From positions 62,001 through 126,000 of the forward strand of contig CAUJHV010000056.1 in NCBI GenBank assembly GCA_963205115.1: 64,000 nucleotides of DNA. The letters are read 5' to 3'. The position numbers were made by a program, and so were the translations under genes. The notes below the pieces were generated by a model that did not search any database, was not told the DNA's origin, and saw nothing but the letters and a program-made list of their open reading frames with translations. Of the stretch, positions 1 to 64,000 are shown one piece after another; position 1 is the first letter of the stretch; every line of letters starts with the position of its first letter. The stretch comes from Pseudomonadota bacterium. GTDB taxonomy: Bacteria; Pseudomonadota; Gammaproteobacteria; Burkholderiales; Burkholderiaceae_C.

Positions 1-1554
<1,554 letters not shown>

Positions 1555-1573
1555 CGCTTCACAAGAGGACACC

Positions 1574-2359
1574 ATGCAAGCATTTGTCTTTCAGACGCCC
1601 ACCAGCGTGCAGGCTGCCGCCCAGGCGGCCGCGGACTCGGGTGCCAAGCTCCTGGCCGGCGGGCAGAGTTATCTGGCATCGATGAAGATGGGGCTGGCCG
1701 CTCCCGAGACGCTCGTCGACCTGTCCGGGGTGCCCGGCCTGTCCGGCATTTCGGTCGGCGGCGGCGCCGTGCGCATCGGCGCGATGACCACACACGCGGC
1801 CGTGGCCGCGAGTGCCGAGGTACAAAAGGCCATTCCCGCGCTGGCCGACCTGGCCGGGCGCATCGGCGATCGGCAGGTCCGCAACCGCGGCACCATCGGC
1901 GGCAGCCTGGCAAACAATGACCCGTCGGCCTGCTACCCCGCGGCCGTGCTGGGTCTGGGTGCCACCGTCCACACCGACCGCCGCGCGATCGACGCCGACC
2001 AGTTCTTCACGGGCCTGTACGAAACGGCGCTGCAGGAGGGCGAGGTCATCACGGCCGTGAGCTTCCCGGTGCCGGAAAGGGCCGGCTGGCAGAAGTTCAA
2101 GCAGCCGGCCTCGCGTTTCTCGCTGGTCGGGGTGTTTGTCTCCAAGGGGCCCAAGGGCGTGCGCGTGGCGGTGACGGGCGCCGGCGCCTGCGTCTTCCGC
2201 GCCAGCAGCCTGGAAAGCCTGCTGGCCGCCAACTGGTCTGCCGCGGCGCTGAACGGCGCCACGGTCTCTGCGGCAGGCCTGAACACCGATCTGCACGGCT
2301 CGGCAGAATACCGGGCAGCGCTGATTCCCGTGCTGGCCGCGCGGGCGGTCGGCGGCTGA
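1574..2359 (+). CDS. coxM: FAD-binding medium subunit of CO dehydrogenase-like complex
   Basis: 261 residues, a typical length for the FAD-binding medium subunit that passes electrons from the iron-sulfur subunit to the acceptor. Both FAD motifs of the family are visible: LLAGGQSYL near residue 35 and RNRGTIGGSLANNDPSA near residue 100. The ATG is preceded by AGAGGA. The gene follows coxL directly, so the two are co-transcribed. An intrinsic-terminator-like hairpin follows at 2447-2476, which may separate these structural genes from the maturation genes. Confidence 0.93.
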   Translation: MQAFVFQTPTSVQAAAQAAADSGAKLLAGGQSYLASMKMGLAAPETLVDLSGVPGLSGISVGGGAVRIGAMTTHAAVAASAEVQKAIPALADLAGRIGDRQVRNRGTIGGSLANNDPSACYPAAVLGLGATVHTDRRAIDADQFFTGLYETALQEGEVITAVSFPVPERAGWQKFKQPASRFSLVGVFVSKGPKGVRVAVTGAGACVFRASSLESLLAANWSAAALNGATVSAAGLNTDLHGSAEYRAALIPVLAARAVGG

Positions 2360-2446
2360 GGCGCCGAGGGCCGCGGCAGCAGCACGCCTGTCGCGGACAT
2401 CCGGGCCGGCTCGCGCCTGCGGCGCGCGCTGTCACGGATCAACCGG

Positions 2447-2476
2447 AACGCCGCAGGACCTGCGGCGTTTCTTTTT
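2447..2476 (+). terminator. Intrinsic terminator/attenuator between coxM and coxD
   Basis: A perfect 11-bp inverted repeat, AACGCCGCAGG (2447-2457) and CCTGCGGCGTT (2459-2469), is followed by T, C and five T residues. This is a classical rho-independent terminator shape. The ribosome-binding GGAG (2477-2480) of the next gene follows the T-run with no spacer. Complete termination would leave coxDEG without an obvious promoter, so partial read-through is likely. Confidence 0.8.
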
Positions 2477-2489
2477 GGAGCAAGCTGGT

Positions 2490-3413
2490 TTGAACGCCCT
2501 GCCCACGAGCATCGACGAGACCTTGGCCCGCCTGGCCGAGGCCGACTATTTTGCCGACCGCGAGCTCGCGACGGTGCTCTACCTGGCCTTGCGCCTGCAG
2601 CGCCCGCTGTTCCTGGAGGGCGAGCCGGGCACCGGCAAGACCGAGGTCGCGCGCACGCTGGCCACGGTGTTGCAGCGCCCGCTCATCCGGCTGCAGTGCC
2701 ACGAAGGCCTGGACATGGCGGGCGCGGCCTACGAGTGGAACTACCCGCGCCAGATGGTCGAGATCCGGCTGGCCGAGCGCGACGCGGGTGTCACGCGCGA
2801 ATCGCTGTCACACGAGCTGTTCAGCGACCGCTTCCTGATCCGGCGCGCGCTGCTTCAGGCCATCGACCCGACCAATCCCGTGGCGCCGGTGCTGCTGATC
2901 GACGAGATCGACCGCGCGGATGCGCCTTTCGAGGCCTTCCTGCTGGAACTGCTGGGCGACTTCCAGCTGACGATTCCCGAACTCGGCACGATCCGCGCGA
3001 CGCAGCCGCCGATCGTGGTGCTCACCAGCAACCGCACGCGCGAGATCCACGACGCGGTCAAGCGCCGCTGCCTGTACCACTGGGTCGGGTTTCCCTCGGC
3101 GCTGCGCGAACTGCAGATCGTGCGTCGCCGCGTGCCGGGCGTGGACGAGGCGCTGTCGCGCCAGATCGTGGCCTTCATCCAGGGCCTGCGCACGCTGGAG
3201 CTCTACAAGCTGCCCGGCATTGCCGAGACCATCGAATGGTCGCGCGCGCTGCTGGAGCTGGACGCGATCGTGCTCGACCCGGAGGTGGTGCAGCATACGC
3301 TGGGCGTGCTGCTGAAATACCAGGACGACATCGCGGCGGTGCAGGGCAGCGAGGCCCTGCGGCTGATCGAGCAGGCGCGGCGCATCGCCGAAGGGCGGGG
3401 GCCCGACGCGTGA
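2490..3413 (+). CDS. coxD: AAA+ ATPase, CoxD/MoxR family maturation chaperone
   Basis: MoxR-type AAA+ ATPase of about 307 residues. CoxD is needed to insert the sulfur/copper centre into form I CO dehydrogenase, and homologues accompany most molybdenum hydroxylase clusters. Walker A is GEPGTGKTE (residues about 50-58) and Walker B is VLLIDEIDRA (about 138-147). The TTG start at 2490 is chosen because GGAG lies 9 nt upstream. An in-frame TTG at 2475 sits inside the terminator T-run and is less likely. The stop codon overlaps the GTG start of coxE in a GTGA arrangement, which indicates translational coupling. Confidence 0.9.
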   Translation: MNALPTSIDETLARLAEADYFADRELATVLYLALRLQRPLFLEGEPGTGKTEVARTLATVLQRPLIRLQCHEGLDMAGAAYEWNYPRQMVEIRLAERDAGVTRESLSHELFSDRFLIRRALLQAIDPTNPVAPVLLIDEIDRADAPFEAFLLELLGDFQLTIPELGTIRATQPPIVVLTSNRTREIHDAVKRRCLYHWVGFPSALRELQIVRRRVPGVDEALSRQIVAFIQGLRTLELYKLPGIAETIEWSRALLELDAIVLDPEVVQHTLGVLLKYQDDIAAVQGSEALRLIEQARRIAEGRGPDA

Positions 3414-4654
3414 TTCCCGTGCCGCAGCGGCTGGGCAGCCACCTGGCCGAAAACGTCGTGCATTTCGTGCGTGTGCTGCGCACGGCCGGCATGCCGCTGG
3501 GCACCGACCGCGTGCAGCTGGCGCAGCAGGCCCTGCAGGTGGCGGGCCTGGAGCGGCGCGAAGACTTCCGCGCGGTGCTGCGTGCCTGCCTGCTGGACCG
3601 CATCGAACACAGCGAGTTGTTCGACCAGGCCTTTGCGCTGTTCTGGAAAGACCCGGATCTCGTGGGCCGCATGCGCGCGATGCTGCTGCCCAAGGTCCAG
3701 TTGCAACCCGGCGCCGTGCCCGGGCCGAAAGAAAGCCGCCGCCTGGCCGATGCGCTGTTTCCGCACCAGCCCAAGACGGAGCCACCCGAACCGCCACCCG
3801 AGCAGATCGAATTCGAGGCGACGCTGACCGTCAGCGACCGCGAGCTGCTGCGCCAGGCGGATTTCGACACCATGAGCGCCGACGAATGGCGTGCCGCACG
3901 GCGCCTGATCACGCGGCTGCGGCCGGTCTTCGAGCCGCTGCCCACGCGGCGATTTGCACCGGCCGCACGGCCTGGCACGCTGGACTGGCGCGCGAGCCTG
4001 CGCCACGGTGCGCGCCGCGGCGGCGAGCTGATCCTGCCGCGGTGGCGTGCGCCGCGCGAACAGGCAGCGCCGTTGGTGGTGCTGGCCGACATCTCCGGCT
4101 CGATGAGCCGCTACTCGCGCATGCTGCTGCACCTGGCCCACACGCTGCGGCAGGCGCAGACCACCGTGGAGTCCTTCGTCTTCGGCACGCGGCTCACACG
4201 CATCACGCGCCTGATGGCGCGGCGCGACCCCGACATCGCCGTGAGCGAGGTCGTGCGTGCCGTGCAGGACTGGTCCGGCGGCACGCGCATCAGCGACAGC
4301 CTGCGCCTGTTCAACCGCCGCTGGGCGCGCCGCGTGCTGCCCGGCAATGGCACGGTGCTGCTGATCAGCGACGGTCTGGAGCGCGGCGACGCCGCCGCCG
4401 TGAAGGCGCTGGGCGAAGAGATGGCGCACCTGTCGCGCAGCTGCCGCCGGCTGATCTGGCTGAACCCGCTGCTGCGCTACGACGACTTCCAGCCGCGCGC
4501 GGCCGGCGTGCGCGCGATGCTGCCGCATGTCGACGACTTCCTGCCGGCGCACAACGTCGACACGCTCGAGCAGCTCGTGGCGGTGCTGGGCGGGCAGCGG
4601 CACGCTGTGGCGTCGCCCGTCGGCTCGACACGTCCACCCGTGGCGCGGCGCTGA
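3410..4654 (+). CDS. coxE: VWA-domain protein, CoxE family
   Basis: 414-residue von Willebrand factor A protein that works with MoxR-type ATPases as a metal-dependent adaptor in cofactor maturation. The C-terminal VWA domain starts at VVLADISGSMSRYSRM, whose DISGSMS is the MIDAS Mg-binding motif. Threonine (SGGTRISDSL) and aspartate (LLISDGLERGD) MIDAS partners follow. The start is GTG 3410, overlapping the coxD stop by 4 nt. The N-terminal 200 residues are helical and charged, as is usual in CoxE. Confidence 0.9.
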   Translation: MIPVPQRLGSHLAENVVHFVRVLRTAGMPLGTDRVQLAQQALQVAGLERREDFRAVLRACLLDRIEHSELFDQAFALFWKDPDLVGRMRAMLLPKVQLQPGAVPGPKESRRLADALFPHQPKTEPPEPPPEQIEFEATLTVSDRELLRQADFDTMSADEWRAARRLITRLRPVFEPLPTRRFAPAARPGTLDWRASLRHGARRGGELILPRWRAPREQAAPLVVLADISGSMSRYSRMLLHLAHTLRQAQTTVESFVFGTRLTRITRLMARRDPDIAVSEVVRAVQDWSGGTRISDSLRLFNRRWARRVLPGNGTVLLISDGLERGDAAAVKALGEEMAHLSRSCRRLIWLNPLLRYDDFQPRAAGVRAMLPHVDDFLPAHNVDTLEQLVAVLGGQRHAVASPVGSTRPPVARR

Positions 4655-4700
4655 GCGTCGCATCCACCATTCCCGATTCCTTTCGATAGCGACACAAACC

Positions 4701-5243
4701 ATGGAACTCACCGCCCAACAAGTGCTCCCCGTCGGCCAGGCACAGGCCTGGGAAGCGCTGAACGACACCACGCTGCTGCAGCAGGCCATCCCGGGCTGCG
4801 AAGGCATGACGCCCTTGGGCGAGAACCAGTACGAGGTGCTGGTCATGGCGGCGGTCGGCCCGGTCAAGGCCAAGTTCAAGGGCAAGCTGAAGCTCGAAGA
4901 CCTGCAGCCGCCCGATGCCTACACGCTGCAGTTCGAAGGCCAGGGTGGCCCCGCGGGCCACGGCAAGGGCACCGCGCAGATCCGCCTGGAAGCGCAGGGC
5001 CCTCGGCAGACGGTGCTGCACTACACGGTCAAGGCCTCGGTCGGCGGCAAGCTCGCGCAGATCGGCTCGCGGCTGATCGACATGGCCGCACAGAAGATGT
5101 CCGCCGACTTCTTCGAGCGATTCAACGAGGCGCTGAAGACGCGCTACGGCGTCACCGAAGAGGCGCCGGCGGAGGCGGCCGCCGCAGCCACCGGTGGCCT
5201 GTGGGCCCGTTTGATGGCCTGGCTGCGTCGCCTGTTCGGCTGA
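4701..5243 (+). CDS. coxG: CoxG-like SRPBCC-domain protein (CO dehydrogenase subunit G family)
   Basis: 180 residues. Opens with MELTAQQVLPVGQAQAWEAL and contains the IPGC..M segment typical of CoxG, a START/SRPBCC fold protein. CoxG proteins tether CO dehydrogenase to the membrane or carry quinone to it. The last 15 residues (LWARLMAWLRRLFG) form an amphipathic Trp/Arg/Leu helix consistent with a membrane anchor. There is no good Shine-Dalgarno sequence; ATG 4701 is used because it matches the family N-terminus. Last gene of the cox cluster in this window, 46 bp after coxE. Confidence 0.88.
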   Translation: MELTAQQVLPVGQAQAWEALNDTTLLQQAIPGCEGMTPLGENQYEVLVMAAVGPVKAKFKGKLKLEDLQPPDAYTLQFEGQGGPAGHGKGTAQIRLEAQGPRQTVLHYTVKASVGGKLAQIGSRLIDMAAQKMSADFFERFNEALKTRYGVTEEAPAEAAAAATGGLWARLMAWLRRLFG

Positions 5244-5351
5244 GCCTGCGCAGGCAGTGGCGCAGCGGCTCGGGCAGCCGCCGCGACGTGCCGCGCCACC
5301 CCGGCAGCCGCAGGCGGCTGTCGCGCGTCAGCGGCGCGGTTGCCGCGCCGG

Positions 5352-6185
5352 CTACTTGGCTGTGGCGTTAGGGAAGAACAGCTGCTCGCCGCCGACCTTG
5401 TAGCCGGCGATCGTGGTCTGGCCGGCCGGAGAGATCAGCCAGTCGACAAAGCTCTGGCCGAGCGCGGTCTTGACGTGCGGGTGCTTGGCCGGGTTCACCG
5501 CCATCACGCCGTACTGGTTGAACAGGCGCTTGTCGCCTTCCACCAGCACGGCCAGGTCGCCGCGGTTCTTGAAGCTCAGCCAGGTGCCGCGATCGGCCAG
5601 CACGTAGCCGTTCATCGACGAGGCCATGTTCAGTGCCGGGCCCATGCCGCAGCCGCATTCCTTGTAGCCGGCCGGCTTGCCGGGGCCGACATCGACGCCG
5701 GCGGTCTTCCAGTAGCGCAACTCGGCGGCGTGCGTGCCGCTCTTGTCGCCGCGTGAGACGAAGGCCGCGGGCGAGGCCGCCAGCTTGCCCAGCGCCGCGA
5801 CGATGTCTGCGCCCTTGACGCCGGCGGGGTCGGCCTTCGGGCCGATCAGCACGAAGTCGTTGTACATGACGGGAGAGCGCTTGAGCGCAAAGCCTTCGGC
5901 GACAAACTTTTCTTCGGCCACCTGGTCGTGCACGAAGACGACATCGGCGTCGCCGCGGCGGCCCGTGTCCAGCGCCTGGCCCGTGCCGACGGCCACGACG
6001 CGCACGTCGACGCCGGTGGCCTGCTTGAAGGCCGGCAGCAGGTGGCCGAAGAGGCCCGACTGCTCGGTCGATGTGGTCGAGGCCACGACGATGAATTTGT
6101 CCTGCGCCTGCGCGGGCAGGGCAGACAGGCAGGACAGCGAAGCCAGCATCAAGGGGGCCAGCAGGCGACGGCGCAGAACGGTCAT
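5352..6185 (-). CDS. Tungstate-type ABC transporter substrate-binding protein (TupA-like), orphan
   Basis: 277-residue periplasmic binding protein of the TupA/PstS-like oxyanion class. A signal peptide is clear (MTVLRRRLLAPLMLASLSCLS, cleavage after ALPAQAQ). The mature start FIVVASTTSTEQSGLFG and the SRGDKSGTHAAE and MASSMNGYVLADRGTW segments are typical of tungstate-binding TupA. ATG 6185 is preferred over upstream in-frame starts because it opens the signal peptide. No TupB/TupC permease or ATPase is adjacent. It is divergent from a molybdate-type binding protein and next to molybdoenzyme genes, which suggests Mo/W supply or sensing. Confidence 0.85.
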   Translation of the reverse strand: MTVLRRRLLAPLMLASLSCLSALPAQAQDKFIVVASTTSTEQSGLFGHLLPAFKQATGVDVRVVAVGTGQALDTGRRGDADVVFVHDQVAEEKFVAEGFALKRSPVMYNDFVLIGPKADPAGVKGADIVAALGKLAASPAAFVSRGDKSGTHAAELRYWKTAGVDVGPGKPAGYKECGCGMGPALNMASSMNGYVLADRGTWLSFKNRGDLAVLVEGDKRLFNQYGVMAVNPAKHPHVKTALGQSFVDWLISPAGQTTIAGYKVGGEQLFFPNATAK

Positions 6186-6240
6186 GGATGGCAGTGGGAG
6201 CAATGGGACACACGCATTCTCCCGGGGGGGCGTGCTTCGC

Positions 6241-6313
6241 GCGATATGCAATCGCAGCCATATGTGTGCGCACCGACCGTGGCGGGCAAGCTATGCGAAT
6301 GCCGACATATGGC
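6241..6313 (+). promoter_or_regulatory. Dyad-rich divergent control region between the two oxyanion-binding protein genes
   Basis: Three symmetric elements lie in this short spacer: GCGAT (6241-6245) and ATCGC (6251-6255) around ATGCA, and a pair GCCATATGT (6257-6265) and ACATATGGC (6305-6313) that are exact reverse complements with centres 47 bp apart. Such paired dyads suit a dimeric regulator controlling both divergent genes. A ModE/TunR-type Mo/W regulator is an inference from context; I cannot match a known consensus. Confidence 0.4.
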
Positions 6314-6343
6314 GCAATGACCGCAAGCCCTGAAGAATGGGTC

Positions 6344-7183
6344 ATGTCTGTCATCGCGTGTCGTCTCCTGGGCCTTTTGGCTGCCTTGTGCCTTCCGCTC
6401 GGCGCGAGGGCCCAGGCCGGCGTTGATCCGGCGCGGCCGGTCATTGCGGTTCATGCGGCCGGCAGCCTGCGCGCGGTCATGACCGATCTGGCGCAGGACT
6501 TCGAGCGCACGCCCGCCGCGGCCGGCGCCGCCGTGCGCCTGACCTTCGGCGCGTCCGGCTTGCTCAAGGACCGCATCGCCGGCGGCGAACCCGCGCAGGT
6601 CTTCGCGTCGGCCAACATGGAACACCCAGAGGCGCTGCGTGCGGCGGGCAAGGCCGAGAGCGTCGAGCCGTTTGCGCGCAATGCCTTGTGCGCGCTTTCG
6701 TCGCCAACGTTTGGCCTGCAGGGACGCGGACTCGTGGCGCGCCTGCTCGACGCCGATGTGCGCCTGGCCATCTCGACGCCCAAGGCCGATCCGGCCGGTG
6801 ACTACGCCTTTGCGATGTTCGAGCGCGTCGAGTCCACTGGCACAGGGCCGGCGGGCAGCGCGGCGGCGCTGAAGGCCAGGGCACAGCAGCTCACCGGCGG
6901 GCCGCAGCACCCGCCGCCGCCCGCCGGGCGCAATGTCTATGGCGTTCTGATGGCCGAGGGCCGCGCCGACGTCTTCATCACCTACTGCACCAATGCCCGG
7001 CAAGCCGCCCAGGAAGTGCCGGGGCTGCAGGTGATCGATGTGCCGGCGGCGGTCAATGTCTCGGCGCTCTACGGCATGGCCACGCTGCGCCCGGTGACCC
7101 CGGCGGCGCAGGCCTTCGTGCGATTTGTGCAGGGTGACGCGGGCCAGGCGGTGTTGCGCCGCCACGGATTCGCTGCGCCTTGA
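6344..7183 (+). CDS. Molybdate-type extracellular solute-binding protein (ModA-like), orphan
   Basis: 279 residues. MSVIACRLLGLLAALCLPLGARAQA is a good signal peptide, which decides the ATG at 6344; the open frame continues upstream to 6188 without signal-like sequence. The mature part begins IAVHAAGSLRAVMTDLAQDFE and has FGASGLLKDRIAGGEPAQVFASA, the hallmark of ModA proteins (compare AASL..., SG.L..QI..GAP.DVFIS). No ModB or ModC is adjacent. The gene is divergent from the TupA-like gene and upstream of the molybdoenzyme locus. It may be a specialised receptor borrowing a permease elsewhere. Confidence 0.83.
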   Translation: MSVIACRLLGLLAALCLPLGARAQAGVDPARPVIAVHAAGSLRAVMTDLAQDFERTPAAAGAAVRLTFGASGLLKDRIAGGEPAQVFASANMEHPEALRAAGKAESVEPFARNALCALSSPTFGLQGRGLVARLLDADVRLAISTPKADPAGDYAFAMFERVESTGTGPAGSAAALKARAQQLTGGPQHPPPPAGRNVYGVLMAEGRADVFITYCTNARQAAQEVPGLQVIDVPAAVNVSALYGMATLRPVTPAAQAFVRFVQGDAGQAVLRRHGFAAP

Positions 7184-7255
7184 CGGCGCCAGTCGGGGCG
7201 CGGGTCCGCGCATCGACGGCCGGTGCAGCTGTCGCGCCGGCCTGCTGCGGTGCCA

Positions 7256-8598
<1,343 letters not shown>

Positions 8599-8602
<4 letters not shown>

Positions 8603-10473
8603 GCGTCCATTTCCCGCGTCGCGGCATCGGCATCCGGCAGCGCCCATTCGATGCGCGTGCCGCGCCCGAGCTCGCTGGTCGCGCGGATCCAGCCCTGGCG
8701 CTGTTCGATCAGCGATTTGCAGATGGCCAGCCCCAGGCCCGTGCCGCGCTGGCCGTCCGCACGCCGGCTGTAGAAGGGCAGAAAGATCAAGGGCAGGCGC
8801 TCGGCGTCGATGCCCACGCCGCCGTCCTGCAGTTCCATGCGCACCATGCGGTTCTCGCGCCAGGCCCGGATGTGGATGTCGCCGCCGGCTGGCATCGCGT
8901 GCACCGCGTTCTGCACCACGTTCACCAGCACCTGGCGCAATTCTCCTTCGTCGCCCAGCGCACGCAAGGCGGGCCCGCGCAGATCGACATGCACGCGCAC
9001 GGACGCCCGGCGGATCTCTTCGCCCAGCACGGTCAGCACATCCTCGACGGCATCGTGCACCGCCACCGGCAGCGACTGCTCGGCCGATGGCTGGCTCAGG
9101 CGCAGCAGGCGCTGGGTGATGTGCACGCAGCGGTCGATCTGCTGGTCCACGACGCGCAGATAGTGCTCCAGTTCGTCGCGCTCCAGGCTGTCGTCGGCCA
9201 GGCCGCGCAGGCAGGTCTGCAGCGCCAGGCGGATGGAGGCCAGCGGGTTGTGGATCTCGTGCGCCACGCCGTTGGCCAGCAGGCCGATGGCGCTGAGACG
9301 CTGTTCCTGCGAGAAGCGCACGCGCTCCTGCAGCGGGCGGATGACCTCGACGATCTGCCAGCGGCCCTGCACATCGTGCACGGGTGCGGCGTCCAGCTCG
9401 ACATCCACGCGCTGCCCGTCGGCGCTGACAAAGTCCATCACCATGCGCCCGGAGGTACCGGTCTGGCGGCACTCCGCCAGCGGGCAGTGCACCAGGGTCG
9501 ACGGGCAGGGCTCGCTGCGCCCGCGGCTGATGCGGTAGCAGGGCTGCCCCACGATGTGGTTGATGGGCCGGCCGATCAGCCGCCCATAGGCGGCGTTGGC
9601 CATCACGATGCGGTGGTCCTCGCCGATCAGCAGCATTGCGTCCGGTGCGCCATCCAGCAGCGATTGCAGGAAGGCGCCGTGTCCGGCCAGGGCGGCGACC
9701 TGGCTCTGGATCTGGCCGGCCATGCGGTCGAAGCCCTGGCCCAGTCGGGCCAGTTCGTCGTGGCCCGCGCGCGCCTGCCGCACTGCCAGGTCGCCAGCGC
9801 CGAAGCGGTCCATCACATCGCGCAGGTTGACCACCGGCTCCAGCACGGTGCGGCGCAGCACCCACGCCACCCAGGCGGCCAGCGCGGCCAGCACCAGCAG
9901 CGCGGCCGGCAGCAGCCGGCGGCTGGCCGCATTGCGCGCGGCCAGGTCGGCCTGGTTGGGCGAAAAGTCCAGCATCAGCACGCCGTTGACCGGGTTCGTG
10001 TCGGCAGGGCCGTGGCAGCCGGCGCAGGGGGCCTGGTTGCGCACCGGGTAGATCACGCGCAGCCGGCCGCCGGGGCCGTCCTCGATCCAGTTCAGGCGCG
10101 GCTCGGAGACCGCGCCGCAGCGAAGGTCCAGGCACAGCCCGTCCAGCTGCGCGCCGCGGTCCTGTCCACGCCGGTTGTCGGTGGACGAGGCAAAGCGCAC
10201 CTCGCCGGCGGGCGTCAGCAGCTCGGCCGATTGCACGCCGGGCAAGGTGCCCAGGTGGGCGATGAGGCGCGACAGACCGTCCAGGTCACGCTGCAGCATG
10301 GCGTTGCGCAGGCTGGACTCGAACAGCGAGGCCATGCGCAGCGAGGACTGCTCCACCTCGTGGTGCAGCGCGGCCTGGCCGATCCAGACGGATACGGCCA
10401 GCAAGGCGGCGGCGCCGGCCACGAAGCCCGGCGCCAGCCACGACGCGATGCGCCGCGACAGCGGCGACATCAT
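8599..10473 (-). CDS. Membrane histidine kinase with periplasmic c-type heme motif and Cys-rich PAS domain
   Basis: 624 residues. TM1 is about 13-33 and TM2 about 187-206, enclosing a periplasmic sensor of about 150 residues. That loop holds CAGCH (Cys150, Cys153, His154), a covalent heme c attachment motif. HAMP is about 207-260. A PAS domain (275-380) carries CYRISRGRSEPCPS followed by further cysteines, a known Cys-rich PAS variant. The HisKA phospho-acceptor is His405 in VAHEIHNPLAS; the ATPase domain has DGGVGID and GTGLGLAICK. Start ATG 10473 is chosen; the upstream frame opens only with TTG and lacks features. Probably a redox or ligand (NO, sulfur compound) sensor for the adjacent respiratory operon. 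Confidence 0.9.
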
Positions 10474-10599
10474 GATGCGGGCCCGCCGGCGGCGGGTGTG
10501 CTGGGCCGGAATCTCGTCGACCTTCCTGACAGGCAAAGCATAGGCAGCCTAACGGTTGAGACCGCCGGCGCGATTGACTGCGCGCAAGCGAGACCCGGG

Positions 10600-10635
10600 A
10601 AAAAAAAGAGGGACGCCGCCGAAGCGTCGCCCCTC
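10600..10635 (-). terminator. Rho-independent terminator of the torD-like/molybdoenzyme operon
   Basis: Read on the minus strand, a GC-rich 12-bp stem (10624-10635 with 10608-10619, two mismatches) closed by a TTCG tetraloop is followed by a run of about eight T residues (10600-10607). It lies 28 bp beyond the stop of the TorD-like gene and before the kinase gene, so it should end the operon there. Confidence 0.8.
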
Positions 10636-10663
10636 AAGACGAGCAAAGCTGGCCGCCCTCTCG

Positions 10664-11323
10664 TCAACTTCCAACCGGTGTGTCCGCCGATGTCAGGCGG
10701 TCCAGAACATCCTTCAACGACAGGCAGGCCTGCGCGGTGAGCACCGCAAGCCCGGCATACAGACGGGTGTTCGCCCGCTGGTTGACGCGCTGCGCAAACG
10801 ACGGCAGCCAGACCAGCAGGTGACGCCCCATGAAATCCTTCGCCGCGACCAGGTCGCCGCGCGTGAGCAGGGCCGCGACGAAGGCCAGCTCATTGCACAG
10901 GTGGTCGTCGGGCATCTCGCGCCAGTCGCGCACGGCCAGGCCGTGGCGACGGTAGTCCTCGCGCACCTCGAAAGTCGACCCCTGCCACATCAGGTGGTCC
11001 TCGTCGCGCCAGACCGACTCACAAGGCGACGCGCGCAGCGCGTGGGTCAGGTAGATCGCCGCGTAGTCGGCCGCCAGTTCGTCGTCCGTGGCCTGCGGGT
11101 CGGCTTCGGCGCGCGGTCGCAGTGCCTGGAGCGCTTCGCCCATGCCGATCCGGGCCGGATCGTCCGGCGGCAGCAGCACCAGGCCCTGCGGGAAGCCGGT
11201 CTGCTCCAGCGCCATCCACACCGCACTCGGATGTTCACTCGCGTGCAGCCACGACAGCGTGCCCAGGTCCTCGGCGACCTGCGACCATGGCACGGCAGCG
11301 GCGGGGGTGACGACGGCGTCCAT
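10664..11323 (-). CDS. TorD/DmsD-family molybdoenzyme chaperone
   Basis: 219-residue all-helical protein. ADYAAIYLTHALRASPCESV matches the TorD/DmsD family motif (Y..lF......p..S.w). These cytoplasmic chaperones bind the twin-arginine leader of a DMSO-reductase-family subunit and hold it for cofactor loading. ATG 11323 overlaps the TGA of the ferredoxin gene (TGATG). Last gene of the operon before a strong terminator. Its client should be the DmsA-like protein at 12033-14603. Confidence 0.88.
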   Translation of the reverse strand: MDAVVTPAAAVPWSQVAEDLGTLSWLHASEHPSAVWMALEQTGFPQGLVLLPPDDPARIGMGEALQALRPRAEADPQATDDELAADYAAIYLTHALRASPCESVWRDEDHLMWQGSTFEVREDYRRHGLAVRDWREMPDDHLCNELAFVAALLTRGDLVAAKDFMGRHLLVWLPSFAQRVNQRANTRLYAGLAVLTAQACLSLKDVLDRLTSADTPVGS

Positions 11324-12021
11324 CAGACCCTGCCCTTCGTGTGCGGCACGAACACGATCGAGGGATGGGTCAGCTCGGGGTCGGCAAAGTGCTTGACCTG
11401 CCCGACCACCTTCTCGTTCGGCCCGACGGCCTTGGTGGCGTAGGTGCCGGCGCGCAGTTCGTCGATCGGGCCGATGTCCAGCACGCGCATCATGCAGGCC
11501 ATCACGCAGTAGGGCTTGCGGCCCACCTCCAGCTCGTCAATGCACATGTTGCACTTCTTGACGAGGTTGTCGCTGGGGTCGTATTGCGGCGCGCCGTAGG
11601 GGCAGGCGGCCTCGCAGCGGCGGCAGCCGATGCACAGCGTGGAGTCGATGTCCACCACGCCGTTGTCCGCGCGCTTCCAGATGGCCCCGGTCGGGCAGCT
11701 GGGCAGGCAGGCCGGCTCCGCGCAGTGGTTGCACGACATGTTCACCTTGTAGGCGAACACGTCCGGGAAGCTGCCGCCTTCGTTGTACATCACGCGGCGG
11801 AAGCGCGGACCGGGGGCCAGGCCGTTTTTGTCCTTGCAGGCGATCTCGCAGGCGCGGCAGCCGATGCAGTCGACGTTGTTGTGCACGAAGCCCAGCTGCT
11901 TGGCCGGCTTGACGGGTTCGTAGGTGGTCGCGTCGCGCCGCGCCTGGGCCGCCGGCACGGCGGCCTTGGCTTCGGTCGAGAGCTTGTTGATGCGCACGGG
12001 TTGCGGGGTGGGATCAGCCAT
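11323..12021 (-). CDS. DmsB-like ferredoxin subunit with four [4Fe-4S] motifs
   Basis: 232-residue electron-transfer subunit. Four cysteine groups are visible: CIGCRACEIACK, CNHCAEPACLPSCP, CIGCRRCEAACPYG and CNMC..CVMAC, predicting four [4Fe-4S] clusters as in DmsB, NrfC and TtrB. No Tat signal of its own, so it would be co-exported with the Tat-bearing catalytic subunit. ATG 12021 has TGAGG about 10 nt upstream. It follows the catalytic gene by 11 bp. No DmsC/NrfD-type membrane anchor is encoded nearby; the pentaheme cytochrome may replace it. Confidence 0.92.
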   Translation of the reverse strand: MADPTPQPVRINKLSTEAKAAVPAAQARRDATTYEPVKPAKQLGFVHNNVDCIGCRACEIACKDKNGLAPGPRFRRVMYNEGGSFPDVFAYKVNMSCNHCAEPACLPSCPTGAIWKRADNGVVDIDSTLCIGCRRCEAACPYGAPQYDPSDNLVKKCNMCIDELEVGRKPYCVMACMMRVLDIGPIDELRAGTYATKAVGPNEKVVGQVKHFADPELTHPSIVFVPHTKGRV

Positions 12022-12032
12022 GTTGCGTTGCC

Positions 12033-14603
12033 TCAATCACCGCGACGGAAGATGCCGGAACGGGCGATGGCGAGCGTGTCCCAACCGGGCCGGTGCGCCA
12101 GTTCGGTCTTGCGAATGCCCACCAGCACCGTGTTGTAGGCAAAGGCGCCTGCCGGACTGGGTTGGTCCGCGGTGAGGAAGTCGGGGTTGCCGGCGCGGTC
12201 GATGCCCTTGTCGTCCAGGTCCATCCACGCACCTTCGTACAGCACCGCCACGCCGGGCAGGCAGCGCTCGGTCACGTAGACCGGCACGATGCAGCTGCCG
12301 CGGTCGTTGTAGACCTCCACCGTGTCGCCGGTCACCAGTCCCAGACGCTTGGCATCACTGGCGTTGACGGTGACCTCCTGTGTGCAGGTCTCCCGCAGCC
12401 AGCCGATGTTGTGATAGATCGAATGCGTGCGTTCGCGCGGGTGCGGCGAGATCAGGTGGAACGGGTACTGTTGGGTCTTCGGATGGTTCAGCGATTCGAA
12501 AGGCTCGATCCACTTCGGGATCGCCGGGATGGGGTAGCCGTACTGGGTCTTCTTCCAGTCGGTGATGCCCGCCAGGTAGGGGCTGAAGATCTCGATCTTG
12601 CCGGAGCCGGTTTCGAACTTCTCGCCGTGTTCGATCTGGCGGCGGAAGGCAACCTGCGGCTCCTTGAAGGTGAACTTGTAGACGCCGCGCTGCTTGAACT
12701 CCTGCCAGCTCATCGTCACGCCCTGGTGCGCGCGCACCTTGCCGTTCCACCAGGCGGTGAGGTAGGCCTCGTCCACTGCGTCGGGGTTGCGGAAGTAGCT
12801 GCGCGTGGCGCGCGGGTTGTAGCGCTGGCCCAGGCCCTTGAGCTTGGGGTCCAGCGCCTCGAGGCGGTACGAGAGTTCGGTGAAGACCTGGAGGTCGGTC
12901 TTGCTCTCGCCCAGCGGCTCGATGACCTTCGGACGGTGGATGTAGTAGTGGCCCTTGTACCAGGGCAGGGCCACGTCGTGGCGCTCGAAGTGCGTGGAGA
13001 TCGGCAGCAGCACATCGGCCCACAGGCCCGAGGGCGTGATGGTCGCGTCCATGCAGACCACGAGTTCGAGCTTCTTGATGGCCTCGATCTGCTTGTTGAT
13101 GTGGGTCAGCTGATTGAACCAGTCCGAGCCCTGCCAGAAGATGGCCTTGATGTTGGGAATCTGGCCGTCGAGCTTGTCCTCGCGCGGCCAGAGTCCCACC
13201 TCCTCACGTGTGACGTTGGGGTAGTTCAGCACGCAGTGCGCCCAGCGGTCGCTCTTGATGCTGCCCCACCAGAGATTGGCGTTTTCGTCGTACGGGTAGG
13301 CCACGGATTCGGAGTGCCAGGCCTTGCCCACGCCCTCGGCGCTGCCGCCGAGCTTGCCGATGTTGCCGGTGATGGTCTGCACGGCCGCGGCCATGCGGTT
13401 GTACTGCTCGCCGTAGGCGGCGCGGCCGGGCGCCCAGCTGGCTTTCAGCGCGGCCGGCTTGGTCGTGGCGTACAGGCGCGCGAGCTTGCGGATGTCCTCG
13501 GCCTTGACGCCGCAGATGGCCTCGGCCCATTCCGGTGATTTGGGTTGTTTGTCGTTCGTGCCGAGGATGTAGTCCTTGAAGTTCTCGGCGTTGGCCCACT
13601 CCTTGGGCATGGTTCCCTTGTCGACGCCCAGCGCAAACCTGTCGATGAAGGCCTGGTCCTGCAGGTTCTCCGTGAAGATCACGTGGGCCATGGCCGCCAG
13701 CATCGCGGCATCGGTATTGGGCTTGATCGGGATCCACCACGCGTCGTAGGCGGAGGCCGAATCGGTGTACTGCGGGTCCACCAGCACGAACTTGCAGCCA
13801 CGCTGCTTGGCCATGCGCATGTAGTAGAAGGTGTTGCCGCCGTGGAAGGTGTAGGCCGGGTTCCAGCCCCACATGATGATCAGCTTGCTGTGCGCGAAGG
13901 CATCGTCCTCGTTGCCGTCTTCGATGGTGCCGAAGGTGATGCGGCTGCTGAAGGTGGTGCCCTGGTAGCTGGGCACGCTCCAGCTGTTGGTGCGGCAGCC
14001 GAACATGCCGAGGAACCGGCCCAGCAGGCCTTCGATCTGGTCGCTCTTGTGCAGCACGCCGTAGCTGGCGCCGGCGTAGCTCTGGTCCAGGATCGCCGTG
14101 GGCCCATAGGTCTTCTTCAGCTGGGTCATCTTCCTGGCGATGTGGTCCAGCGCCTCGTCCCAGCTCACGCGCTTGAACTTGCCTTCGCCGCGCTCGCCCA
14201 CGCGCATCATCGGGTAGAGCAGACGTTCCGGTGAATACAGGCGGTAGCGGTACGAGCGCCCGCGCAGGCAGGCGCGCAGCTGCGGTTCGTCCACCGTGTC
14301 CTTGCCGAAGAAACCGCCCTTCTGGTAGCGGCCGTCGTCGCTGGACAGGCGCACGATCACATCGCCCTTCTTGTGCGCCACCAGCATGTGGCGCGAGCCG
14401 CAGTTGTGCGCGCAGGAGGTGACGACGGTGGTCAGCTGGTCGTCGGTCGGGTAGGGCTCGTAGGCGAAGGCCGCGGCCTTCTTCGGGAAGCCGGCCAGGC
14501 TGACGAGACCCGTGGCGCCGACGAGCTTGAGGAAGTCGCGGCGCGTGGCGGAAGCGCCGCCGCCGACGGTGAATTGCTCGAGAAGGGTCTGGCCCGGGTT
14601 CAC
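12033..14603 (-). CDS. DmsA-like molybdopterin oxidoreductase, Tat-exported (S-/N-oxide reductase family)
   Basis: 856-residue catalytic subunit of the DMSO reductase family. The Tat signal is ATRRDFLKLVGATG (residues about 19-32). Long stretches resemble E. coli DmsA/YnfE, for example YSPERLLYPMMRVGERGEGK, WIPIKPNTDAA and the C-terminal SPHPRERTHSIYHN region. The N-terminal FS0 cluster motif is C64-x3-C68-x3-H72 ... C112: the third cysteine of DmsA is His here. The Mo-ligand region (TNSWSVPSYQG) offers Ser rather than Cys, as in DmsA; this alignment is by eye. GTG 14603 overlaps the cytochrome stop (GTGA). Likely a periplasmic oxo-transfer reductase for a sulfoxide, N-oxide or similar acceptor; the substrate is unknown. 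Confidence 0.9.
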   Translation of the reverse strand: MNPGQTLLEQFTVGGGASATRRDFLKLVGATGLVSLAGFPKKAAAFAYEPYPTDDQLTTVVTSCAHNCGSRHMLVAHKKGDVIVRLSSDDGRYQKGGFFGKDTVDEPQLRACLRGRSYRYRLYSPERLLYPMMRVGERGEGKFKRVSWDEALDHIARKMTQLKKTYGPTAILDQSYAGASYGVLHKSDQIEGLLGRFLGMFGCRTNSWSVPSYQGTTFSSRITFGTIEDGNEDDAFAHSKLIIMWGWNPAYTFHGGNTFYYMRMAKQRGCKFVLVDPQYTDSASAYDAWWIPIKPNTDAAMLAAMAHVIFTENLQDQAFIDRFALGVDKGTMPKEWANAENFKDYILGTNDKQPKSPEWAEAICGVKAEDIRKLARLYATTKPAALKASWAPGRAAYGEQYNRMAAAVQTITGNIGKLGGSAEGVGKAWHSESVAYPYDENANLWWGSIKSDRWAHCVLNYPNVTREEVGLWPREDKLDGQIPNIKAIFWQGSDWFNQLTHINKQIEAIKKLELVVCMDATITPSGLWADVLLPISTHFERHDVALPWYKGHYYIHRPKVIEPLGESKTDLQVFTELSYRLEALDPKLKGLGQRYNPRATRSYFRNPDAVDEAYLTAWWNGKVRAHQGVTMSWQEFKQRGVYKFTFKEPQVAFRRQIEHGEKFETGSGKIEIFSPYLAGITDWKKTQYGYPIPAIPKWIEPFESLNHPKTQQYPFHLISPHPRERTHSIYHNIGWLRETCTQEVTVNASDAKRLGLVTGDTVEVYNDRGSCIVPVYVTERCLPGVAVLYEGAWMDLDDKGIDRAGNPDFLTADQPSPAGAFAYNTVLVGIRKTELAHRPGWDTLAIARSGIFRRGD

Positions 14604-15448
14604 GGCTTGGCTCCCGCAGGGGTCGGATGGTTGGTGGGTGTCAGGCGGAATCGGGCTTCCGGCGCATTCGCACGGCCCTTGGCCCAGTCCGGCACCTCGG
14701 GCGCCATGCCTTCCCATGGGGTGCGTGTGTAGGGGTAGGTGGTGCGGTACCAGGCGCGGCCGCCGTGGCAGCCGTAGCAGGTGTCGCCGCCGCCCTTCGC
14801 GGCAGCCTCTTCGATGGCCGCGGCGTTGAGGTAGTTGACCTGGTGCCGGTTCGTGCGGATCGCCGCGTGGCACAGCAGGCAGTTGTCCTGGAACATGGCC
14901 TTGCTCTTGGGCCAGGGTTCGGGCAGACCCATGACGGTGTAATTCATCTGGCCGTGGCACTTCAGGCAGGTCGACTCGGGCGCCACCATCTTGCGCAGCG
15001 TGAAGCCGCCGGTGTGTTGCGAGGTGGCGGACGACAGCGGCGTCTCGTCGCGCGGGTCGTTGCCCTGGTGGCAGGTGGTGCAGCGCAGGTTCATCAGCTG
15101 CCTGGCCATCGGGGTGACCATGTGGCGGCGGTGGAACGTGTCCTGTTCGCCGGTGTAGGTGCTGGTCTGCTGGTACCAGGCTTTGGCGGCTGCGGCGCGC
15201 ACGCCGGCAGGCGAGGCGGGGCGTACGCTGGCCACGAGCACTTCCGCGTGGCAGGCCAGGCACTGTGCGTCGGTGGCCTGGTCGATCTGCGGCTTGAAGT
15301 GGATCGGGTCGTAGCGGGCGCGCTGGTAATCGACGGCGGGCGCGGCAGGCGCGGCGGCGGCCCAGGCGGTGAGGGCGACCGTGCTCAGCAGCGCGGCCAG
15401 GCGCATGAACCAGCCGGTTCGAGGTGCCGCGAGGCGTCGGGCAATCAT
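14600..15448 (-). CDS. Periplasmic pentaheme cytochrome c
   Basis: 282 residues with a Sec signal peptide (MRLAALLSTVALTAWAAAAPA) and five CxxCH motifs: CLACH (63-67), CTTCH (123-127), CLKCH (161-165), CLLCH (190-194) and CYGCH (224-228). Many extra histidines can act as distal ligands. ATG 15448 is preferred to an in-frame GTG at 15484. It is the electron-transfer partner of the molybdoenzyme that follows with a 4-nt overlap. It shows no membrane anchor beyond the signal, so it probably shuttles electrons from a quinol-oxidising cytochrome to the ferredoxin subunit. Confidence 0.9.
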   Translation of the reverse strand: MIARRLAAPRTGWFMRLAALLSTVALTAWAAAAPAAPAVDYQRARYDPIHFKPQIDQATDAQCLACHAEVLVASVRPASPAGVRAAAAKAWYQQTSTYTGEQDTFHRRHMVTPMARQLMNLRCTTCHQGNDPRDETPLSSATSQHTGGFTLRKMVAPESTCLKCHGQMNYTVMGLPEPWPKSKAMFQDNCLLCHAAIRTNRHQVNYLNAAAIEEAAAKGGGDTCYGCHGGRAWYRTTYPYTRTPWEGMAPEVPDWAKGRANAPEARFRLTPTNHPTPAGAKP

Positions 15449-15473
15449 GGTGTGTCGCTGGGGTTGTGGGGAT

Positions 15474-15500
15474 GACCGGGCCACCAGAGGCGGCCCGGTC
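15474..15500 (-). promoter_or_regulatory. Intercistronic stem-loop between the Met-rich gene and the cytochrome gene
   Basis: A perfect 9-bp GC-rich inverted repeat, GACCGGGCC (15474-15482) and GGCCCGGTC (15492-15500), with a 9-nt loop and no T-run. It sits in the 78-bp gap after the Met-rich repeat gene. It could act as an mRNA 3' stabiliser or partial terminator that lets the upstream secreted proteins be made in excess over the enzyme. That role is inferred. Confidence 0.55.
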
Positions 15501-15526
15501 GGACGGTCACTGGTGTGGGCGCGGAA

Positions 15527-16141
15527 TTACTTCTTGCCTTCCATGCCGGACATGCCGCTCATGCCGGACATGCCCTTCTGGCCTTCCATGCCAGACATTC
15601 CGCTCATGCCCTTCTGGCCTTGCATGCCCGACATGCCGCTCATGCCGGACATCCCGCTCATGCCCTTCTGGCCCTGCATGCCAGACATGCCGCTCATGCC
15701 GCTCATGCCAGACATGCCCTTCTGCCCTTGCATGCCGCTCATGCCCGACATCCCGCTCATGCCGGTCTGCGACGACTTCCGGGTCTTCTTCTTGGCCTTG
15801 GTCTTGCCTTCCATGCCGGACATGCCCGACATCCCTGACATGCCCTTCTGGCCTTGCATGCCGGACATGCCACTCATGCCCGACATGCCCTTCTGACCTT
15901 GCATGCCCGACATGCCGCTCATGCCGCTCATGCCGCTCATGCCCTTCTGGCCTTCCATGCCGGACATGCCCGACATCCCGGACATGCCCTTCTGGCCCTG
16001 CATGCCGGACATGCCGCTCATGCCTTTCTGGCCTTCCATGCCGGACATGCCGGACATGCCCTTCTGGTCTTGTGCGTAAGCTGAGCTGATCAGGGCGGCC
16101 ATAACCGTCATGACGCCGGCGACTTTGCGAAGTTGCTTCAT
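15527..16141 (-). CDS. Secreted methionine-rich Gly-X-Y (collagen-like) repeat protein
   Basis: 204 residues. The signal peptide MKQLRKVAGVMTVMAALISS ends near AYAQ. Everything after residue 27 is low complexity with Gly at every third position: blocks of GMS, GME, GMQ and GQK triplets, for example GMSGMSGMEGQK. Block 1 has 28 triplets (28-111) and block 2 has 26 (127-204). They are split by a basic linker (KTKAKKKTRKSSQ). By my count 44 methionines lie in the repeats and there is no Cys, Trp or proline. GGAG precedes the ATG. It lies inside the sigma-54 operon, upstream of a DMSO-reductase-family enzyme. Candidate roles: sacrificial oxidant scavenger (Met to MetSO), Cu(I) binding, or a structural fibre. 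I do not recognise a named family; it is not the MXKDX pentapeptide pattern. Confidence 0.88.
   Translation of the reverse strand: MKQLRKVAGVMTVMAALISSAYAQDQKGMSGMSGMEGQKGMSGMSGMQGQKGMSGMSGMSGMEGQKGMSGMSGMSGMSGMQGQKGMSGMSGMSGMQGQKGMSGMSGMSGMEGKTKAKKKTRKSSQTGMSGMSGMSGMQGQKGMSGMSGMSGMSGMQGQKGMSGMSGMSGMSGMQGQKGMSGMSGMEGQKGMSGMSGMSGMEGKK
15530..16060 (-). repeat. In-gene tandem 9-bp-derived repeat encoding Gly-Met-Ser triplets
   Basis: The DNA is a degenerate array of GGCATGAGC/GGCATGTCC units interrupted by GGCCAGAAG, covering nearly the whole mature protein. Synonymous codons vary between units (AGC/TCC/TCG, GGC/GGG). This argues that the amino acid pattern is selected rather than being a very recent slippage expansion. 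Length variation between strains is expected. Confidence 0.85.
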
Positions 16142-16206
16142 CTCATTTCTCCGTGTGGTGAGTGCTGCGTTGGGGTAATACGTGGGGCTGTCAGCCCGGC
16201 AGGTCC

Positions 16207-16221
16207 GCAGCAGACGTGCCT
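16207..16221 (-). promoter_or_regulatory. Possible second sigma-54 promoter in front of the Met-rich gene
   Basis: The minus strand reads AGGCACGTCTGCTGC. It has GG and GC separated by 10 nt and the GGCAC core of a -24/-12 element, differing from consensus at the -12 side (CTGC for TTGC). It shares GGCACGTC with the stronger site at 16619-16633. The predicted start near 16195 would give a leader of about 54 nt to the Met-rich gene. Confidence 0.4.
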
Positions 16222-16279
16222 TCAGCGTTCTTGCCGCCGTTGCGGCAATTCCGATGAACCTGGGCGGAACGGGCCTGGC

Positions 16280-16594
16280 TCAAGGCCGCGCTCCATGCAG
16301 TTGGCGAAGGTCGTAGCGACCGGGCATTCCGGGCTGGAACATGGGCGAGTACCACGCCCCTTGTTCGGCGATGCGCGCCAGGCCCGGGGGCCAGGGCGCC
16401 GACACACCGGCCAGGCGGCGCGTCTTCAGCGCGACATCCACCGTCAGGCCTTGAATCACCGGTGCCGACACGGGCCTGCGGTCGGGCTCCAGTCCGGCCA
16501 CGGGCGCCGTGGCGCCTTGCGCGCGAACCGCGGTGCCGATCAACAGCGTGGTGCTGGCGGCCATCAGGCTCAGGGCGCGGTATACGTTCGACAT
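16280..16594 (-). CDS. Small secreted protein of unknown function, first gene of the sigma-54 operon
   Basis: 104 residues with a convincing signal peptide (MSNVYRALSLMAASTTLLIG, cleavage after AVRAQ). The mature part of about 78 residues has no recognised motif. It is rich in Pro/Ala/Arg and has an aromatic C-terminal segment (QGAWYSPMFQPGMPGRYDL) but no Cys. ATG 16594 is fixed by a strong AGGAGG at 16601-16606. An exact -24/-12 sigma-54 element lies just upstream and gives a leader of only about 12 nt. It precedes the Met-rich gene by 138 bp. A periplasmic partner of the redox system is plausible but unproven. Confidence 0.75.
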   Translation of the reverse strand: MSNVYRALSLMAASTTLLIGTAVRAQGATAPVAGLEPDRRPVSAPVIQGLTVDVALKTRRLAGVSAPWPPGLARIAEQGAWYSPMFQPGMPGRYDLRQLHGARP

Positions 16595-16618
16595 GCAGGT
16601 CCTCCTGCCTCCTTCATC

Positions 16619-16633
16619 GCAAGCGACGTGCCA
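16619..16633 (-). promoter_or_regulatory. Sigma-54 (-24/-12) promoter of the Met-rich/molybdoenzyme operon
   Basis: The minus strand reads TGGCACGTCGCTTGC, an exact TGGCAC-N5-TTGC match with the invariant GG and GC 10 nt apart. The predicted +1 is near 16607, immediately before the AGGAGG and ATG 16594 of the first gene. The locus also encodes an NtrC-type activator with an intact GAFTGA loop (7256-8602), which is what such a promoter requires. Confidence 0.85.
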
Positions 16634-16694
16634 CACGTAACAGCGCCTCGAGGGCCTTTGAAATCAAGGACTTGGGCGCGTCGTCAGTCGCATC

Positions 16695-16733
16695 GGCCTG
16701 TCAATCTGGCAGGCCACATGACAGCTTGGCAGG
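16695..16733 (-). promoter_or_regulatory. Candidate upstream activator site for the NtrC-family regulator
   Basis: Arms GGCCTGTCA (16695-16703) and TGGCAGGCC (16707-16715) are inverted with one mismatch around a 3-nt centre. The half-site TGGCAGG recurs at 16727-16733, 20 bp along. The dyad centre is about 98 bp upstream of the predicted sigma-54 start, the usual position for enhancer-binding proteins. Which regulator binds is inferred from neighbourhood. Confidence 0.55.
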
Positions 16734-16787
16734 GCTGCGGGCTGACACGGGTGCCGCCGGGCCAGGGCCCTCGCGTACGATGGCGCG

Positions 16788-17777
16788 ATGACTTCCAACT
16801 CCTGGCCGCCGGGCGTGCGGCGACGCAGCTGCATCGCGGCCATCGCCGGCGTTGCGGCCTTTCCGCTGGCCGCGCAGACGCGCTTTCCGGAGCGCGCGAT
16901 CACGCTGGTCGTGCCCTTCGCGCCGGGCGGCATTGCGGACATCACGGCGCGCACCGTGGCCGAACAGATGGCGCGCACGCTGGGCCAGGCCGTCGTGGTC
17001 GAGAACAAGCCCAGCGCCGGCAGCATCGTGGCCAGCCAGGCGGTGGCCGGTGCGCGACCCGACGGCCACACGCTGCTGCTGGTGAGCAACGGTCACGCCG
17101 TGAGCGCCGGCCTGTTCCGCAAACTGCCCTACGACCCGGTGAAGGACTTCGCGCCGGTCAGCACGCTGGGCTTCTTCGACCTCGGCTTCTTCGTGGGCAG
17201 CGGCTCACCCCACGCCAGCCTGAAGGACCTGCTGGCGCATGCACGCGCGAAGCCGGGCGCGCTGAACCTGGGCACCATCGCCGTGGGCAGCACGCAGCAC
17301 CTCGCGGCCAAGCTGTTCGAGACCGTGGCCGGCATCGATGTGACGCTGGTGCCCTACAAGGGCAGCCCCGCGGTCCTGACCGCACTGCGCAGTGGAGAGA
17401 TCGACCTGGCCGTGGAAATCCTCGGGCCGATGCTGCCGCAGGTGCAGGCCGGCGCGGTGCGTGTGCTGGCGGTGTCGTCCGGGCGGCGCAACCCGGCCCT
17501 GCCCGATGTGCCCACGGTGATCCAGGCCGGCGTGGCGGGCTACGACGTGGCCTCGTGGAACGGCCTGGCCGCACCCGCAGGCACGCCACCCGCGGTGATC
17601 GAGACATTGAACCGCGCCGTGCGCGAAGCCGTCGCCAGCCCCGCCGTCGCCGATCGTCTGGGCAAGGCCGGCATGCGTGTGGCCGCCAGCAGCCCGGCGG
17701 AACTGCAGACCCTGCTGGTGCAGGAAATCGCCCGCTGGGGCGAGGTCATCCGCCGCGCGAAGATCGAGCCGGAGTGA
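16788..17777 (+). CDS. Bug/TctC-family tripartite tricarboxylate receptor, orphan
   Basis: 329-residue periplasmic solute receptor. FPERAITLVVPFAPGGIADITAR and VENKPSAGSIVASQAVA are the standard TctC/Bug signatures (sandwich of two alpha/beta domains binding carboxylates). The leader is short and Arg-rich, with cleavage near PLAAQ. No TctA/TctB permease genes are adjacent, which is common for this greatly expanded Burkholderiales family. Divergent from the sigma-54 operon; the activator-site dyad lies in the shared spacer, so cross-talk is possible. Confidence 0.92.
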   Translation: MTSNSWPPGVRRRSCIAAIAGVAAFPLAAQTRFPERAITLVVPFAPGGIADITARTVAEQMARTLGQAVVVENKPSAGSIVASQAVAGARPDGHTLLLVSNGHAVSAGLFRKLPYDPVKDFAPVSTLGFFDLGFFVGSGSPHASLKDLLAHARAKPGALNLGTIAVGSTQHLAAKLFETVAGIDVTLVPYKGSPAVLTALRSGEIDLAVEILGPMLPQVQAGAVRVLAVSSGRRNPALPDVPTVIQAGVAGYDVASWNGLAAPAGTPPAVIETLNRAVREAVASPAVADRLGKAGMRVAASSPAELQTLLVQEIARWGEVIRRAKIEPE

Positions 17778-17846
17778 GGCCCCGGGCCCCGCCGCGCGTG
17801 GCCCGCCACTGGCGAACGGCCTTGCGGTCTGCGTCCGCGATGCCGC

Positions 17847-18674
17847 TCACTCCTTGTAGTAGACGATCTGGTGCGTCACCGCCAGCAGTTCGCCGTCAGG
17901 TCCCCACATCTCGGCGGCCTGGTCGAAGAAGCCCTTGCTGAACTGGTGCGCGCGTGCATGTCCCAGCAGGTGCTGCTGGCCGATGCGCGCGAGCGCTGCG
18001 CCATCGGCATGGAAATAGACCGTGAACGAGACGGTGCCGATGGGCACCCAAGCCGGCCGGCGCACGAACAGGCGCGGGAAGAAGACATCGCACAAGGCGG
18101 CCAGCGCGGGGAAATCCAGCGCGCGTGGCGGCTCGTCGCGCACCCACTGCAGGCTCACCGAATCGGCGTTTTCGCCGACGGGACGCGAGGCCTGGCTGAG
18201 CAGTCCGCCCTTGACGAAGCGCATGTCGTAGGCCGAGGTCCAGCGCGCACGCGCCAGCGGCAGCAGGCGGTCCAGACCCGACGCAGGTGGCGCGGGCGGG
18301 AAGCCCGTCTCCACCGCCGACCAGGTCTCGCGCCGCGTGGCCAGCACGGCCGTGGCCGTGGCGACGGTCGCCTCGCCCTGGCGCATCTGCACCAGCCAAT
18401 GCTGGGTGGAACGGTTGCTACGCGCGAGCGTCACCTGCACATCGAATGGGCCGTCGGCGATGGGCCCCGCGTAGTTGACGGTCAAGGCCAGCGGTTCGCC
18501 CTGGCGCTGCGGGTCCAGCAGCACGGCCTGCAACAGGGTGGCCGCGGTCACGCCGCCGAAGGGGCCGACCATGTTGCCGTAGGCCGGCGAGGTGGCACCG
18601 CGCCACAGGCCCTGGCCGGGCTGCGGCTGCAGTTCGAGGGCCTGGTCGAAAGGGTGCGGGGCAGGTGTGGACAT
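17847..18674 (-). CDS. Acyl-CoA thioesterase, TesB-like double hot-dog
   Basis: 275 residues from ATG 18674 (the frame stays open upstream to 18848 without family similarity). The GNMVGPFGGVTAATLLQAVLL segment and the C-terminal FDQAAEMWGPDGELLAVTHQ are typical of TesB/YbgC-related double hot-dog thioesterases, which hydrolyse acyl-CoA. No operon partner: the next genes are on the opposite strand. The substrate chain length cannot be read from sequence. Confidence 0.85.
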   Translation of the reverse strand: MSTPAPHPFDQALELQPQPGQGLWRGATSPAYGNMVGPFGGVTAATLLQAVLLDPQRQGEPLALTVNYAGPIADGPFDVQVTLARSNRSTQHWLVQMRQGEATVATATAVLATRRETWSAVETGFPPAPPASGLDRLLPLARARWTSAYDMRFVKGGLLSQASRPVGENADSVSLQWVRDEPPRALDFPALAALCDVFFPRLFVRRPAWVPIGTVSFTVYFHADGAALARIGQQHLLGHARAHQFSKGFFDQAAEMWGPDGELLAVTHQIVYYKE

Positions 18675-18682
18675 CGGTCGTG

Positions 18683-18706
18683 CGGTTGAAGCGGTTGCGC
18701 CGGTTG
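18683..18706 (-). repeat. Three CGGTTG direct repeats with exact 9-bp spacing
   Basis: CGGTTG occurs at 18683, 18692 and 18701, immediately upstream of the thioesterase start (minus strand, where it reads CAACCG). It may be a small operator or chance in GC-rich sequence. Confidence 0.35.
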
Positions 18707-18804
18707 TAGCAGCTTGCGGCGCGCGCCGCGGTCGCCGGGACGACACGGCCACTGGCGCGTGATCCCCTTGGGCGCGCCATCGGAAGCCACACCGCCACCG
18801 CGAT

Positions 18805-18837
18805 GGAATAAATCCCGGGTCTGCGGTGTTTACCGTC
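18805..18837 (+). promoter_or_regulatory. Possible ECF-type promoter before the lipoprotein/sigma factor unit
   Basis: GGAATAAA at 18805-18812 resembles the -35 AAT-core of ECF sigma promoters and CGTC follows at 18834-18837. The spacing (21 nt) is longer than usual, so the -10 assignment is weak. Autoregulation by the ECF factor encoded at 19266 is the natural hypothesis. Confidence 0.3.
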
Positions 18838-18865
18838 GTATCACCCACACTTCCGGAGATCCGAC

Positions 18866-19249
18866 ATGATTCGCAGACTCACGCTGTCCGCCTTTGCCCT
18901 GACTGCCTTGCTGGCCGCGGGCTGTGCGTCCACGATGGGCGCCGGGGCCCCCGCCCGTGCCGCCGACGGGGTGCTGATCGGCTCCAACGGCATGGCGCTG
19001 TACACCTTCGACCGCGACGCCACCCCCGGCAAGAGCGCGTGCAACGGCCCCTGCGCCACCAACTGGCCGCCGCTGATGGCATCGGCCAGTGCAGCATCCA
19101 TGGGCGACTGGACCATCATCACGCGCGACGACGGCGGCAAGCAGTGGGCCTACAAGAGCAAGCCCCTGTACTTCTGGATCAAGGACCAGAAGCCGGGCGA
19201 CCGCACCGGCGACGGTTTCAACAACGTGTGGCACCTGGCGCGCCCCTGA
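18866..19249 (+). CDS. Secreted lipoprotein with COG4315-type repeats
   Basis: 127 residues. The lipobox LLAAGC predicts a lipid-anchored mature protein starting at Cys20. The body has two copies of the Lipoprotein_15-type motif (GMALYTFDRDATPGKSACNG with CATNWPP, then KPLYFWIKDQKPGDRTGDGF). Function of this widespread family is not established. It is 16 bp upstream of an ECF sigma factor gene, an association that is common and suggests control by the sigma/anti-sigma pair. Confidence 0.88.
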   Translation: MIRRLTLSAFALTALLAAGCASTMGAGAPARAADGVLIGSNGMALYTFDRDATPGKSACNGPCATNWPPLMASASAASMGDWTIITRDDGGKQWAYKSKPLYFWIKDQKPGDRTGDGFNNVWHLARP

Positions 19250-19265
19250 TCCGCACATTGCAGGT

Positions 19266-19778
19266 ATGGCTGTCGAAGAGATCCTGCCGCACATACCCGC
19301 CCTGCGCCGGTATGCGCGGCTGCTCACCGGCGACGCCACGCGGGCCGACGACCTGGTGCAGGACACGCTGGAGCGTGCCTGCCTGAAATGGGCGCTGTGG
19401 CAGCCCGGCTCGGTGCTGCGCACCTGGTTGCTGTCGATGATGCACAACCTGCACCGCAACCACCTGCGTGACTGGCGCCACGATGACGGCCATGCCGCGC
19501 TGGACGATGCGCCCGAGCCGGCGCACGACCCCTCCGCGCAGGCCGCCGACCGCCTGGACCTGCAGGACGCCCTGGCGGCGCTGCCCGCGCCCATGCGCGA
19601 GGTGATGCTGCTGGTGAACGTGGAAGAGTACAGCTACGCCGAAGCCGCCCAGATGCTGGGCGTGCCCGTGGGCACGGTGATGTCGCGCCTGCACCGCGCC
19701 CGCGAGCGCCTGCGGCAGACCATGGCGGACCCCGCGCCCGGGCGTCCGACGGCCAATCTCCAACTGGTGAAACGATGA
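19266..19778 (+). CDS. ECF-family RNA polymerase sigma factor
   Basis: 170 residues. Region 2 is LRRYARLLTGDATRADDLVQDTLERAC, close to the ECF consensus, and region 4 is YAEAAQMLGVPVGTVMSRLHRARERLR. No region 3, as expected. The linker is acidic and of normal length. ATG 19266 directs the family-typical N-terminus. The ATGA overlap with the next gene indicates co-translation with its anti-sigma factor. Confidence 0.93.
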   Translation: MAVEEILPHIPALRRYARLLTGDATRADDLVQDTLERACLKWALWQPGSVLRTWLLSMMHNLHRNHLRDWRHDDGHAALDDAPEPAHDPSAQAADRLDLQDALAALPAPMREVMLLVNVEEYSYAEAAQMLGVPVGTVMSRLHRARERLRQTMADPAPGRPTANLQLVKR

Positions 19779-20572
19779 GCGAGGCACTGTCACCCGTCAC
19801 CGACGACGAACTGCACGCGTTCGTCGACGCCCAACTCGACCCCGCGCGCCTGAGTGCCGTGCTGGCCTGGCTGCGGGCGCAGCCCGACGATGCCGCGCGT
19901 GTGCTGGAGTGGCAGGCGCAGCGCGTGCGCCTGCGTCAGATGCTGCGCGCGATCGACCCCGGCCCGACACCGGCGGTCTTGACCGACGTGGTGATGCGGG
20001 CCTCACGCAAGGGCCGCCGTCAGGTGCCGTGGCTGCAGGCCGCGGCCGTGCTGATGCTGGTGACCGTGGGTGTGGCCGGCGGCCACTACTGGGGCCAGGC
20101 TGGCGCGCCGGCCGAGGCGCTCACGGTCGCTGCGTCCCCGCGCTTCGTGCGCGAGGCGGTGGCGGCGCATGCGGTGTTCGTTCCGGAGACGCGCCATCCG
20201 GTGGAGGTCACGGCGGCCGACGAGGCACACCTGGTGCAGTGGCTCAGCCGCCGCCTGGGCGCGCCGCTGAAGGTGCCGTCGCTGGCCAAGTACGGCTACC
20301 GGCTGCTGGGCGGGCGGCTGCTGCCCGGCGAGAGCACGCCGCGCGCGCAGTTCATGTTCGAAAACCCGCAGGGCGGCCGCGTCACGCTGTACGTCGCGGT
20401 CTTTGCGCCGGGTCAGGCGCCGGATGCCACCTCGTTCCGCTCGGTGCGTGCGGGCGACGAAGAGTCCTTCTACTGGATCGAGGACCGATTCGGCTACGCC
20501 CTCAGCGCCAAGGCCACCGGCCCGGACATGCAGGCCATGGCCCGCGAGATCTACGCGCAGCTGCAACCCTGA
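19775..20572 (+). CDS. Membrane anti-sigma factor
   Basis: 265 residues. The cytoplasmic N-terminal domain starts DDELHAFVDAQLDPARL, a typical anti-sigma helix bundle without the zinc HxxxCxxC motif. A single TM segment follows (WLQAAAVLMLVTVGVAGGHYW, residues about 86-106). The periplasmic domain of about 155 residues resembles RseA-like/ChrR-independent anti-sigma sensors (RRLGAPLKVPSLAKYGYRLLGG). It should hold the upstream ECF factor inactive at the membrane. The signal is unknown. Confidence 0.9.
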   Translation: MSEALSPVTDDELHAFVDAQLDPARLSAVLAWLRAQPDDAARVLEWQAQRVRLRQMLRAIDPGPTPAVLTDVVMRASRKGRRQVPWLQAAAVLMLVTVGVAGGHYWGQAGAPAEALTVAASPRFVREAVAAHAVFVPETRHPVEVTAADEAHLVQWLSRRLGAPLKVPSLAKYGYRLLGGRLLPGESTPRAQFMFENPQGGRVTLYVAVFAPGQAPDATSFRSVRAGDEESFYWIEDRFGYALSAKATGPDMQAMAREIYAQLQP

Positions 20573-20582
20573 CGGCGCGTCC

Positions 20583-20598
20583 GGCGGCTCACGCCGCC
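20583..20598 (+). terminator. Weak hairpin between convergent anti-sigma and GST genes
   Basis: GGCGGC (20583-20588) and GCCGCC (20593-20598) with a TCAC loop fill the 33-bp convergent gap. There is no T-run, so termination is possible but unproven. Confidence 0.3.
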
Positions 20599-20605
20599 CG
20601 CGGCA

Positions 20606-21271
20606 TCAAGGCGTGCCGTTGCAGCCGTGGTGCTGAAAGCCCGGCCGCGCGGCCAGGCGCGCAAACCAGGCGTCGACGTGCGGCAGTGAAGGCCGCTCCA
20701 TGGGCACCAGGCGCCAGCGGTTCGTGGCCAGGCCCAGCACGATGTCGGCCAGCGTGAACGCGGGGCCGGCCGCAAAGGCCTGTGTGCGCGCGAGCTGCGC
20801 GTCCAGGATGCCCATCAGCCGGTTCCAGGAATCGATGCTGGCCTGCTGCGCGGCCGGGTCCTGGTGCTGCGGGCTGCCGCGCACACGGCCCATGAATACC
20901 GGGCGCCAGGCGCTGTTCAGATCGGTGGCCTGCCAGTCCATCCACTGCTCGACCCGGGCGCGCGCCAGGGGCTCCTGCGGCAGCAGGTCGTCGCGGCCGC
21001 TGCGCGCGGCGAGGTAGCGGCAGATGGTGTTCGATTCCCACAGCACCGCGTCGCCATCCACCAGCACCGGCACCAGGCCGTTGGGGTTGAGCGCCAGGTA
21101 GGCGGGGTCCTGCGTGGAGCGGGGCGTGCCCGAGCCCCATTCCTCGTGGGCGATGGCCAGCCCCAGCTCGTCGCACAGCCACAGGACCTTGCGGACGTTG
21201 ATCGAGCTGGACTTGCCCAGCAGGCGCGGCGGTGCGGCGCCGGCCGCTGCCGCGGCGGATTCAGGCGCCAC
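20606..21271 (-). CDS. Glutathione S-transferase
   Basis: About 221 residues. The thioredoxin-like N-terminal domain reads RLLGKSSSINVRKVLWLCDELGL, with Ser in the catalytic position, and has NPNGLVPVLVDGDAVLWESN (glutathione gamma-Glu-binding cis-Pro and Glu-Ser). The all-alpha C-terminal domain follows. No ATG fits; GTG 21271 overlaps the end of the wax ester synthase gene by 11 nt, so the exact start is uncertain. It is probably co-transcribed with the lipid genes, but a role in that pathway is not evident. Confidence 0.85.
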   Translation of the reverse strand: MAPESAAAAAGAAPPRLLGKSSSINVRKVLWLCDELGLAIAHEEWGSGTPRSTQDPAYLALNPNGLVPVLVDGDAVLWESNTICRYLAARSGRDDLLPQEPLARARVEQWMDWQATDLNSAWRPVFMGRVRGSPQHQDPAAQQASIDSWNRLMGILDAQLARTQAFAAGPAFTLADIVLGLATNRWRLVPMERPSLPHVDAWFARLAARPGFQHHGCNGTP

Positions 21272-22850
21272 TGCTGCCGGCGACCGCGCGCGAGCGGGCG
21301 CGGCGCGGAGTGGCGTCCGGGGCCGATGCCTTCGACGCGCGTGCAGGTTTCGCCGCCTTGGCTGGCTTGGCCTCGGCCGCAGTTTGCGCCTGGGCCTTCG
21401 CGGCTGGGCGTGCCTTCGGCGCCGGCAGCCGCGCCGGCGCGCGCGGCAGCACCGCATCCTCCAGCTCGTCCATGGCCTCGGCCGCATACACCGCCAGACG
21501 CTGGATGCTGGGCACCGAGGTGTGGCAGGCCGTGAAACCGAAATTCATGAAACCCGCATAGCTCTCGCAGGTGATGTTCAGCGCCTGCCCGTGCGTCACG
21601 ATGGACGCCGGGTAGATCGCCAGCAGCTCCGCGCCGCGGAAATACAACGGCGTCTCGGGTCCGGGCACGTTGGAGATGGTGATGTTGAACATCGGCCGCA
21701 CGCGCCCGCCCATGCCCGTGAGCAGCGTCAGGATGGTCGGCGCCATCAGCAGCATCGTGTACTGCATCATGGCCGCGCGCGGCAGGCTCTGCACATGCGC
21801 CTTGGCGTGCTGCACCGATTGGTGGATGGCATACAGCCGCGCGTCGGCTTCGGCGATGTCGGTGCCCAGCGTCGAGACGATGAAGCTGATCGCGTTGCCC
21901 GTGCCTTCGTCGTCCTGCGGGCGCACGGAGACCGGGATGCCGGCCGTCAGCGGCTTGTCCGGCAGGCTGTTGCCTTCCTGCAGATAACGCCGCAGCGCAC
22001 CGCCGCAGACGGCCAGCACCACGTCGTTGAGCGTGCAGCGGCCGGCCTGTGCCACGGCACGCAGCCGCTCCATCGACACCTGGATGGTCGCGAAGCGGCG
22101 CTTCTCGCGCACGCGGCCGTTGAGCATGGAGATCGGCGCATCGAAGGGCACCACCATGCCTTCGGTCGGGTTGCCGATGCGCGTGACCATCTTGCCGAAG
22201 GCCGAGGCCAGCTGCGGCAGTGATTTGGCCTGTTGGCTCAGACCCTGCAGCGCGGCTTCGGTGACGCTGGTCATCGTGGGCGGCGGTCCGCGGCGGTCCA
22301 GTGCACGCGGCTTGGACGGCGTGCCCGCGGCCCAGAACGGCGGCAGTTTCTCGCTCTTGCGCACATCGGTGGCCATCGCGCGCTGCAGCAGCTTCATGCC
22401 GCTGACGCCGTCGATCAGCGAGTGGTGCATCTTGATGAACATCGCGTAGCGGTTGCCCGCCAGGCCTTCGATCAGCGTGCACTCCCAGGGCGGCCGCGTC
22501 AGGTCGATGGGCGTGCTCTGCAGCCGGCCGATGAGCTCGCCGAGTTCGCGTTCGCCGCCGGGCCAGGGCAGGGCGGCGTGGCGCACGTGGTACTCCAGAT
22601 CGATCGCGTCGTCCTCGATCCAGGCGGGCACCGGGTTCTTGCTGAAGGCAAATTTGAGCCGCCGGTTCCACGGGGCGCTGAACGTGCGGTGGCTGCGGAA
22701 CTCGGCCATCAGCACCCGCATGTAATCCTGCGGCGCGTCCTCGGGCAGGCGGAACTGCAGCAGCCCGCCGACGTGGTTGGGCGTGGCACGCGACTCGGTG
22801 AAGAGCCAGGCCGCGTCCAGCGGGTTCAGGCGGATGGCCTCGGCGCTCAT
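21261..22850 (-). CDS. Wax ester synthase/diacylglycerol acyltransferase with cationic tail
   Basis: 529 residues. The N-terminus LNPLDAAWLFTESRATPNHVG and the catalytic motif HHSLIDG (142-148, HHxxxDG) identify the bacterial WS/DGAT family, which acylates fatty alcohols or diacylglycerol with acyl-CoA. The C-terminal GPETPLYFRGAELLAIYPAS region is also typical. From about residue 468 the protein continues as a 60-residue Ala/Lys/Pro/Arg-rich tail that the family normally lacks. The upstream reductase and alcohol dehydrogenase genes, 10 bp and about 2.4 kb away on the same strand, supply the alcohol. Confidence 0.93.
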   Translation of the reverse strand: MSAEAIRLNPLDAAWLFTESRATPNHVGGLLQFRLPEDAPQDYMRVLMAEFRSHRTFSAPWNRRLKFAFSKNPVPAWIEDDAIDLEYHVRHAALPWPGGERELGELIGRLQSTPIDLTRPPWECTLIEGLAGNRYAMFIKMHHSLIDGVSGMKLLQRAMATDVRKSEKLPPFWAAGTPSKPRALDRRGPPPTMTSVTEAALQGLSQQAKSLPQLASAFGKMVTRIGNPTEGMVVPFDAPISMLNGRVREKRRFATIQVSMERLRAVAQAGRCTLNDVVLAVCGGALRRYLQEGNSLPDKPLTAGIPVSVRPQDDEGTGNAISFIVSTLGTDIAEADARLYAIHQSVQHAKAHVQSLPRAAMMQYTMLLMAPTILTLLTGMGGRVRPMFNITISNVPGPETPLYFRGAELLAIYPASIVTHGQALNITCESYAGFMNFGFTACHTSVPSIQRLAVYAAEAMDELEDAVLPRAPARLPAPKARPAAKAQAQTAAEAKPAKAAKPARASKASAPDATPRRARSRAVAGSSGA

Positions 22851-22860
22851 GGCGGGCTCC

Positions 22861-25200
22861 TCATGCCGCCACGCGCTTGCGGGCGGCGGCCTTCACGGGG
22901 ACGGCCGGCGCGGGGGCGGCCGCCTTTTTCACCACACGCTTGGCCGCGGCCGGCACCGGCGCGGGCGGCAGCTTCACGGCGGCGCGCCGCGGGGCGGCCT
23001 TCTTCGCGGGCGCGGCCTTCGCGGCCGGTTGTGCCACCGGGGCCGGCGCAGCGCTCTTGCGGGTGCGCTTGGCAGCTGCGGGTGCCGCTGCCTCCACCGC
23101 GGCCGCAGCCGGCGCCTTGGCGCGGCCCGGCGTCTTGCGCGCAGCCGGCGCGGCGGCGCTGCCGCGCTTCTTCCAGGTCAGACGGGCCTTCTTGGCCAGT
23201 TCCACGACCTTGGCGATGTCCTCGTCGGAATACACGCCCTTGACGCCGGAAATCGCCGAGAGCTTCATGCCGTGCTTCAGGCCCAGCTTGTAGATCTCCT
23301 TGACCTTTTCCCACTCGGTGTCGCGGCCGACGGTGAACACCTCGAAGCGGCCTTCCAGCGCCAGCACGATGGTCTCGGCCAGGCAGGCGTAGATGACATT
23401 GGGCGGCAGGCCGATGCTCTTGAGGCCCTTGACCTTGGTGGGCAGTTCGATCTCGCCGGACTCGATGACCAGCACATCGGGCCGCTTGGCCACTTCTTCC
23501 GGCGGCAGGTCCAGCGGGCGGGCCACGTCGGTGATCACGCAGCCGGGCTTGACCTTGGTGATGTCCAGGATCTTCTTGCCCGCGCCCGAGGTGGACGTGA
23601 CGATCATGTCCATGTCGGCCAGCAGGCTGTCGTAGTCGGTGGAGCACACCACCTTCGCGGCCGGGGTGTCCTCGAGGATGCTGGCCTTGAGCTCGTCGAG
23701 CTTCTTCATGTCGCGCCCGGCGATGACCACCTCGTCGAAGGCCATGGCCAGCAGCCGCGCGCTGACCGAGCCGATCGAGCCGCTGGCGCCGATGACCATG
23801 GTCTTGGCCATCACCTTCTTGGTCTTCGGGTCGACCTGGACCAGGCCCATGCGCTTCATCGCATCGGCCGCGGCCCACAGCGCGCCGCTGGCGGAATAGC
23901 TGTTGCCCGTGGTGATGGGCAGGCGCGAACGCCGCGCCACCGTGACGCCGGCATCGCCGACCACCTTGGTGAAGGCGCCCAGGCCCATGATCTGCGCGCC
24001 CAGCTTCTCGGCGATGCGGCTGGCGTGCAGCAGGCGGCGATAGGTGAATTCCGGGCTGCGCGCGAGCATTTCCTTGGGCGTGCCGCCCACGCTGATGAGC
24101 CAGCCCTCGGCTTCGGCGCCAGACGGCGAGACGATGTTCTCCATCTTGCAATAGACCATCGGCGGCATGTGCGCGGCCATGGTCTCGACCTGGTCCATGA
24201 TGAACTTGGGCGTGGCCTTGGGGATCGGGAAGCCCTTGCGGATGAACTCCTGGCTCAGCGGGTGCACCACGAAGGCAAAACGGCGGATGTTGCGGAAGCT
24301 GCCGGTGGGGTGCAGCAGGCGCGGCTTGATGTCGAGTTCGTCGAGGATCTCGACGAAGTCGTCGTCCGACACTTCCTCGTGCGGCTTGCCCAGTGCGGCC
24401 AGGATCATGGCCTCGATGACATTGGTGCCCACCACGCGGTCGAAGAGCTGCGGCGACACGTCGATCACCAGGTTGACGCGGCAATGCTTGAAGAAGGCCA
24501 GGCGCTCGTCGTCCACCGCAGAGGTGATGACCGTCTTGCCCGCCAGGTTGGCCGGGCTGCCCACTTCCTTGAGCTCGTGGAAAGTGCCCACGACCACGTG
24601 CGCCTTGCTCACGGCGGAGGCGATGCGCGCGCTCTTGTAGCCCGACAGCATGCCCTCGAGCATTTCGCCGGACTTGCCCGACAGCGCCCAGTCGCTGCCC
24701 TTGGCGTAGAGCTCCAGCTGCTGCAGCGAGGTCAGCATCGTCGGCGCGCCGGTCTGCGCCAGTGCATCGGCGAAGTTCAGGTTGGGCGTGTAGTCCGACA
24801 GGGCCACGGCCATGTCGTAGTTGCGCATGCCCGACAGGAACAGCACGATGTTGTTGTCGAAGTAGTGGCCCAGGTGGTTCTGCACCCAGCGCACCGCGCG
24901 CACCTGCAGCAGCCGGCGCAGCGTGGCGCCGGTGGTGGCGGGCACGCGCGTGACCACGTTGAGCAGCCGGCGCGTTTCCTTGTTGATCACCGTGTTCTGG
25001 CCCACATGCCAGTGGTCGCCGATCTCGCCCAGGCCGATGGCGTCGGCGTTGGCCTGGTGGCGGCGCATGAGTTCCCAGGCCTTGCCGGTGTCGTCGTCTG
25101 CCCCGACGCGCTGGACCTTGAAACGATGGCCGAGAAAATCGGTCTCGAAGGCGAAGTTCTGCTTCGACGAGCCCAGCGATACGGTGACGACGTTTTTCAT
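22861..25200 (-). CDS. Acyl-ACP reductase (AAR)-type fatty aldehyde-forming reductase with novel N-terminal region and cationic tail
   Basis: 779 residues in three parts. Residues about 300-675 align by eye with cyanobacterial acyl-ACP reductase: LGAQIMGLGAFTKVV, LPITTGNSYSASGAL, Rossmann motif VIGASGSIGSVSARLL (469-484) and KPGCVITD, whose Cys554 matches the AAR thioester cysteine (PCVLIDGG). YACLAETIVLALEGRF and EKVKEIYKLGLKHG also match. Residues 1-300 are not something I recognise. Residues about 680-779 are a Lys/Ala/Pro/Arg-rich histone H1-like tail. Predicted reaction: NADPH-dependent reduction of fatty acyl-ACP/CoA to aldehyde. It sits between an alcohol dehydrogenase and a wax ester synthase, consistent with aldehyde to alcohol to ester. 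Confidence 0.8.
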   Translation of the reverse strand: MKNVVTVSLGSSKQNFAFETDFLGHRFKVQRVGADDDTGKAWELMRRHQANADAIGLGEIGDHWHVGQNTVINKETRRLLNVVTRVPATTGATLRRLLQVRAVRWVQNHLGHYFDNNIVLFLSGMRNYDMAVALSDYTPNLNFADALAQTGAPTMLTSLQQLELYAKGSDWALSGKSGEMLEGMLSGYKSARIASAVSKAHVVVGTFHELKEVGSPANLAGKTVITSAVDDERLAFFKHCRVNLVIDVSPQLFDRVVGTNVIEAMILAALGKPHEEVSDDDFVEILDELDIKPRLLHPTGSFRNIRRFAFVVHPLSQEFIRKGFPIPKATPKFIMDQVETMAAHMPPMVYCKMENIVSPSGAEAEGWLISVGGTPKEMLARSPEFTYRRLLHASRIAEKLGAQIMGLGAFTKVVGDAGVTVARRSRLPITTGNSYSASGALWAAADAMKRMGLVQVDPKTKKVMAKTMVIGASGSIGSVSARLLAMAFDEVVIAGRDMKKLDELKASILEDTPAAKVVCSTDYDSLLADMDMIVTSTSGAGKKILDITKVKPGCVITDVARPLDLPPEEVAKRPDVLVIESGEIELPTKVKGLKSIGLPPNVIYACLAETIVLALEGRFEVFTVGRDTEWEKVKEIYKLGLKHGMKLSAISGVKGVYSDEDIAKVVELAKKARLTWKKRGSAAAPAARKTPGRAKAPAAAAVEAAAPAAAKRTRKSAAPAPVAQPAAKAAPAKKAAPRRAAVKLPPAPVPAAAKRVVKKAAAPAPAVPVKAAARKRVAA

Positions 25201-25280
25201 GCGGTGTGGTCCTCAGGCAAGCGGGATGCGGAAGCGCGGGCGACGGGGCGCCCGCGGAATACAAAGGTCGCGCGGGCCGT

Positions 25281-26687
25281 TCAGCCGGTGCGCGGGTTGC
25301 GGCCCGTGCGCGTCGGCGCGTTGGACGTGGCGGCTGATTTGGCGCGAGGCTTGCGCGCGGCCGGCGCGGCCGGCGCGGCGGCTTCGTCGGTCTTGGCTGC
25401 TGCACGGCGCCGTGGCGCGGGCTTGGATGCGGGCGCCGCGGCGCTGTCGCCTGCCGCCTGCGCCGGCAGCAGCTTGCGGATCATCGCCTCGCACTCGCCC
25501 TGCGTCATGTAGCGCGGCACCGGGTAACCGGTGTGCGCCTCGTGGCAGGCGGCCTTGGCCAGTGCCGGGATGTCGGCTTCCTTCAGCGCGGCCAGCGTGG
25601 TGGGGATGCCCAGCGCGGCGTTCATCGCGATCACGGCATCCAGGAATTTCTGCGCCGCGGTGTCGTCGTCGTCGCTCTCGTCGGCCACCTTGGCGCGAAT
25701 GGCCAGCTGCGCCATGCGGTCGGCCGCCTCGGGCATCGAAAACTCCAGCACGTGCGGCAGCACGATGGCGTTGGCCAGGCCGTGCGGCGTGTGATAACGC
25801 CCGCCGAACTGGTGCGCGATGGCGTGCACGTAGCCCACGTTGGCCCGCGTGAAGGCCATGCCGGCGTAGGTGGAGGCCAGCGACATCTTCTCGCGCGCCT
25901 GCAGGTTGCTGCCTTCGCGGTAGGCGATGGGCAGGTTCTCGAAGATCAGGCCCACGGCCGACAGCGCCAGGCCGTCGGTCTGCGGCGTGGCCCAGTGGCC
26001 GATGTAGGCCTCCACGGCATGCGTGAGCGCGTCGATGCCGGTGGCCGCGGTGATGGACGGCGGCAGGCCGGTCATCAGGCTGGGGTCCAGCGCCGCCATC
26101 TTGGGCACCATGCGCGTGTCGACGATGACCAGCTTGCTCTTGCGGTCGGGGTCGGAAATGACCGCGGCCACCGTGACTTCGGAGCCCGTGCCGGCCGTGG
26201 TGGGCACGGCATAGATGGGCACCGGGTTGCGCAGGCCCTTGAAGTAGCCGGCCAGCTGGCGCAGCGTCTTGTTCGGGTTGGAGATGGACACGGCGATAGC
26301 CTTGGACGCATCCATCGACGAGCCGCCGCCGAAGGCGACGATGGCGTCGCAGTCGTTCTGGCGGAAGAACTCGATGCCACGTTCGATCAGCGGGATCGGC
26401 GCATCGGGCGTGATCTCGTCGAACACCACGTACGCCGCGCCGCCGGCCTCCAGCGCGTCGGTCAGCTGCTTGAGCAGGCCCAGCTTGCTGATGATGGCAT
26501 CGGTGACGATGAGGATCTTCGTGTGGCCGAAGCCCGCCACGGCCTGGCCCAGGCGCGCGCTGGAGCCGGGGCCCACCAGCAGCGTGGGCTGCGGGATGGG
26601 CAGGAAGCGCGTGACCTTGCCCACGCCTTTCATCAAGGCGCCCAGGCCCATGGCCCGGGTCGATTCCGGAATCAGATCGAGTATCAC
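25281..26687 (-). CDS. Iron-containing alcohol dehydrogenase with cationic tail
   Basis: 468 residues, versus about 390 for the family. NAD(P) loop FGGGSSMDASKA, metal-binding GIDALTHAVEAY and HQFGGRYHTPHGLANA (His ligands) are intact. The N-terminus carries about 25 additional residues and the C-terminus a 58-residue Ala/Lys/Pro/Arg-rich tail from about 411. First gene of the wax-type cluster; the 80-bp gap to the AAR gene shows no terminator. Likely reduces the long-chain aldehyde to fatty alcohol for the wax ester synthase. Class III activity on other aldehydes cannot be excluded. Confidence 0.9.
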   Translation of the reverse strand: MILDLIPESTRAMGLGALMKGVGKVTRFLPIPQPTLLVGPGSSARLGQAVAGFGHTKILIVTDAIISKLGLLKQLTDALEAGGAAYVVFDEITPDAPIPLIERGIEFFRQNDCDAIVAFGGGSSMDASKAIAVSISNPNKTLRQLAGYFKGLRNPVPIYAVPTTAGTGSEVTVAAVISDPDRKSKLVIVDTRMVPKMAALDPSLMTGLPPSITAATGIDALTHAVEAYIGHWATPQTDGLALSAVGLIFENLPIAYREGSNLQAREKMSLASTYAGMAFTRANVGYVHAIAHQFGGRYHTPHGLANAIVLPHVLEFSMPEAADRMAQLAIRAKVADESDDDDTAAQKFLDAVIAMNAALGIPTTLAALKEADIPALAKAACHEAHTGYPVPRYMTQGECEAMIRKLLPAQAAGDSAAAPASKPAPRRRAAAKTDEAAAPAAPAARKPRAKSAATSNAPTRTGRNPRTG

Positions 26688-26847
26688 GGCCGGTCTCCTG
26701 CTGTCATTGGCATTGGCACCGTCATCGAGGACGAGCAGTGCATTGTGACGAGTCGGACCCGGTTTCCGTGGAGAGGTCTGTCTAGGGGAAAAGCCGGAGC
26801 CGGTGTCCCCGCCCCGGCGGACGCGCCGGGTTTGCAGACGAAGCGCT

Positions 26848-27258
26848 TCAGCCCTGCGGCGCCGGCGGCGGGCCGGACATGTGCATCAGCTCCCAGTAGT
26901 GGCCGTCGAGGTCCTCGAAGCCATGGAAGTACATGAAGCCGTGGTCCGTGGGCGGGCGCGGTGCACTGCCGCCGGCGGCCAGCGCGCGCGACACCAGGCT
27001 GTCCACTTCCTCGCGGCTGGTGCAATCCAGGCAGATCAGCACCTGACGGTCTTTCTTCGGGTCGCCCACGGGGCGGTCGGTGAAGCTCTGGAAGAAGTCG
27101 CGCATCAGCAGCATCGCGAACAGCTTGTCGCCCAGCACCAGGCAGGCACCCTGGTCGTTGCTGTAGTCGGGGTTGAAGCGGTAGCCCAGGGCCTCGTAGA
27201 ACGTGCGGGCACGCGGCAGGTCGGTGATCGGCAGGTTGACGAATATCTGGGTGTGCAT
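26848..27258 (-). CDS. VOC (glyoxalase/bleomycin-resistance fold) protein
   Basis: 136 residues from ATG 27258. The IFVNLPITDLPRARTFYEALG start and GFEDLDGHYWELMHM end are characteristic of the vicinal-oxygen-chelate superfamily (YaeR/glyoxalase type). No substrate can be assigned. It has its own 268-bp upstream region and is separated from the lipid cluster by 160 bp, so it may be a single transcription unit. Confidence 0.85.
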   Translation of the reverse strand: MHTQIFVNLPITDLPRARTFYEALGYRFNPDYSNDQGACLVLGDKLFAMLLMRDFFQSFTDRPVGDPKKDRQVLICLDCTSREEVDSLVSRALAAGGSAPRPPTDHGFMYFHGFEDLDGHYWELMHMSGPPPAPQG

Positions 27259-27526
27259 GGCGGGCTCCTTCATGGGCGTGCGTCGCGGCGGGCTTCGGTG
27301 TCGACCCGACGAAGCATGGCGCCGATTCGACCGTGCCGGCCGTCGAGCGTCCAGTCTTGGGGAAAGTCCCGAGGTCGAGGTCGGGGCTGTGCCGTGGCGC
27401 TGGGACCCGCAGGCGCGCTGGTGCCTTCTTGCCATGCGGAACGAGATTCCAATCTGGAATCGATGCACGGGGCGCTTCCCACAATGCCCCATCACCGATC
27501 CACGGTGCGTCGCAGGACCCCCGCCC

Positions 27527-27997
27527 ATGCCGTCTACCGTCTACGTGCTCAACGGCTCGAACCTCAACATGCTGGGCCAGCGCGAGCCCGGCCTGTACGG
27601 GCACACGACGCTGGCACAGATCGAACAGCAGGTGCGTGCGCTGGCCGACGAGCTGCGGCTGGATTGCGAGTTCCGCCAGACCAACCATGAAGGCGTGCTC
27701 GTGGACTGGATCCAGGAGGCCTTTGCGCGCGATGCCGCCGTGGTCATCAACCCGGCCGGGTTTTCGTTCGGCCGCGTGCCGGTGATCGACGCGTTGAAAC
27801 TGCTGCGGCGCCCGGTCGTCGAGATCCACCTCACCAACATCCACCAGCGGCCGCCGCCCTACAACGATTCGCTGGTGTCGCAGGTGGCCGCCGGCGTCAT
27901 CTGCGGCCTCGGAGCCGACAGCTACCTGCTGGGCCTGCGCGCCGCCGCGGCACTGCTGGCACGCCAGGACGCCGCTGCCGCGTCCGCGGCGTCCTGA
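27527..27997 (+). CDS. Divergent type II 3-dehydroquinase-like protein (AroQ family, catalytic substitutions)
   Basis: 156 residues, the right length for AroQ, with NGSNLNMLGQREPGLYG and INPAG. By alignment to M. tuberculosis AroQ, Tyr24, Asn75, His101 and Arg108 are kept. The general-acid His81 is Phe (NPAGFSFGR for the usual NAGGLTHTS) and Arg112 is Tyr (HQRPPPYND for HAREEFR). It may therefore act on a different substrate or be an inactive paralogue. It directly precedes a TRAP operon with an IclR regulator, an arrangement seen for catabolic (quinate-like) rather than biosynthetic genes. Confidence 0.78.
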   Translation: MPSTVYVLNGSNLNMLGQREPGLYGHTTLAQIEQQVRALADELRLDCEFRQTNHEGVLVDWIQEAFARDAAVVINPAGFSFGRVPVIDALKLLRRPVVEIHLTNIHQRPPPYNDSLVSQVAAGVICGLGADSYLLGLRAAAALLARQDAAAASAAS

Positions 27998-28002
27998 TCA
28001 CC

Positions 28003-28017
28003 CGGCGACGGTCGCCG
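28003..28017 (+). promoter_or_regulatory. Short hairpin between the AroQ-like gene and the TRAP operon
   Basis: CGGCGAC (28003-28009), G, GTCGCCG (28011-28017): a perfect 7-bp stem with a 1-nt apex. A second repeat, GACGCCGC (27968-27975) and GCGGCGTC (27986-27993), lies in the 3' end of the coding region. No T-run; could modulate the ratio of enzyme to transporter. Confidence 0.35.
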
Positions 28018-28057
28018 ACACCTCCCCCCAGAAACCGAACTTCCAGGAGACACCACC

Positions 28058-29044
28058 ATGACCTTCGAAACCCGCCGCCGCGAACTTCTGCTGGGCCTGG
28101 CCGCCATGGCCGCCGGCACCACGCCCGCCTGGGCGCAGAGCAAGCCCGTGCTGCGCCTGGCCGCCGTGTTCTCCGACAAGGACATCCGCGCCGACATGGT
28201 CCGCATGATCGCCAAGGAGGTGGAGTCCGACGCCACCATCGAGCCCTTCCTCGGCGGCACGATGTTCAAGCAGGGCACCGAACTCGTGGCGCTGCAGCGC
28301 GACAACCTCGAGATCGGCAACGTCGCGCCGCAGGACATCACCAAGCAGGTGCCGGCCTGGTCCATCCTGACCTCGGCCTACCTGTTCCGCGATGCGAACC
28401 ACCTGAACGCCTTCTTCGCCAGCGACGCGGGGCAGGAGATGAAGCAGATGGCCGAGTCGCAGCTGAAGATCAAGATCCTCGCGCCGGTGTTCTACGGCAC
28501 GCGGCAGGTGGGCCTGAAGTCGAAGAAGCGCGTGGCCACGCCGGCCGACCTGTCGGGCGTCAAGCTGCGCATGCCCCCGGGCGACGCCTGGCTGATGCTG
28601 GGCCGCTCGATCGGCGCCAACCCCACGCCGATGGCCTATGCCGAGACCTACACGGGCTTGCAGACCGGCGCCATCGACGGCCAGGACAACCCGCTGCCCA
28701 ACGTGCAGAACATGAAGTTCTACGAGGTGATGGGGCAGATCGTGCTGACCTCGCACCTGGTGGCCTTCGACGTGCTGAGCATGAGCATGAAGAGCTGGAA
28801 TGCGATGACGCCGGCCAAGCAGCGTGCCTTCCAGGCGGCGGTGGACAAGGCCGTGGCCTGGAGCACCGCCGAGCACCTCAAGCGCGAAGCCGAACTGGCG
28901 GACGGCTTCCGCAAGCAGGGCCTCGATGTCTATGCGCCCGACACTGCCGCCTTCCGTGCCTTCGCGCAGAAGACCTACCTGGCGTCCGACGAGGCCAAGG
29001 CCTGGCCCAAGGGCATGCTCGAGCGTGTCAATGCGATGAAGTGA
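28058..29044 (+). CDS. TRAP transporter substrate-binding protein (DctP type)
   Basis: 328 residues with a Tat/Sec-like leader (RRRELLLGLAAMAAGTTPAWA). Family motifs include LEIGNVAPQDITKQ, VKLRMPPGDAWLMLG and the selectivity region GLQTGAIDGQDNPLPNVQNMKFYEV. It captures a carboxylate in the periplasm for the DctQM permease encoded next. The ligand is unknown; the AroQ-like neighbour hints at a cyclic hydroxy acid. Confidence 0.92.
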   Translation: MTFETRRRELLLGLAAMAAGTTPAWAQSKPVLRLAAVFSDKDIRADMVRMIAKEVESDATIEPFLGGTMFKQGTELVALQRDNLEIGNVAPQDITKQVPAWSILTSAYLFRDANHLNAFFASDAGQEMKQMAESQLKIKILAPVFYGTRQVGLKSKKRVATPADLSGVKLRMPPGDAWLMLGRSIGANPTPMAYAETYTGLQTGAIDGQDNPLPNVQNMKFYEVMGQIVLTSHLVAFDVLSMSMKSWNAMTPAKQRAFQAAVDKAVAWSTAEHLKREAELADGFRKQGLDVYAPDTAAFRAFAQKTYLASDEAKAWPKGMLERVNAMK

Positions 29045-29129
29045 ACGCAGGGCCCGCGAGCCTTCCGTTTGCTTGCCGCACGCGCCGCCGCCGCGCCAAG
29101 CGGCGCGTGCATACCCAGCAGGAGATTTC

Positions 29130-29651
29130 ATGCAACGCCGTCTGCGCGGCACGATCGAATGGATCCGCCGCCGGGCGGAGAACCTCTGCGTCGCGATGCT
29201 GGCGCTGATGTTCATCGCCTTCATCATCCAGATCGTCTTCCGCTACGTCTTCAACTTCCCCGTGGGCTGGACCTCGGAGATCTCGGTCATCGCCTGGCTC
29301 TACATCGTGCTGCTGGGCTCGGCCTTCTGGCTGAAGGAAGGCGAGGAGATCCGTTTCGACCTGATCACCGCGCAGGTGGGCCCGCGCACCGGCCGCGTGA
29401 TCGGTTTCGTGGTCGCCGTGGCGGCGGCGGTGATCTTCGCCGTCTCGCTGCCCGCCACATGGAAGTACGTGAGCTTCATGAAGGTCGAGAGCACGTCCTA
29501 CCTGAAGATCCGGCTGGACCTGCTGTATGCCGTCTACGTGATCTTTGCGTTGGCGGTGGTCGTGCGTTATGCATGGGCCGCGTGGCGCCACCTGCGCGGC
29601 CACGACGCGGCCTCTGATGTCGACCTGGCCGATCGGGGATACGGACTGTGA
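29130..29651 (+). CDS. TRAP transporter small permease (DctQ type)
   Basis: 173 residues, four TM helices. FRYVFNFPVGWTSEISVIAWLYIVLLG is the typical DctQ core. ATG 29130 has GGAG 5 nt upstream; an in-frame start at 29073 lacks a ribosome-binding site and family similarity. Overlaps the DctM start by 4 nt. Confidence 0.92.
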   Translation: MQRRLRGTIEWIRRRAENLCVAMLALMFIAFIIQIVFRYVFNFPVGWTSEISVIAWLYIVLLGSAFWLKEGEEIRFDLITAQVGPRTGRVIGFVVAVAAAVIFAVSLPATWKYVSFMKVESTSYLKIRLDLLYAVYVIFALAVVVRYAWAAWRHLRGHDAASDVDLADRGYGL

Positions 29652-30949
29652 ACTTCACCGGTGCGTTTGCGTGGTCGATCTACGCGATCCTGGGCCTGAG
29701 CCTGCTGGGCCTGCCCGTGGGCCACGCGATGCTCGCGGGCTCGGTGGTCTACCTCTACATGGCCGGGCTGGACATGGGCACGGCCGCGGAGCAGCTGCTC
29801 AACGGCATGATGACCAGCTACCTGCTGCTGGCCATTCCGCTGTTCGTGCTGGCGGCGGAGTTCATGAATACCGGCAGCATCATGGACCGGCTGCTGAGCT
29901 TCTGCAACGCCATCGTCGGGCGCTTCCGCGGCGGGCTGGCGCAGGTCAACGTGGCGCAGAGCGTGGTCTTCGCCAGCATGTCGGGCTCCGCGCTGGCCGA
30001 TGCCGCCGGCTCCGGGCGCCTGATGCAGACCATGATGACGCAGGACGGCAAGTACCCGCCGGCCTACGCCGCGGCGCTGACCGCGGTGTCCTCGGTGATC
30101 GGCCCGATCATGCCGCCGTCGATTCCGCTGGTGCTCTACGCGCTGGTGTCCAACACCTCGGTGGGCTACCTGTTCCTGGGCGGCATCGTGCCGGCGCTGC
30201 TGCTGGGCGGTGTGCAGATGGCGCTGATCGCGGCCACGGCGCGGCGCCGCAACTTCCCCGTCGAGGCGAAGGTGCCGCTGCGCGAGATGCCGCGCGTGGC
30301 GCGCGAGGCGCTGCCCGCGCTGCTGATGCCGGTGATCCTGCTGGGCTTCCTCTACAGCGGCGTGACCACGCCCACCGAGGCGGCGGCCGTGGCGGCGGCG
30401 TACGCGCTGCTGATTTCCGCACTGCTGTACCGCAGCGTCACCGGGCGCGACGTCTACGCGGCCCTGCGCACCAGCGCACGCGTGACGGTGTCCATCGGCA
30501 TGCTGATCGCGGGCGCCATCGCCTTCAATTACGTGGTCACGGCCGAAAACCTGCCGCGCACGCTGGGCCAGCTCATGAAGGCCTACGAGTTCAGTGCGCT
30601 GGGCTACCTGTTGATGGTCAATGTGCTGCTGTTGCTGCTGGGCTGTTTTCTCGAGGGCACGACCATCATCCTGGTCATCCTGCCGGTGCTCACGCCTGCG
30701 GCGATGGCGCTGGGCATCGACCCGGTGCATTTCGGCGTGATGGCGGTGACCAACATCATGATCGGCCTGGTCACGCCGCCCTATGGGCTGCTGCTGTTCA
30801 TGATGACCAAGATCGCCAACGTGCCGCTTCGCGATCTGGTGCAGGAGATGTGGCCCTTCCTGATCGTCATGATCGCGGCGCTGGCGCTCATCGCCTTCGT
30901 GCCCGGACTCACGCTCTTCCTGCCCCGCCTGATGGGCTACCAGGGCTGA
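29648..30949 (+). CDS. TRAP transporter large permease (DctM type)
   Basis: 433 residues with about 12 TM helices. FASMSGSALADAAGSGRLM and TAVSSVIGPIMPPSIPLVLYA are signature DctM segments. GTG 29648 overlaps the DctQ stop (GTGA). It carries the sodium-coupled transport path of this TRAP system. An IclR regulator is convergent 6 bp downstream and probably controls the operon. Confidence 0.93.
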   Translation: MNFTGAFAWSIYAILGLSLLGLPVGHAMLAGSVVYLYMAGLDMGTAAEQLLNGMMTSYLLLAIPLFVLAAEFMNTGSIMDRLLSFCNAIVGRFRGGLAQVNVAQSVVFASMSGSALADAAGSGRLMQTMMTQDGKYPPAYAAALTAVSSVIGPIMPPSIPLVLYALVSNTSVGYLFLGGIVPALLLGGVQMALIAATARRRNFPVEAKVPLREMPRVAREALPALLMPVILLGFLYSGVTTPTEAAAVAAAYALLISALLYRSVTGRDVYAALRTSARVTVSIGMLIAGAIAFNYVVTAENLPRTLGQLMKAYEFSALGYLLMVNVLLLLLGCFLEGTTIILVILPVLTPAAMALGIDPVHFGVMAVTNIMIGLVTPPYGLLLFMMTKIANVPLRDLVQEMWPFLIVMIAALALIAFVPGLTLFLPRLMGYQG

Positions 30950-30955
30950 TGGGTT

Positions 30956-31747
30956 TCAGGCCTTGCCCAGCGGTGGCCGCCCGAACAGCGACGACGAGCG
31001 GCTGATCGGCCCCAGCTGCGCCGCGGCGGCCAGCAGCGCCGGCGCCAGCACCTGCATCCGCGCCCGCGTGAGCCGCTGGCGCGGACCGGCGATGCTGATC
31101 ACGCCGATGGCCTGTGCGCCGCGCATCACCGGCGCGGCCATGGCCGACATGCCCGGTGCAAACACCTCGTCGATGGTCGAAAAGCCCTGGCTGCGCGCCT
31201 CGGCCAGCATCGGCAGCAGCGCGGCGATGGTGGTGGGTGCACGCGGGCCGTAGTCCTTGGGCAGGCCGAAGCCCTGGCGGCTGACGAGTTCCAGCGCGCG
31301 TTCGTCGCTCAGCGTCAGCAGCCAGGCGTGGCCGGAAGCGGTGCACGACAGGCGCGCATCCATGCCCATGTCCGGGTCGTAGCGCAGGCCCTTGCGCGTG
31401 CCCTGTGCCTTGGAGACCCAGGTCAGGCGTTCGTCGTCGACGATGGACAGGCGCACGAGTTCGCCGGACGCCTGGGCCAGCCGCTCGAGCAGCGGCTCGG
31501 CGATGTCCACGATGCCGGTGCTGCTGAGGAAGGCCAGGCCCAGCGAGGCGATCTTGCCTGTCAGCACATAGTCGCCATGGCTGTGCAGCTGTCGCACGTA
31601 ACCGCGGCGCTGCAACTCTGCCAGCAAGCGGTGGCAGGCGCTGCGCGGGATCTCGAGCTCGTCGGCCAGCGCGCTCATCGACATGCCTTCGGGCTGGCCG
31701 CACAGGCGCTCCAGCAGGGCCAGGCCGCGGTCCAGGGCCAGTGTCAC
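30956..31747 (-). CDS. IclR-family transcriptional regulator
   Basis: 263 residues. The N-terminal winged helix is RGLALLERLCGQPEGMSMSALADELEIPRSACHRLLAEL and the C-terminal IclR effector domain includes VKAQG-like and ISIAGPRQRLT segments. GTG start at 31747. It is convergent with the TRAP operon, so any control acts at the distant 28 kb promoter or on its own upstream region. An aromatic or hydroxy-acid effector is plausible for the family. Confidence 0.92.
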   Translation of the reverse strand: MTLALDRGLALLERLCGQPEGMSMSALADELEIPRSACHRLLAELQRRGYVRQLHSHGDYVLTGKIASLGLAFLSSTGIVDIAEPLLERLAQASGELVRLSIVDDERLTWVSKAQGTRKGLRYDPDMGMDARLSCTASGHAWLLTLSDERALELVSRQGFGLPKDYGPRAPTTIAALLPMLAEARSQGFSTIDEVFAPGMSAMAAPVMRGAQAIGVISIAGPRQRLTRARMQVLAPALLAAAAQLGPISRSSSLFGRPPLGKA

Positions 31748-32056
31748 GACGGCTCCCGGCGTTCAGCGGCAGGCACGCCGGCAGCCGAGCCGGTGGGTGC
31801 CGCGTCCCGCCAGGGCGTGGCAGCAGGACCGCCGGCGCGGCGTGTTGCCGGTGTGCCGATCGCAAGCCGCAGCGGGGAAGGTGGGAGGAGGTTCATGGCG
31901 CCGGATGCCGATGCGTGCGGCGCGGGTGCGCGTGCAGGCATCGATGGTGGCATTGGAAATCGGCCACACCCGCCGGCGGCTGCGGGTATGCCCGGGCGCG
32001 CGGCTGCACAAGGCCGCGGCACCGCGCGGCCACCGTCAGCCCGAGGTGCCCCGCGC
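31748..32056 (+). other. 309-bp spacer between divergent IclR and esterase genes
   Basis: GC-rich, with short overlapping open frames on both strands that show no family similarity or ribosome-binding sites. It should hold the two divergent promoters, but I see no convincing -35/-10 pair or operator. Part of it could be coding if the esterase starts further upstream. Confidence 0.4.
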
Positions 32057-33013
32057 GTGCTACGGTGGCGCGTGGCCAATCGACTGCGATCCCTGTGGCA
32101 GCGCATCCGCACCTGGTGGGCGGTGCGGCTGGGCGTCTGGCGTGGGCGCTGGCAGACGCAGCACGTGGAGGTGGCACGCTGGGGCTGGTGGGCCTGGCCC
32201 TGGGCCAGCCGCCGCTGGGCCTTCAGCCTGTACCGCCCCGCAGGCCTGCCGGACGAGCAGGCCGCGCCCTTGATCATCGTGCTGCATGGCTGCCGCCAGC
32301 GCGCCATCGCCTTCGCCCAGGCCAGCGGCTGGGTCGCGGCGGCCGACCGCAGCCGGATGCGGCTGCTGTGCCCGCAGCAGCGTCCGGGCGCCAGCCTGTA
32401 CCGCTGCTGGAACTGGTTCCACCCGGCCGCACAAGGCGGTCGCGGCGAGCTCGACGTGGTGCTGCAGGCGCTGCGGGTGGTCTGTGATCAGGTGGCTTGC
32501 CGCCGCGTCGCGGTCGTGGGCCTGAGCGCCGGCGGCGGGCTGGCCGCGCTGCTGGCCTTCCACGGGGCCGAGCACGTGGATGCGGTGGTGGCCGTGGCGG
32601 CACCGCCACTGATGGGCAGCGCCTTCGTGCAGGATCCGCGGCAGCTGATGCGCGACGGCCTGTCGATCCGGCCCTCGGTGGCCGTGATGCCGCGCCGCCG
32701 CTGTGCGCCGCTGCTGGTGCTGCATGGCGCGGCCGATGCGGTGGTGAACCCCGTGTGTGCCGAGCAGCTGGCCGAACAGGCGCGCAGCGTGCTGGCACGT
32801 GAGCCCGGCGTGCTGTCGAGCCAGACCCGGGATGCAGGCACCGACTGGCGCATCGACGGGCACCTGCGCCTGCGTCTGGTCCTGCTGCCGGGGCTGGGCC
32901 ACGTCTGGAGCGGGGCGCCCGGCGGGCACGACCATGTCGAGTCGGAAGGCCCGCCGCTGACCGACCTGGCGCTGGATTTCCTGCGGCGCGTGGGCGTGCT
33001 GGACGCCGCATGA
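32057..33013 (+). CDS. PHB depolymerase/LpqC-type alpha/beta-hydrolase esterase
   Basis: About 318 residues. LIIVLHGCRQRAIAFAQASGW (oxyanion HGC motif), VGLSAGGGLAALL (nucleophile Ser in GxSxG), HGAADAVVNP (Asp) and LLPGLGHVWSG (His) complete the triad of the PHB-depolymerase/feruloyl-esterase group. No secretion signal is visible; the N-terminus is Trp/Arg-rich (RLRSLWQRIRTWWAVRLG) and may be membrane-associating. GTG 32057 with GAGG 10 nt upstream is chosen; GTG 32072 is an alternative. Confidence 0.82.
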   Translation: MLRWRVANRLRSLWQRIRTWWAVRLGVWRGRWQTQHVEVARWGWWAWPWASRRWAFSLYRPAGLPDEQAAPLIIVLHGCRQRAIAFAQASGWVAAADRSRMRLLCPQQRPGASLYRCWNWFHPAAQGGRGELDVVLQALRVVCDQVACRRVAVVGLSAGGGLAALLAFHGAEHVDAVVAVAAPPLMGSAFVQDPRQLMRDGLSIRPSVAVMPRRRCAPLLVLHGAADAVVNPVCAEQLAEQARSVLAREPGVLSSQTRDAGTDWRIDGHLRLRLVLLPGLGHVWSGAPGGHDHVESEGPPLTDLALDFLRRVGVLDAA

Positions 33014-33171
33014 GACCCGCCCGCTGACCCGCCGGCGACATCCAGCGATCCGGCGCGCTTTCCGCCTGCTTTTCGGCGCCGTCGGCGCGGCTGTCTCGGC
33101 CATATTCGACCGTATCTGCCGGTCACGCGTCCGCGTGGCGTGGCCGGACCTGTCTTTCGAAGCCGATTCCC

Positions 33172-33879
33172 ATGCGCCGCCACCAATTCCTGACCGCCCT
33201 CCTGGCCCTGGCCGCCGCGCCCACGCGCGCACAGCCGTCGACAGGCATCACTGTCAGCACCAACAACACACCGGTCGACCGGCAGGCGCTGGAACAGCTG
33301 GGCCAGGAAGCCTTCAGGCGCATCGGCCTGCAGCTCACGCTGACCAGCCTGCCGTCCGAGCGTTCGCTGGTGGCCGCCAACCACGGCGAGGTGGATGGCG
33401 AGGGCCTGCGCATCGCCGGCCTGGAAGCCAACTACCCGAACCTCGTGCGCGTGCCCGAACGTTTCATCGGCGTGAGTTTCGTGGCCTTCGCCAGGAACGC
33501 ATCGATCCCGGTAGCCGGCGGATGGCCGGCGCTGAAGCCCTACCGCGTGGCCTTCATCAACGGCTGGAAGCTCTTCGAAGCCCAGGTCACGGCCGCGCAA
33601 TCGATACACAAGGTCGACAAGGCCGAGCAGCTGTTCCAGATGCTGGCGCACGACCGCATCGACCTGGCGCTGTACACACGCGCCGACGGCCTGGCGATGG
33701 CTCGCTCGATGGGCTTGAGTGACGTGGTGGCGCTGTCGCCTGCGCTCAAGGATGTGGACATGTACCTCTACCTGCACAAGCGCCACCAGGCGCTGGTGCC
33801 CCGGTTGGACAAGGCGCTGCAGGACATGAAGAGCGACGGCAGCTGGCGTCGCATCATGGCCTCGGTGGCCGGCGCCTGA
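33172..33879 (+). CDS. Periplasmic solute-binding protein, SBP family 3-like, partner of the hybrid kinase
   Basis: 235 residues with a signal peptide (MRRHQFLTALLALAAAPTRA). The body resembles family 3 amino acid-type binding proteins (ALEQLGQEAFRRIGLQLTLT, LPSERSLVAANHGEVDGEG, then the second lobe). No permease genes are nearby. It lies 32 bp upstream of a hybrid sensor kinase, so it probably binds a ligand and presents it to the kinase's periplasmic loop, as known for several SBP/kinase pairs. Confidence 0.82.
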   Translation: MRRHQFLTALLALAAAPTRAQPSTGITVSTNNTPVDRQALEQLGQEAFRRIGLQLTLTSLPSERSLVAANHGEVDGEGLRIAGLEANYPNLVRVPERFIGVSFVAFARNASIPVAGGWPALKPYRVAFINGWKLFEAQVTAAQSIHKVDKAEQLFQMLAHDRIDLALYTRADGLAMARSMGLSDVVALSPALKDVDMYLYLHKRHQALVPRLDKALQDMKSDGSWRRIMASVAGA

Positions 33880-33911
33880 ACGGCCGGCCCCCGGGCGGAG
33901 AACGGATCCCC

Positions 33912-36900
33912 GTGCGTTTGCAGGCCTTCGGCGGATGGCTGGGTTGGCGCAGCCGCCTCGTGCAGCGGCTGCTGGGCTGGGCGCTGCTGGTCGGCCTGGC
34001 TGGCGCCCTGGCCATGACGGCCTGGGAAGGTGTCGATGCGTATCGCGAACGCACGGAAGAAGCCCGGACGTCGCTGACCAACCTGGCGATCTTTGCGGCG
34101 CCGTCGCTCACCGAGAGTCTGTGGGTCTTCGACGAGGAGCAGCTGCGCCTGCAGGTCAGGGCGCTGGCCGGACTGCAGGACGTGTCCCTGGCCCGGCTCG
34201 ATGCCGACGGGCAGCGCACGCTGCAATTCGGCGCGGGACAAGCGACGGAATGGACCATCGAATACCAGATGGACCTGGTGCGCGAAACGCCCGGCGGCAG
34301 CAAGACCCTGGGCACGCTCACGCTGGCGCGTGACCTCTCCGGCGTGCGCCGCAACATCCTCATGTCGGGCCTGTGGGGATTTCTCGCGCACAGCCTGATC
34401 ATCGTGTCCTGCGTGCTGGTGATGGCCTGGGCCTACCACCACACCGTCACGCGGCGCATGCTGGAGCTGGGCCGGCACCTGCGCGGCATCACGGCCGAGG
34501 ACCTGCGACGCTCGGCACCCGTGCCGCCGCCGCAGCTTCCCGCGCCGGCCGCGCGCGACGAGGTGGACGATCTGGTCGCCTCGGTGGCCACACTGCAGGC
34601 CACGGGCCAGGCGGCGTTGCGTGAGGTCGAACGTCAGAACGCGCTGCTGCGCAGCCTGATGGACACGATCCCCGACCTGGTCTGGCTGAAGGACCCCGAG
34701 GGCCGCTACCTGGCTGCCAACCGGCGCTTCGAGGCCCTGGTGGGCCACACTGCCGAGCAGCTGATGGGCCGCAGCGACTACGAATTCTTCGATACCGAGA
34801 CGGCGGACTTCTTCCGCGCCAACGACCGCGCAGCCGCAGCGGCGGGCAAGCCCACGGTCAACGAAGAAACGCTGACCTTTGCGTCCGACGGCTATGTGGG
34901 CCTGTTCGAGACGATCAAGACGCCGATGGTGGACAGCGACGGCGCGCTGATGGGTGTGCTGGGCATTGCGCGCGACGTCAGCGTGCAGCGGCGCGCGGCC
35001 GAAGCGCTGCACGAGCGCGAGGAGATCTTCCGCAGCATCGTCAGCCAGGCGGCCGACGCCATCGTGCTGATCGATCCGGCGGACGGGCACTTCGTGGAAT
35101 TCAACGACGCGGCCAGCGCCGCACTGGGCTACTCACGCGAGGCCTTTGGGCAGCTGTCGGTGGCCGACGTCGTCGCGGACGTGGCGCCGCAGGCCTTGCT
35201 GGCCGATCTGCAGACCGTGGCCGACGGCCACCAGCGTGACACCGAGCGCGTGCACCGGCACAGCGACGGCACGCGGCGCCACCGCGTGGTCAGCCAGGCG
35301 GGCGTGCAGGTGCGCGGTCGCCGGCTCGTCACGGCGATCTGGCACGACATCACCGAGCGCAAGCACGAAGAAGCAGCCATCGCCGAAGAGCGGCGCGTGC
35401 GCGACACCTACCTGGAGACCATTCCCGGCATCGCCTATGTGCTCACGCGCGACCGTCGGCTGCTGTACGGCAACCGCACGCTCGAACTGGTGGCCGGCAC
35501 GCGGGCCATCCAGGCCATGGCACAAGGGCAGCCCAGCCACTTCACCTGCCCGGAAGACGAGCCGCGGCTGGCCGAGGCCGTCGCCCGGACGTTCGATGAG
35601 GGTGCCGCCGAAATCACGGTCTGCGTGCATACGGGCAGTGGCGAGCGGCGGACCTACCTGATGCACGCGCGCCGCGTGGAGATGGTCGGCGAGCCGGTGC
35701 TGGTGGGCACCGGCATCGACGTGACCGACCGGGCCGTGGCCGAGCAGGCGCTGCAGCAGTTGAATGCCCAACTGGAACAGCGGGTGGAAGAGCGCACGGC
35801 CGCCTTGCGCGTGGCCAAGGAGCAGGCGGACGCCTCGAGCCGCACCAAGTCCGCCTTCCTGGCCAACATGTCGCACGAGATCCGCACGCCGCTGAATGCG
35901 ATCACCGGCATGGCCTACCTGATGCGCCGCCACGGGCTGGAGCCCGAACAGCGCGAGCGCATCGACCGCATCCAGGCCGCCAGCGCGCACCTGCTGGGCA
36001 TCATCAACGCGATCCTGGAGCTGTCGAAGATCGAAGCCGGCAAGGTGACGCTGGCCGAGCAGGTCTTCGACGTGAACGAACTGCTCATGGGCGTGGCCAC
36101 CATGGTGGGCGAACGGGCGCACGAAAAGGGCCTGCGCGTGCACGTGCGCTCGGACGGCGTGGCGCGGATCTGGGTGGGTGACCTGACGCGGCTGAACCAG
36201 GCCCTGCTGAACTACGCGACGAATGCGGTGAAGTTCACCGAGTCGGGCAGCGTGGAGATCCGCGTGCGCACGGTCGAAGAGGACGCCGACGGCGCGCTGC
36301 TGCGATTCGAGGTGGTCGACACCGGCATCGGCATCGAGCCCGCGGCGATTCCCCGGCTGTTCAGCGCCTTCGAGCAGGCCGACGCGAGCATCACGCGCCA
36401 GTACGGCGGCACCGGGCTGGGGCTGGCCATCACGCGCAAGCTGGCCGAGGTGATGGGTGGCCAGGCGGGCATGGACAGCCGCGTCGGCGCCGGCAGCACC
36501 TTCTGGTTCACGGCCCGTCTGGCGCATCCCGCCGCGGGCGTGACGGCGGGTTCTGCCGCCGTGGCCGATGCGGGCGATGAACTGCTGCTGAAGCAACGCT
36601 TCGCCGGTCGACGCGTGCTGCTGGTGGAAGACGAGCCGGTCAACCGCGAGGTGGCGGTCGAGCTCCTCGCGGACGCCGGCCTGCGGGTGGACGTGGCCGA
36701 AGACGGCGCGGTCGCGCTGCATCTGGCGAGCCGCTCCTCGTACGCACTGGTGCTGATGGACGTGCAGATGCCGGTGATGGACGGGCTCACCGCGACGCGC
36801 GCGATCCGCCGCATCGCCGGCCTGGAGCAGCTGCCCATCATCGCGATGACGGCCAACGCGTTTCACGAAGACCGGCAGGCCTGCGAAGCGGCCGGCATGA

Positions 36901-37523
36901 GTGATTTCGTGGCCAAGCCGATCGACGCGGGCCTGCTGTACCGCACCCTCTACCGCTGGCTGGCCATTGCCGAGGCTCTGGCCGCGCGGGCGCTGCCGGG
37001 TCCCGACGGCGGGTCAGCCGCCAGTCGTCCCACGGCCATGGGTCAGCCGTCCGGACCGCGGTCCGGTGCGGACCGGCTGGTGGCGATGGCCGCGACAGCG
37101 AACACGACCGCCGGCGGCGACACCACGCCGCCTGCTGCGGATGGCGGGCTGGCACTGGCCGTGCCGGACCTGATGGGGCGGCTGCGCGCCAGCGGCGTGT
37201 TCGACCTCGCGCAGGGCCTGGCCATCGTGCGCGGACGCCCGGAGCGCCTGGAACGGGTGCTGCGCCACTTTGTCGACGGGCTGCCTCAGCGGATGCAGAC
37301 GCTGTCCGATCACCTGGCCCGCGCCGAATGGCAGGCCGGCGGCGACCTGGCGCATTCGGTCAAGGGCGCGGCCGGCACGCTGGGTGCGCGGCACGTCGCG
37401 CAGACTGCCGAAGCACTCGAGCGTTTGCTGCGCGTGGACGAACCCGGACGGGCCGCATCAGCCCAGGAGCGCCTGGCCGCCCTGCAGCGCGCGGGCCAGA
37501 CACTCATCGACACCGTCGGCTGA
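33912..37523 (+). CDS. Hybrid sensor histidine kinase with three PAS, receiver and HPt domains
   Basis: 1203 residues. Two TM helices (about 20-37 and 150-175) bracket a periplasmic loop. PAS domains are near 245-365 (SLMDTIPDLVWLKDPEGRYL), 370-490 (IFRSIVSQAADAIVLIDPAD) and 490-610. The HisKA acceptor is His655 (ANMSHEIRTPLNA) and the ATPase has DTGIGIEP and GTGLGLAI. The receiver has Asp950 (LVLMDVQMPVMDG) and the C-terminal HPt has His1148 (AHSVKGAAGTLG). A BarA/ArcB-like four-step phosphorelay is expected; the output regulator is not encoded here. GTG start at 33912 follows a GGAGAACG sequence. Confidence 0.92.
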   Translation: MRLQAFGGWLGWRSRLVQRLLGWALLVGLAGALAMTAWEGVDAYRERTEEARTSLTNLAIFAAPSLTESLWVFDEEQLRLQVRALAGLQDVSLARLDADGQRTLQFGAGQATEWTIEYQMDLVRETPGGSKTLGTLTLARDLSGVRRNILMSGLWGFLAHSLIIVSCVLVMAWAYHHTVTRRMLELGRHLRGITAEDLRRSAPVPPPQLPAPAARDEVDDLVASVATLQATGQAALREVERQNALLRSLMDTIPDLVWLKDPEGRYLAANRRFEALVGHTAEQLMGRSDYEFFDTETADFFRANDRAAAAAGKPTVNEETLTFASDGYVGLFETIKTPMVDSDGALMGVLGIARDVSVQRRAAEALHEREEIFRSIVSQAADAIVLIDPADGHFVEFNDAASAALGYSREAFGQLSVADVVADVAPQALLADLQTVADGHQRDTERVHRHSDGTRRHRVVSQAGVQVRGRRLVTAIWHDITERKHEEAAIAEERRVRDTYLETIPGIAYVLTRDRRLLYGNRTLELVAGTRAIQAMAQGQPSHFTCPEDEPRLAEAVARTFDEGAAEITVCVHTGSGERRTYLMHARRVEMVGEPVLVGTGIDVTDRAVAEQALQQLNAQLEQRVEERTAALRVAKEQADASSRTKSAFLANMSHEIRTPLNAITGMAYLMRRHGLEPEQRERIDRIQAASAHLLGIINAILELSKIEAGKVTLAEQVFDVNELLMGVATMVGERAHEKGLRVHVRSDGVARIWVGDLTRLNQALLNYATNAVKFTESGSVEIRVRTVEEDADGALLRFEVVDTGIGIEPAAIPRLFSAFEQADASITRQYGGTGLGLAITRKLAEVMGGQAGMDSRVGAGSTFWFTARLAHPAAGVTAGSAAVADAGDELLLKQRFAGRRVLLVEDEPVNREVAVELLADAGLRVDVAEDGAVALHLASRSSYALVLMDVQMPVMDGLTATRAIRRIAGLEQLPIIAMTANAFHEDRQACEAAGMSDFVAKPIDAGLLYRTLYRWLAIAEALAARALPGPDGGSAASRPTAMGQPSGPRSGADRLVAMAATANTTAGGDTTPPAADGGLALAVPDLMGRLRASGVFDLAQGLAIVRGRPERLERVLRHFVDGLPQRMQTLSDHLARAEWQAGGDLAHSVKGAAGTLGARHVAQTAEALERLLRVDEPGRAASAQERLAALQRAGQTLIDTVG

Positions 37524-37539
37524 GAAGCTCACAGCTTCT
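37523..37539 (+). terminator. Hairpin between convergent kinase and DctM genes
   Basis: AGAAGCT (37523-37529), CAC, AGCTTCT (37533-37539): a perfect 7-bp stem that fills most of the 23-bp convergent gap. It lacks a clear T-run, so it is a weak bidirectional terminator at best. Confidence 0.4.
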
Positions 37540-37546
37540 GAGGTGA

Positions 37547-38836
37547 TCAGAACCAGCGCAACGCCACCAGCGCGATCTGCGGCCAGATGATCAACAAGGC
37601 CACCGCGATCATGTTGGCCACCAGGAAGGGCATCACGCCACGGAAGATGGTGGCCAGCGGGATCGAGGGCACCATGGTGCGCACGGTGAAGACATTCATG
37701 CCCACCGGCGGCGTGAGCATGCCGACCTCGATCATCATCGTCACGAAGATGCCGAACCAGATCGGGTTGACGCCCACTTCCACCGCCACCGCAGTGAAGA
37801 TGGGCACGGTCAGCAGCATCAGGCCCATGGCTTCCATCAGGCAGCCCAGCACCAGGTAGATCACCACCATCGCCAGCAGCACGCCGGTGGCGCCGAAATG
37901 CTGCGCCTGGATCCACTCCACCAGCTGCATCGTCATGCCCGACAGGGTGATGAACTGGGCGAAGGCCAGTGCACCGAAGACGATGGCGAAGATCATCGCC
38001 GTCGTGCTGCCGGTCTCGACGAGGCAGTCGCGCAGCGCCGCCAGGGACATGCGCCGGCGCGCCACCGCGATGAGCCACGCACCCGCCGCGCCGATGCCGG
38101 CCGATTCCGTCGCGGTGAAGACGCCGGAATAGAGCCCGCCCATCACGCCGGCAAACAGCACCAGCACCGACCACACACCCTTGAGCGCGCGGACGCGTTC
38201 GGCCAGCGGCAGCTTCGGGCCCGGCGGGCCGAGCTTGGGGTTCAGCGTCACGGTCACCCACACCGCGCCGATGAACAGCAGCGTCAGCAACAGGCCCGGC
38301 AAGACGGTGGCGATGAAAAGCTTGCGGATATCGGTCTCGGTGAGCAGGCCGAAGATCACCAGCGGCACCGAGGGCGGTATCAACACACCCAGCACGCCGG
38401 CCGAGGCCACCGAGCCGCTGGACAGGCGGTCGTCGTAGCCCAGGCGGCGGATCGGCGGGATGGCGACCTTGCTCATCGTGGCGGCCGTGGCGATCGAGCT
38501 GCCCGAGATGGCCGCGAACAGCGCACACGAGGCCACCGTGGCGTGTGCCAAGCCGCCCTTCAGGTGGCCCAGCCAGGCATTGGCGGCGTCGTAGAGCTCG
38601 TTGCTGATGTCCGCCCGGTGCACGAACAGGCCCATCAGGATGAACATCGGCAGCACCGACATGCCGTAGTTGGCCGACGAGTCGATAACGATCTGGCCCA
38701 GCATGGACAGTGCCGGATCCAGCCCGCGCAACCAGGCAAATCCGCCCACGCCTGCCAGCAACATGGCCCAGGCCAGCGGCACGCCGCAGAAGGCCAGCAG
38801 GAAGACGACGGCGAAGCCGATGAGTGCGGTGGTCAC
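37547..38836 (-). CDS. TRAP transporter large permease (DctM type), second system
   Basis: 429 residues, about 12 TM helices. AISGSSIATAATMSKVAIPPI and GVLGVLIPPSVPLVIFGLL match DctM. GTG 38836 overlaps the DctQ stop (GTGA). Last gene of the sulfatase-cupin-TRAP operon. Confidence 0.93.
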   Translation of the reverse strand: MTTALIGFAVVFLLAFCGVPLAWAMLLAGVGGFAWLRGLDPALSMLGQIVIDSSANYGMSVLPMFILMGLFVHRADISNELYDAANAWLGHLKGGLAHATVASCALFAAISGSSIATAATMSKVAIPPIRRLGYDDRLSSGSVASAGVLGVLIPPSVPLVIFGLLTETDIRKLFIATVLPGLLLTLLFIGAVWVTVTLNPKLGPPGPKLPLAERVRALKGVWSVLVLFAGVMGGLYSGVFTATESAGIGAAGAWLIAVARRRMSLAALRDCLVETGSTTAMIFAIVFGALAFAQFITLSGMTMQLVEWIQAQHFGATGVLLAMVVIYLVLGCLMEAMGLMLLTVPIFTAVAVEVGVNPIWFGIFVTMMIEVGMLTPPVGMNVFTVRTMVPSIPLATIFRGVMPFLVANMIAVALLIIWPQIALVALRWF

Positions 38837-39348
38837 GGCTTTGCCTCTTTCGATGCGGGGTGGCCGCGCAGCCCCTGCCACAGCATGCCGGCCATGATGA
38901 CGCAGGACATCGCAGCAAAAGCGCACAGCACGTAGGCCAGCGGCGCTTGCGGCAGGCCCAGCACGACGGTGCGCGTGCTGGACGCGGCGTCACTGGCGGC
39001 CTGCTCCCACAGGCGCCAAGTCACCAGCAGCAGCGCGGCCAGGCTGAAGGTGTCGCACAGCACCTGGCGCAGCTGCGCGACGCGGCCGTGCACCAGACCG
39101 TCGATCAGGCTCACGGTGACATGGCCCCGCTTGCGCGTGACCAGCGGCAGCGCGGTGAAGATCACCAGTGCCATCGCGTACTGGATGATCTCGACGCTGC
39201 CGCGTATGGGCGCGGAGAAGAGGTAGCGCGCGAAGACGTCCGCAAAGGTCAGCACGACGATCAGCGCCAGCGGCAAGGCGCTGAGCAGACCGAGCACACG
39301 ACCGAGGACATCGTTCCCGGCTGGCGCAGGCGCGGCGTGGTCCGACAT
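38833..39348 (-). CDS. TRAP transporter small permease (DctQ type), second system
   Basis: 171 residues with four TM helices; VLTFADVFARYLFSAPIRGS and the DctQ core VEIIQYAMALVIFTALPLVTR are recognisable. ATG 39348 is chosen over upstream starts because it begins where family similarity begins. Coupled to DctM by a 4-nt overlap. Confidence 0.9.
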   Translation of the reverse strand: MSDHAAPAPAGNDVLGRVLGLLSALPLALIVVLTFADVFARYLFSAPIRGSVEIIQYAMALVIFTALPLVTRKRGHVTVSLIDGLVHGRVAQLRQVLCDTFSLAALLLVTWRLWEQAASDAASSTRTVVLGLPQAPLAYVLCAFAAMSCVIMAGMLWQGLRGHPASKEAKP

Positions 39349-39403
39349 GGCTTGACTTTCGCGTTCAGGTGACGGCGGGAGGGCCGGTGACGTGTCGGCG
39401 CGA

Positions 39404-40429
39404 TTACTTGGCGTTCTTGCGCGCCTCTTCGCGGTAGAAGGCCAGCGCCGCGGCGCCGTCCACACCCGCCGCCTTGGCGTCGGCCACCCATGCGTCTTCG
39501 ATGGGCTTGGCCAGCTTCATCAGGTCGGCCGCCAGCGCCGGGCCGGCGTCCTTGATGGTCATGCTGGCCGCTGCTTCCGCGCGCACCTTGGCCTCGATCT
39601 CGTCGTACACCGCGGTGCGCGCCGCGAAAGCCTCGCCACCCATCTTCAAGATGGTCTCGCGGTCCTTCGGCGCGATCGATTCCCACTTCTTCTTGTTCAT
39701 GAAGATGGCAAACGACGGCGAGGTCAGGCCGCCCGGCAGGTCGACGATGTGCTTGGCGTACTGCAACGTCTTGAAGGCCGCGGCGTCCATCGCCGAGTAC
39801 CCGGCGAAGGCGTCCACCGTGCCGCCGGAGATGATTTCGTGGCTGCGCACCGCGGGCGCGGCCACCACGCCGGCGCCGGCACCTTCCAGCACCTTGGCGG
39901 CCGGGCCGGGCAGGCCGTAGATCTTCATGCCCTTGAGCTGCGCGGTGTTCTCGATGGGCCCCTTCATCGAGAAGATGGGCCCCGGCAGGCCGACCCACAT
40001 GGCGATCAGCTGCACGTCCTTGTATTCGTTGGCCGGCTTGAAGAATTTCTCGTGCGTGCGCCACAGCGCCATCGAGCTGCCCTTGGACGTGGTGTTCACG
40101 CCGGGCAGCTGCGGCAGCTGCGACAGCTTGGCCTGCGGCATCAGGCCGTGGAACTGGTAGGCCATGTCGAACACACCCTTGGTCACGCCGTCCAACTGCT
40201 GGTGCGGCGCCGCCAGGCTGCTGGACGGGATCTCGAACTTGACGCGGCCCTCGGTGGCCTTGGTGATGTCCTCGATCCAGGGCTTGAGGATGCGGGTGTT
40301 GACCGGGTGCAACGGCTGGATGAAGAAGTTGAACAGCACCGTGGTCTGCGCGGCGGCGGGCAGCGGCAGGCCTGCGGCGAAAACGGCGGCAGTGGCTGCA
40401 GCGGCGAGGGTGAAGCGGCGGGTGGTCAT
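39404..40429 (-). CDS. TRAP transporter substrate-binding protein (DctP type), second system
   Basis: 341 residues. Signal peptide MTTRRFTLAAAATAAVFAAG with AAAQ cleavage. The FFIQPLHPVNTRILKPWIEDI start, GMKIYGLPGPAAKVLEG and ISGGTVDAFAGYSAMDAAAFKT are DctP-type. Encoded with a sulfatase and a cupin, so its ligand may be a sulfated or otherwise substituted organic acid. That is inferred from context only. Confidence 0.9.
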   Translation of the reverse strand: MTTRRFTLAAAATAAVFAAGLPLPAAAQTTVLFNFFIQPLHPVNTRILKPWIEDITKATEGRVKFEIPSSSLAAPHQQLDGVTKGVFDMAYQFHGLMPQAKLSQLPQLPGVNTTSKGSSMALWRTHEKFFKPANEYKDVQLIAMWVGLPGPIFSMKGPIENTAQLKGMKIYGLPGPAAKVLEGAGAGVVAAPAVRSHEIISGGTVDAFAGYSAMDAAAFKTLQYAKHIVDLPGGLTSPSFAIFMNKKKWESIAPKDRETILKMGGEAFAARTAVYDEIEAKVRAEAAASMTIKDAGPALAADLMKLAKPIEDAWVADAKAAGVDGAAALAFYREEARKNAK

Positions 40430-40495
40430 GGTTCTTGTCTCCTGGGGAAAGGGTGGTCGATGACTCTCGGAATACGGGGGAACACGAGGCCCGGC

Positions 40496-40951
40496 TCAGG
40501 CGGCCGAGGACACGGGCGGGTCGAAGACCACACCGCAGCTCGGCGCGATGGCCACGGCCTTGCCCGGGCTGCCGATGTTGTGCAGCTTGCGGTAGAGCTC
40601 CACGAGCCGGCCCGCGGGCGTGGCCCAGAACAGCGCATGTACCGGCTTGCCGCTGTTGTTGAAGAAGGCATGCGGGATGCCGCGCGGCAGATGACCCACC
40701 TCGCCGCGGCGCACCACGCCGCGCTTTCCGCCGATGAGCACGTCGATCTCGCCGTCCAGCGGCATGAGGTATTCGTCCTGCTCGGCGTGGGTGTGCGGGG
40801 GCACGAAGGTCTCTTCCGGAAACACCGCGTACCAGGTGAAGCGCTCGTCGGTGATTTCCTTGGGGATGTAAACCTGGCCGAGCACGTTCCACACCACGCC
40901 GTCCAGGCCTTCGGGCGTGCGGCTGACTTCGGGGATCAGGTCTCGGCTCAT
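40496..40951 (-). CDS. Cupin-domain protein
   Basis: 151 residues, one cupin barrel. Metal ligands are visible in VPPHTHAEQDEYLM (His, His, Glu) and IPHAFFN (His). The class covers dioxygenases, isomerases and sugar-binding proteins; the reaction is not readable. It lies 66 bp upstream of the TRAP receptor and 58 bp downstream of the sulfatase in one operon. Confidence 0.85.
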   Translation of the reverse strand: MSRDLIPEVSRTPEGLDGVVWNVLGQVYIPKEITDERFTWYAVFPEETFVPPHTHAEQDEYLMPLDGEIDVLIGGKRGVVRRGEVGHLPRGIPHAFFNNSGKPVHALFWATPAGRLVELYRKLHNIGSPGKAVAIAPSCGVVFDPPVSSAA

Positions 40952-41009
40952 TGGGTTGCCCTCCGCGCTGTGCGCTGCGGGATTCGCGCTTGGGAGCGGC
41001 CCGGCGCGC

Positions 41010-42719
41010 TCATTCAGTGGTCCTTCCGGTCAGCGTGTCCAGCGTGTGCTTGACCAGCGGGTTGGTGGAGGCGAAGCGGGGCTTGAACCGCTGGCGCTGC
41101 GCAGCGAGGTCGGCCTCGTCGGCATAGCCGATCAGGATGCCGGCCTCGGCGATGCGGGCCTGGATCTCGGTGGATTCGATCACGTCGTCAGGAATCGTCA
41201 CGCGCTGCCGCGGCTGGCGCGCCCAGCGGAACAGCGCCTCGTGCAGCCGCGCACGCACGGCCTGGTGCTCGGCGTCGGCGCTCGCGCCGAGGTCGCGCAG
41301 TTCCTTCGGATCGGTGTCCAGATCGAAGAGCATGGGACGGTAGCCTTCGGTCAGCACGTATTTCCAGCGGCCGTCGAAAGCCATGCGCATCCAGGCCTCG
41401 CGCGAGGGTGTGCCCAGTTCGATGCGCGAGTCCTGGAAGGCGTAGTCGCATTCGCACACCGCGATCTCGCGCCAGTTCGTGGGTGTCTGACCGAACAGCA
41501 GTGGGCGCAGCGAGCGGCCGTCCATGATGTGCGGCAGGGGCTGGCCCTCGTAGACATCCAGGAAGGTGGGTGCGAGGTCCACCGCTTCCACCAGTGCACT
41601 GCTGCGTGTGCCACGCGTGGCGTCGGCCCGCGGGTCGGGGTCGGCAATGATCAGCGGCGTGCGCACCACGGGCTCATGGAACATTTCCTTCTCGCCCAGC
41701 CAGTGGTCGCCCAGGAAGTCACCATGGTCGGCGCAGAACACCACCATCGTCTCCTGGGTCAAACCCTGCGCGTCCATGAAGGCAAACAGGCGGCCGAGTT
41801 CGTCGTCGATCTGCTTGATCAGGCCCATGTAGCCCACCATCACGGCGTCGCGCACCTGCGGCTGCGTGAAGGTGCGCGAAACGCGGTGATGTGTCATCGC
41901 GCCGTAGATGGGATGGGGATCGCGCAGCTCGTCGTCGGACCGCACCAGCGGCAGAGCGTCTTGTGGGCTGTACATGCCGGCGTAGGGCGCGGGCACCACG
42001 TACGGCCAGTGCGGCTTGATGTAACTCAGGTGCATGAGCCAGGGCTGCTGGCCGCCCTGCGCCTGGGCCTCGCGCATGAAGTCCATGGCGCGGTTCGTGG
42101 TGTACGCGGTCTCGGAATGCTCCGCCGGCACGCGCGCCGGCAGGTGGCTGTATTTCAGGAACCAGCCCGAGTGCAGCGAGCCGTCGGTATCGGTCACCGT
42201 ATTCGCCCAGGCCTCCCACGGGTTGTCGCCGCCGAAGCCGTGTTCGCGCAGGTACTGGTTGTAGTGCGGATCGGGGTCGTGGCCGGAGAACGGGTGCAGC
42301 CCGTCGTCGCGCTCGTAGGGGTCGAAGCCGCACTCGCTGATGCGGATGCCGATGGCGGACTTGGGGTCGATGCCCATGCGCGCCATGCCCGATTGGTCGG
42401 CCCGCATGTGCGTCTTGCCGACCAGCACGCTGCGCACGCCCAATGGCCGCAGGTGATCACCCATGGTCATCTCGCCGGCCTTGAGCGGCACGAAGTTCCA
42501 GCTCACGCCATGCGCATGCATGTAGCGTCCGGTGTAGTAGGACATGCGCGAAGGCCCGCACACCGGCGACTGCACATAAGCCCGGTCGAAGACCACGCCG
42601 CGTGCGGCCAGGGCATCGATGTGCGGTGTGTGCAGCCGCGGATGACCGTAGCAGGAGAGGTAGTCCCAGCGCAGCTGGTCGCACATGATGAACAGGATGT
42701 TCTTCGCACGTCGGCTCAA
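41010..42719 (-). CDS. Sulfatase / phosphonate monoester hydrolase-like enzyme (Cys-type)
   Basis: 569 residues of the alkaline phosphatase superfamily. Cys54 in SPVCGPSRMSYYTGRY matches the C-x-P-x-R motif whose Cys is converted to formylglycine. Metal-binding Asp14 (IMCDQLRWD) and the later FCADHGDFLGDH complete the site. No signal peptide, so it is probably cytoplasmic and acts after TRAP import. The CGPSR motif and length fit both sulfatases and phosphonate monoester hydrolases. First gene of the operon; the divergent LysR gene starts 119 bp away. An FGE-type activator is not in the window. Confidence 0.88.
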   Translation of the reverse strand: MSRRAKNILFIMCDQLRWDYLSCYGHPRLHTPHIDALAARGVVFDRAYVQSPVCGPSRMSYYTGRYMHAHGVSWNFVPLKAGEMTMGDHLRPLGVRSVLVGKTHMRADQSGMARMGIDPKSAIGIRISECGFDPYERDDGLHPFSGHDPDPHYNQYLREHGFGGDNPWEAWANTVTDTDGSLHSGWFLKYSHLPARVPAEHSETAYTTNRAMDFMREAQAQGGQQPWLMHLSYIKPHWPYVVPAPYAGMYSPQDALPLVRSDDELRDPHPIYGAMTHHRVSRTFTQPQVRDAVMVGYMGLIKQIDDELGRLFAFMDAQGLTQETMVVFCADHGDFLGDHWLGEKEMFHEPVVRTPLIIADPDPRADATRGTRSSALVEAVDLAPTFLDVYEGQPLPHIMDGRSLRPLLFGQTPTNWREIAVCECDYAFQDSRIELGTPSREAWMRMAFDGRWKYVLTEGYRPMLFDLDTDPKELRDLGASADAEHQAVRARLHEALFRWARQPRQRVTIPDDVIESTEIQARIAEAGILIGYADEADLAAQRQRFKPRFASTNPLVKHTLDTLTGRTTE

Positions 42720-42801
42720 GGGACCCTCCCGGCGCTACGCCAATCGACCGTGCCGATACTAGGCAGCGGCCGCGCGGCTGTCGCATGGCTTGTGGTGAAG
42801 T

Positions 42802-42820
42802 CGATTACCATGGGTTATCG
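42802..42820 (+). promoter_or_regulatory. Imperfect dyad in the sulfatase/LysR divergent spacer
   Basis: CGATTACC (42802-42809) and GGTTATCG (42813-42820) are inverted with one mismatch and a 3-nt spacer. The element lies 19 bp upstream of the LysR TTG start, where LysR proteins usually bind (T-N11-A-like core). Confidence 0.45.
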
Positions 42821-42838
42821 CTCCCTCCGGGATGACCC

Positions 42839-43753
42839 TTGCGCCTGCAGCACCTGCACCTCATCCTGGCGCTGGCCGAGGCCGGCAGCCTGCGCGCCGC
42901 GGCCACACGGCTGAACGTGACGCAGCCGGCGCTGACCAAGTCGCTGCGCCAGCTCGAGGAAGAATTCGGCGCGGCCCTGGTGCTGCGCATGCCCAAGGGC
43001 GTGCGGCTGACGACGGCTGGCGAACTGCTGGCCGCGCGCGCGGCCACTGCCGTGCGCGAGATCGAGCGCGCGCGCGAAGAAGTGGCCTGGCAGCAGCGCC
43101 ACGCGCAGGTTCAGGCGCAGGTGTCGGTGGGCGTCTCGCCGGCGGCGGCCATCGTCCTGATGCCCGGCGCGCTCGGGCGCTTGCGGGCGCGCTGGCCGCA
43201 GGTGCGCGTGAACGTGCTCGACGCCATCTACCCGCGCGCGCTGACGATGGTGCGTGGCGGCGAACTCGACCTGGCGGTGGGCCCGCTGCCGCGCGACGGT
43301 GCCGGGCGCGACCTGCGTGTGCAGCCGCTGTTCGATGCGCAGCAGGTGCTGGTGGCGCGCGCGGGCCACCCCTTGGCCGGCGCGCAGCGCCTGGCCGACC
43401 TGGAACATGCCGCGTGGGTCGTGACGGGACCGCCGCACGGACCGGGCGATCCGGCGCACCTGGGTTTCGAGCGGCTGGGCCTGGCCACGCCGCCGGTGAC
43501 GCTGCAGTGCGAATCCTTCGCCACGCTGGTGGCATTGATGCCCAGCGTGGATGTGGTGGGCATCATGCCGGCCGGTTTCTTCGAACACTATGCGGGCCCG
43601 CTGGGCCTGGTGAAGCTGGCCATGCAGGACGCCTTGCCGCGCGTCACGCTGCATGCCGTGTGGCGCGCCGATGCGCCGCTGACCGCGCCGGCCGCGCGTC
43701 TGCTCGACACGCTGGAGCAGGAGGCCCTGGGCGTGCGCGCGCGACGCATCTGA
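42839..43753 (+). CDS. LysR-family transcriptional regulator
   Basis: 304 residues. The HTH is LQHLHLILALAEAGSLRAAATRLNVTQPALTKSLRQLEEE and the effector domain is of the periplasmic-binding type (VSVGVSPAAAIVLMPGALGRL). The reading frame has a TTG start at 42839 preceded by a GGGA-like sequence; no ATG fits in frame. Divergent from the sulfatase operon and so probably its activator. Confidence 0.9.
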   Translation: MRLQHLHLILALAEAGSLRAAATRLNVTQPALTKSLRQLEEEFGAALVLRMPKGVRLTTAGELLAARAATAVREIERAREEVAWQQRHAQVQAQVSVGVSPAAAIVLMPGALGRLRARWPQVRVNVLDAIYPRALTMVRGGELDLAVGPLPRDGAGRDLRVQPLFDAQQVLVARAGHPLAGAQRLADLEHAAWVVTGPPHGPGDPAHLGFERLGLATPPVTLQCESFATLVALMPSVDVVGIMPAGFFEHYAGPLGLVKLAMQDALPRVTLHAVWRADAPLTAPAARLLDTLEQEALGVRARRI

Positions 43754-43820
43754 GGATCCGACGCTGGCCCGATACAGGTCCGACCGAGGTCCAGGGGCGG
43801 AAGGGGGCTGGCGGATCAGA

Positions 43821-45446
43821 TCAGCTGCTGACGGCGTCGCGCAGCAGGCGTTCGGCGGCGCGCTCGGCAATCATGATCGTCGGCGCATTGGTATTGCCCG
43901 AGACCAGCGTCGGCATCACCGAGGCATCCACGACACGCAGGCCTTGCGTGCCGCGCACGCGCAGTTCGGGGTCGACGACGGACCGCGCGTCGCCGCCCAT
44001 GCGGCAGGTGCCCACCGGGTGGTAGACCGTCACCGCCGTGGCCCGCACCCAGTCCAGCAGCGCCTCGTCGCTGTCGACGGCAGGCCCCGGATCGGCCTCT
44101 TCGTGGATCACGCCTTGCAGCGCCGGTTGCGCGGCCAGGCGGCGCGCCAGGCGCACGCCTCGCAGGGTGCGCGCGGCGTCGTCCGGGTCTTCCAGGAAGT
44201 GCCCGCAGATCGACGGCGGCGTGTCCATGCCCGGCGCGGCGGCCATCACCTCGCCGCGGCTGCGCGGGCGCAACACGCACACGCTGGATTGGAAGCCGGG
44301 CGCGCGGTGCGGCGGCTGGCCCATGCCCTCGCTGGTGAATTCGATGAAGTGGAACTGCAGGTCGGGGCGCGATTCGTCGGGCGCGCTGCGGCAGAAGGCA
44401 CCGGCGCGGATCGGCGCCTGCGCCAGCCGGCCGCGACGCGTGAGCGCGTAAGTGGCGACTTCCTTCGCGGCGCGCCAGCGTTGGTGGTACAGGTCGTTCA
44501 GGCTCCAGGGCCTTGCGAGCGTGTAGCGCAGCCGCGCCTGCAGATGGTCCTGCAGGTTGTGGCCGACTTCCGGGGCGTGCACACGCAGCGGCACGCCCAG
44601 CGATTGCAGGTGCGCACCGTCGCCGATGCCCGAGCACTGCAGCAGCTGCGGGCTGTGGATGGCGCCGGCCGCCACGATCACCTCGCGTGCGGCGCGCACC
44701 TCCAGCGCCTGGCCGTCGCGGCGCAGCGCCACGCCCACGGCACGGTGGCTGTCGTCCAGCAGCAGGCGCTGCGCGGCGGCATCGGTCCAGACCTCGAGGT
44801 TCGGCCGGCCGCGTGTGCGCGCCAGGTAGGCCGCGGCGCTGCTGCAGCGCCGGCCCCTGTCCAGTGTGTGCTGGTAGTAGCCGATGCCCTCCTGCGTTCC
44901 GCCGTTGAAGTCGTTTGTCAGGGGCCAGCCGACTTGCCGGCCGGCTGCGATGAGCGCGTCGCACAGCGCGCCGTCGGCGGGCGGCGTGCTCACCGCCAGC
45001 GGACCGTCGCGGTGGTGCAGCGGTCCTTCGGGCAGGCTGCGGTTGCCCTCGGCGCGCAGGAAGTAGGGCAGCACCTCGCGCCAGCCCCAGCCGCTGCAGC
45101 CGGCGGCGGCCCAGGCGTCGTAGTCCTCGGCCTGGCCGCGCATGTAGATCATGCCGTTCATCGAACTCGTGCCGCCCAGCGTGCGCCCGCGTGGGCAGGG
45201 GATGCGACGACCGCGCATGGCCGGCTCCGGCGCCGTGGGCAGCCGCCACTCCAGCGCCGGGTCGCGCAGGGCAATCTGCAAGCCCAGCGGCAGGTGGATC
45301 CAGCGTGAGCGGTCGGGCGGACCGGCCTCCAGCATCAACACGCGGTGCCGCCCGTCGGCGCTGAGCCGGTCGGCCAGCACGCAGCCGGCCGAGCCCGCGC
45401 CGACGATCACGTAGTCGAAGGTGGGAGAGCTGACGCTTGAGTTCAT
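43821..45446 (-). CDS. GMC-family FAD oxidoreductase (choline/alcohol dehydrogenase type)
   Basis: 541 residues. FAD-binding YVIVGAGSAGCVLADRLS, GMC signature 1 in RGRTLGGTSSMNGMIYMRG and signature 2 near GAIHSPQLLQCSGIG are all present; the active-site His is in VYHPVGTCRMGGDARSVVD. It oxidises a primary or secondary alcohol. ATG 45446 overlaps the stop of the HDAC-like gene (ATGA), so the two enzymes are made together. Confidence 0.92.
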   Translation of the reverse strand: MNSSVSSPTFDYVIVGAGSAGCVLADRLSADGRHRVLMLEAGPPDRSRWIHLPLGLQIALRDPALEWRLPTAPEPAMRGRRIPCPRGRTLGGTSSMNGMIYMRGQAEDYDAWAAAGCSGWGWREVLPYFLRAEGNRSLPEGPLHHRDGPLAVSTPPADGALCDALIAAGRQVGWPLTNDFNGGTQEGIGYYQHTLDRGRRCSSAAAYLARTRGRPNLEVWTDAAAQRLLLDDSHRAVGVALRRDGQALEVRAAREVIVAAGAIHSPQLLQCSGIGDGAHLQSLGVPLRVHAPEVGHNLQDHLQARLRYTLARPWSLNDLYHQRWRAAKEVATYALTRRGRLAQAPIRAGAFCRSAPDESRPDLQFHFIEFTSEGMGQPPHRAPGFQSSVCVLRPRSRGEVMAAAPGMDTPPSICGHFLEDPDDAARTLRGVRLARRLAAQPALQGVIHEEADPGPAVDSDEALLDWVRATAVTVYHPVGTCRMGGDARSVVDPELRVRGTQGLRVVDASVMPTLVSGNTNAPTIMIAERAAERLLRDAVSS

Positions 45447-46561
45447 GCCCAATGCCGCTGGCGTACGTCGTCGAAATGCGCGGCCAGTGCGTCGATGCGC
45501 GAGCGCTGTTCCGCGCTGAGTGTGTGGCCCGGCACCATCGTGTGCTGCACCGTGAACGGACACACCACCTCGGTCGACACACCGGCGAGTTCTTCCAGCA
45601 CCGCCAGGCCGAAGAAGGGCACGGAAGCGGGGCAGTAGCCGCCTTCGTGTGTCATCACCAGCCGGCCCTGCGCATGCCGCGCCGCCACGCCGGCCGCGGC
45701 GCGTGTCATCCAGCGAAAGCTCACGTCGTCCAGCAGCATGCGGCCCAGCGGGTCGAAGCGGCCGGCGTCGTAGCCGCAGGCCACGATCACGAGTTCGGGC
45801 CTGAAGGCGTCCAGCGCGGGCAGCAGCACGCGATCGAAGGCGTGGTGGTAGGCGCCATCGCCGCAGCCCGCGGGCAAGGGCAGGTTCAGGTTGTAGCCGA
45901 GGCCTGCGCCGCTGCCGATTTCGTCGGCCGCGCCGCGCACCTGCAGGTAGCCGGCCTCCTGGTGGATGGACAGCGTCAGCACGTCGGCGCGCGCTTCGAA
46001 GCAGGCCTGCGTGCCATTGCCGAAATGCACGTCCCAGTCGAGGATGGCCACGCGCTGCAGGCCATGGTGGCGGACCGCATGTTCGGCCGCCAGCGCGGCA
46101 TTGGCAAAGATGCAGAAGCCCATCGCGCGTTGCGGCTCGGCGTGGTGGCCCGGCGGCCGTGTCAGCGCGTAGGCGTGCTGCACCGTGCCGCGCATCACCG
46201 CGTCCACCGCGGCCAGCGCGCTGCCGGCGGAACGCCGCGCGCAGTCCCAGCCGTTGCTGCTGATGGGTGCGCCGATGCCCAGCTCGCCGCCGCCGGCCGC
46301 GGCCGTGCGTTCGACATGTGCCACGTGCGCCGCGCTGTGCAGGCGTTCGAGTTCGGCCACCGTGGCGTCGCGCGCGGGCAGGCGATGCAGCTGGTCGAGC
46401 AGCCCGCTGGTCGTGGCCAGGTTCAGCAGCCGCCGCTTGGGATCCGGGTTCTCGATGTGGCGGTTGTAGGGCTCGATCCAGCCGCCGGGCTTGAGCATCA
46501 GCGCGTAGTTGCCGGGGTCGTGCCAGAAGCAGAGTTCGTCGCTGACGAATCCGGTGCGCAT
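45443..46561 (-). CDS. Histone deacetylase-family amidohydrolase (class II type)
   Basis: 372 residues. Zn site DWDVHFGNGTQ (Asp, His) with the distal Asp in CGYDAGRFDP, and the His pair TRPPGHHAEPQRAMGFC, are complete. Bacterial members are acetylpolyamine amidohydrolases or acetoin-utilisation-type enzymes. ATG 46561 has GAGGAG upstream. Encoded before a GMC oxidoreductase, so a deacylate-then-oxidise route for an acylated amino alcohol is possible. Confidence 0.92.
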   Translation of the reverse strand: MRTGFVSDELCFWHDPGNYALMLKPGGWIEPYNRHIENPDPKRRLLNLATTSGLLDQLHRLPARDATVAELERLHSAAHVAHVERTAAAGGGELGIGAPISSNGWDCARRSAGSALAAVDAVMRGTVQHAYALTRPPGHHAEPQRAMGFCIFANAALAAEHAVRHHGLQRVAILDWDVHFGNGTQACFEARADVLTLSIHQEAGYLQVRGAADEIGSGAGLGYNLNLPLPAGCGDGAYHHAFDRVLLPALDAFRPELVIVACGYDAGRFDPLGRMLLDDVSFRWMTRAAAGVAARHAQGRLVMTHEGGYCPASVPFFGLAVLEELAGVSTEVVCPFTVQHTMVPGHTLSAEQRSRIDALAAHFDDVRQRHWA

Positions 46562-46823
46562 GCGGGTGCTCCTCGTGCGGGCGCCCGCGGCGGAGTCGGC
46601 GCGGGTGCGGGTGCCGACGATAGATCGGTCGCGCGTCGCTGGCGCCGCCGATGGCACCTGTCGTAAACCCTGATGGGCCCGCACGCTGCCGCGTGGCCCA
46701 TGATCACGTCCGGCGCGGCACGGGTGTGGATCGGACACCGTGCAGGTGCCCGCCGGCGCGGCGACGACCATCGCGTGTCCAAGACCGCCGTACGCCGGTT
46801 CGTAAGCTTTCGGGAGCCGCCAC

Positions 46824-47237
46824 ATGCCCATCGACATCGCCAGCATCCAGGTCCGCCTGGACGGACTCTTTCCGCACCTCATGGGCGTGAGGCTCGTGGC
46901 CGTCGAGCCCGAGCGCGTGCTCGCCGAGATGCCGGTGCGCGCCGATCTCTGCACCGCTGGCGGCATCCTGCACGGCGGCGCCCACATGGCCTTTGCCGAC
47001 ACACTGGGCGCGGTGGGCACGCTTGTCAACCTGCCCGCCGGCAAGTGGACGACCACCACCGACTCCAGCACCAAATTCATTGCCGCAGCACCCGTCGGCG
47101 GAACCGTCACCGGCGAGTGCGTCGCGCTGCACCGCGGGCGCACGACCATGGTCTGGCAGACGTCCATCCGGCGCGCCGACGGCAAGCTGTGCGCCGTGGT
47201 GACGCAGACGCAGCTGGTGATCGACGCACCAGGCTGA
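46824..47237 (+). CDS. PaaI-type hot-dog thioesterase
   Basis: 137 residues. GGILHGGAHMAFADTLGAVG is the hot-dog catalytic helix (HGG..., Asp). Acts on acyl-CoA, possibly aromatic. GGGAG precedes the start. It heads a run of small same-strand genes. Confidence 0.88.
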   Translation: MPIDIASIQVRLDGLFPHLMGVRLVAVEPERVLAEMPVRADLCTAGGILHGGAHMAFADTLGAVGTLVNLPAGKWTTTTDSSTKFIAAAPVGGTVTGECVALHRGRTTMVWQTSIRRADGKLCAVVTQTQLVIDAPG

Positions 47238-47266
47238 GCGCCTGCGCCGCGATACTTGCAGACGCC

Positions 47267-47485
47267 ATGGACACTGCTGCTGCCCCACCCCTGCCGCTGG
47301 ATGCACCCCAGTGCCCCTTGTGTGGCGGACCGAACGGCTGCGCCGCTGCTGCATCGGGCCGTTTCGACGGGCCGTGCTGGTGCCAGGACGTGCGCTTCAC
47401 GCCGGCACTGCTGGCGCGTGTGCCGCCCGAATCCAGAGGAACGGCCTGTGTGTGCAGGCGCTGCGCGGAAGGCCGAGAGTCATGA
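47267..47485 (+). CDS. Small cysteine-rich CWC-family protein
   Basis: 72 residues with six or more cysteines: CPLCGGPNGC, GPCWCQDVRF and CVCRRCAEG, the CWC pattern. Function unknown; a zinc or iron-sulfur binding role is likely. Overlaps the next gene by 4 nt (ATGA). Confidence 0.82.
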   Translation: MDTAAAPPLPLDAPQCPLCGGPNGCAAAASGRFDGPCWCQDVRFTPALLARVPPESRGTACVCRRCAEGRES

Positions 47486-47757
47486 GCATCGAATTGCCCA
47501 AGGACGTCCGCGCCGAGGCGGTGTCGTCCATCGAACGCTGGTTCCAGGAGAACATGGACGAGCGCATCGGCAATGTCACGGCCGGCGCGCTGCTGGGCTT
47601 CTTCCTCGAGGAGATCGGCCCGTCGATCTACAACAAGGCTGTCACCGACGTGCAAGAGCGCCTGCAGGCCCGCATCATGGAACTCGACATCGAGGTTCAC
47701 GAGGACGAGTTTCCGTTCTGGAAGCGACAGCCCAAGACGGCGCGCGGCCGCCGGTAG
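47482..47757 (+). CDS. DUF2164-family protein
   Basis: 91 residues. MSIELPKDVRAEAVSSIERWF...ERIGN and GFFLEEIGPSIYNKAV are the DUF2164 pattern. Small, soluble, basic C-terminus (RQPKTARGRR). Function not known. Confidence 0.85.
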   Translation: MSIELPKDVRAEAVSSIERWFQENMDERIGNVTAGALLGFFLEEIGPSIYNKAVTDVQERLQARIMELDIEVHEDEFPFWKRQPKTARGRR

Positions 47758-47933
47758 TCTGTCTGCCGGCGCTGCGGGCGTGACCGTCGAAGCCGCGCAT
47801 GCGGCTGTCGATGTCACCAGCCAGCGGCCTTGCGTGTGCCGCGGCGCTGTCGGACACTCGGCCAACAAACAGGGAGTCCGTCCACTGCCGCGCAGCGCGT
47901 GCGGGGCGGCCAACATCGTTGGGGGAGATCATC

Positions 47934-48377
47934 ATGGGCCTCGGCTCGTTCGGCACCCGCGTTCCGCGGCACTTGTGGATCGTCGGTGTGCTCTCACTGC
48001 TGTGGAACAGCGTGGGCGCCTTCGATTACGTCATGACCGAGACCCGGAATGCAGACTACCTGCGAGGCTTCACGCCCGAGCAGCTGGCCTACTTCACCGG
48101 CTTTCCGAAATGGGTGGTGGCCGCCTGGGCGCTGGCCGTCTGGGGCGGTGTCGCGGGTTCGCTGGGCCTGCTGTGGCGCAAGCGCTGGGCGGTGCCGGTC
48201 TTGGGCCTCTCGCTGGCTGCCATGGCCGTGACCTTCACCCACAACTTCGTGCTCACCAATGGCATGGCCGTGATGGGCGGCGTGGGTGCGCTGGCCTTCA
48301 CGGGCGCCATCGTGGCCGTGGGCATCGCGCTGTTTTTCTATGCGCGAAGCCTGGCGCGCAAGGGCGTGCTTCGGTAG
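47934..48377 (+). CDS. Small integral membrane protein of unknown function
   Basis: 147 residues with four predicted TM helices (LWIVGVLSLLWNSVGAF, WVVAAWALAVWGGVAGSLGL, VPVLGLSLAAMAVTFTHNFV, FTGAIVAVGIALFFYA). ATG 47934 follows GGGGGAG. Resembles uncharacterised proteobacterial four-helix proteins; no function proposed. Confidence 0.78.
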   Translation: MGLGSFGTRVPRHLWIVGVLSLLWNSVGAFDYVMTETRNADYLRGFTPEQLAYFTGFPKWVVAAWALAVWGGVAGSLGLLWRKRWAVPVLGLSLAAMAVTFTHNFVLTNGMAVMGGVGALAFTGAIVAVGIALFFYARSLARKGVLR

Positions 48378-48403
48378 AGCCGGCACACAGCAGGGAGACC
48401 CCG

Positions 48404-48793
48404 TTGATCCACGGTTCCTGCCACTGCGGCGCCGTCACCTGGCGCTTCGATGCGATGCCCGAAGGGGCCACCGCCTGCAATTGCACGGTCTGCCGCCGCT
48501 ACGGCGTGCTGTGGATCTACGACTACGAGGGCGAAGGGGTGCACGTCAGCGGGCCGACCACCGCGTACGTCCGCGGCAAGGCCATCGAATTCCACTTCTG
48601 CCCGTCCTGCGGCTGCGTCTCGCACTGGCGCGCGCAGAAGGCCGACGAGGACGGCCGCCGGCGCATGGCCGTCAACCTGCGCCTGACCGAACCCGAGGCC
48701 GTGGCGAAGGTGCCGATCGATCACTTCGACGGGCTGGACAGCTTCGAAGACCTGCCACGCGACGGCAAGTGCGTGGCGGACTACTGGTTCTAG
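48404..48793 (+). CDS. GFA/CENP-V-type zinc protein
   Basis: 129 residues. Cys motifs GSCHCGAV, CNCTVCRR and CPSCGC are those of the glutathione-dependent formaldehyde-activating enzyme family. No ATG in frame; TTG 48404 follows GGGAG and matches the family start (LIHGSCHCG). Whether it acts on S-hydroxymethylglutathione is not known for most members. Confidence 0.85.
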   Translation: MIHGSCHCGAVTWRFDAMPEGATACNCTVCRRYGVLWIYDYEGEGVHVSGPTTAYVRGKAIEFHFCPSCGCVSHWRAQKADEDGRRRMAVNLRLTEPEAVAKVPIDHFDGLDSFEDLPRDGKCVADYWF

Positions 48794-48794
48794 C

Positions 48795-49247
48795 GTGGCG
48801 ACCGCCGACGGCTCGCCCCCACACGACAGTCCCGAGCAGGGCGTGAAGAAGGCCGGCATGGCCTTCCCGTTCATCGATCATGTCGGCGTGCGCATCGAGG
48901 AGATCGGCCAGGGGACGAGCCGGCTGACGCTGCGCGTCCAACCCTTTCACAACAACTCGCAAGGGGTCGTGCACGGCGGCGCCCTGTTCACGCTGGCGGA
49001 CACCGGCATGGGCGCCGCGCTCTATGCCGTCCCGGGTCCGCAGGAACGCGGGTCGACCCTCGAGATCAAGATCAACTATTTCAAGCCGGTGCGCGCCGGT
49101 ACGGTCGAGTGCCGCAGCCAGGTCGTGCACCGGGGGCGCACGGTGGCCAATCTCGAGTCCTCGCTCTTCGTGGACGGCGTGCTGATGGCCAAGGCCAACG
49201 GCAGCTTCGCCATCTTCGAGCCGAAGGCGAAGAGCGGCACGGACTAG
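48795..49247 (+). CDS. PaaI-type hot-dog thioesterase
   Basis: 150 residues. SQGVVHGGALFTLADTGMGAAL carries the hot-dog HGG and catalytic Asp. GTG start 1 bp after the GFA gene stop. Second thioesterase of this class in the cluster (compare 46824), not closely similar. Confidence 0.87.
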   Translation: MATADGSPPHDSPEQGVKKAGMAFPFIDHVGVRIEEIGQGTSRLTLRVQPFHNNSQGVVHGGALFTLADTGMGAALYAVPGPQERGSTLEIKINYFKPVRAGTVECRSQVVHRGRTVANLESSLFVDGVLMAKANGSFAIFEPKAKSGTD

Positions 49248-49346
49248 GCGGCGCCGCTCTTCCGACCGTGCGTCGCCTTGCCGGGGGTGTTTGAACTCCC
49301 TATGCTCGATCCCGGCGCAGTTGTTCCATGACCGATCAGGACGCCC

Positions 49347-50324
49347 ATGCCCAGCTGGCAGGCCCGCTTCATCAGCTTCGTGCTGCGCGTATTCGTCAAG
49401 CGCCGGCTGCGCGTGCCCATCGACCCGGCGGCGGTGCGGCGTCAGGTCCGCACCGCATGGCTGTCGCGGAAGCTGCTGGCGCGCATCGGCCGTTTCTTGT
49501 GCGGTGCGGCCTTGAGCGAGGGTGTGACCGAGGCCGCCAGCAACCCGGTATCCGGCGACCGGGTGGATGTCGGACCCGATTCAAGCCCGCGCGCGGATTT
49601 CGGCGTGCTGTATCTGCACGGTGGCGGCTACTTCTTCTGCTCGGCGCAGACCCATCGACCGCTGACGCTGGGCCTGGCCGATGCGCTCGGTGCACCGGTC
49701 TGGGCGCCGGACTACCGGCTGGCGCCCGAGTCGCCTTATCCGGCGGCGCTCGATGATGCGCTGAGCACCTACCGACACCTGCTCGCCAGCGAACCGGCGC
49801 GGCGCTGGGTGCTGGCCGGTGACTCGGCCGGCGGTGGGCTGGCGCTGGCACTGGCCACGCGCATCCGCGACCAGGGCCTGGCGATGCCGGTGGCGCTGGC
49901 GCTGTATTCGCCGTGGACCGACCTGAGCTGCAGCGGCGAATCGCTGACGAGCAACGGCCGCAGCTGCGCCTTCTTCACTGAAGCATCGGTGCGCAGCGCC
50001 GCGCGGTTTTATGTGGGTACGGCCGCGCCCGACCACCCGGAAATCTCGCCCCTGTTCGCCAGGCTGGACGGCCTGCCGCCGATGATCATCTTCGCTGGCG
50101 CGGAGGAAGCCTTGCTCGATGACTCCACACGGCTGGCCGCGCGCGCCCGCGAGGCGGGCGTGAGGGTTCAGTTCGAATGCGTGCCCGGCGTGCCGCACGC
50201 CTATCCGCTGTTCCGGCGGGTGCTGCCGGAGGGACGTGCTGCGCTGCGCCTGACCGCGGACTTTGTCGCCAGCCTGGGCCCCGCGGCGCCTGCCGCCTCC
50301 ACCTCGTACGTGGTGATCTCGTAG
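49347..50324 (+). CDS. HSL-family alpha/beta hydrolase (esterase/lipase)
   Basis: 325 residues. HGGGYFF oxyanion motif, GDSAGGGLA nucleophile and PHAYPL histidine are those of hormone-sensitive-lipase-type esterases. Its 3' end overlaps the convergent ASCH-VOC gene by 124 bp, with both coding frames open. Confidence 0.9.
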   Translation: MPSWQARFISFVLRVFVKRRLRVPIDPAAVRRQVRTAWLSRKLLARIGRFLCGAALSEGVTEAASNPVSGDRVDVGPDSSPRADFGVLYLHGGGYFFCSAQTHRPLTLGLADALGAPVWAPDYRLAPESPYPAALDDALSTYRHLLASEPARRWVLAGDSAGGGLALALATRIRDQGLAMPVALALYSPWTDLSCSGESLTSNGRSCAFFTEASVRSAARFYVGTAAPDHPEISPLFARLDGLPPMIIFAGAEEALLDDSTRLAARAREAGVRVQFECVPGVPHAYPLFRRVLPEGRAALRLTADFVASLGPAAPAASTSYVVIS

Positions 50325-51136
50325 GGGTTGCCGTCCGGGTCGCTGAAGTAGATCGAGACCGCGACCTGGTGGTCCTCCTCGGTCACCTGGCCGGGCAGCA
50401 TCGATGCGAGGTGTGCCCTCCAGCGGCGAAACGCCTGTGCGCCGACGCGCCACGCGATGGTCGACCGGCAAGGCTGCACCGGGCGCTCGAACAAGGCGAT
50501 GTGTATCGTCCCTGAGGGGTTCTGCAGCGTCAGCGGCCCGCCGCCGGTGGCCCAGAACGCCAGCTCGGGTGACCGGGTCAGGCCCAGCACGCGGGCATAC
50601 CAGGCTTCGGCACGCGCGCGATCGGCGACAAAAACGTGCACGTGGTCGAAGTCTTGAAGTTGGGGCGGCCGGCCCGTGAACACGACCGCAAACTCCTCGC
50701 ACACCACCGGCATCGATGGGCTGAAGCTGCGGCCCAGCCGTTGGCACTCGCGCCCGAAGAAGGCCGTGTGTGCCCGCCGCCAGAAGGCCAGCGAACCGTC
50801 ACCTTCGCCTTCGGTGGCGGCGAACTCGGCACTGACGCTGTCGAAGGGCACGATCTGCACACGCCGGGTTTCGATGACGCACAAGGGCTCGCCGGCGAAG
50901 TTCGTGACCACGCTCAGGTCACCGGGGGCCGGCACGGGCTTGCCGGCGTCTTCGTAGGCCCACACCAGCGCTGCCGTGGCGCGCTTGCGGCCGGCCAGCA
51001 CCAGCGCGGCCAGTTCATCCGCACTGGGCGCGTTGTCGTCGAAGTGGAAAGCCTCGATGAAGCGAGGCGTGGGATCGTGCCCGAGCGTGGCGGCATACGC
51101 CGACCAGAAGGCCTGGATGCTGGCGGGAATGTCCAT
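50201..51136 (-). CDS. ASCH domain fused to VOC (glyoxalase-like) domain
   Basis: 311 residues from ATG 51136. Residues about 1-150 are ASCH-type (FWSAYAATLGHDP, DELAALVLAGRKRATAALVW), as in E. coli YqfB-like RNA/nucleoside-binding proteins. From about 160 a VOC domain follows (DFDHVHVFVADRARAEAWYA through FSDPDGNPYEITTYEV). A C-terminal tail of about 30 residues lies antisense to the hydrolase gene. There is no stop between the two domains. Function of the pair unknown. Confidence 0.75.
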   Translation of the reverse strand: MDIPASIQAFWSAYAATLGHDPTPRFIEAFHFDDNAPSADELAALVLAGRKRATAALVWAYEDAGKPVPAPGDLSVVTNFAGEPLCVIETRRVQIVPFDSVSAEFAATEGEGDGSLAFWRRAHTAFFGRECQRLGRSFSPSMPVVCEEFAVVFTGRPPQLQDFDHVHVFVADRARAEAWYARVLGLTRSPELAFWATGGGPLTLQNPSGTIHIALFERPVQPCRSTIAWRVGAQAFRRWRAHLASMLPGQVTEEDHQVAVSIYFSDPDGNPYEITTYEVEAAGAAGPRLATKSAVRRSAARPSGSTRRNSG

Positions 51137-51233
51137 GGCGAAGGTTCCTGCGCGCGAAGCTGCCGCTGAGTGTCGCCCAGGTCGGCGATACGCGCGTCGC
51201 CAGTCAGATGCGGCCCGCCCGTAAACTGCCGGC

Positions 51234-51941
51234 ATGACTGCCACGGCCATCGTGCTGGCGGCCGGCCGCGGCGAGCGGTTGCGCCCGCTCACCGACCACA
51301 CACCCAAGCCGCTGCTGAAGGTGGGCGGCCGGCACCTCATCGACTACCACCTGCACGCCCTGGCGACGGGCGGTGTGCAAGCGGCGGTGATCAACACCGC
51401 CTGGCTGGAAGAGCAGTTCGAGCCCGCGCTGGGCGATGGCCGCGCACACGGCCTGCGGCTGCACTATTCACACGAGGGCCGTGACCACGGCGGTGCGCTC
51501 GAAACCGCTGGCGGCATCGCCAAGGCCCTGCCGCTGCTGGCCGAGGCCTTCTGGGTGGTCTCCGGGGACGTGCTGCTGCCGGGCTTCGCTTTCCCCGACA
51601 GCGAACGCCTGTGCTTCGCACAAAGCCCGCTGCACGCGCTGCTGTGGCTGGTGCCCAACGCGCCACATCATCCGCAGGGCGACTTCGGCATCGACGCCAA
51701 GGGCTTTGCCGTGCGCGAAGCGCCGCAGCGCCACACCTGGGCCAGCGTGGGCCTGTTCAAGGCGGCGATGTTCGAAGGCATCGCACCGGGCACACGCATG
51801 GCCCTGCGCCCGCTGCTGGAGCGCGCGATCGACCAGCAGCGCCTGGGCGCACGCCTGTGGAACGGCGGCTGGATCGATGTGGGGACGGCCGAGCGGCTGC
51901 AGCAGGCGCAGGACTGGGTGAGGCGGGCCGCGGGCGTCTAG
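51234..51941 (+). CDS. murU: N-acetylmuramate alpha-1-phosphate uridylyltransferase
   Basis: 235 residues. LAAGRGERLRPLTDHTPKPLLKVGG is the nucleotidyltransferase signature; WNGGWIDVGTAERL closes the MurU subgroup. It converts MurNAc-1-P and UTP to UDP-MurNAc in peptidoglycan recycling. The usual partner kinase AmgK is not adjacent here. Start ATG 51234. Confidence 0.87.
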   Translation: MTATAIVLAAGRGERLRPLTDHTPKPLLKVGGRHLIDYHLHALATGGVQAAVINTAWLEEQFEPALGDGRAHGLRLHYSHEGRDHGGALETAGGIAKALPLLAEAFWVVSGDVLLPGFAFPDSERLCFAQSPLHALLWLVPNAPHHPQGDFGIDAKGFAVREAPQRHTWASVGLFKAAMFEGIAPGTRMALRPLLERAIDQQRLGARLWNGGWIDVGTAERLQQAQDWVRRAAGV

Positions 51942-51951
51942 ACCGGCGCCT

Positions 51952-54186
51952 TCAGCGCGGCTGAAAGTCCGGATCCCCCATCTGCCACAACAGGAAGCTG
52001 TAGAGGTCTGCCGAGCGGATCTGCGACTGCGCACGCGTACTGCCCTGGCCGTGGCCCGAGTCGTACTCCAGCCGCAGCAGGATGGGCTTGCCGCTGGTGC
52101 TGGCCTGCATCGCACGAGACACGAATTTGGCCGACTGCCACACATCCACCCGGATGTCGTTCACGCCGTGCGTGGCCATGATGGCGGGGTAGGCCGTACC
52201 GTCCTTCAACTGGTGGTAGCTGCTCATCGCCAGCAGGGCCTTGAACTCGTCTTCCTTCTTGACGGTGCCGAATTCCGGGATATTGGCCACGCCGTTGGCG
52301 CTGGTCTCCATTCGCACCGCGTCCATCACGCCCACTGCGGGCACGGCCACGCCAAACAGATCGGGCCGCTCGGTGACGGCGCGTCCGACAAAGATGCCAC
52401 CGGCCGATCCCCCATAGATCGCCAGGCGCGCGCTGCGCGTGTAGCCCTGGCGGATCAGCCACTCGCCCGCGGCGATCGCGTCCCTCCAGGTGTTGGGCTT
52501 GGTGGTCTTCTTGCCCGCGTCGTGCCAGGCGTCGCCGAAGACGCCGCCGCCGCGCACGTGCACATTGGCCCAGATGCCGCCACGCTCCAGCCAGGCGTAG
52601 ATGCGCGGGCTGAAGTACGGGTCTTCGGTCGAGCCGTAGGCGCCGTAGCCGTAAAGGATGGTCGGGTTGCTGCCGTCGAGCTTGACGTCCTTGCGCGAGA
52701 CGATGGACAGCGGCACGGCCGTGCCGTCGTGGCTGGTCACCATCACGTCGCGCGCGACCAAGTCGGCGGGCAGATCGAAGGGCCCATCGGCAGCCAGGGC
52801 GAGACGTTCCACGCGGTTCGAGGCCGGATCGTAGGCATAGGACTTCGTGGCCTGTGTCCACGTGCCCAGCTTGAAGAGCACACCCGGGCGCTGGTGGTGC
52901 GCCGCGCTGAGCTCCACTTCGCCCTGCACTGGCAGGGCCAGCTTCTGCGCCTGTGCGCCGGCGCCGTGCGGCAGCCTGTACAGAGCAGTATTGACGCCTT
53001 CGCGGCGCGTGAAATACAGGGCGTCCGCGGCCGCTTCGATCTTCACGATAGGGCCTTCGCCCTGCGGCACCACCACCTCGGCGCGTCCCAGGTCCAGCTG
53101 GTCAGCGGGTACGCGCAGGATCTGCTTGCGCGGCGTGCCCTTGGCCGACAGCAGGTAAACCCACTGCGATGTAAAGGCGGCGTGCTGCACCTGGTCGCCT
53201 GCCACGACCCAGTTGCGCCACTTGGCGCGGCCCTCGCTGGCGGCCTGCAAGTCGGCGTGCGCCAGCTGTATGTTGCGGTCCACACCCAGGCCGATCCACG
53301 CCAAGGCGGTGGGTCGCCCCGGCATCTGGGCCAGCCAGGGCCATGCGTAAGTCGGCAGGCCGAGCTCGGGCGTGCGGCTGGCGCTGAGCACGGGACGGCT
53401 GGCGCTGCCGCCGGACAAAGACTGGAAATAGGACGTCCGGTCTCCGAAGCGCTGATCGGGCGGCAGCTTGTCGTAGCCTTCGACCAGACGCGCAAAGAAG
53501 AAGCCGCTGCCGTCCTCGAGCCAGGTCACGCCGGCATAACGGATGCGATCGATGGGTGCGATCAATTGCCGGCCGCTGGCGACGTCCATGATCCGCAGAC
53601 TGCCGATCTCGCCGCCGCCAACCTGCACCGAGTAGGCCAGCAGACGCCCATCGCGCGAGGGGCTGAAATCCATGATCGCGCGCGGCTGGCCGTCACGGGC
53701 CTGCTCGGTTTCGGCCTGTGGATCCAGCAGTACGCGCTCGGGCGCTGCAGCGTGTGCGCGCCAGACCAGCTTGAACTGGTTCTCGCCCGGGTTGCGGCGC
53801 AGGTAGAACAAGGCGCCGCCCTGCGTGATCTGGGTATCTCCGACCTGGCCGCCGGCTGCCCCTTCGATGGTGCGGATGCGTTCCAGCAGCGGCTGGCGGC
53901 CAGGGATGCGGGCGAGGTTGCCCTGCGCCGCATCGGCCTGCGTGCGCATCCACTGCTGCACGTCGGGGCGCTTGACGTCTTCCAGGAAGCGGTAAGGGTC
54001 GACGACTGCCGTGCCCCAGTGGGCGTCGGTCACCGGCTGGGCTGGCAAAGGCGCAGGCACGGTCACCGGTGCGGCCCGCACAGGCACGGCCGCAGCGCGC
54101 GGCGCCAACGAGGGCGCGCCTGCACAGGCGACCAGCGCGATTGCGGCAGCGACGGCAAGGATCCGGGAGGCGATGTGAACGGACAT
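51952..54186 (-). CDS. Prolyl oligopeptidase-family serine peptidase, lipoprotein
   Basis: 744 residues. The signal ends in LVACAG, a lipobox, so it is lipid-anchored or exported. An N-terminal beta-propeller is followed by the hydrolase domain with GYGAYG, Ser nucleophile in IYGGSAGGIFVGRA and His in DSGHGQG. Similar in plan to prolyl oligopeptidase/oligopeptidase B. Stand-alone gene, convergent with murU. Confidence 0.9.
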   Translation of the reverse strand: MSVHIASRILAVAAAIALVACAGAPSLAPRAAAVPVRAAPVTVPAPLPAQPVTDAHWGTAVVDPYRFLEDVKRPDVQQWMRTQADAAQGNLARIPGRQPLLERIRTIEGAAGGQVGDTQITQGGALFYLRRNPGENQFKLVWRAHAAAPERVLLDPQAETEQARDGQPRAIMDFSPSRDGRLLAYSVQVGGGEIGSLRIMDVASGRQLIAPIDRIRYAGVTWLEDGSGFFFARLVEGYDKLPPDQRFGDRTSYFQSLSGGSASRPVLSASRTPELGLPTYAWPWLAQMPGRPTALAWIGLGVDRNIQLAHADLQAASEGRAKWRNWVVAGDQVQHAAFTSQWVYLLSAKGTPRKQILRVPADQLDLGRAEVVVPQGEGPIVKIEAAADALYFTRREGVNTALYRLPHGAGAQAQKLALPVQGEVELSAAHHQRPGVLFKLGTWTQATKSYAYDPASNRVERLALAADGPFDLPADLVARDVMVTSHDGTAVPLSIVSRKDVKLDGSNPTILYGYGAYGSTEDPYFSPRIYAWLERGGIWANVHVRGGGVFGDAWHDAGKKTTKPNTWRDAIAAGEWLIRQGYTRSARLAIYGGSAGGIFVGRAVTERPDLFGVAVPAVGVMDAVRMETSANGVANIPEFGTVKKEDEFKALLAMSSYHQLKDGTAYPAIMATHGVNDIRVDVWQSAKFVSRAMQASTSGKPILLRLEYDSGHGQGSTRAQSQIRSADLYSFLLWQMGDPDFQPR

Positions 54187-54231
54187 GACAAATGCGCTCC
54201 TGTTAGCGGGGATTCGGGTCGTGGACGCGGA

Positions 54232-55215
54232 TCAATCCGGCTTGATCGCCGCCTCGCGGATCAGCTTCTCGTAGCGCGCTCGCTCGCTGGCGATCAAGTT
54301 GCTCAGCCTCTCCGTGGGGCCGGGCTGCACCTCGCCGCCGGCGTTCACCAGGCGGTCGCGGACCTCGGGCGTGATGATGGCCTTCTGGATGGCCGCGTGC
54401 AATTGGGCGACCACCGGCGCCGGGAGACCGGCCGGGCCGATGAAGCCGTACCAGACCGCGGCCTCGAAGCCGGGGAAGCCGGCTTCGGCGATGCTGGGGG
54501 TGTCCGGGAAGATGGACGTGCGCGTGGGGCTCAGTACGGTCAGAACACGCAGCTTGCCTGACCGCACATGCGGCTGCACCTCCAGCGCATTCACCGCCAC
54601 GGCCTGGATGTGGCCGGCCAGCACGTCGTTGATGGCGGGCGAGCCGCCCTTGTAGGGCACGTGCGAGAGGTCGATGCCCGCGGCGCGTGCAAACAACTCC
54701 ACCGCCAGGTGCGGCGTGCTGCCGTTGCCGGGGCTGCCGTAGGTGACGGCATTCGCCTTGGCCTTGGACACGGCGATGAGTTTGGCGATGCTCTCCGGCC
54801 CGCTGGCCGCATTCGCCGCGATGACCACCGGCACGCGGCCGACCAGTGAAATCGGCGTGACGTCCCGCGCCGGGTCAAAGGGTGCGGGCTGGTACAGGGA
54901 TGGATTGGCCGCGATGCTGTTGGCCGTGAGCATCAGCGTGTGGCCGTCGGGCGGGCTGTCGATCAGCGCGCGCATCGCGATATTCGTGCCGGCGCCGGGG
55001 CGGTTTTCGACGACAACCGGCTGGCCCAACGTGCTGCCGATCTGCTGGCCCACGGCCCGCGCGATGATGTCCACGGCACCACCTGGCGCGAAGCCGACGA
55101 TCAGTTTGATGGGCTTGCTGGGATAGGTCTGCGCGGCGACCGGTGCCGCCCCGCCCAGAAGTCCGATGGAGGCGGCGCCGAGCAGGGCAGCGCGGCGTGT
55201 GAAGCCGAAAGTCAT
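54232..55215 (-). CDS. Bug/TctC-family tripartite tricarboxylate receptor, orphan
   Basis: 327 residues. KPIKLIVGFAPGGAVDIIARA, ENRPGAGTNIAMRAL and VPYKGGSPAINDVLAGHIQA are TctC-typical. Signal peptide cleaved near AAQT. No permease is adjacent; it is 28 bp downstream of the monooxygenase-hydrolase gene, with which it is probably co-transcribed, and may bind that pathway's substrate. Confidence 0.92.
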   Translation of the reverse strand: MTFGFTRRAALLGAASIGLLGGAAPVAAQTYPSKPIKLIVGFAPGGAVDIIARAVGQQIGSTLGQPVVVENRPGAGTNIAMRALIDSPPDGHTLMLTANSIAANPSLYQPAPFDPARDVTPISLVGRVPVVIAANAASGPESIAKLIAVSKAKANAVTYGSPGNGSTPHLAVELFARAAGIDLSHVPYKGGSPAINDVLAGHIQAVAVNALEVQPHVRSGKLRVLTVLSPTRTSIFPDTPSIAEAGFPGFEAAVWYGFIGPAGLPAPVVAQLHAAIQKAIITPEVRDRLVNAGGEVQPGPTERLSNLIASERARYEKLIREAAIKPD

Positions 55216-55243
55216 CGATGTCTCCGTTGAGCGGACGGGGCTC

Positions 55244-57625
55244 TCACCCCATCCGGTAATCCGCAGAATCTACGCGCTGCACCGCCTTCACATACTCCCG
55301 CGTAAACCCGGGCCATAGCGCGACGATGCGTCCGTCGTCGCCGATGCGGTACCAGCTGCGGCATTGGTTCCACACGGAGCCTTTCAGCCGCTGCTGCAAT
55401 GAATCGTTGTGCGCGGCCATCACCTCGGGCTTTACGTCGATCCAACGGTGGCCGCCTGCGCGCACGGCCTTCATGCAGGCGATGGCGTGCTGCACCTCGG
55501 GTTCGATGTACAGCAGCGTGGAGGTGTGGCCCGTTCCGGTATTCGGCCCGAGCATCAGGAAGAGGTTCGGGAAGCCGCTGACGGTGATGCCGTGGTAGGC
55601 CTGCGGCCCGTCGGACCAGGCCTGCGCGAGCGTGCGGCCTTCCAGCCCATGCACGGCCACGGAGGACAGCAGGTGCACGGTGTCGAAGCCCGTGGCGCAG
55701 ACCAGCACGTCGATGTCGCGCCGGCGGCCGTCGCCGGCGATGATGCCCTTGGGCACGATGCGCGTGATGGGCGCGGTGACCAGCTCGACGTGTTCCTGCG
55801 TCAGCGCGGGGTAGAAATCGTTCGAATAGATGAGGCGCTTGCAGCCCAGCGGGTAGTTTGGCGTCAGCTTCTCGCGCAGTTCGGGGTCGGCCACCTGGCG
55901 TCGGCGGTGCGCGGTGGCGGTCTTGAGCATCGCGCGGCGCGCGAGGCTGCCTTCGTCGAAGCCGCGGCGACCCCACTCGAGCACGCCCCACCACACCGCG
56001 CGCACGAGGCGGGCGTAGGGCTCGAAGCGCGCCAGGCGCCGGTCCCACGCACCGTAGGGGCGGTCCAGGCGGGGCAGCACCCAGTTGGCCGTGCGCTGGA
56101 AGACATACAGGCGGGTCGCGCGTGCGGCCAGCGGTGCGGTCAGCTGTGAAGCCGTGGAGCCCGTGCCGATGACGGCCACGCGGCGGCCATCCAGCGGCAC
56201 GCTGGCGTCCCAGCGCGCGGAGTGCAGCCGCGTGCCCTTGAAGCGTTCCAGGCCCGGGATGTCGGGCCAGCGCGGCTGGTTCAGCGGGCCGGTGCTGCAG
56301 ACGAAAAAACGTGCCTTCAGCCGCTGGCCGTCGGCCGTGCGCAGATTCCACAGGCCGCTGGCTTCGTCGAAACGGGCCTCTTCCAGCTGCGCGTCGAAGC
56401 GCATGTGATGCGTCAGCCCGTGGCGTTCGGCCAGCGCCTGCATGTAGGCGCGGATCTCTTGCGCGGGGGCGAAGCGGCGGCTCCAGTCCGGGTTGGGCGC
56501 GAAGCTGAAGGAGTAGACCGGCGCAGGCACGTCCACATGCGCGCCGGGGTAGGTGTTGTCCCACCAGGTGCCGCCCAGGCCGGGCTGCTTCTCGAGGATC
56601 AGGAAATCGTTGCGTGCGGCCTTCTGCAACTGGATGCCCATGCACAGGCCGGACATGCCGGCGCCCATGATGGCGACCTCGACGACGGGCACACCCTCGT
56701 GTTCGCGCCGGGGCAGCTGCGCGCGTGCGAAGGCGCCCAGGCGTGCAATGGCTTCGTCGGCGCTGCGCAGAAAACCCGCCTGCAGCTGGAAGACGTGCCA
56801 TCGGCCTTGTGTCACCTCGCAGCGCACGCGCACGCCGGCGGCCTGCAAGGCGGTTTCGAGCTGCAGGGCCTGCGGGTGCAGCATCTCGTCGGTGCCGGCC
56901 TGGATCAGCGTGGGCGGCAGGCCGCGCAGGTCGCCGCGCAACGGCGAGAGCCCGGGGTCGGCGGGCGAGCGTCCGTTGCGGTACGCGTTGCCGCAGGCGC
57001 GTGCCCAGGCGGCGCTGAGCATGGCCTCGCCGGCAGGCGGCGGGGGTGCGTCATCGGGCACGGCGATGTCGGCCCAGGGTGACAGCAGCAACAGCGCGGC
57101 CGGCAGCGGCAGGCGCGCATCGCGCAGCGCCTGGGCGGTGGACAGGCTCAGGCCGCCGCCGGCCGAGTCACCGCCCAGCAGCAGCGGGCCCTGTGCGGCC
57201 AGCGTGGCGCACACCGCCACGGCGTCGTCGCGTGCAGCCGGGAAGGGCGACTCGGGCGCCAGCCGGTAGTGCGGCACGAAGACCGGCAGGCCCAGCGCGC
57301 GGCTCAGGCGCGCCGTCAGCGCGCGGTGCGTGGCCGGCGAGCCGATGCAGTAGGCGCCACCGTGCAGGTAGACCATCGCACCCTGCACATCGGCCGCCAC
57401 GCCGGCGTCGCGCACCCATTCGCCGGGCACGCCGGCGACTTCGTCCTTCGCGATGTCCACACCGCGCGGCACGGGTGTCGAACGCGCCATCACTTCGAGC
57501 CAGCGGCGCTGCCAGGCGATGGGCACGCGCGGCGAGAAAGCCGGGCGGATGAAGACCCGCAGCATCAGGCGGTACAGCGCGGCCACGGTCCATTCGACAA
57601 AGCCGTGGGGTTTGAACAGGATCAT
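55244..57625 (-). CDS. Alpha/beta hydrolase fused to Baeyer-Villiger-type flavin monooxygenase
   Basis: 793 residues encoding two enzymes in one frame. Residues about 1-315 are an HSL-type esterase: YLHGGAYC, GGDSAGGGLSLS, GRWHVFQ. Residues about 318-793 are a type I BVMO: GAGMSGLCMGIQLQ, NTYPGAHVDVP, the FxGxxxHxxxW fingerprint FKGTRLHSARWD and the second dinucleotide motif VIGTGSTASQ. A BVMO makes an ester from a ketone and the esterase would cleave it, so channelling is plausible. ATG 57625 overlaps the MarR stop (ATGA). No frameshift is needed: the frame is continuous. Confidence 0.88.
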   Translation of the reverse strand: MILFKPHGFVEWTVAALYRLMLRVFIRPAFSPRVPIAWQRRWLEVMARSTPVPRGVDIAKDEVAGVPGEWVRDAGVAADVQGAMVYLHGGAYCIGSPATHRALTARLSRALGLPVFVPHYRLAPESPFPAARDDAVAVCATLAAQGPLLLGGDSAGGGLSLSTAQALRDARLPLPAALLLLSPWADIAVPDDAPPPPAGEAMLSAAWARACGNAYRNGRSPADPGLSPLRGDLRGLPPTLIQAGTDEMLHPQALQLETALQAAGVRVRCEVTQGRWHVFQLQAGFLRSADEAIARLGAFARAQLPRREHEGVPVVEVAIMGAGMSGLCMGIQLQKAARNDFLILEKQPGLGGTWWDNTYPGAHVDVPAPVYSFSFAPNPDWSRRFAPAQEIRAYMQALAERHGLTHHMRFDAQLEEARFDEASGLWNLRTADGQRLKARFFVCSTGPLNQPRWPDIPGLERFKGTRLHSARWDASVPLDGRRVAVIGTGSTASQLTAPLAARATRLYVFQRTANWVLPRLDRPYGAWDRRLARFEPYARLVRAVWWGVLEWGRRGFDEGSLARRAMLKTATAHRRRQVADPELREKLTPNYPLGCKRLIYSNDFYPALTQEHVELVTAPITRIVPKGIIAGDGRRRDIDVLVCATGFDTVHLLSSVAVHGLEGRTLAQAWSDGPQAYHGITVSGFPNLFLMLGPNTGTGHTSTLLYIEPEVQHAIACMKAVRAGGHRWIDVKPEVMAAHNDSLQQRLKGSVWNQCRSWYRIGDDGRIVALWPGFTREYVKAVQRVDSADYRMG

Positions 57626-58155
57626 GATGTGGGCGGTTGGGGGTGTCGGCGCTGCATGGAAACGGCCTGGCGGCGCAGGCGATCGACGATGCGCGACAGC
57701 TGCCGGACCTCCTGTGGCCGCAACGGCGAGATCAGTTCGCGGTGGATGTCCAGCACGCGGGGAAACAGGCGGTCGTACAGGCCCTGGCCCTTGGGCGTGA
57801 GCGAGACCACGGCATAGCGCCGGTCCGGTCCGGGCGCCGAGCGGCGCACCAGGCCCTTGAGCACCAGCGGCATCAGCGCCTTCGAGGTGCGCGAGCGGTC
57901 CATCCCCGCGCGCAGCGCCAGATCCGAAGGCGACAGCGGCCCGAAGGCCGCCAGCAGGCCGATGTAACCCCACTCGTGGCGCGTGATGCCCATCTCCTGC
58001 TCGCACAGGCGCACGACCTCGGCGGTGCTGAAACTCAGCAGCACGTGCAGCTGGTAATTCAGCAGGTCCAGGATGCTTTGCGGGTCGTCCAGCCGCGGCT
58101 CGCCCATGGATTCGGCGATCCATCGGGTATGCGGGTCGGCAGGCAGTTGAGGCAC
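57622..58155 (-). CDS. MarR-family transcriptional regulator
   Basis: 177 residues. Winged helix MGITRHEWGYIGLLAAFGPLSPSDLALRAGMDRSRTSKAL with RRYAVVSLTPKGQGLYDRL as the wing. GTG 58155 is taken as start; ATG 58107 is the alternative. Translationally coupled to the fusion enzyme and divergent from the aminotransferase; probably a repressor relieved by a ketone or ester ligand. Confidence 0.9.
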   Translation of the reverse strand: MPQLPADPHTRWIAESMGEPRLDDPQSILDLLNYQLHVLLSFSTAEVVRLCEQEMGITRHEWGYIGLLAAFGPLSPSDLALRAGMDRSRTSKALMPLVLKGLVRRSAPGPDRRYAVVSLTPKGQGLYDRLFPRVLDIHRELISPLRPQEVRQLSRIVDRLRRQAVSMQRRHPQPPTS

Positions 58156-58197
58156 GTCGGGGGTGGCGAAGCGGATGCGGGTTGATCCCGAGAATAG

Positions 58198-58232
58198 TTG
58201 ACTTTTGACACCATCCCGTCGGTTCTTAGCAT
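58198..58232 (+). promoter_or_regulatory. Predicted sigma-70 promoter with overlapping TTGAC tandem repeat
   Basis: TTGAC at 58198-58202 and again at 58205-58209 (7-bp phase). TTGACA (58205-58210) followed after 16 bp by TAGCAT (58227-58232) makes a good promoter for the aminotransferase operon. The start would fall only a few nt before ATG 58242, giving an almost leaderless mRNA. The repeat may also be the MarR operator. Confidence 0.45.
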
Positions 58233-58241
58233 GCGCACATC

Positions 58242-59609
58242 ATGACGATGTCCGCCGACCAACTCCGCGACGCCAATGCGCGGCACATGCTGCACCCGAT
58301 GATCGACCCGAAGGCCGTGGCCGCCGCGCCGCCGCTGATCATCGATCGCGCCCAGGGTGTTCACGTCTACGACCTGGACGGCAAGCGCTACCTCGATACG
58401 GTGGCCTCGCTGTGGAATGTCAACGTGGGCCACAACCGGCCCGAGCTGAAGGCCGCGCTGATCGAGCAGGTCGACAAGCTGGCCTACTACAGCACTTTCC
58501 AGAACACCAGCAACCCGCCGGCCATCGAGCTCTCGGCGCGGCTGATGCGTTTGTTCGCGCCAGAGAAGATGGCGCGTGTGCTGTTCAGCAGCGGCGGCTC
58601 GGACGCCATCGAAACGGCCATGAAACTCGCGCGCCAGTACTGGCAGCTCGAGGGCCGCGCGCAGCGCACCAAATTCATCAGCCTGAAGTGGGGCTACCAC
58701 GGCGTGCATTTCGGCGGGGCCTCGCTCAACGGCAACCCGCTGTTCCGCACGGCCTACGAGCCGCTGATGCCGGGCTGCTTCCAGATCGAGGCGCCCTACA
58801 CCTACCGCAACACCTGGGACGAGACCGATCCCGCGCGGCTGGCGCGGCGCTGCGCCGACGAACTCGACCGCGCGATCCAGTACCAGGGCCCGGACACCGT
58901 GGCCGCCTTCGTGGCCGAGCCGGTGCTGGGCGCCGGCGGTGTGATCGTGCCGCACGAGAGCTACTGGCCGCTGGTGCGCGCGGTGTGCGACAAACACGGC
59001 GTGCTGCTGATTTCCGACGAGGTGGTCACCGGCTTCGGCCGCATCGGTGCGATGTGCGGCGCGCGCGCCTGGGGCGTGGCGCCGGATCTCATGGCCATGG
59101 CCAAGGGCATCAACTCCGGCTATGTGCCGCTGGGCGCGACGCTGCTCAACGAACGCGTGGCCGCGGCCTTCGACAAGCCCGGCCAGAACGCCGCGCTGAT
59201 GCACGGTTATACCTACAGCGGCCACGCGCTGGCCTGCGCCGTGGCGCTGGCCAACCTGGATATCGTCGAGCGCGAGGACCTGCCCGGGCAGGCCGCACGC
59301 GTGGGCGCGCTGCTGCAGGCGCATCTGACGGCATTCGATCGCTACCCGCAGGTCGGCGACATCCGCGGCAAGGGCCTGATGGCGGCGCTGGAACTCGTGA
59401 GCGACCGCGCCAGCAAGGCGCCGCTGATGGTGGCCTCGCCCTTCGCCCGCGCTTTGGTCGAGGCCGCGCGCAGCGAAGGCGCGATCGTGCGCATCCAGGG
59501 CAACCGCCTGATCCTCTCGCCGCCGCTGGTCTTCACGCCGGCGGATGTGGACGAGACGGTCCGGATCCTGCATGCGGCGTTTGCGCATGCGGCCAAGGCC
59601 ACGGCCTGA
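58242..59609 (+). CDS. Class III aminotransferase (omega-amino acid/acyl type)
   Basis: 455 residues. PLP lysine lies in MAKGINSGYVPLGA; ISDEVVTGFGRIG and SSGGSDAIETAMKLARQYW are the class III signatures. Typically transfers an omega-amino group to pyruvate. First gene of an operon with a TTT transporter and an amidase. Confidence 0.92.
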   Translation: MTMSADQLRDANARHMLHPMIDPKAVAAAPPLIIDRAQGVHVYDLDGKRYLDTVASLWNVNVGHNRPELKAALIEQVDKLAYYSTFQNTSNPPAIELSARLMRLFAPEKMARVLFSSGGSDAIETAMKLARQYWQLEGRAQRTKFISLKWGYHGVHFGGASLNGNPLFRTAYEPLMPGCFQIEAPYTYRNTWDETDPARLARRCADELDRAIQYQGPDTVAAFVAEPVLGAGGVIVPHESYWPLVRAVCDKHGVLLISDEVVTGFGRIGAMCGARAWGVAPDLMAMAKGINSGYVPLGATLLNERVAAAFDKPGQNAALMHGYTYSGHALACAVALANLDIVEREDLPGQAARVGALLQAHLTAFDRYPQVGDIRGKGLMAALELVSDRASKAPLMVASPFARALVEAARSEGAIVRIQGNRLILSPPLVFTPADVDETVRILHAAFAHAAKATA

Positions 59610-59671
59610 CCCCCGCTGCTGCACACCCACCACAACCCGTTCGACCCCACCCACCGCTCAAGGAGACCTTC

Positions 59672-60631
59672 ATGCAACGACGCATCCTCTGCCTGGCCGC
59701 CAGTGCACTGGCCCTCATCGCGCCGCTGGCCGTGCAGGCCCAGGACAAGTGGCCCTCGCGGGCCATCGAGATCATCTACCCCTACCCGCCGGGCAACGAC
59801 ACCGATGCCATCGTGCGCGTGCTGGCGGAAGGCATGAGCAAGCGCCTGGGCGTGCCGGTGCAGGTCATCAACAAACCGGGCGGGGGCGGTGTGGTGGGTT
59901 TTGCCGAAATGGTGCGTGCCAAGCCCGACGGCTACACCATCGGCACCTGGCAGCCGGGGCCGGGCATGAGCCAGATCGTGGCCGGCAACACGCCCTACAA
60001 GATGAGCGACTACCAGGCCGTGGCCGGCATCCACCCGAACGACTTCGTGCTGGCGTCGCGCGGCAACATCCCGGCGCGCAACCTCAAGGAGTTCGGCGAG
60101 TGGGCCAAGAAGCAGGGCAAGCCCATCGTGATCGCCAGCTACGCGCCCGCGGCCGTGCCGGCGCTGATGGCCGCACGCATCGCGCGCAAGGACGGCTGGC
60201 CCTACAAGGTGGTGGCCTTCCCCAACCCCAGCGCCAAGGAACTGGTGGCCGGTGATGCCGACCTCTCGACCACCGGCGCAGACATGGTGGCGTCCTACGC
60301 CAAGGACGGGCAGGTGAAGGTGATCTCGGCCTGGTCCGAGGAGCGCAACCCGGTGGTGCCGGGCACGCCCACTGCCAAGGAAGAAGGTTATGGCGACCTG
60401 TACATCTGGTCCGGCATGGCCGCACCGGCCGGCGTGCCCAAGGAGATCGTCGCGCGCCTGTCGGCCGTCATCGGCGAGACGCTGAAGGACAAGCCGGTGC
60501 AGGACACGCTGAAGAAGCTCGGCGTGGGCGCGATGTACATGACGCCCGAGCAAATGACCAAGCGCATCGCGGACGACAGCCAGTGGGTATCGGCGCTGAT
60601 GAACGAACTCGGCCTGGCCAAGAAGAACTGA
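59672..60631 (+). CDS. Tripartite tricarboxylate transporter receptor (TctC type)
   Basis: 319 residues. AGGAG at 59661-59665 and signal peptide MQRRILCLAASALALIAPLA decide the start. PSRAIEIIYPYPPGNDTDAI and INKPGGGGVVGFAEMV are TctC motifs. Here the receptor is linked to its own TctB and TctA, so this is a full transporter. Confidence 0.93.
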   Translation: MQRRILCLAASALALIAPLAVQAQDKWPSRAIEIIYPYPPGNDTDAIVRVLAEGMSKRLGVPVQVINKPGGGGVVGFAEMVRAKPDGYTIGTWQPGPGMSQIVAGNTPYKMSDYQAVAGIHPNDFVLASRGNIPARNLKEFGEWAKKQGKPIVIASYAPAAVPALMAARIARKDGWPYKVVAFPNPSAKELVAGDADLSTTGADMVASYAKDGQVKVISAWSEERNPVVPGTPTAKEEGYGDLYIWSGMAAPAGVPKEIVARLSAVIGETLKDKPVQDTLKKLGVGAMYMTPEQMTKRIADDSQWVSALMNELGLAKKN

Positions 60632-60671
60632 TGCGGCTGTCCGCACAGGCCGGGCCGCGGAAGTCGTCGCC

Positions 60672-61163
60672 ATGAGCGAGCCCGGGCGGCCGTCACCGTC
60701 CGCGCGGACCGAGAGCCTGGCGCTGCTGGTGCTGGCCGCCGTGGCGCTGGGCGCGGTGCTGGGCACGCCCTGGTTGATCGTGCCCTATCGCGCGGACCAG
60801 GTCTGGTGGGAGTCGGCGGCCGCGTTCCCGCGTGCGGTGCTGGCGCTGGTGGCGCTGGGTGCGCTGGCCGAAGCCCTGCGGCGCTGGCGCGGCGGTGGCG
60901 CCGTGGCTTCCGAGGAGATCGATTCCAGCCAGGCGCATCTGCCGCGGGCCTTGGCCGTGCTGCTGCTGTTCGTGGTCTACGCGCTGGCGGTGCCGGTGCT
61001 GGGTTTTGCGGTGAGCACGGCGCTGTTCCTGCTGGCCGCCGCGCGCGTGGTGGGCCTGTCCTGGCGCGCGGCGGTGTGGCTGGCGCTGCCGATGGCGGTG
61101 GTGCTGTGGGTGGTCTTCGTGCAGCTGCTGAAGGTCGCTTTCGGCCACGGCCTGCTGTTCTGA
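60672..61163 (+). CDS. tctB: Tripartite tricarboxylate transporter small membrane subunit
   Basis: 163 residues, four TM helices (LVLAAVALGAVLGTPWLIV; AVLALVALGALAEAL; LAVLLLFVVYALAVPVLGFA; AAVWLALPMAVVLWVVF). Order TctC-TctB-TctA supports the assignment. Confidence 0.87.
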   Translation: MSEPGRPSPSARTESLALLVLAAVALGAVLGTPWLIVPYRADQVWWESAAAFPRAVLALVALGALAEALRRWRGGGAVASEEIDSSQAHLPRALAVLLLFVVYALAVPVLGFAVSTALFLLAAARVVGLSWRAAVWLALPMAVVLWVVFVQLLKVAFGHGLLF

Positions 61164-61175
61164 GGGCCTCCGCGC

Positions 61176-62666
61176 ATGGACAGCTTCAATACGCTCCTGC
61201 AAGGCTTTGCCCAGTTGCAGAGCCTGCCGGTGATGGCCTCGCTGCTGGCCGGCGCGATTCTGGGCATCGTCGTGGGCGTGCTGCCGGGCGTGGGTCCGGG
61301 CGTGACCATCGCGGTGCTGCTGCCCTTCACCTACGGCATGACGCCGATGGCCGGCTTGTCGCTGCTGCTGGGTGTGTATGCCGGGGCGTTCTACGGCGGT
61401 GCGGTCACGTCCATCCTGATCCGCACGCCCGGCGAGGCCTCGTCGATCATGACCATGTTCGACGGCTGGCCGATGGCCCGCCGCGGCCAGGCGCACCGGG
61501 CGCTGTCGCTGGCCTTCATGTCGGCCTTTGTCGGCGGCATCGTGAGTGCGCTGGTGCTGGCTTTTGCGGCCAAGCCGATGTCGCAGCTGGCCGCGCGCTT
61601 CGGCGCGCCCGAGGCGGTGATGGCCATCGTGCTGGCCGCCTTGTGCGTGGGCCGCGCCTACCAGCGCCAGTTCCTGGTGGCGGTGGCGATGATGGCGCTG
61701 GGCTTCTTCCTGGGCACGGTGGGCATCGACCCGAATTCGAACGAGCAGCGCTACACGTTCGGTTGGGCGCCGCTGTTGTCGGGCGTGCCGCTGGTGCCGG
61801 TGGCGGTGGGGCTGTTCGGTATCGCCCAGGCGCTGGTGATGGTGAGCTCGCCGCGCATCGAGGTGGACCGCAGCCTGATCGGTCAGGCGGGTCTGTCGGC
61901 GCGCGCGTTTCTCGAACCCTTCCGCTACCCGCGCACGCTGCTCAAGGGCGTGTCGCTCGGCGTGGCCATCGGCGTGCTGCCGGCCGTGGGTGCGGCGCTG
62001 TCGACCTCGCTGGCGTACTTCTGGGCCAAGCGCGGCGCCAAGGACCCCACGCCCTTCGGCCAGGGCAACCCCGAGGGCATCGTGGCGGCGGAGTCGGCCA
62101 ACAACAGCAATTCCGGCGGCGCGATGATCACCGTGCTGACGCTGGGCATTCCGGGCGATGCGATCACGGCCATCATCATGGGCGTCTTCGTCGTGCACGG
62201 CATCGTGCCCGGCCCTGCGCTGCTGACCGAGCGGCCCGACATCGTCAGCGGCGTCTTCGCCGCGCTGCTGGTGCTGAACGTGCTGATCCTGCTGCTGCTG
62301 GTGTTGGGCGTCAGAGGTCTGGCGCGCCTGGCTTATGTGGACGCCCGTTTGCTGGGCCTGGGCATCCTGGCCCTGGGTTTCGTGGGCGCGTATTCGGCCG
62401 CCAATTCGATGGGCTATGTGTGGATCGCGGCGGTCTTCGGCGTCTTCGGGCTGGCCTGCGCGCGGCTGGCCATCCCGACCATCCCGCTGATCCTGGGCAT
62501 GGTCATGGGCGATACGCTGGAGGCCTCGCTGCGCCAGGCGCTGGGCCGCAGCGACGGCTCGTTCATGCCCTTCATCGAGCGGCCGATGTCGGCGTCGATG
62601 CTGGCGGTGGCGGCGCTGATCCTGCTGTGGCCGTTGCTGCAACGTTTTCGGAGCACCACGCCATGA
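61176..62666 (+). CDS. tctA: Tripartite tricarboxylate transporter large membrane subunit
   Basis: 496 residues, about 12 TM helices. GAILGIVVGVLPGVGPGVT, AFYGGAVTSILIRTPGEASS and AESANNSNSGGAMITVLTLG are TctA signatures. The stop overlaps the amidase ATG (ATGA). Confidence 0.94.
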   Translation: MDSFNTLLQGFAQLQSLPVMASLLAGAILGIVVGVLPGVGPGVTIAVLLPFTYGMTPMAGLSLLLGVYAGAFYGGAVTSILIRTPGEASSIMTMFDGWPMARRGQAHRALSLAFMSAFVGGIVSALVLAFAAKPMSQLAARFGAPEAVMAIVLAALCVGRAYQRQFLVAVAMMALGFFLGTVGIDPNSNEQRYTFGWAPLLSGVPLVPVAVGLFGIAQALVMVSSPRIEVDRSLIGQAGLSARAFLEPFRYPRTLLKGVSLGVAIGVLPAVGAALSTSLAYFWAKRGAKDPTPFGQGNPEGIVAAESANNSNSGGAMITVLTLGIPGDAITAIIMGVFVVHGIVPGPALLTERPDIVSGVFAALLVLNVLILLLLVLGVRGLARLAYVDARLLGLGILALGFVGAYSAANSMGYVWIAAVFGVFGLACARLAIPTIPLILGMVMGDTLEASLRQALGRSDGSFMPFIERPMSASMLAVAALILLWPLLQRFRSTTP

Positions 62667-64000
62667 TCGACTGCCAGGCCAGCATCACCGACATGGGCGC
62701 GGCGCTTCGCCGCCGCGACTGCAGCGCGCGCGAGCTGCTTCAGGCGCACATCGCACGCATCGAACGCCTGGACGGCCCGGTGAACGCCATCGTCGTGCGC
62801 CGTTTCGAGGCGGCGCTGGACGAGGCCGATGCCGCCGACGCCCGCCTGGCCCGCGGCGAGGGCGGCGTGTTGGAGGGCATCCCGGTCACCATCAAGGAAG
62901 CGATCAACGTCACCGGCTTGCCGACCACGGTGGGCGATCCGGCCTACTCCGGCTTCGTGTCCGCGCACGACGCCCCCAGCGTGCGCCGCCTGCGGGCCGC
63001 CGGCGCCATCGTCATCGGCAAGACCAACGTGCCCCCGGAGATGGCCGACTGGCAGGCCGCCAACCCGATCTACGGCCGCACGAACAACCCCTGGGACCTG
63101 TCGCGCACCTGCGGGGGCTCCAGCGGCGGCGGCGCGGCGGTCGCGGCCGGTTTCTCTGCACTCGACCTGGGCAGCGACATCGGTGGCTCGGTGCGCGTGC
63201 CGGCGGCCTTCTGCGGCGTCTACGGTCTGCGCGGCAGCGAGACGCTGATCCCGCGCAGCGGCCAGTACCCGATCCCGCCGACGCCGAACTGGGGCGCCGT
63301 GCTGGGGGCGCAGGGGCCGATCGCCCGCACGGCCGAAGACATCGAGACCGCGCTGCAGGTGATGAAGGGCCCGGACGTCGGCGAGGACGTGGCCTGGCGG
63401 CTGGAGCTGCCGCCGCCGCGCTGCGCCAGCCTGCGCGGTGCGCGCATCGCCGTGCTGCAGCCGCCCGCGTGGGCGCCCGTGCACGAGGACCTGCAGCAGG
63501 CGCAGGAGCGCGTCATCCGGGCGCTCGTCGCGGCCGGCGCGCATGTGGCCGTGGCGCAGCCCGAGGGCTTTGGCGACTGGCGCGAGCACATGCGTCTGTA
63601 CCTGCGGCTGCTGCACTACATGATGAGCCCGCGCTGGACCCCCGAGGCACGCGCCCTGCGCGTGGCCGAACTGCGGCGGGCCGATGACGAGTTTGCCGAC
63701 GCGCAGGTGGACGGCCTCACCTGCACCGGCGCCCAGCTCTTCCTGTGGCACCTGGAACGCGAGCGGGTGCGCGCCGCCTGGCGCGCCTTCTTTGGCGACT
63801 GGGACGCGATGCTGTGCCCGGCCTTCCACACGCCGGCCTTCGAGCACCTCGCCTTCGACGGGCCGGCCCTCGGCGCCGCGGCCACGCACCAGCGCGTGAC
63901 GGTGGCCGGGCATGACCTGCCCTACCTGCGCGGGATCTACTTCCCGCACGTGTCCACCCTGGCCGGGCAGCCGGCGCTGGCCTGCCCAGCCGGCGTGTCG
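62663..64000 (+). CDS. Amidase-signature hydrolase, 3' end outside the window
   Basis: 446 residues seen, open at the end. Ser-cisSer-Lys triad: Lys in PVTIKEAINVTG, cis-Ser in TCGGSSGGGAAVAAG and nucleophile Ser in LGSDIGGSVRVPAAFCG. Family GatA/AS amidases of about 470 residues, so little is missing. Co-translated with the transporter; the imported compound may be an amide whose acid or amine product feeds the aminotransferase. That order is inferred. Confidence 0.9.
   Translation, partial: MIDCQASITDMGAALRRRDCSARELLQAHIARIERLDGPVNAIVVRRFEAALDEADAADARLARGEGGVLEGIPVTIKEAINVTGLPTTVGDPAYSGFVSAHDAPSVRRLRAAGAIVIGKTNVPPEMADWQAANPIYGRTNNPWDLSRTCGGSSGGGAAVAAGFSALDLGSDIGGSVRVPAAFCGVYGLRGSETLIPRSGQYPIPPTPNWGAVLGAQGPIARTAEDIETALQVMKGPDVGEDVAWRLELPPPRCASLRGARIAVLQPPAWAPVHEDLQQAQERVIRALVAAGAHVAVAQPEGFGDWREHMRLYLRLLHYMMSPRWTPEARALRVAELRRADDEFADAQVDGLTCTGAQLFLWHLERERVRAAWRAFFGDWDAMLCPAFHTPAFEHLAFDGPALGAAATHQRVTVAGHDLPYLRGIYFPHVSTLAGQPALACPAGVS

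Follow-up and report, generated by a model that had tools for sequence, protein, structure and literature searches.

A conserved gene set pairing a secreted methionine-rich repeat protein with a DmsA-like molybdenum enzyme, and its possible role in methionine sulfoxide cycling

A secreted methionine-rich protein (MetR), a pentaheme cytochrome c and a DmsA-like molybdenum enzyme are encoded together in a real and conserved gene set, which we describe from a 64-kb stretch of DNA (hereafter the window) and from its relatives. The conservation in relatives, and not the window alone, marks the unit as more than chance. We hypothesize, tentatively and at somewhat less than an even chance, that the set is an envelope redox unit under sigma-54 control that cycles methionine sulfoxide on MetR. 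We consider this the best reading because of the gene content, the presumably Ser-ligated S-oxide reductase family to which the enzyme belongs, and the precedents from Azospira and Brucella.

The gene unit and its recurrence

The sequence-only reading of this DNA had described six genes on one strand with a heme-motif kinase and an NtrC-type activator adjacent, and inspection of the ORFs together with Pfam and NCBIfam comparisons found every one of them (Table 1). Its claim that no DmsC-type anchor is encoded also held, as neither DmsC nor NrfD was found among the window ORFs compared with Pfam; likewise, the window's unit shows no recognisable quinol dehydrogenase of known type. The gene for the Mo subunit starts with a GTG at 14603 that overlaps the stop of the pentaheme gene, and its product carries a twin-arginine signal, as judged by eye. 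Sixteen Cys in four cluster motifs were counted by eye in the FeS subunit, and the heme motif of the kinase is a single periplasmic CAGCH. The small secreted protein sec1 had no match in Pfam or NCBIfam, and its relatives share the consensus DQGxWYTPFxxPGMTGPYDIRGWH. Beside the activator, at 6188-7183 (+), lies a gene for a secreted substrate-binding protein (SBP_bac_11), ModA-like by eye, which may supply molybdate.

Table 1. Positions of the features of the gene unit in the window.
Feature	Position	Strand	Remarks
Palindrome 1, TGNCA-N3-TGNCA	16719-16731		At -98 from the -24 element; putative NtrC-type activator site
Palindrome 2, TGNCA-N3-TGNCA	16699-16711		At -78
Sigma-54 type -24/-12 promoter, TGGCAC-N5-TTGC (TGGCACGTCGCTTGC)	16619-16633	-	
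sec1, secreted, 104 aa	16280-16594	-	Alignment of 19
MetR, secreted Met-rich protein, 204 aa	15527-16141	-	
Pentaheme cytochrome c, five CXXCH	14600-15448	-	
DmsA-like bis-MGD enzyme with Tat signal (Mo subunit)	12033-14603	-	Candidate Mo ligand Ser212; Cys64-Cys68-His72-Cys112
DmsB-like four-cluster ferredoxin subunit (FeS subunit)	11323-12036	-	Start codon uncertain, TTG in ORF list
TorD/DmsD-type chaperone	10664-11323	-	
Membrane histidine kinase, HAMP/PAS/HisKA, one periplasmic CXXCH	8599-10536	-	Start codon uncertain
NtrC-type sigma-54 response regulator	7256-8605	-	

The earlier reading would have been refuted by a lack of conserved gene order in relatives, and the unit does recur there. 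With the pentaheme cytochrome as the query (E <= 1e-30), matches were found in 15 of 369 genomes of the class, a count that includes the window's own genome and leaves out four genomes with a match only at E 1e-6 to 1e-3, and in 8 of 280 genomes of the window's order, its own again included. Thirteen named loci carry it, among them those of Azonexus, Azonexaceae, Dechloromonas, Ottowia beijingensis, Ca. Venteria ishoeyi and Thiomargarita, and a search of 99 other relatives, of which 59 share the window's genus, did not find it. Because this distribution is patchy, it suggests horizontal transfer of the gene set. Gene order in Ottowia beijingensis (L024) is that of the window, kinase and activator included, and the Thiomargarita locus is cut upstream, yet the end of the GM repeat is visible.

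At 29 of the 34 distinct loci, counting that of the window, MetR lies upstream of the pentaheme gene; it was not found beside the operon at four (L027, L073, L102 and L103) and could not be assessed at one, L030, which is cut at the pentaheme gene itself. Twenty-seven pentaheme loci were compared first, and 24 of these have the Met-rich gene (23 by the pattern GMxGMxGM and L033 by protein similarity), always on the same strand and at most about 1.7 kb upstream, often with sec1 between; at some loci the contig ends inside the Met-rich gene, leaving it partial. Seven loci of the window's order were then added, with MetR present in L099, L100, L101, L104 and L105 and absent from L102 and L103; since L101 has the same sequence as L029, the sole duplicate among 38 loci compared, it was not counted again. 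In the genome of L073 a GM repeat does occur on another contig, in a 138-aa ORF with 9% Met, and in that of L103 the matches amount to one short GM run, in an 84-aa protein away from the operon, and some scattered others.

Co-occurrence was assessed in the same 369 class genomes with a DNA pattern for GMxGMxGMxGM and a cut of at least six matches, which was reached in 15 of 15 pentaheme genomes vs. 5 of 354 others. One of the former, G222, has its six matches on another contig, in a 138-aa ORF with 9% Met. As for the five genomes without the pentaheme gene (G135, G230, G304, G337 and G372), MetR adjoins the same kinase at a contig end in G372 and G337, it stands with kinase and activator in G230, where the Mo, FeS and TorD genes are on another contig, and the matches in G304 come mainly from a GML repeat. 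A different partner for MetR in G230 was considered and rejected: its neighbours are YdbH, argininosuccinate synthase and MlaA, and the Mo operon is on the other contig. At least one match was present in 170 of the 369 genomes, and we take most of these small numbers to reflect the Gly-Met tail of GroEL. Tails of this type have been described (PMC11978752). In the order sample, at least six matches were found in 4 of 8 pentaheme genomes vs. 2 of 272 others, with one of the four, G611, reaching six by scattered matches only; the pattern is a poor probe in this order, where the repeat runs are short. Of the two others, G062 and G637, the former has a GMSGM array inside a CopA-type multicopper oxidase (L106 3535-5343, with a GMSGMSGM insert; TIGR01480, 936.9 bits, cut-off 478.95).

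The repeat protein, the enzyme and the cytochrome

The window's MetR contains 47 Met, 56 Gly and 37 Ser among its 204 residues, with no Pro, Cys or His and no MXKDX motif. It has 33 GMS triplets, and Gly-X-X runs of 29 and 26 triplets flank a basic linker. The serines of the GMS triplets are encoded by 20 TCN and 13 AGY codons; such a mixture shows that the repeat did not arise by recent copying of one DNA unit but is held at the protein level. Runs of at least four Gly-X-X triplets make up 81% of the window's MetR and 24-100% of 30 relatives and fragments (ORF starts untrimmed), within which Met sits at X and only three times at Y, all three in L065. MetR in L104 and L105 is a looser variant with four Cys each, and MetR of L066 (L004) contains a stretch that resembles, by eye, the C-terminal part of a separate gammaproteobacterial secreted protein. 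With Gly at every third residue, MetR resembles the collagen-like proteins Scl and Lcl and scores 103.5 bits with Pfam Collagen; unlike them, it has Met filling X and falls far below the Lcl and Scl cut-offs, and membership among collagens was rejected for its complete lack of Pro. New here is the make-up of MetR as a Gly-X-X repeat that lacks Pro and has Met at X. At L065 (13910-14389) a Met-rich tail is fused to sec1, a hint that sec1 and MetR act in concert. Three gammaproteobacterial loci, L067 (7206-8030), L071 (11818-12657) and L078 (8648-9466), encode a further secreted protein, some 275 aa long, with RGW...DG.L.LYP repeats; the two members compared had no Pfam match.

The Mo subunit belongs to the Pfam Molybdopterin family (PF00384) and not to the sulfite-oxidase family. 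The best NCBIfam models for enzyme and FeS subunit are DmsA/YnfE and DmsB. The enzyme is DmsA-like, as proposed from the sequence alone, but by these models not a proper DmsA, the Mo subunit scoring 605.8 bits with DmsA TIGR02166 (cut-off 777.7) and the FeS subunit 195.3 bits with DmsB TIGR02951 (cut-off 214.1). The Mo subunits are 64-96% identical to each other (mean 76%) and 35-37% identical to E. coli DmsA, and 28 of them, the second copy in G131 included, are monophyletic with a support of 0.856; an earlier tree, in which a supposed BisC fragment split the clade, was replaced after this fragment was dropped. When 229 genomes were searched (E <= 1e-60, with up to four candidates scored per genome), identities were either at least 70% or at most 37%, with none between. 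The Mo subunit is a discrete clade.

C64, C68, H72 and C112 are present in 27 of 27 aligned Mo subunits, so that His replaces one Cys of the DmsA-type Cys-x3-Cys-x3-Cys...Cys motif throughout; E. coli DmsA, YnfE and YnfF have Cys at all four positions. A discrete clade in which one cluster Cys is replaced by His is also new here. S212, likewise found in 27 of 27, aligns with a Ser of the three E. coli enzymes, which we take to be the Mo ligand in DmsA-type enzymes. Around it, W208, W245, W247, Y251, F253 and H254 are fixed in 27 of 27 and differ from the E. coli enzymes, and with surroundings unlike those of DmsA the substrate may therefore differ. The alignment also places a Tyr where DorA has the Tyr of SYGW, and the closest solved structures by sequence are DMSO reductases, presumably of Rhodobacter. 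G131 has a second, orphan Mo subunit (L127 3239-5770) with no FeS, chaperone, pentaheme or MetR match in the 12 kb of its locus sequence.

The pentaheme cytochrome has five CXXCH in 27 of 28 sequences and four in L032, with H50, H106, H109, H202 and K153 invariant. It is less conserved than the Mo subunit, at 47-66% vs. 68-80% identity to the window's protein. The window's protein matches PF03264 at positions 61-167 of 174 (32.5 bits, cut-off 24.1), a stretch that covers only part of the NapC/NirT model. Some relatives look membrane-anchored by eye, and the predicted structure is of low confidence (pLDDT 53.4, pTM 0.30). In all six loci compared, a polyferredoxin gene follows TorD (L064 6393-7442, L067 14541-15641, L069 14024-15160, L071 3466-4584, L077 5250-6208 and L104 11285-12313), preceded in L067 by a small cytochrome c; the polyferredoxin may belong to the electron path.

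Promoters, palindromes and the kinase

Both regulatory elements proposed earlier, an exact TGGCAC-N5-TTGC promoter and a dyad near -98, were recovered, the first as the only exact match in the 64-kb window and the second as the palindrome TGNCA-N3-TGNCA. The window's promoter alone is weak evidence, because its pattern with one mismatch matches three times vs. 8.5 expected by chance, fewer than in shuffled sequence. Similarly, the two upstream palindromes are the only two in the window, with 1.29 expected and as many in 36 of 100 shuffles. Among relatives, 23 first-gene regions were taken together with their 500 bp upstream, and 13 of them have a -24/-12 site on the same strand with no more than one mismatch, against a background of 0.03 per region that includes the sites themselves; L076 with L084 and L073 with L087 are pairs of one genus among these loci. 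A wider look adds sites at L031, L067 and L073, and in the order set such a site precedes the operon at two of seven loci, L099 and L100.

The palindrome was found in 19 of 20 regions (window included, L066 being the one without it) that had been selected for having a promoter, which at L033 and L069 shows two mismatches. Its density there, 33 sites in 5,000 bp vs. 12 in 364,272 bp elsewhere, is an approximately 200-fold enrichment that is partly circular because the motif was drawn from these same regions. Outside the 20, L021 and L028 have two palindromes each, 67 bp apart, followed 88 and 92 bp on by a weak promoter-like site with three mismatches. No palindrome was found at L027, L029 and L102-L105, whose locus sequence has no kinase or activator, and at L028, L065 and L073 palindromes are present with no kinase in the locus sequence; L023, L068, L074 and L075 are cut upstream and stand outside this comparison. 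The periplasmic CXXCH of the kinase is present in 16 of 16 aligned sequences, partial kinases and order loci being left out. The conserved -24/-12 promoters and upstream palindromes in relatives argue for the predicted sigma-54 control, and TGNCA-N3-TGNCA, a further new element, is probably the binding site of the NtrC-type activator.

Possible function and its alternatives

In the methionine sulfoxide cycle that we propose, the heme-carrying kinase would sense an envelope redox signal and phosphorylate the NtrC-type regulator, which would bind the conserved palindromes and fire the sigma-54 promoter. The operon would then export the methionine polymer MetR with its small partner sec1, and the Mo enzyme with its four-cluster subunit would follow by Tat. 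MetR methionines would take up oxidant as sulfoxides, and the Mo enzyme would reduce these with electrons passing from the quinol pool through the pentaheme cytochrome. We infer such a sink-and-recharge function from the co-conservation of MetR and enzyme, the DMSO-reductase-family enzyme with its candidate Ser ligand, and published precedents. Protein-bound MetO is a substrate of R. sphaeroides DorA, and free Met-R-O one of E. coli DmsA (PMC7402097); Azospira and Brucella each combine a Met-rich protein with a Mo enzyme that reduces MetO (PMC4623255, PMC8315932). Counting against the cycle are the four loci without MetR beside the operon, the active-site surroundings unlike DmsA, the orphan Mo copy of G131, the failure to recognise a quinol dehydrogenase in the window's unit, the retention of MsrP in many operon genomes and the occurrence of a GMSGM array in a copper-resistance oxidase. 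Replacement of MsrP in general periplasmic Met repair was also considered and set aside: 15 of 23 operon genomes (window's included) retain MsrP vs. 30 of 52 comparison genomes, which were picked by handle number and unmatched, with only 2 of 14 control genomes passing the MsrP cut-off, and as it is about equally frequent in both sets there is no sign of a stand-in. A more specific version, in which the secreted Gly-Met-Ser protein is a rechargeable thioether polymer that stores oxidant as sulfoxides to be respired via the dedicated Mo enzyme, seems to us unlikely; if true, one polymer would be both shield and electron acceptor, in a Met-cycling system assembled separately, with an enzyme clade of its own and a His in the cluster motif.

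The enzyme could instead serve respiration by reducing DMSO or some other small S- or N-oxide, with the pentaheme cytochrome replacing the DmsC input and MetR and sec1 serving as protection or scaffold. The best NCBIfam models point this way, pentaheme TorC is known to feed TorA (PMC11727998), and dmsA- and dmsB-like genes of Ca. Venteria ishoeyi, which may not be those of L031, have been read as DMSO respiration (PMC5728499). However, scores below the DmsA and DmsB cut-offs and differing active-site neighbours speak against it, and a Met polymer at 29 of 34 loci would go unexplained, so that we regard this alternative as rather doubtful. Another alternative, in which MetR would soak up Cu(I)/Ag(I) and the operon would be part of metal handling under low oxygen, draws on the array within the G062 oxidase and on CueO and CusF, which bind Cu(I) via Met, MsrP repairing oxidised CusF (PMC9302797). 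We think it distinctly improbable given that there is no copper gene among the window ORFs compared with Pfam and no His or Cys in the window's MetR, that the Mo reductase would have no evident role and that the kinase bears a heme motif. Reduction of an oxyanion such as chlorate, iodate or selenate, with MetR mopping up reactive by-products, would fit Dechloromonas and Azonexus among the hosts, the annotation of the relative YnfE as a selenate reductase and the mrpX and yedYZ genes that perchlorate islands carry against hypochlorite (PMC4623255), but no chlorite dismutase or peroxidase was found among the window ORFs compared with Pfam and with Ser as its candidate Mo ligand the enzyme stands apart from NarG and PcrA, which are of the Asp group (PMC10100899). 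This reading is very unlikely in our view.

Seen beside known systems, the gene set is most likely an analogue of MrpX-YedYZ of Azospira and BcrXQP of Brucella built from different parts. The plan in common is a secreted Met-rich repeat protein, a Mo enzyme that reduces MetO there and presumably here, and a dedicated regulator (PMC4623255, PMC8315932). BcrX has an MXKDX repeat and MrpX is called its homologue, whereas MetR has a Gly-Met-Ser repeat; their enzymes are of the MsrP/sulfite oxidase family (PMC7402097), the one here being of the DMSO-reductase family and partnered by an FeS subunit and a pentaheme cytochrome; and their regulators are a sigma/anti-sigma pair, in contrast to the heme-motif kinase and sigma-54 activator found here. 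DmsABC and YnfEFGH share a homologous Mo subunit, four-cluster subunit and chaperone with the unit, which differs in its low identity to DmsA, the Cys-to-His change and the addition of MetR and sec1, and in having a pentaheme cytochrome where no DmsC anchor was found.

The unit also recalls TorCAD, where a reductase for S-/N-oxides from this family is likewise accompanied by a pentaheme cytochrome and a TorD chaperone, and TorYZ and MtsZ have the same type of arrangement. E. coli TorA differs in having no cluster motif in the alignment, and its operon has no annotated Met-rich gene; a further difference is the partial NapC/NirT match of the pentaheme cytochrome in the window. No description of a DmsA-like operon that includes a Gly-Met-Ser repeat protein appears among the matches listed from open-licence full-text literature, and the main text of the paper that predicts DMSO respiration in Venteria was not found to contain the word methionine (PMC5728499). 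Some genes annotated as DMSO reductase in sulfur oxidisers and wastewater bacteria may belong to a methionine-polymer system, and if the enzyme reduces protein-bound sulfoxide it would add a respiratory MetO reductase clade. The unusual repeat protein, the His-for-Cys cluster motif and the defined activator motif are all directly testable. Elsewhere in the window, at 18866-19778 (+), a gene for a small secreted lipoprotein adjoins, by eye, an ECF-type sigma factor gene, followed by a possible anti-sigma gene.
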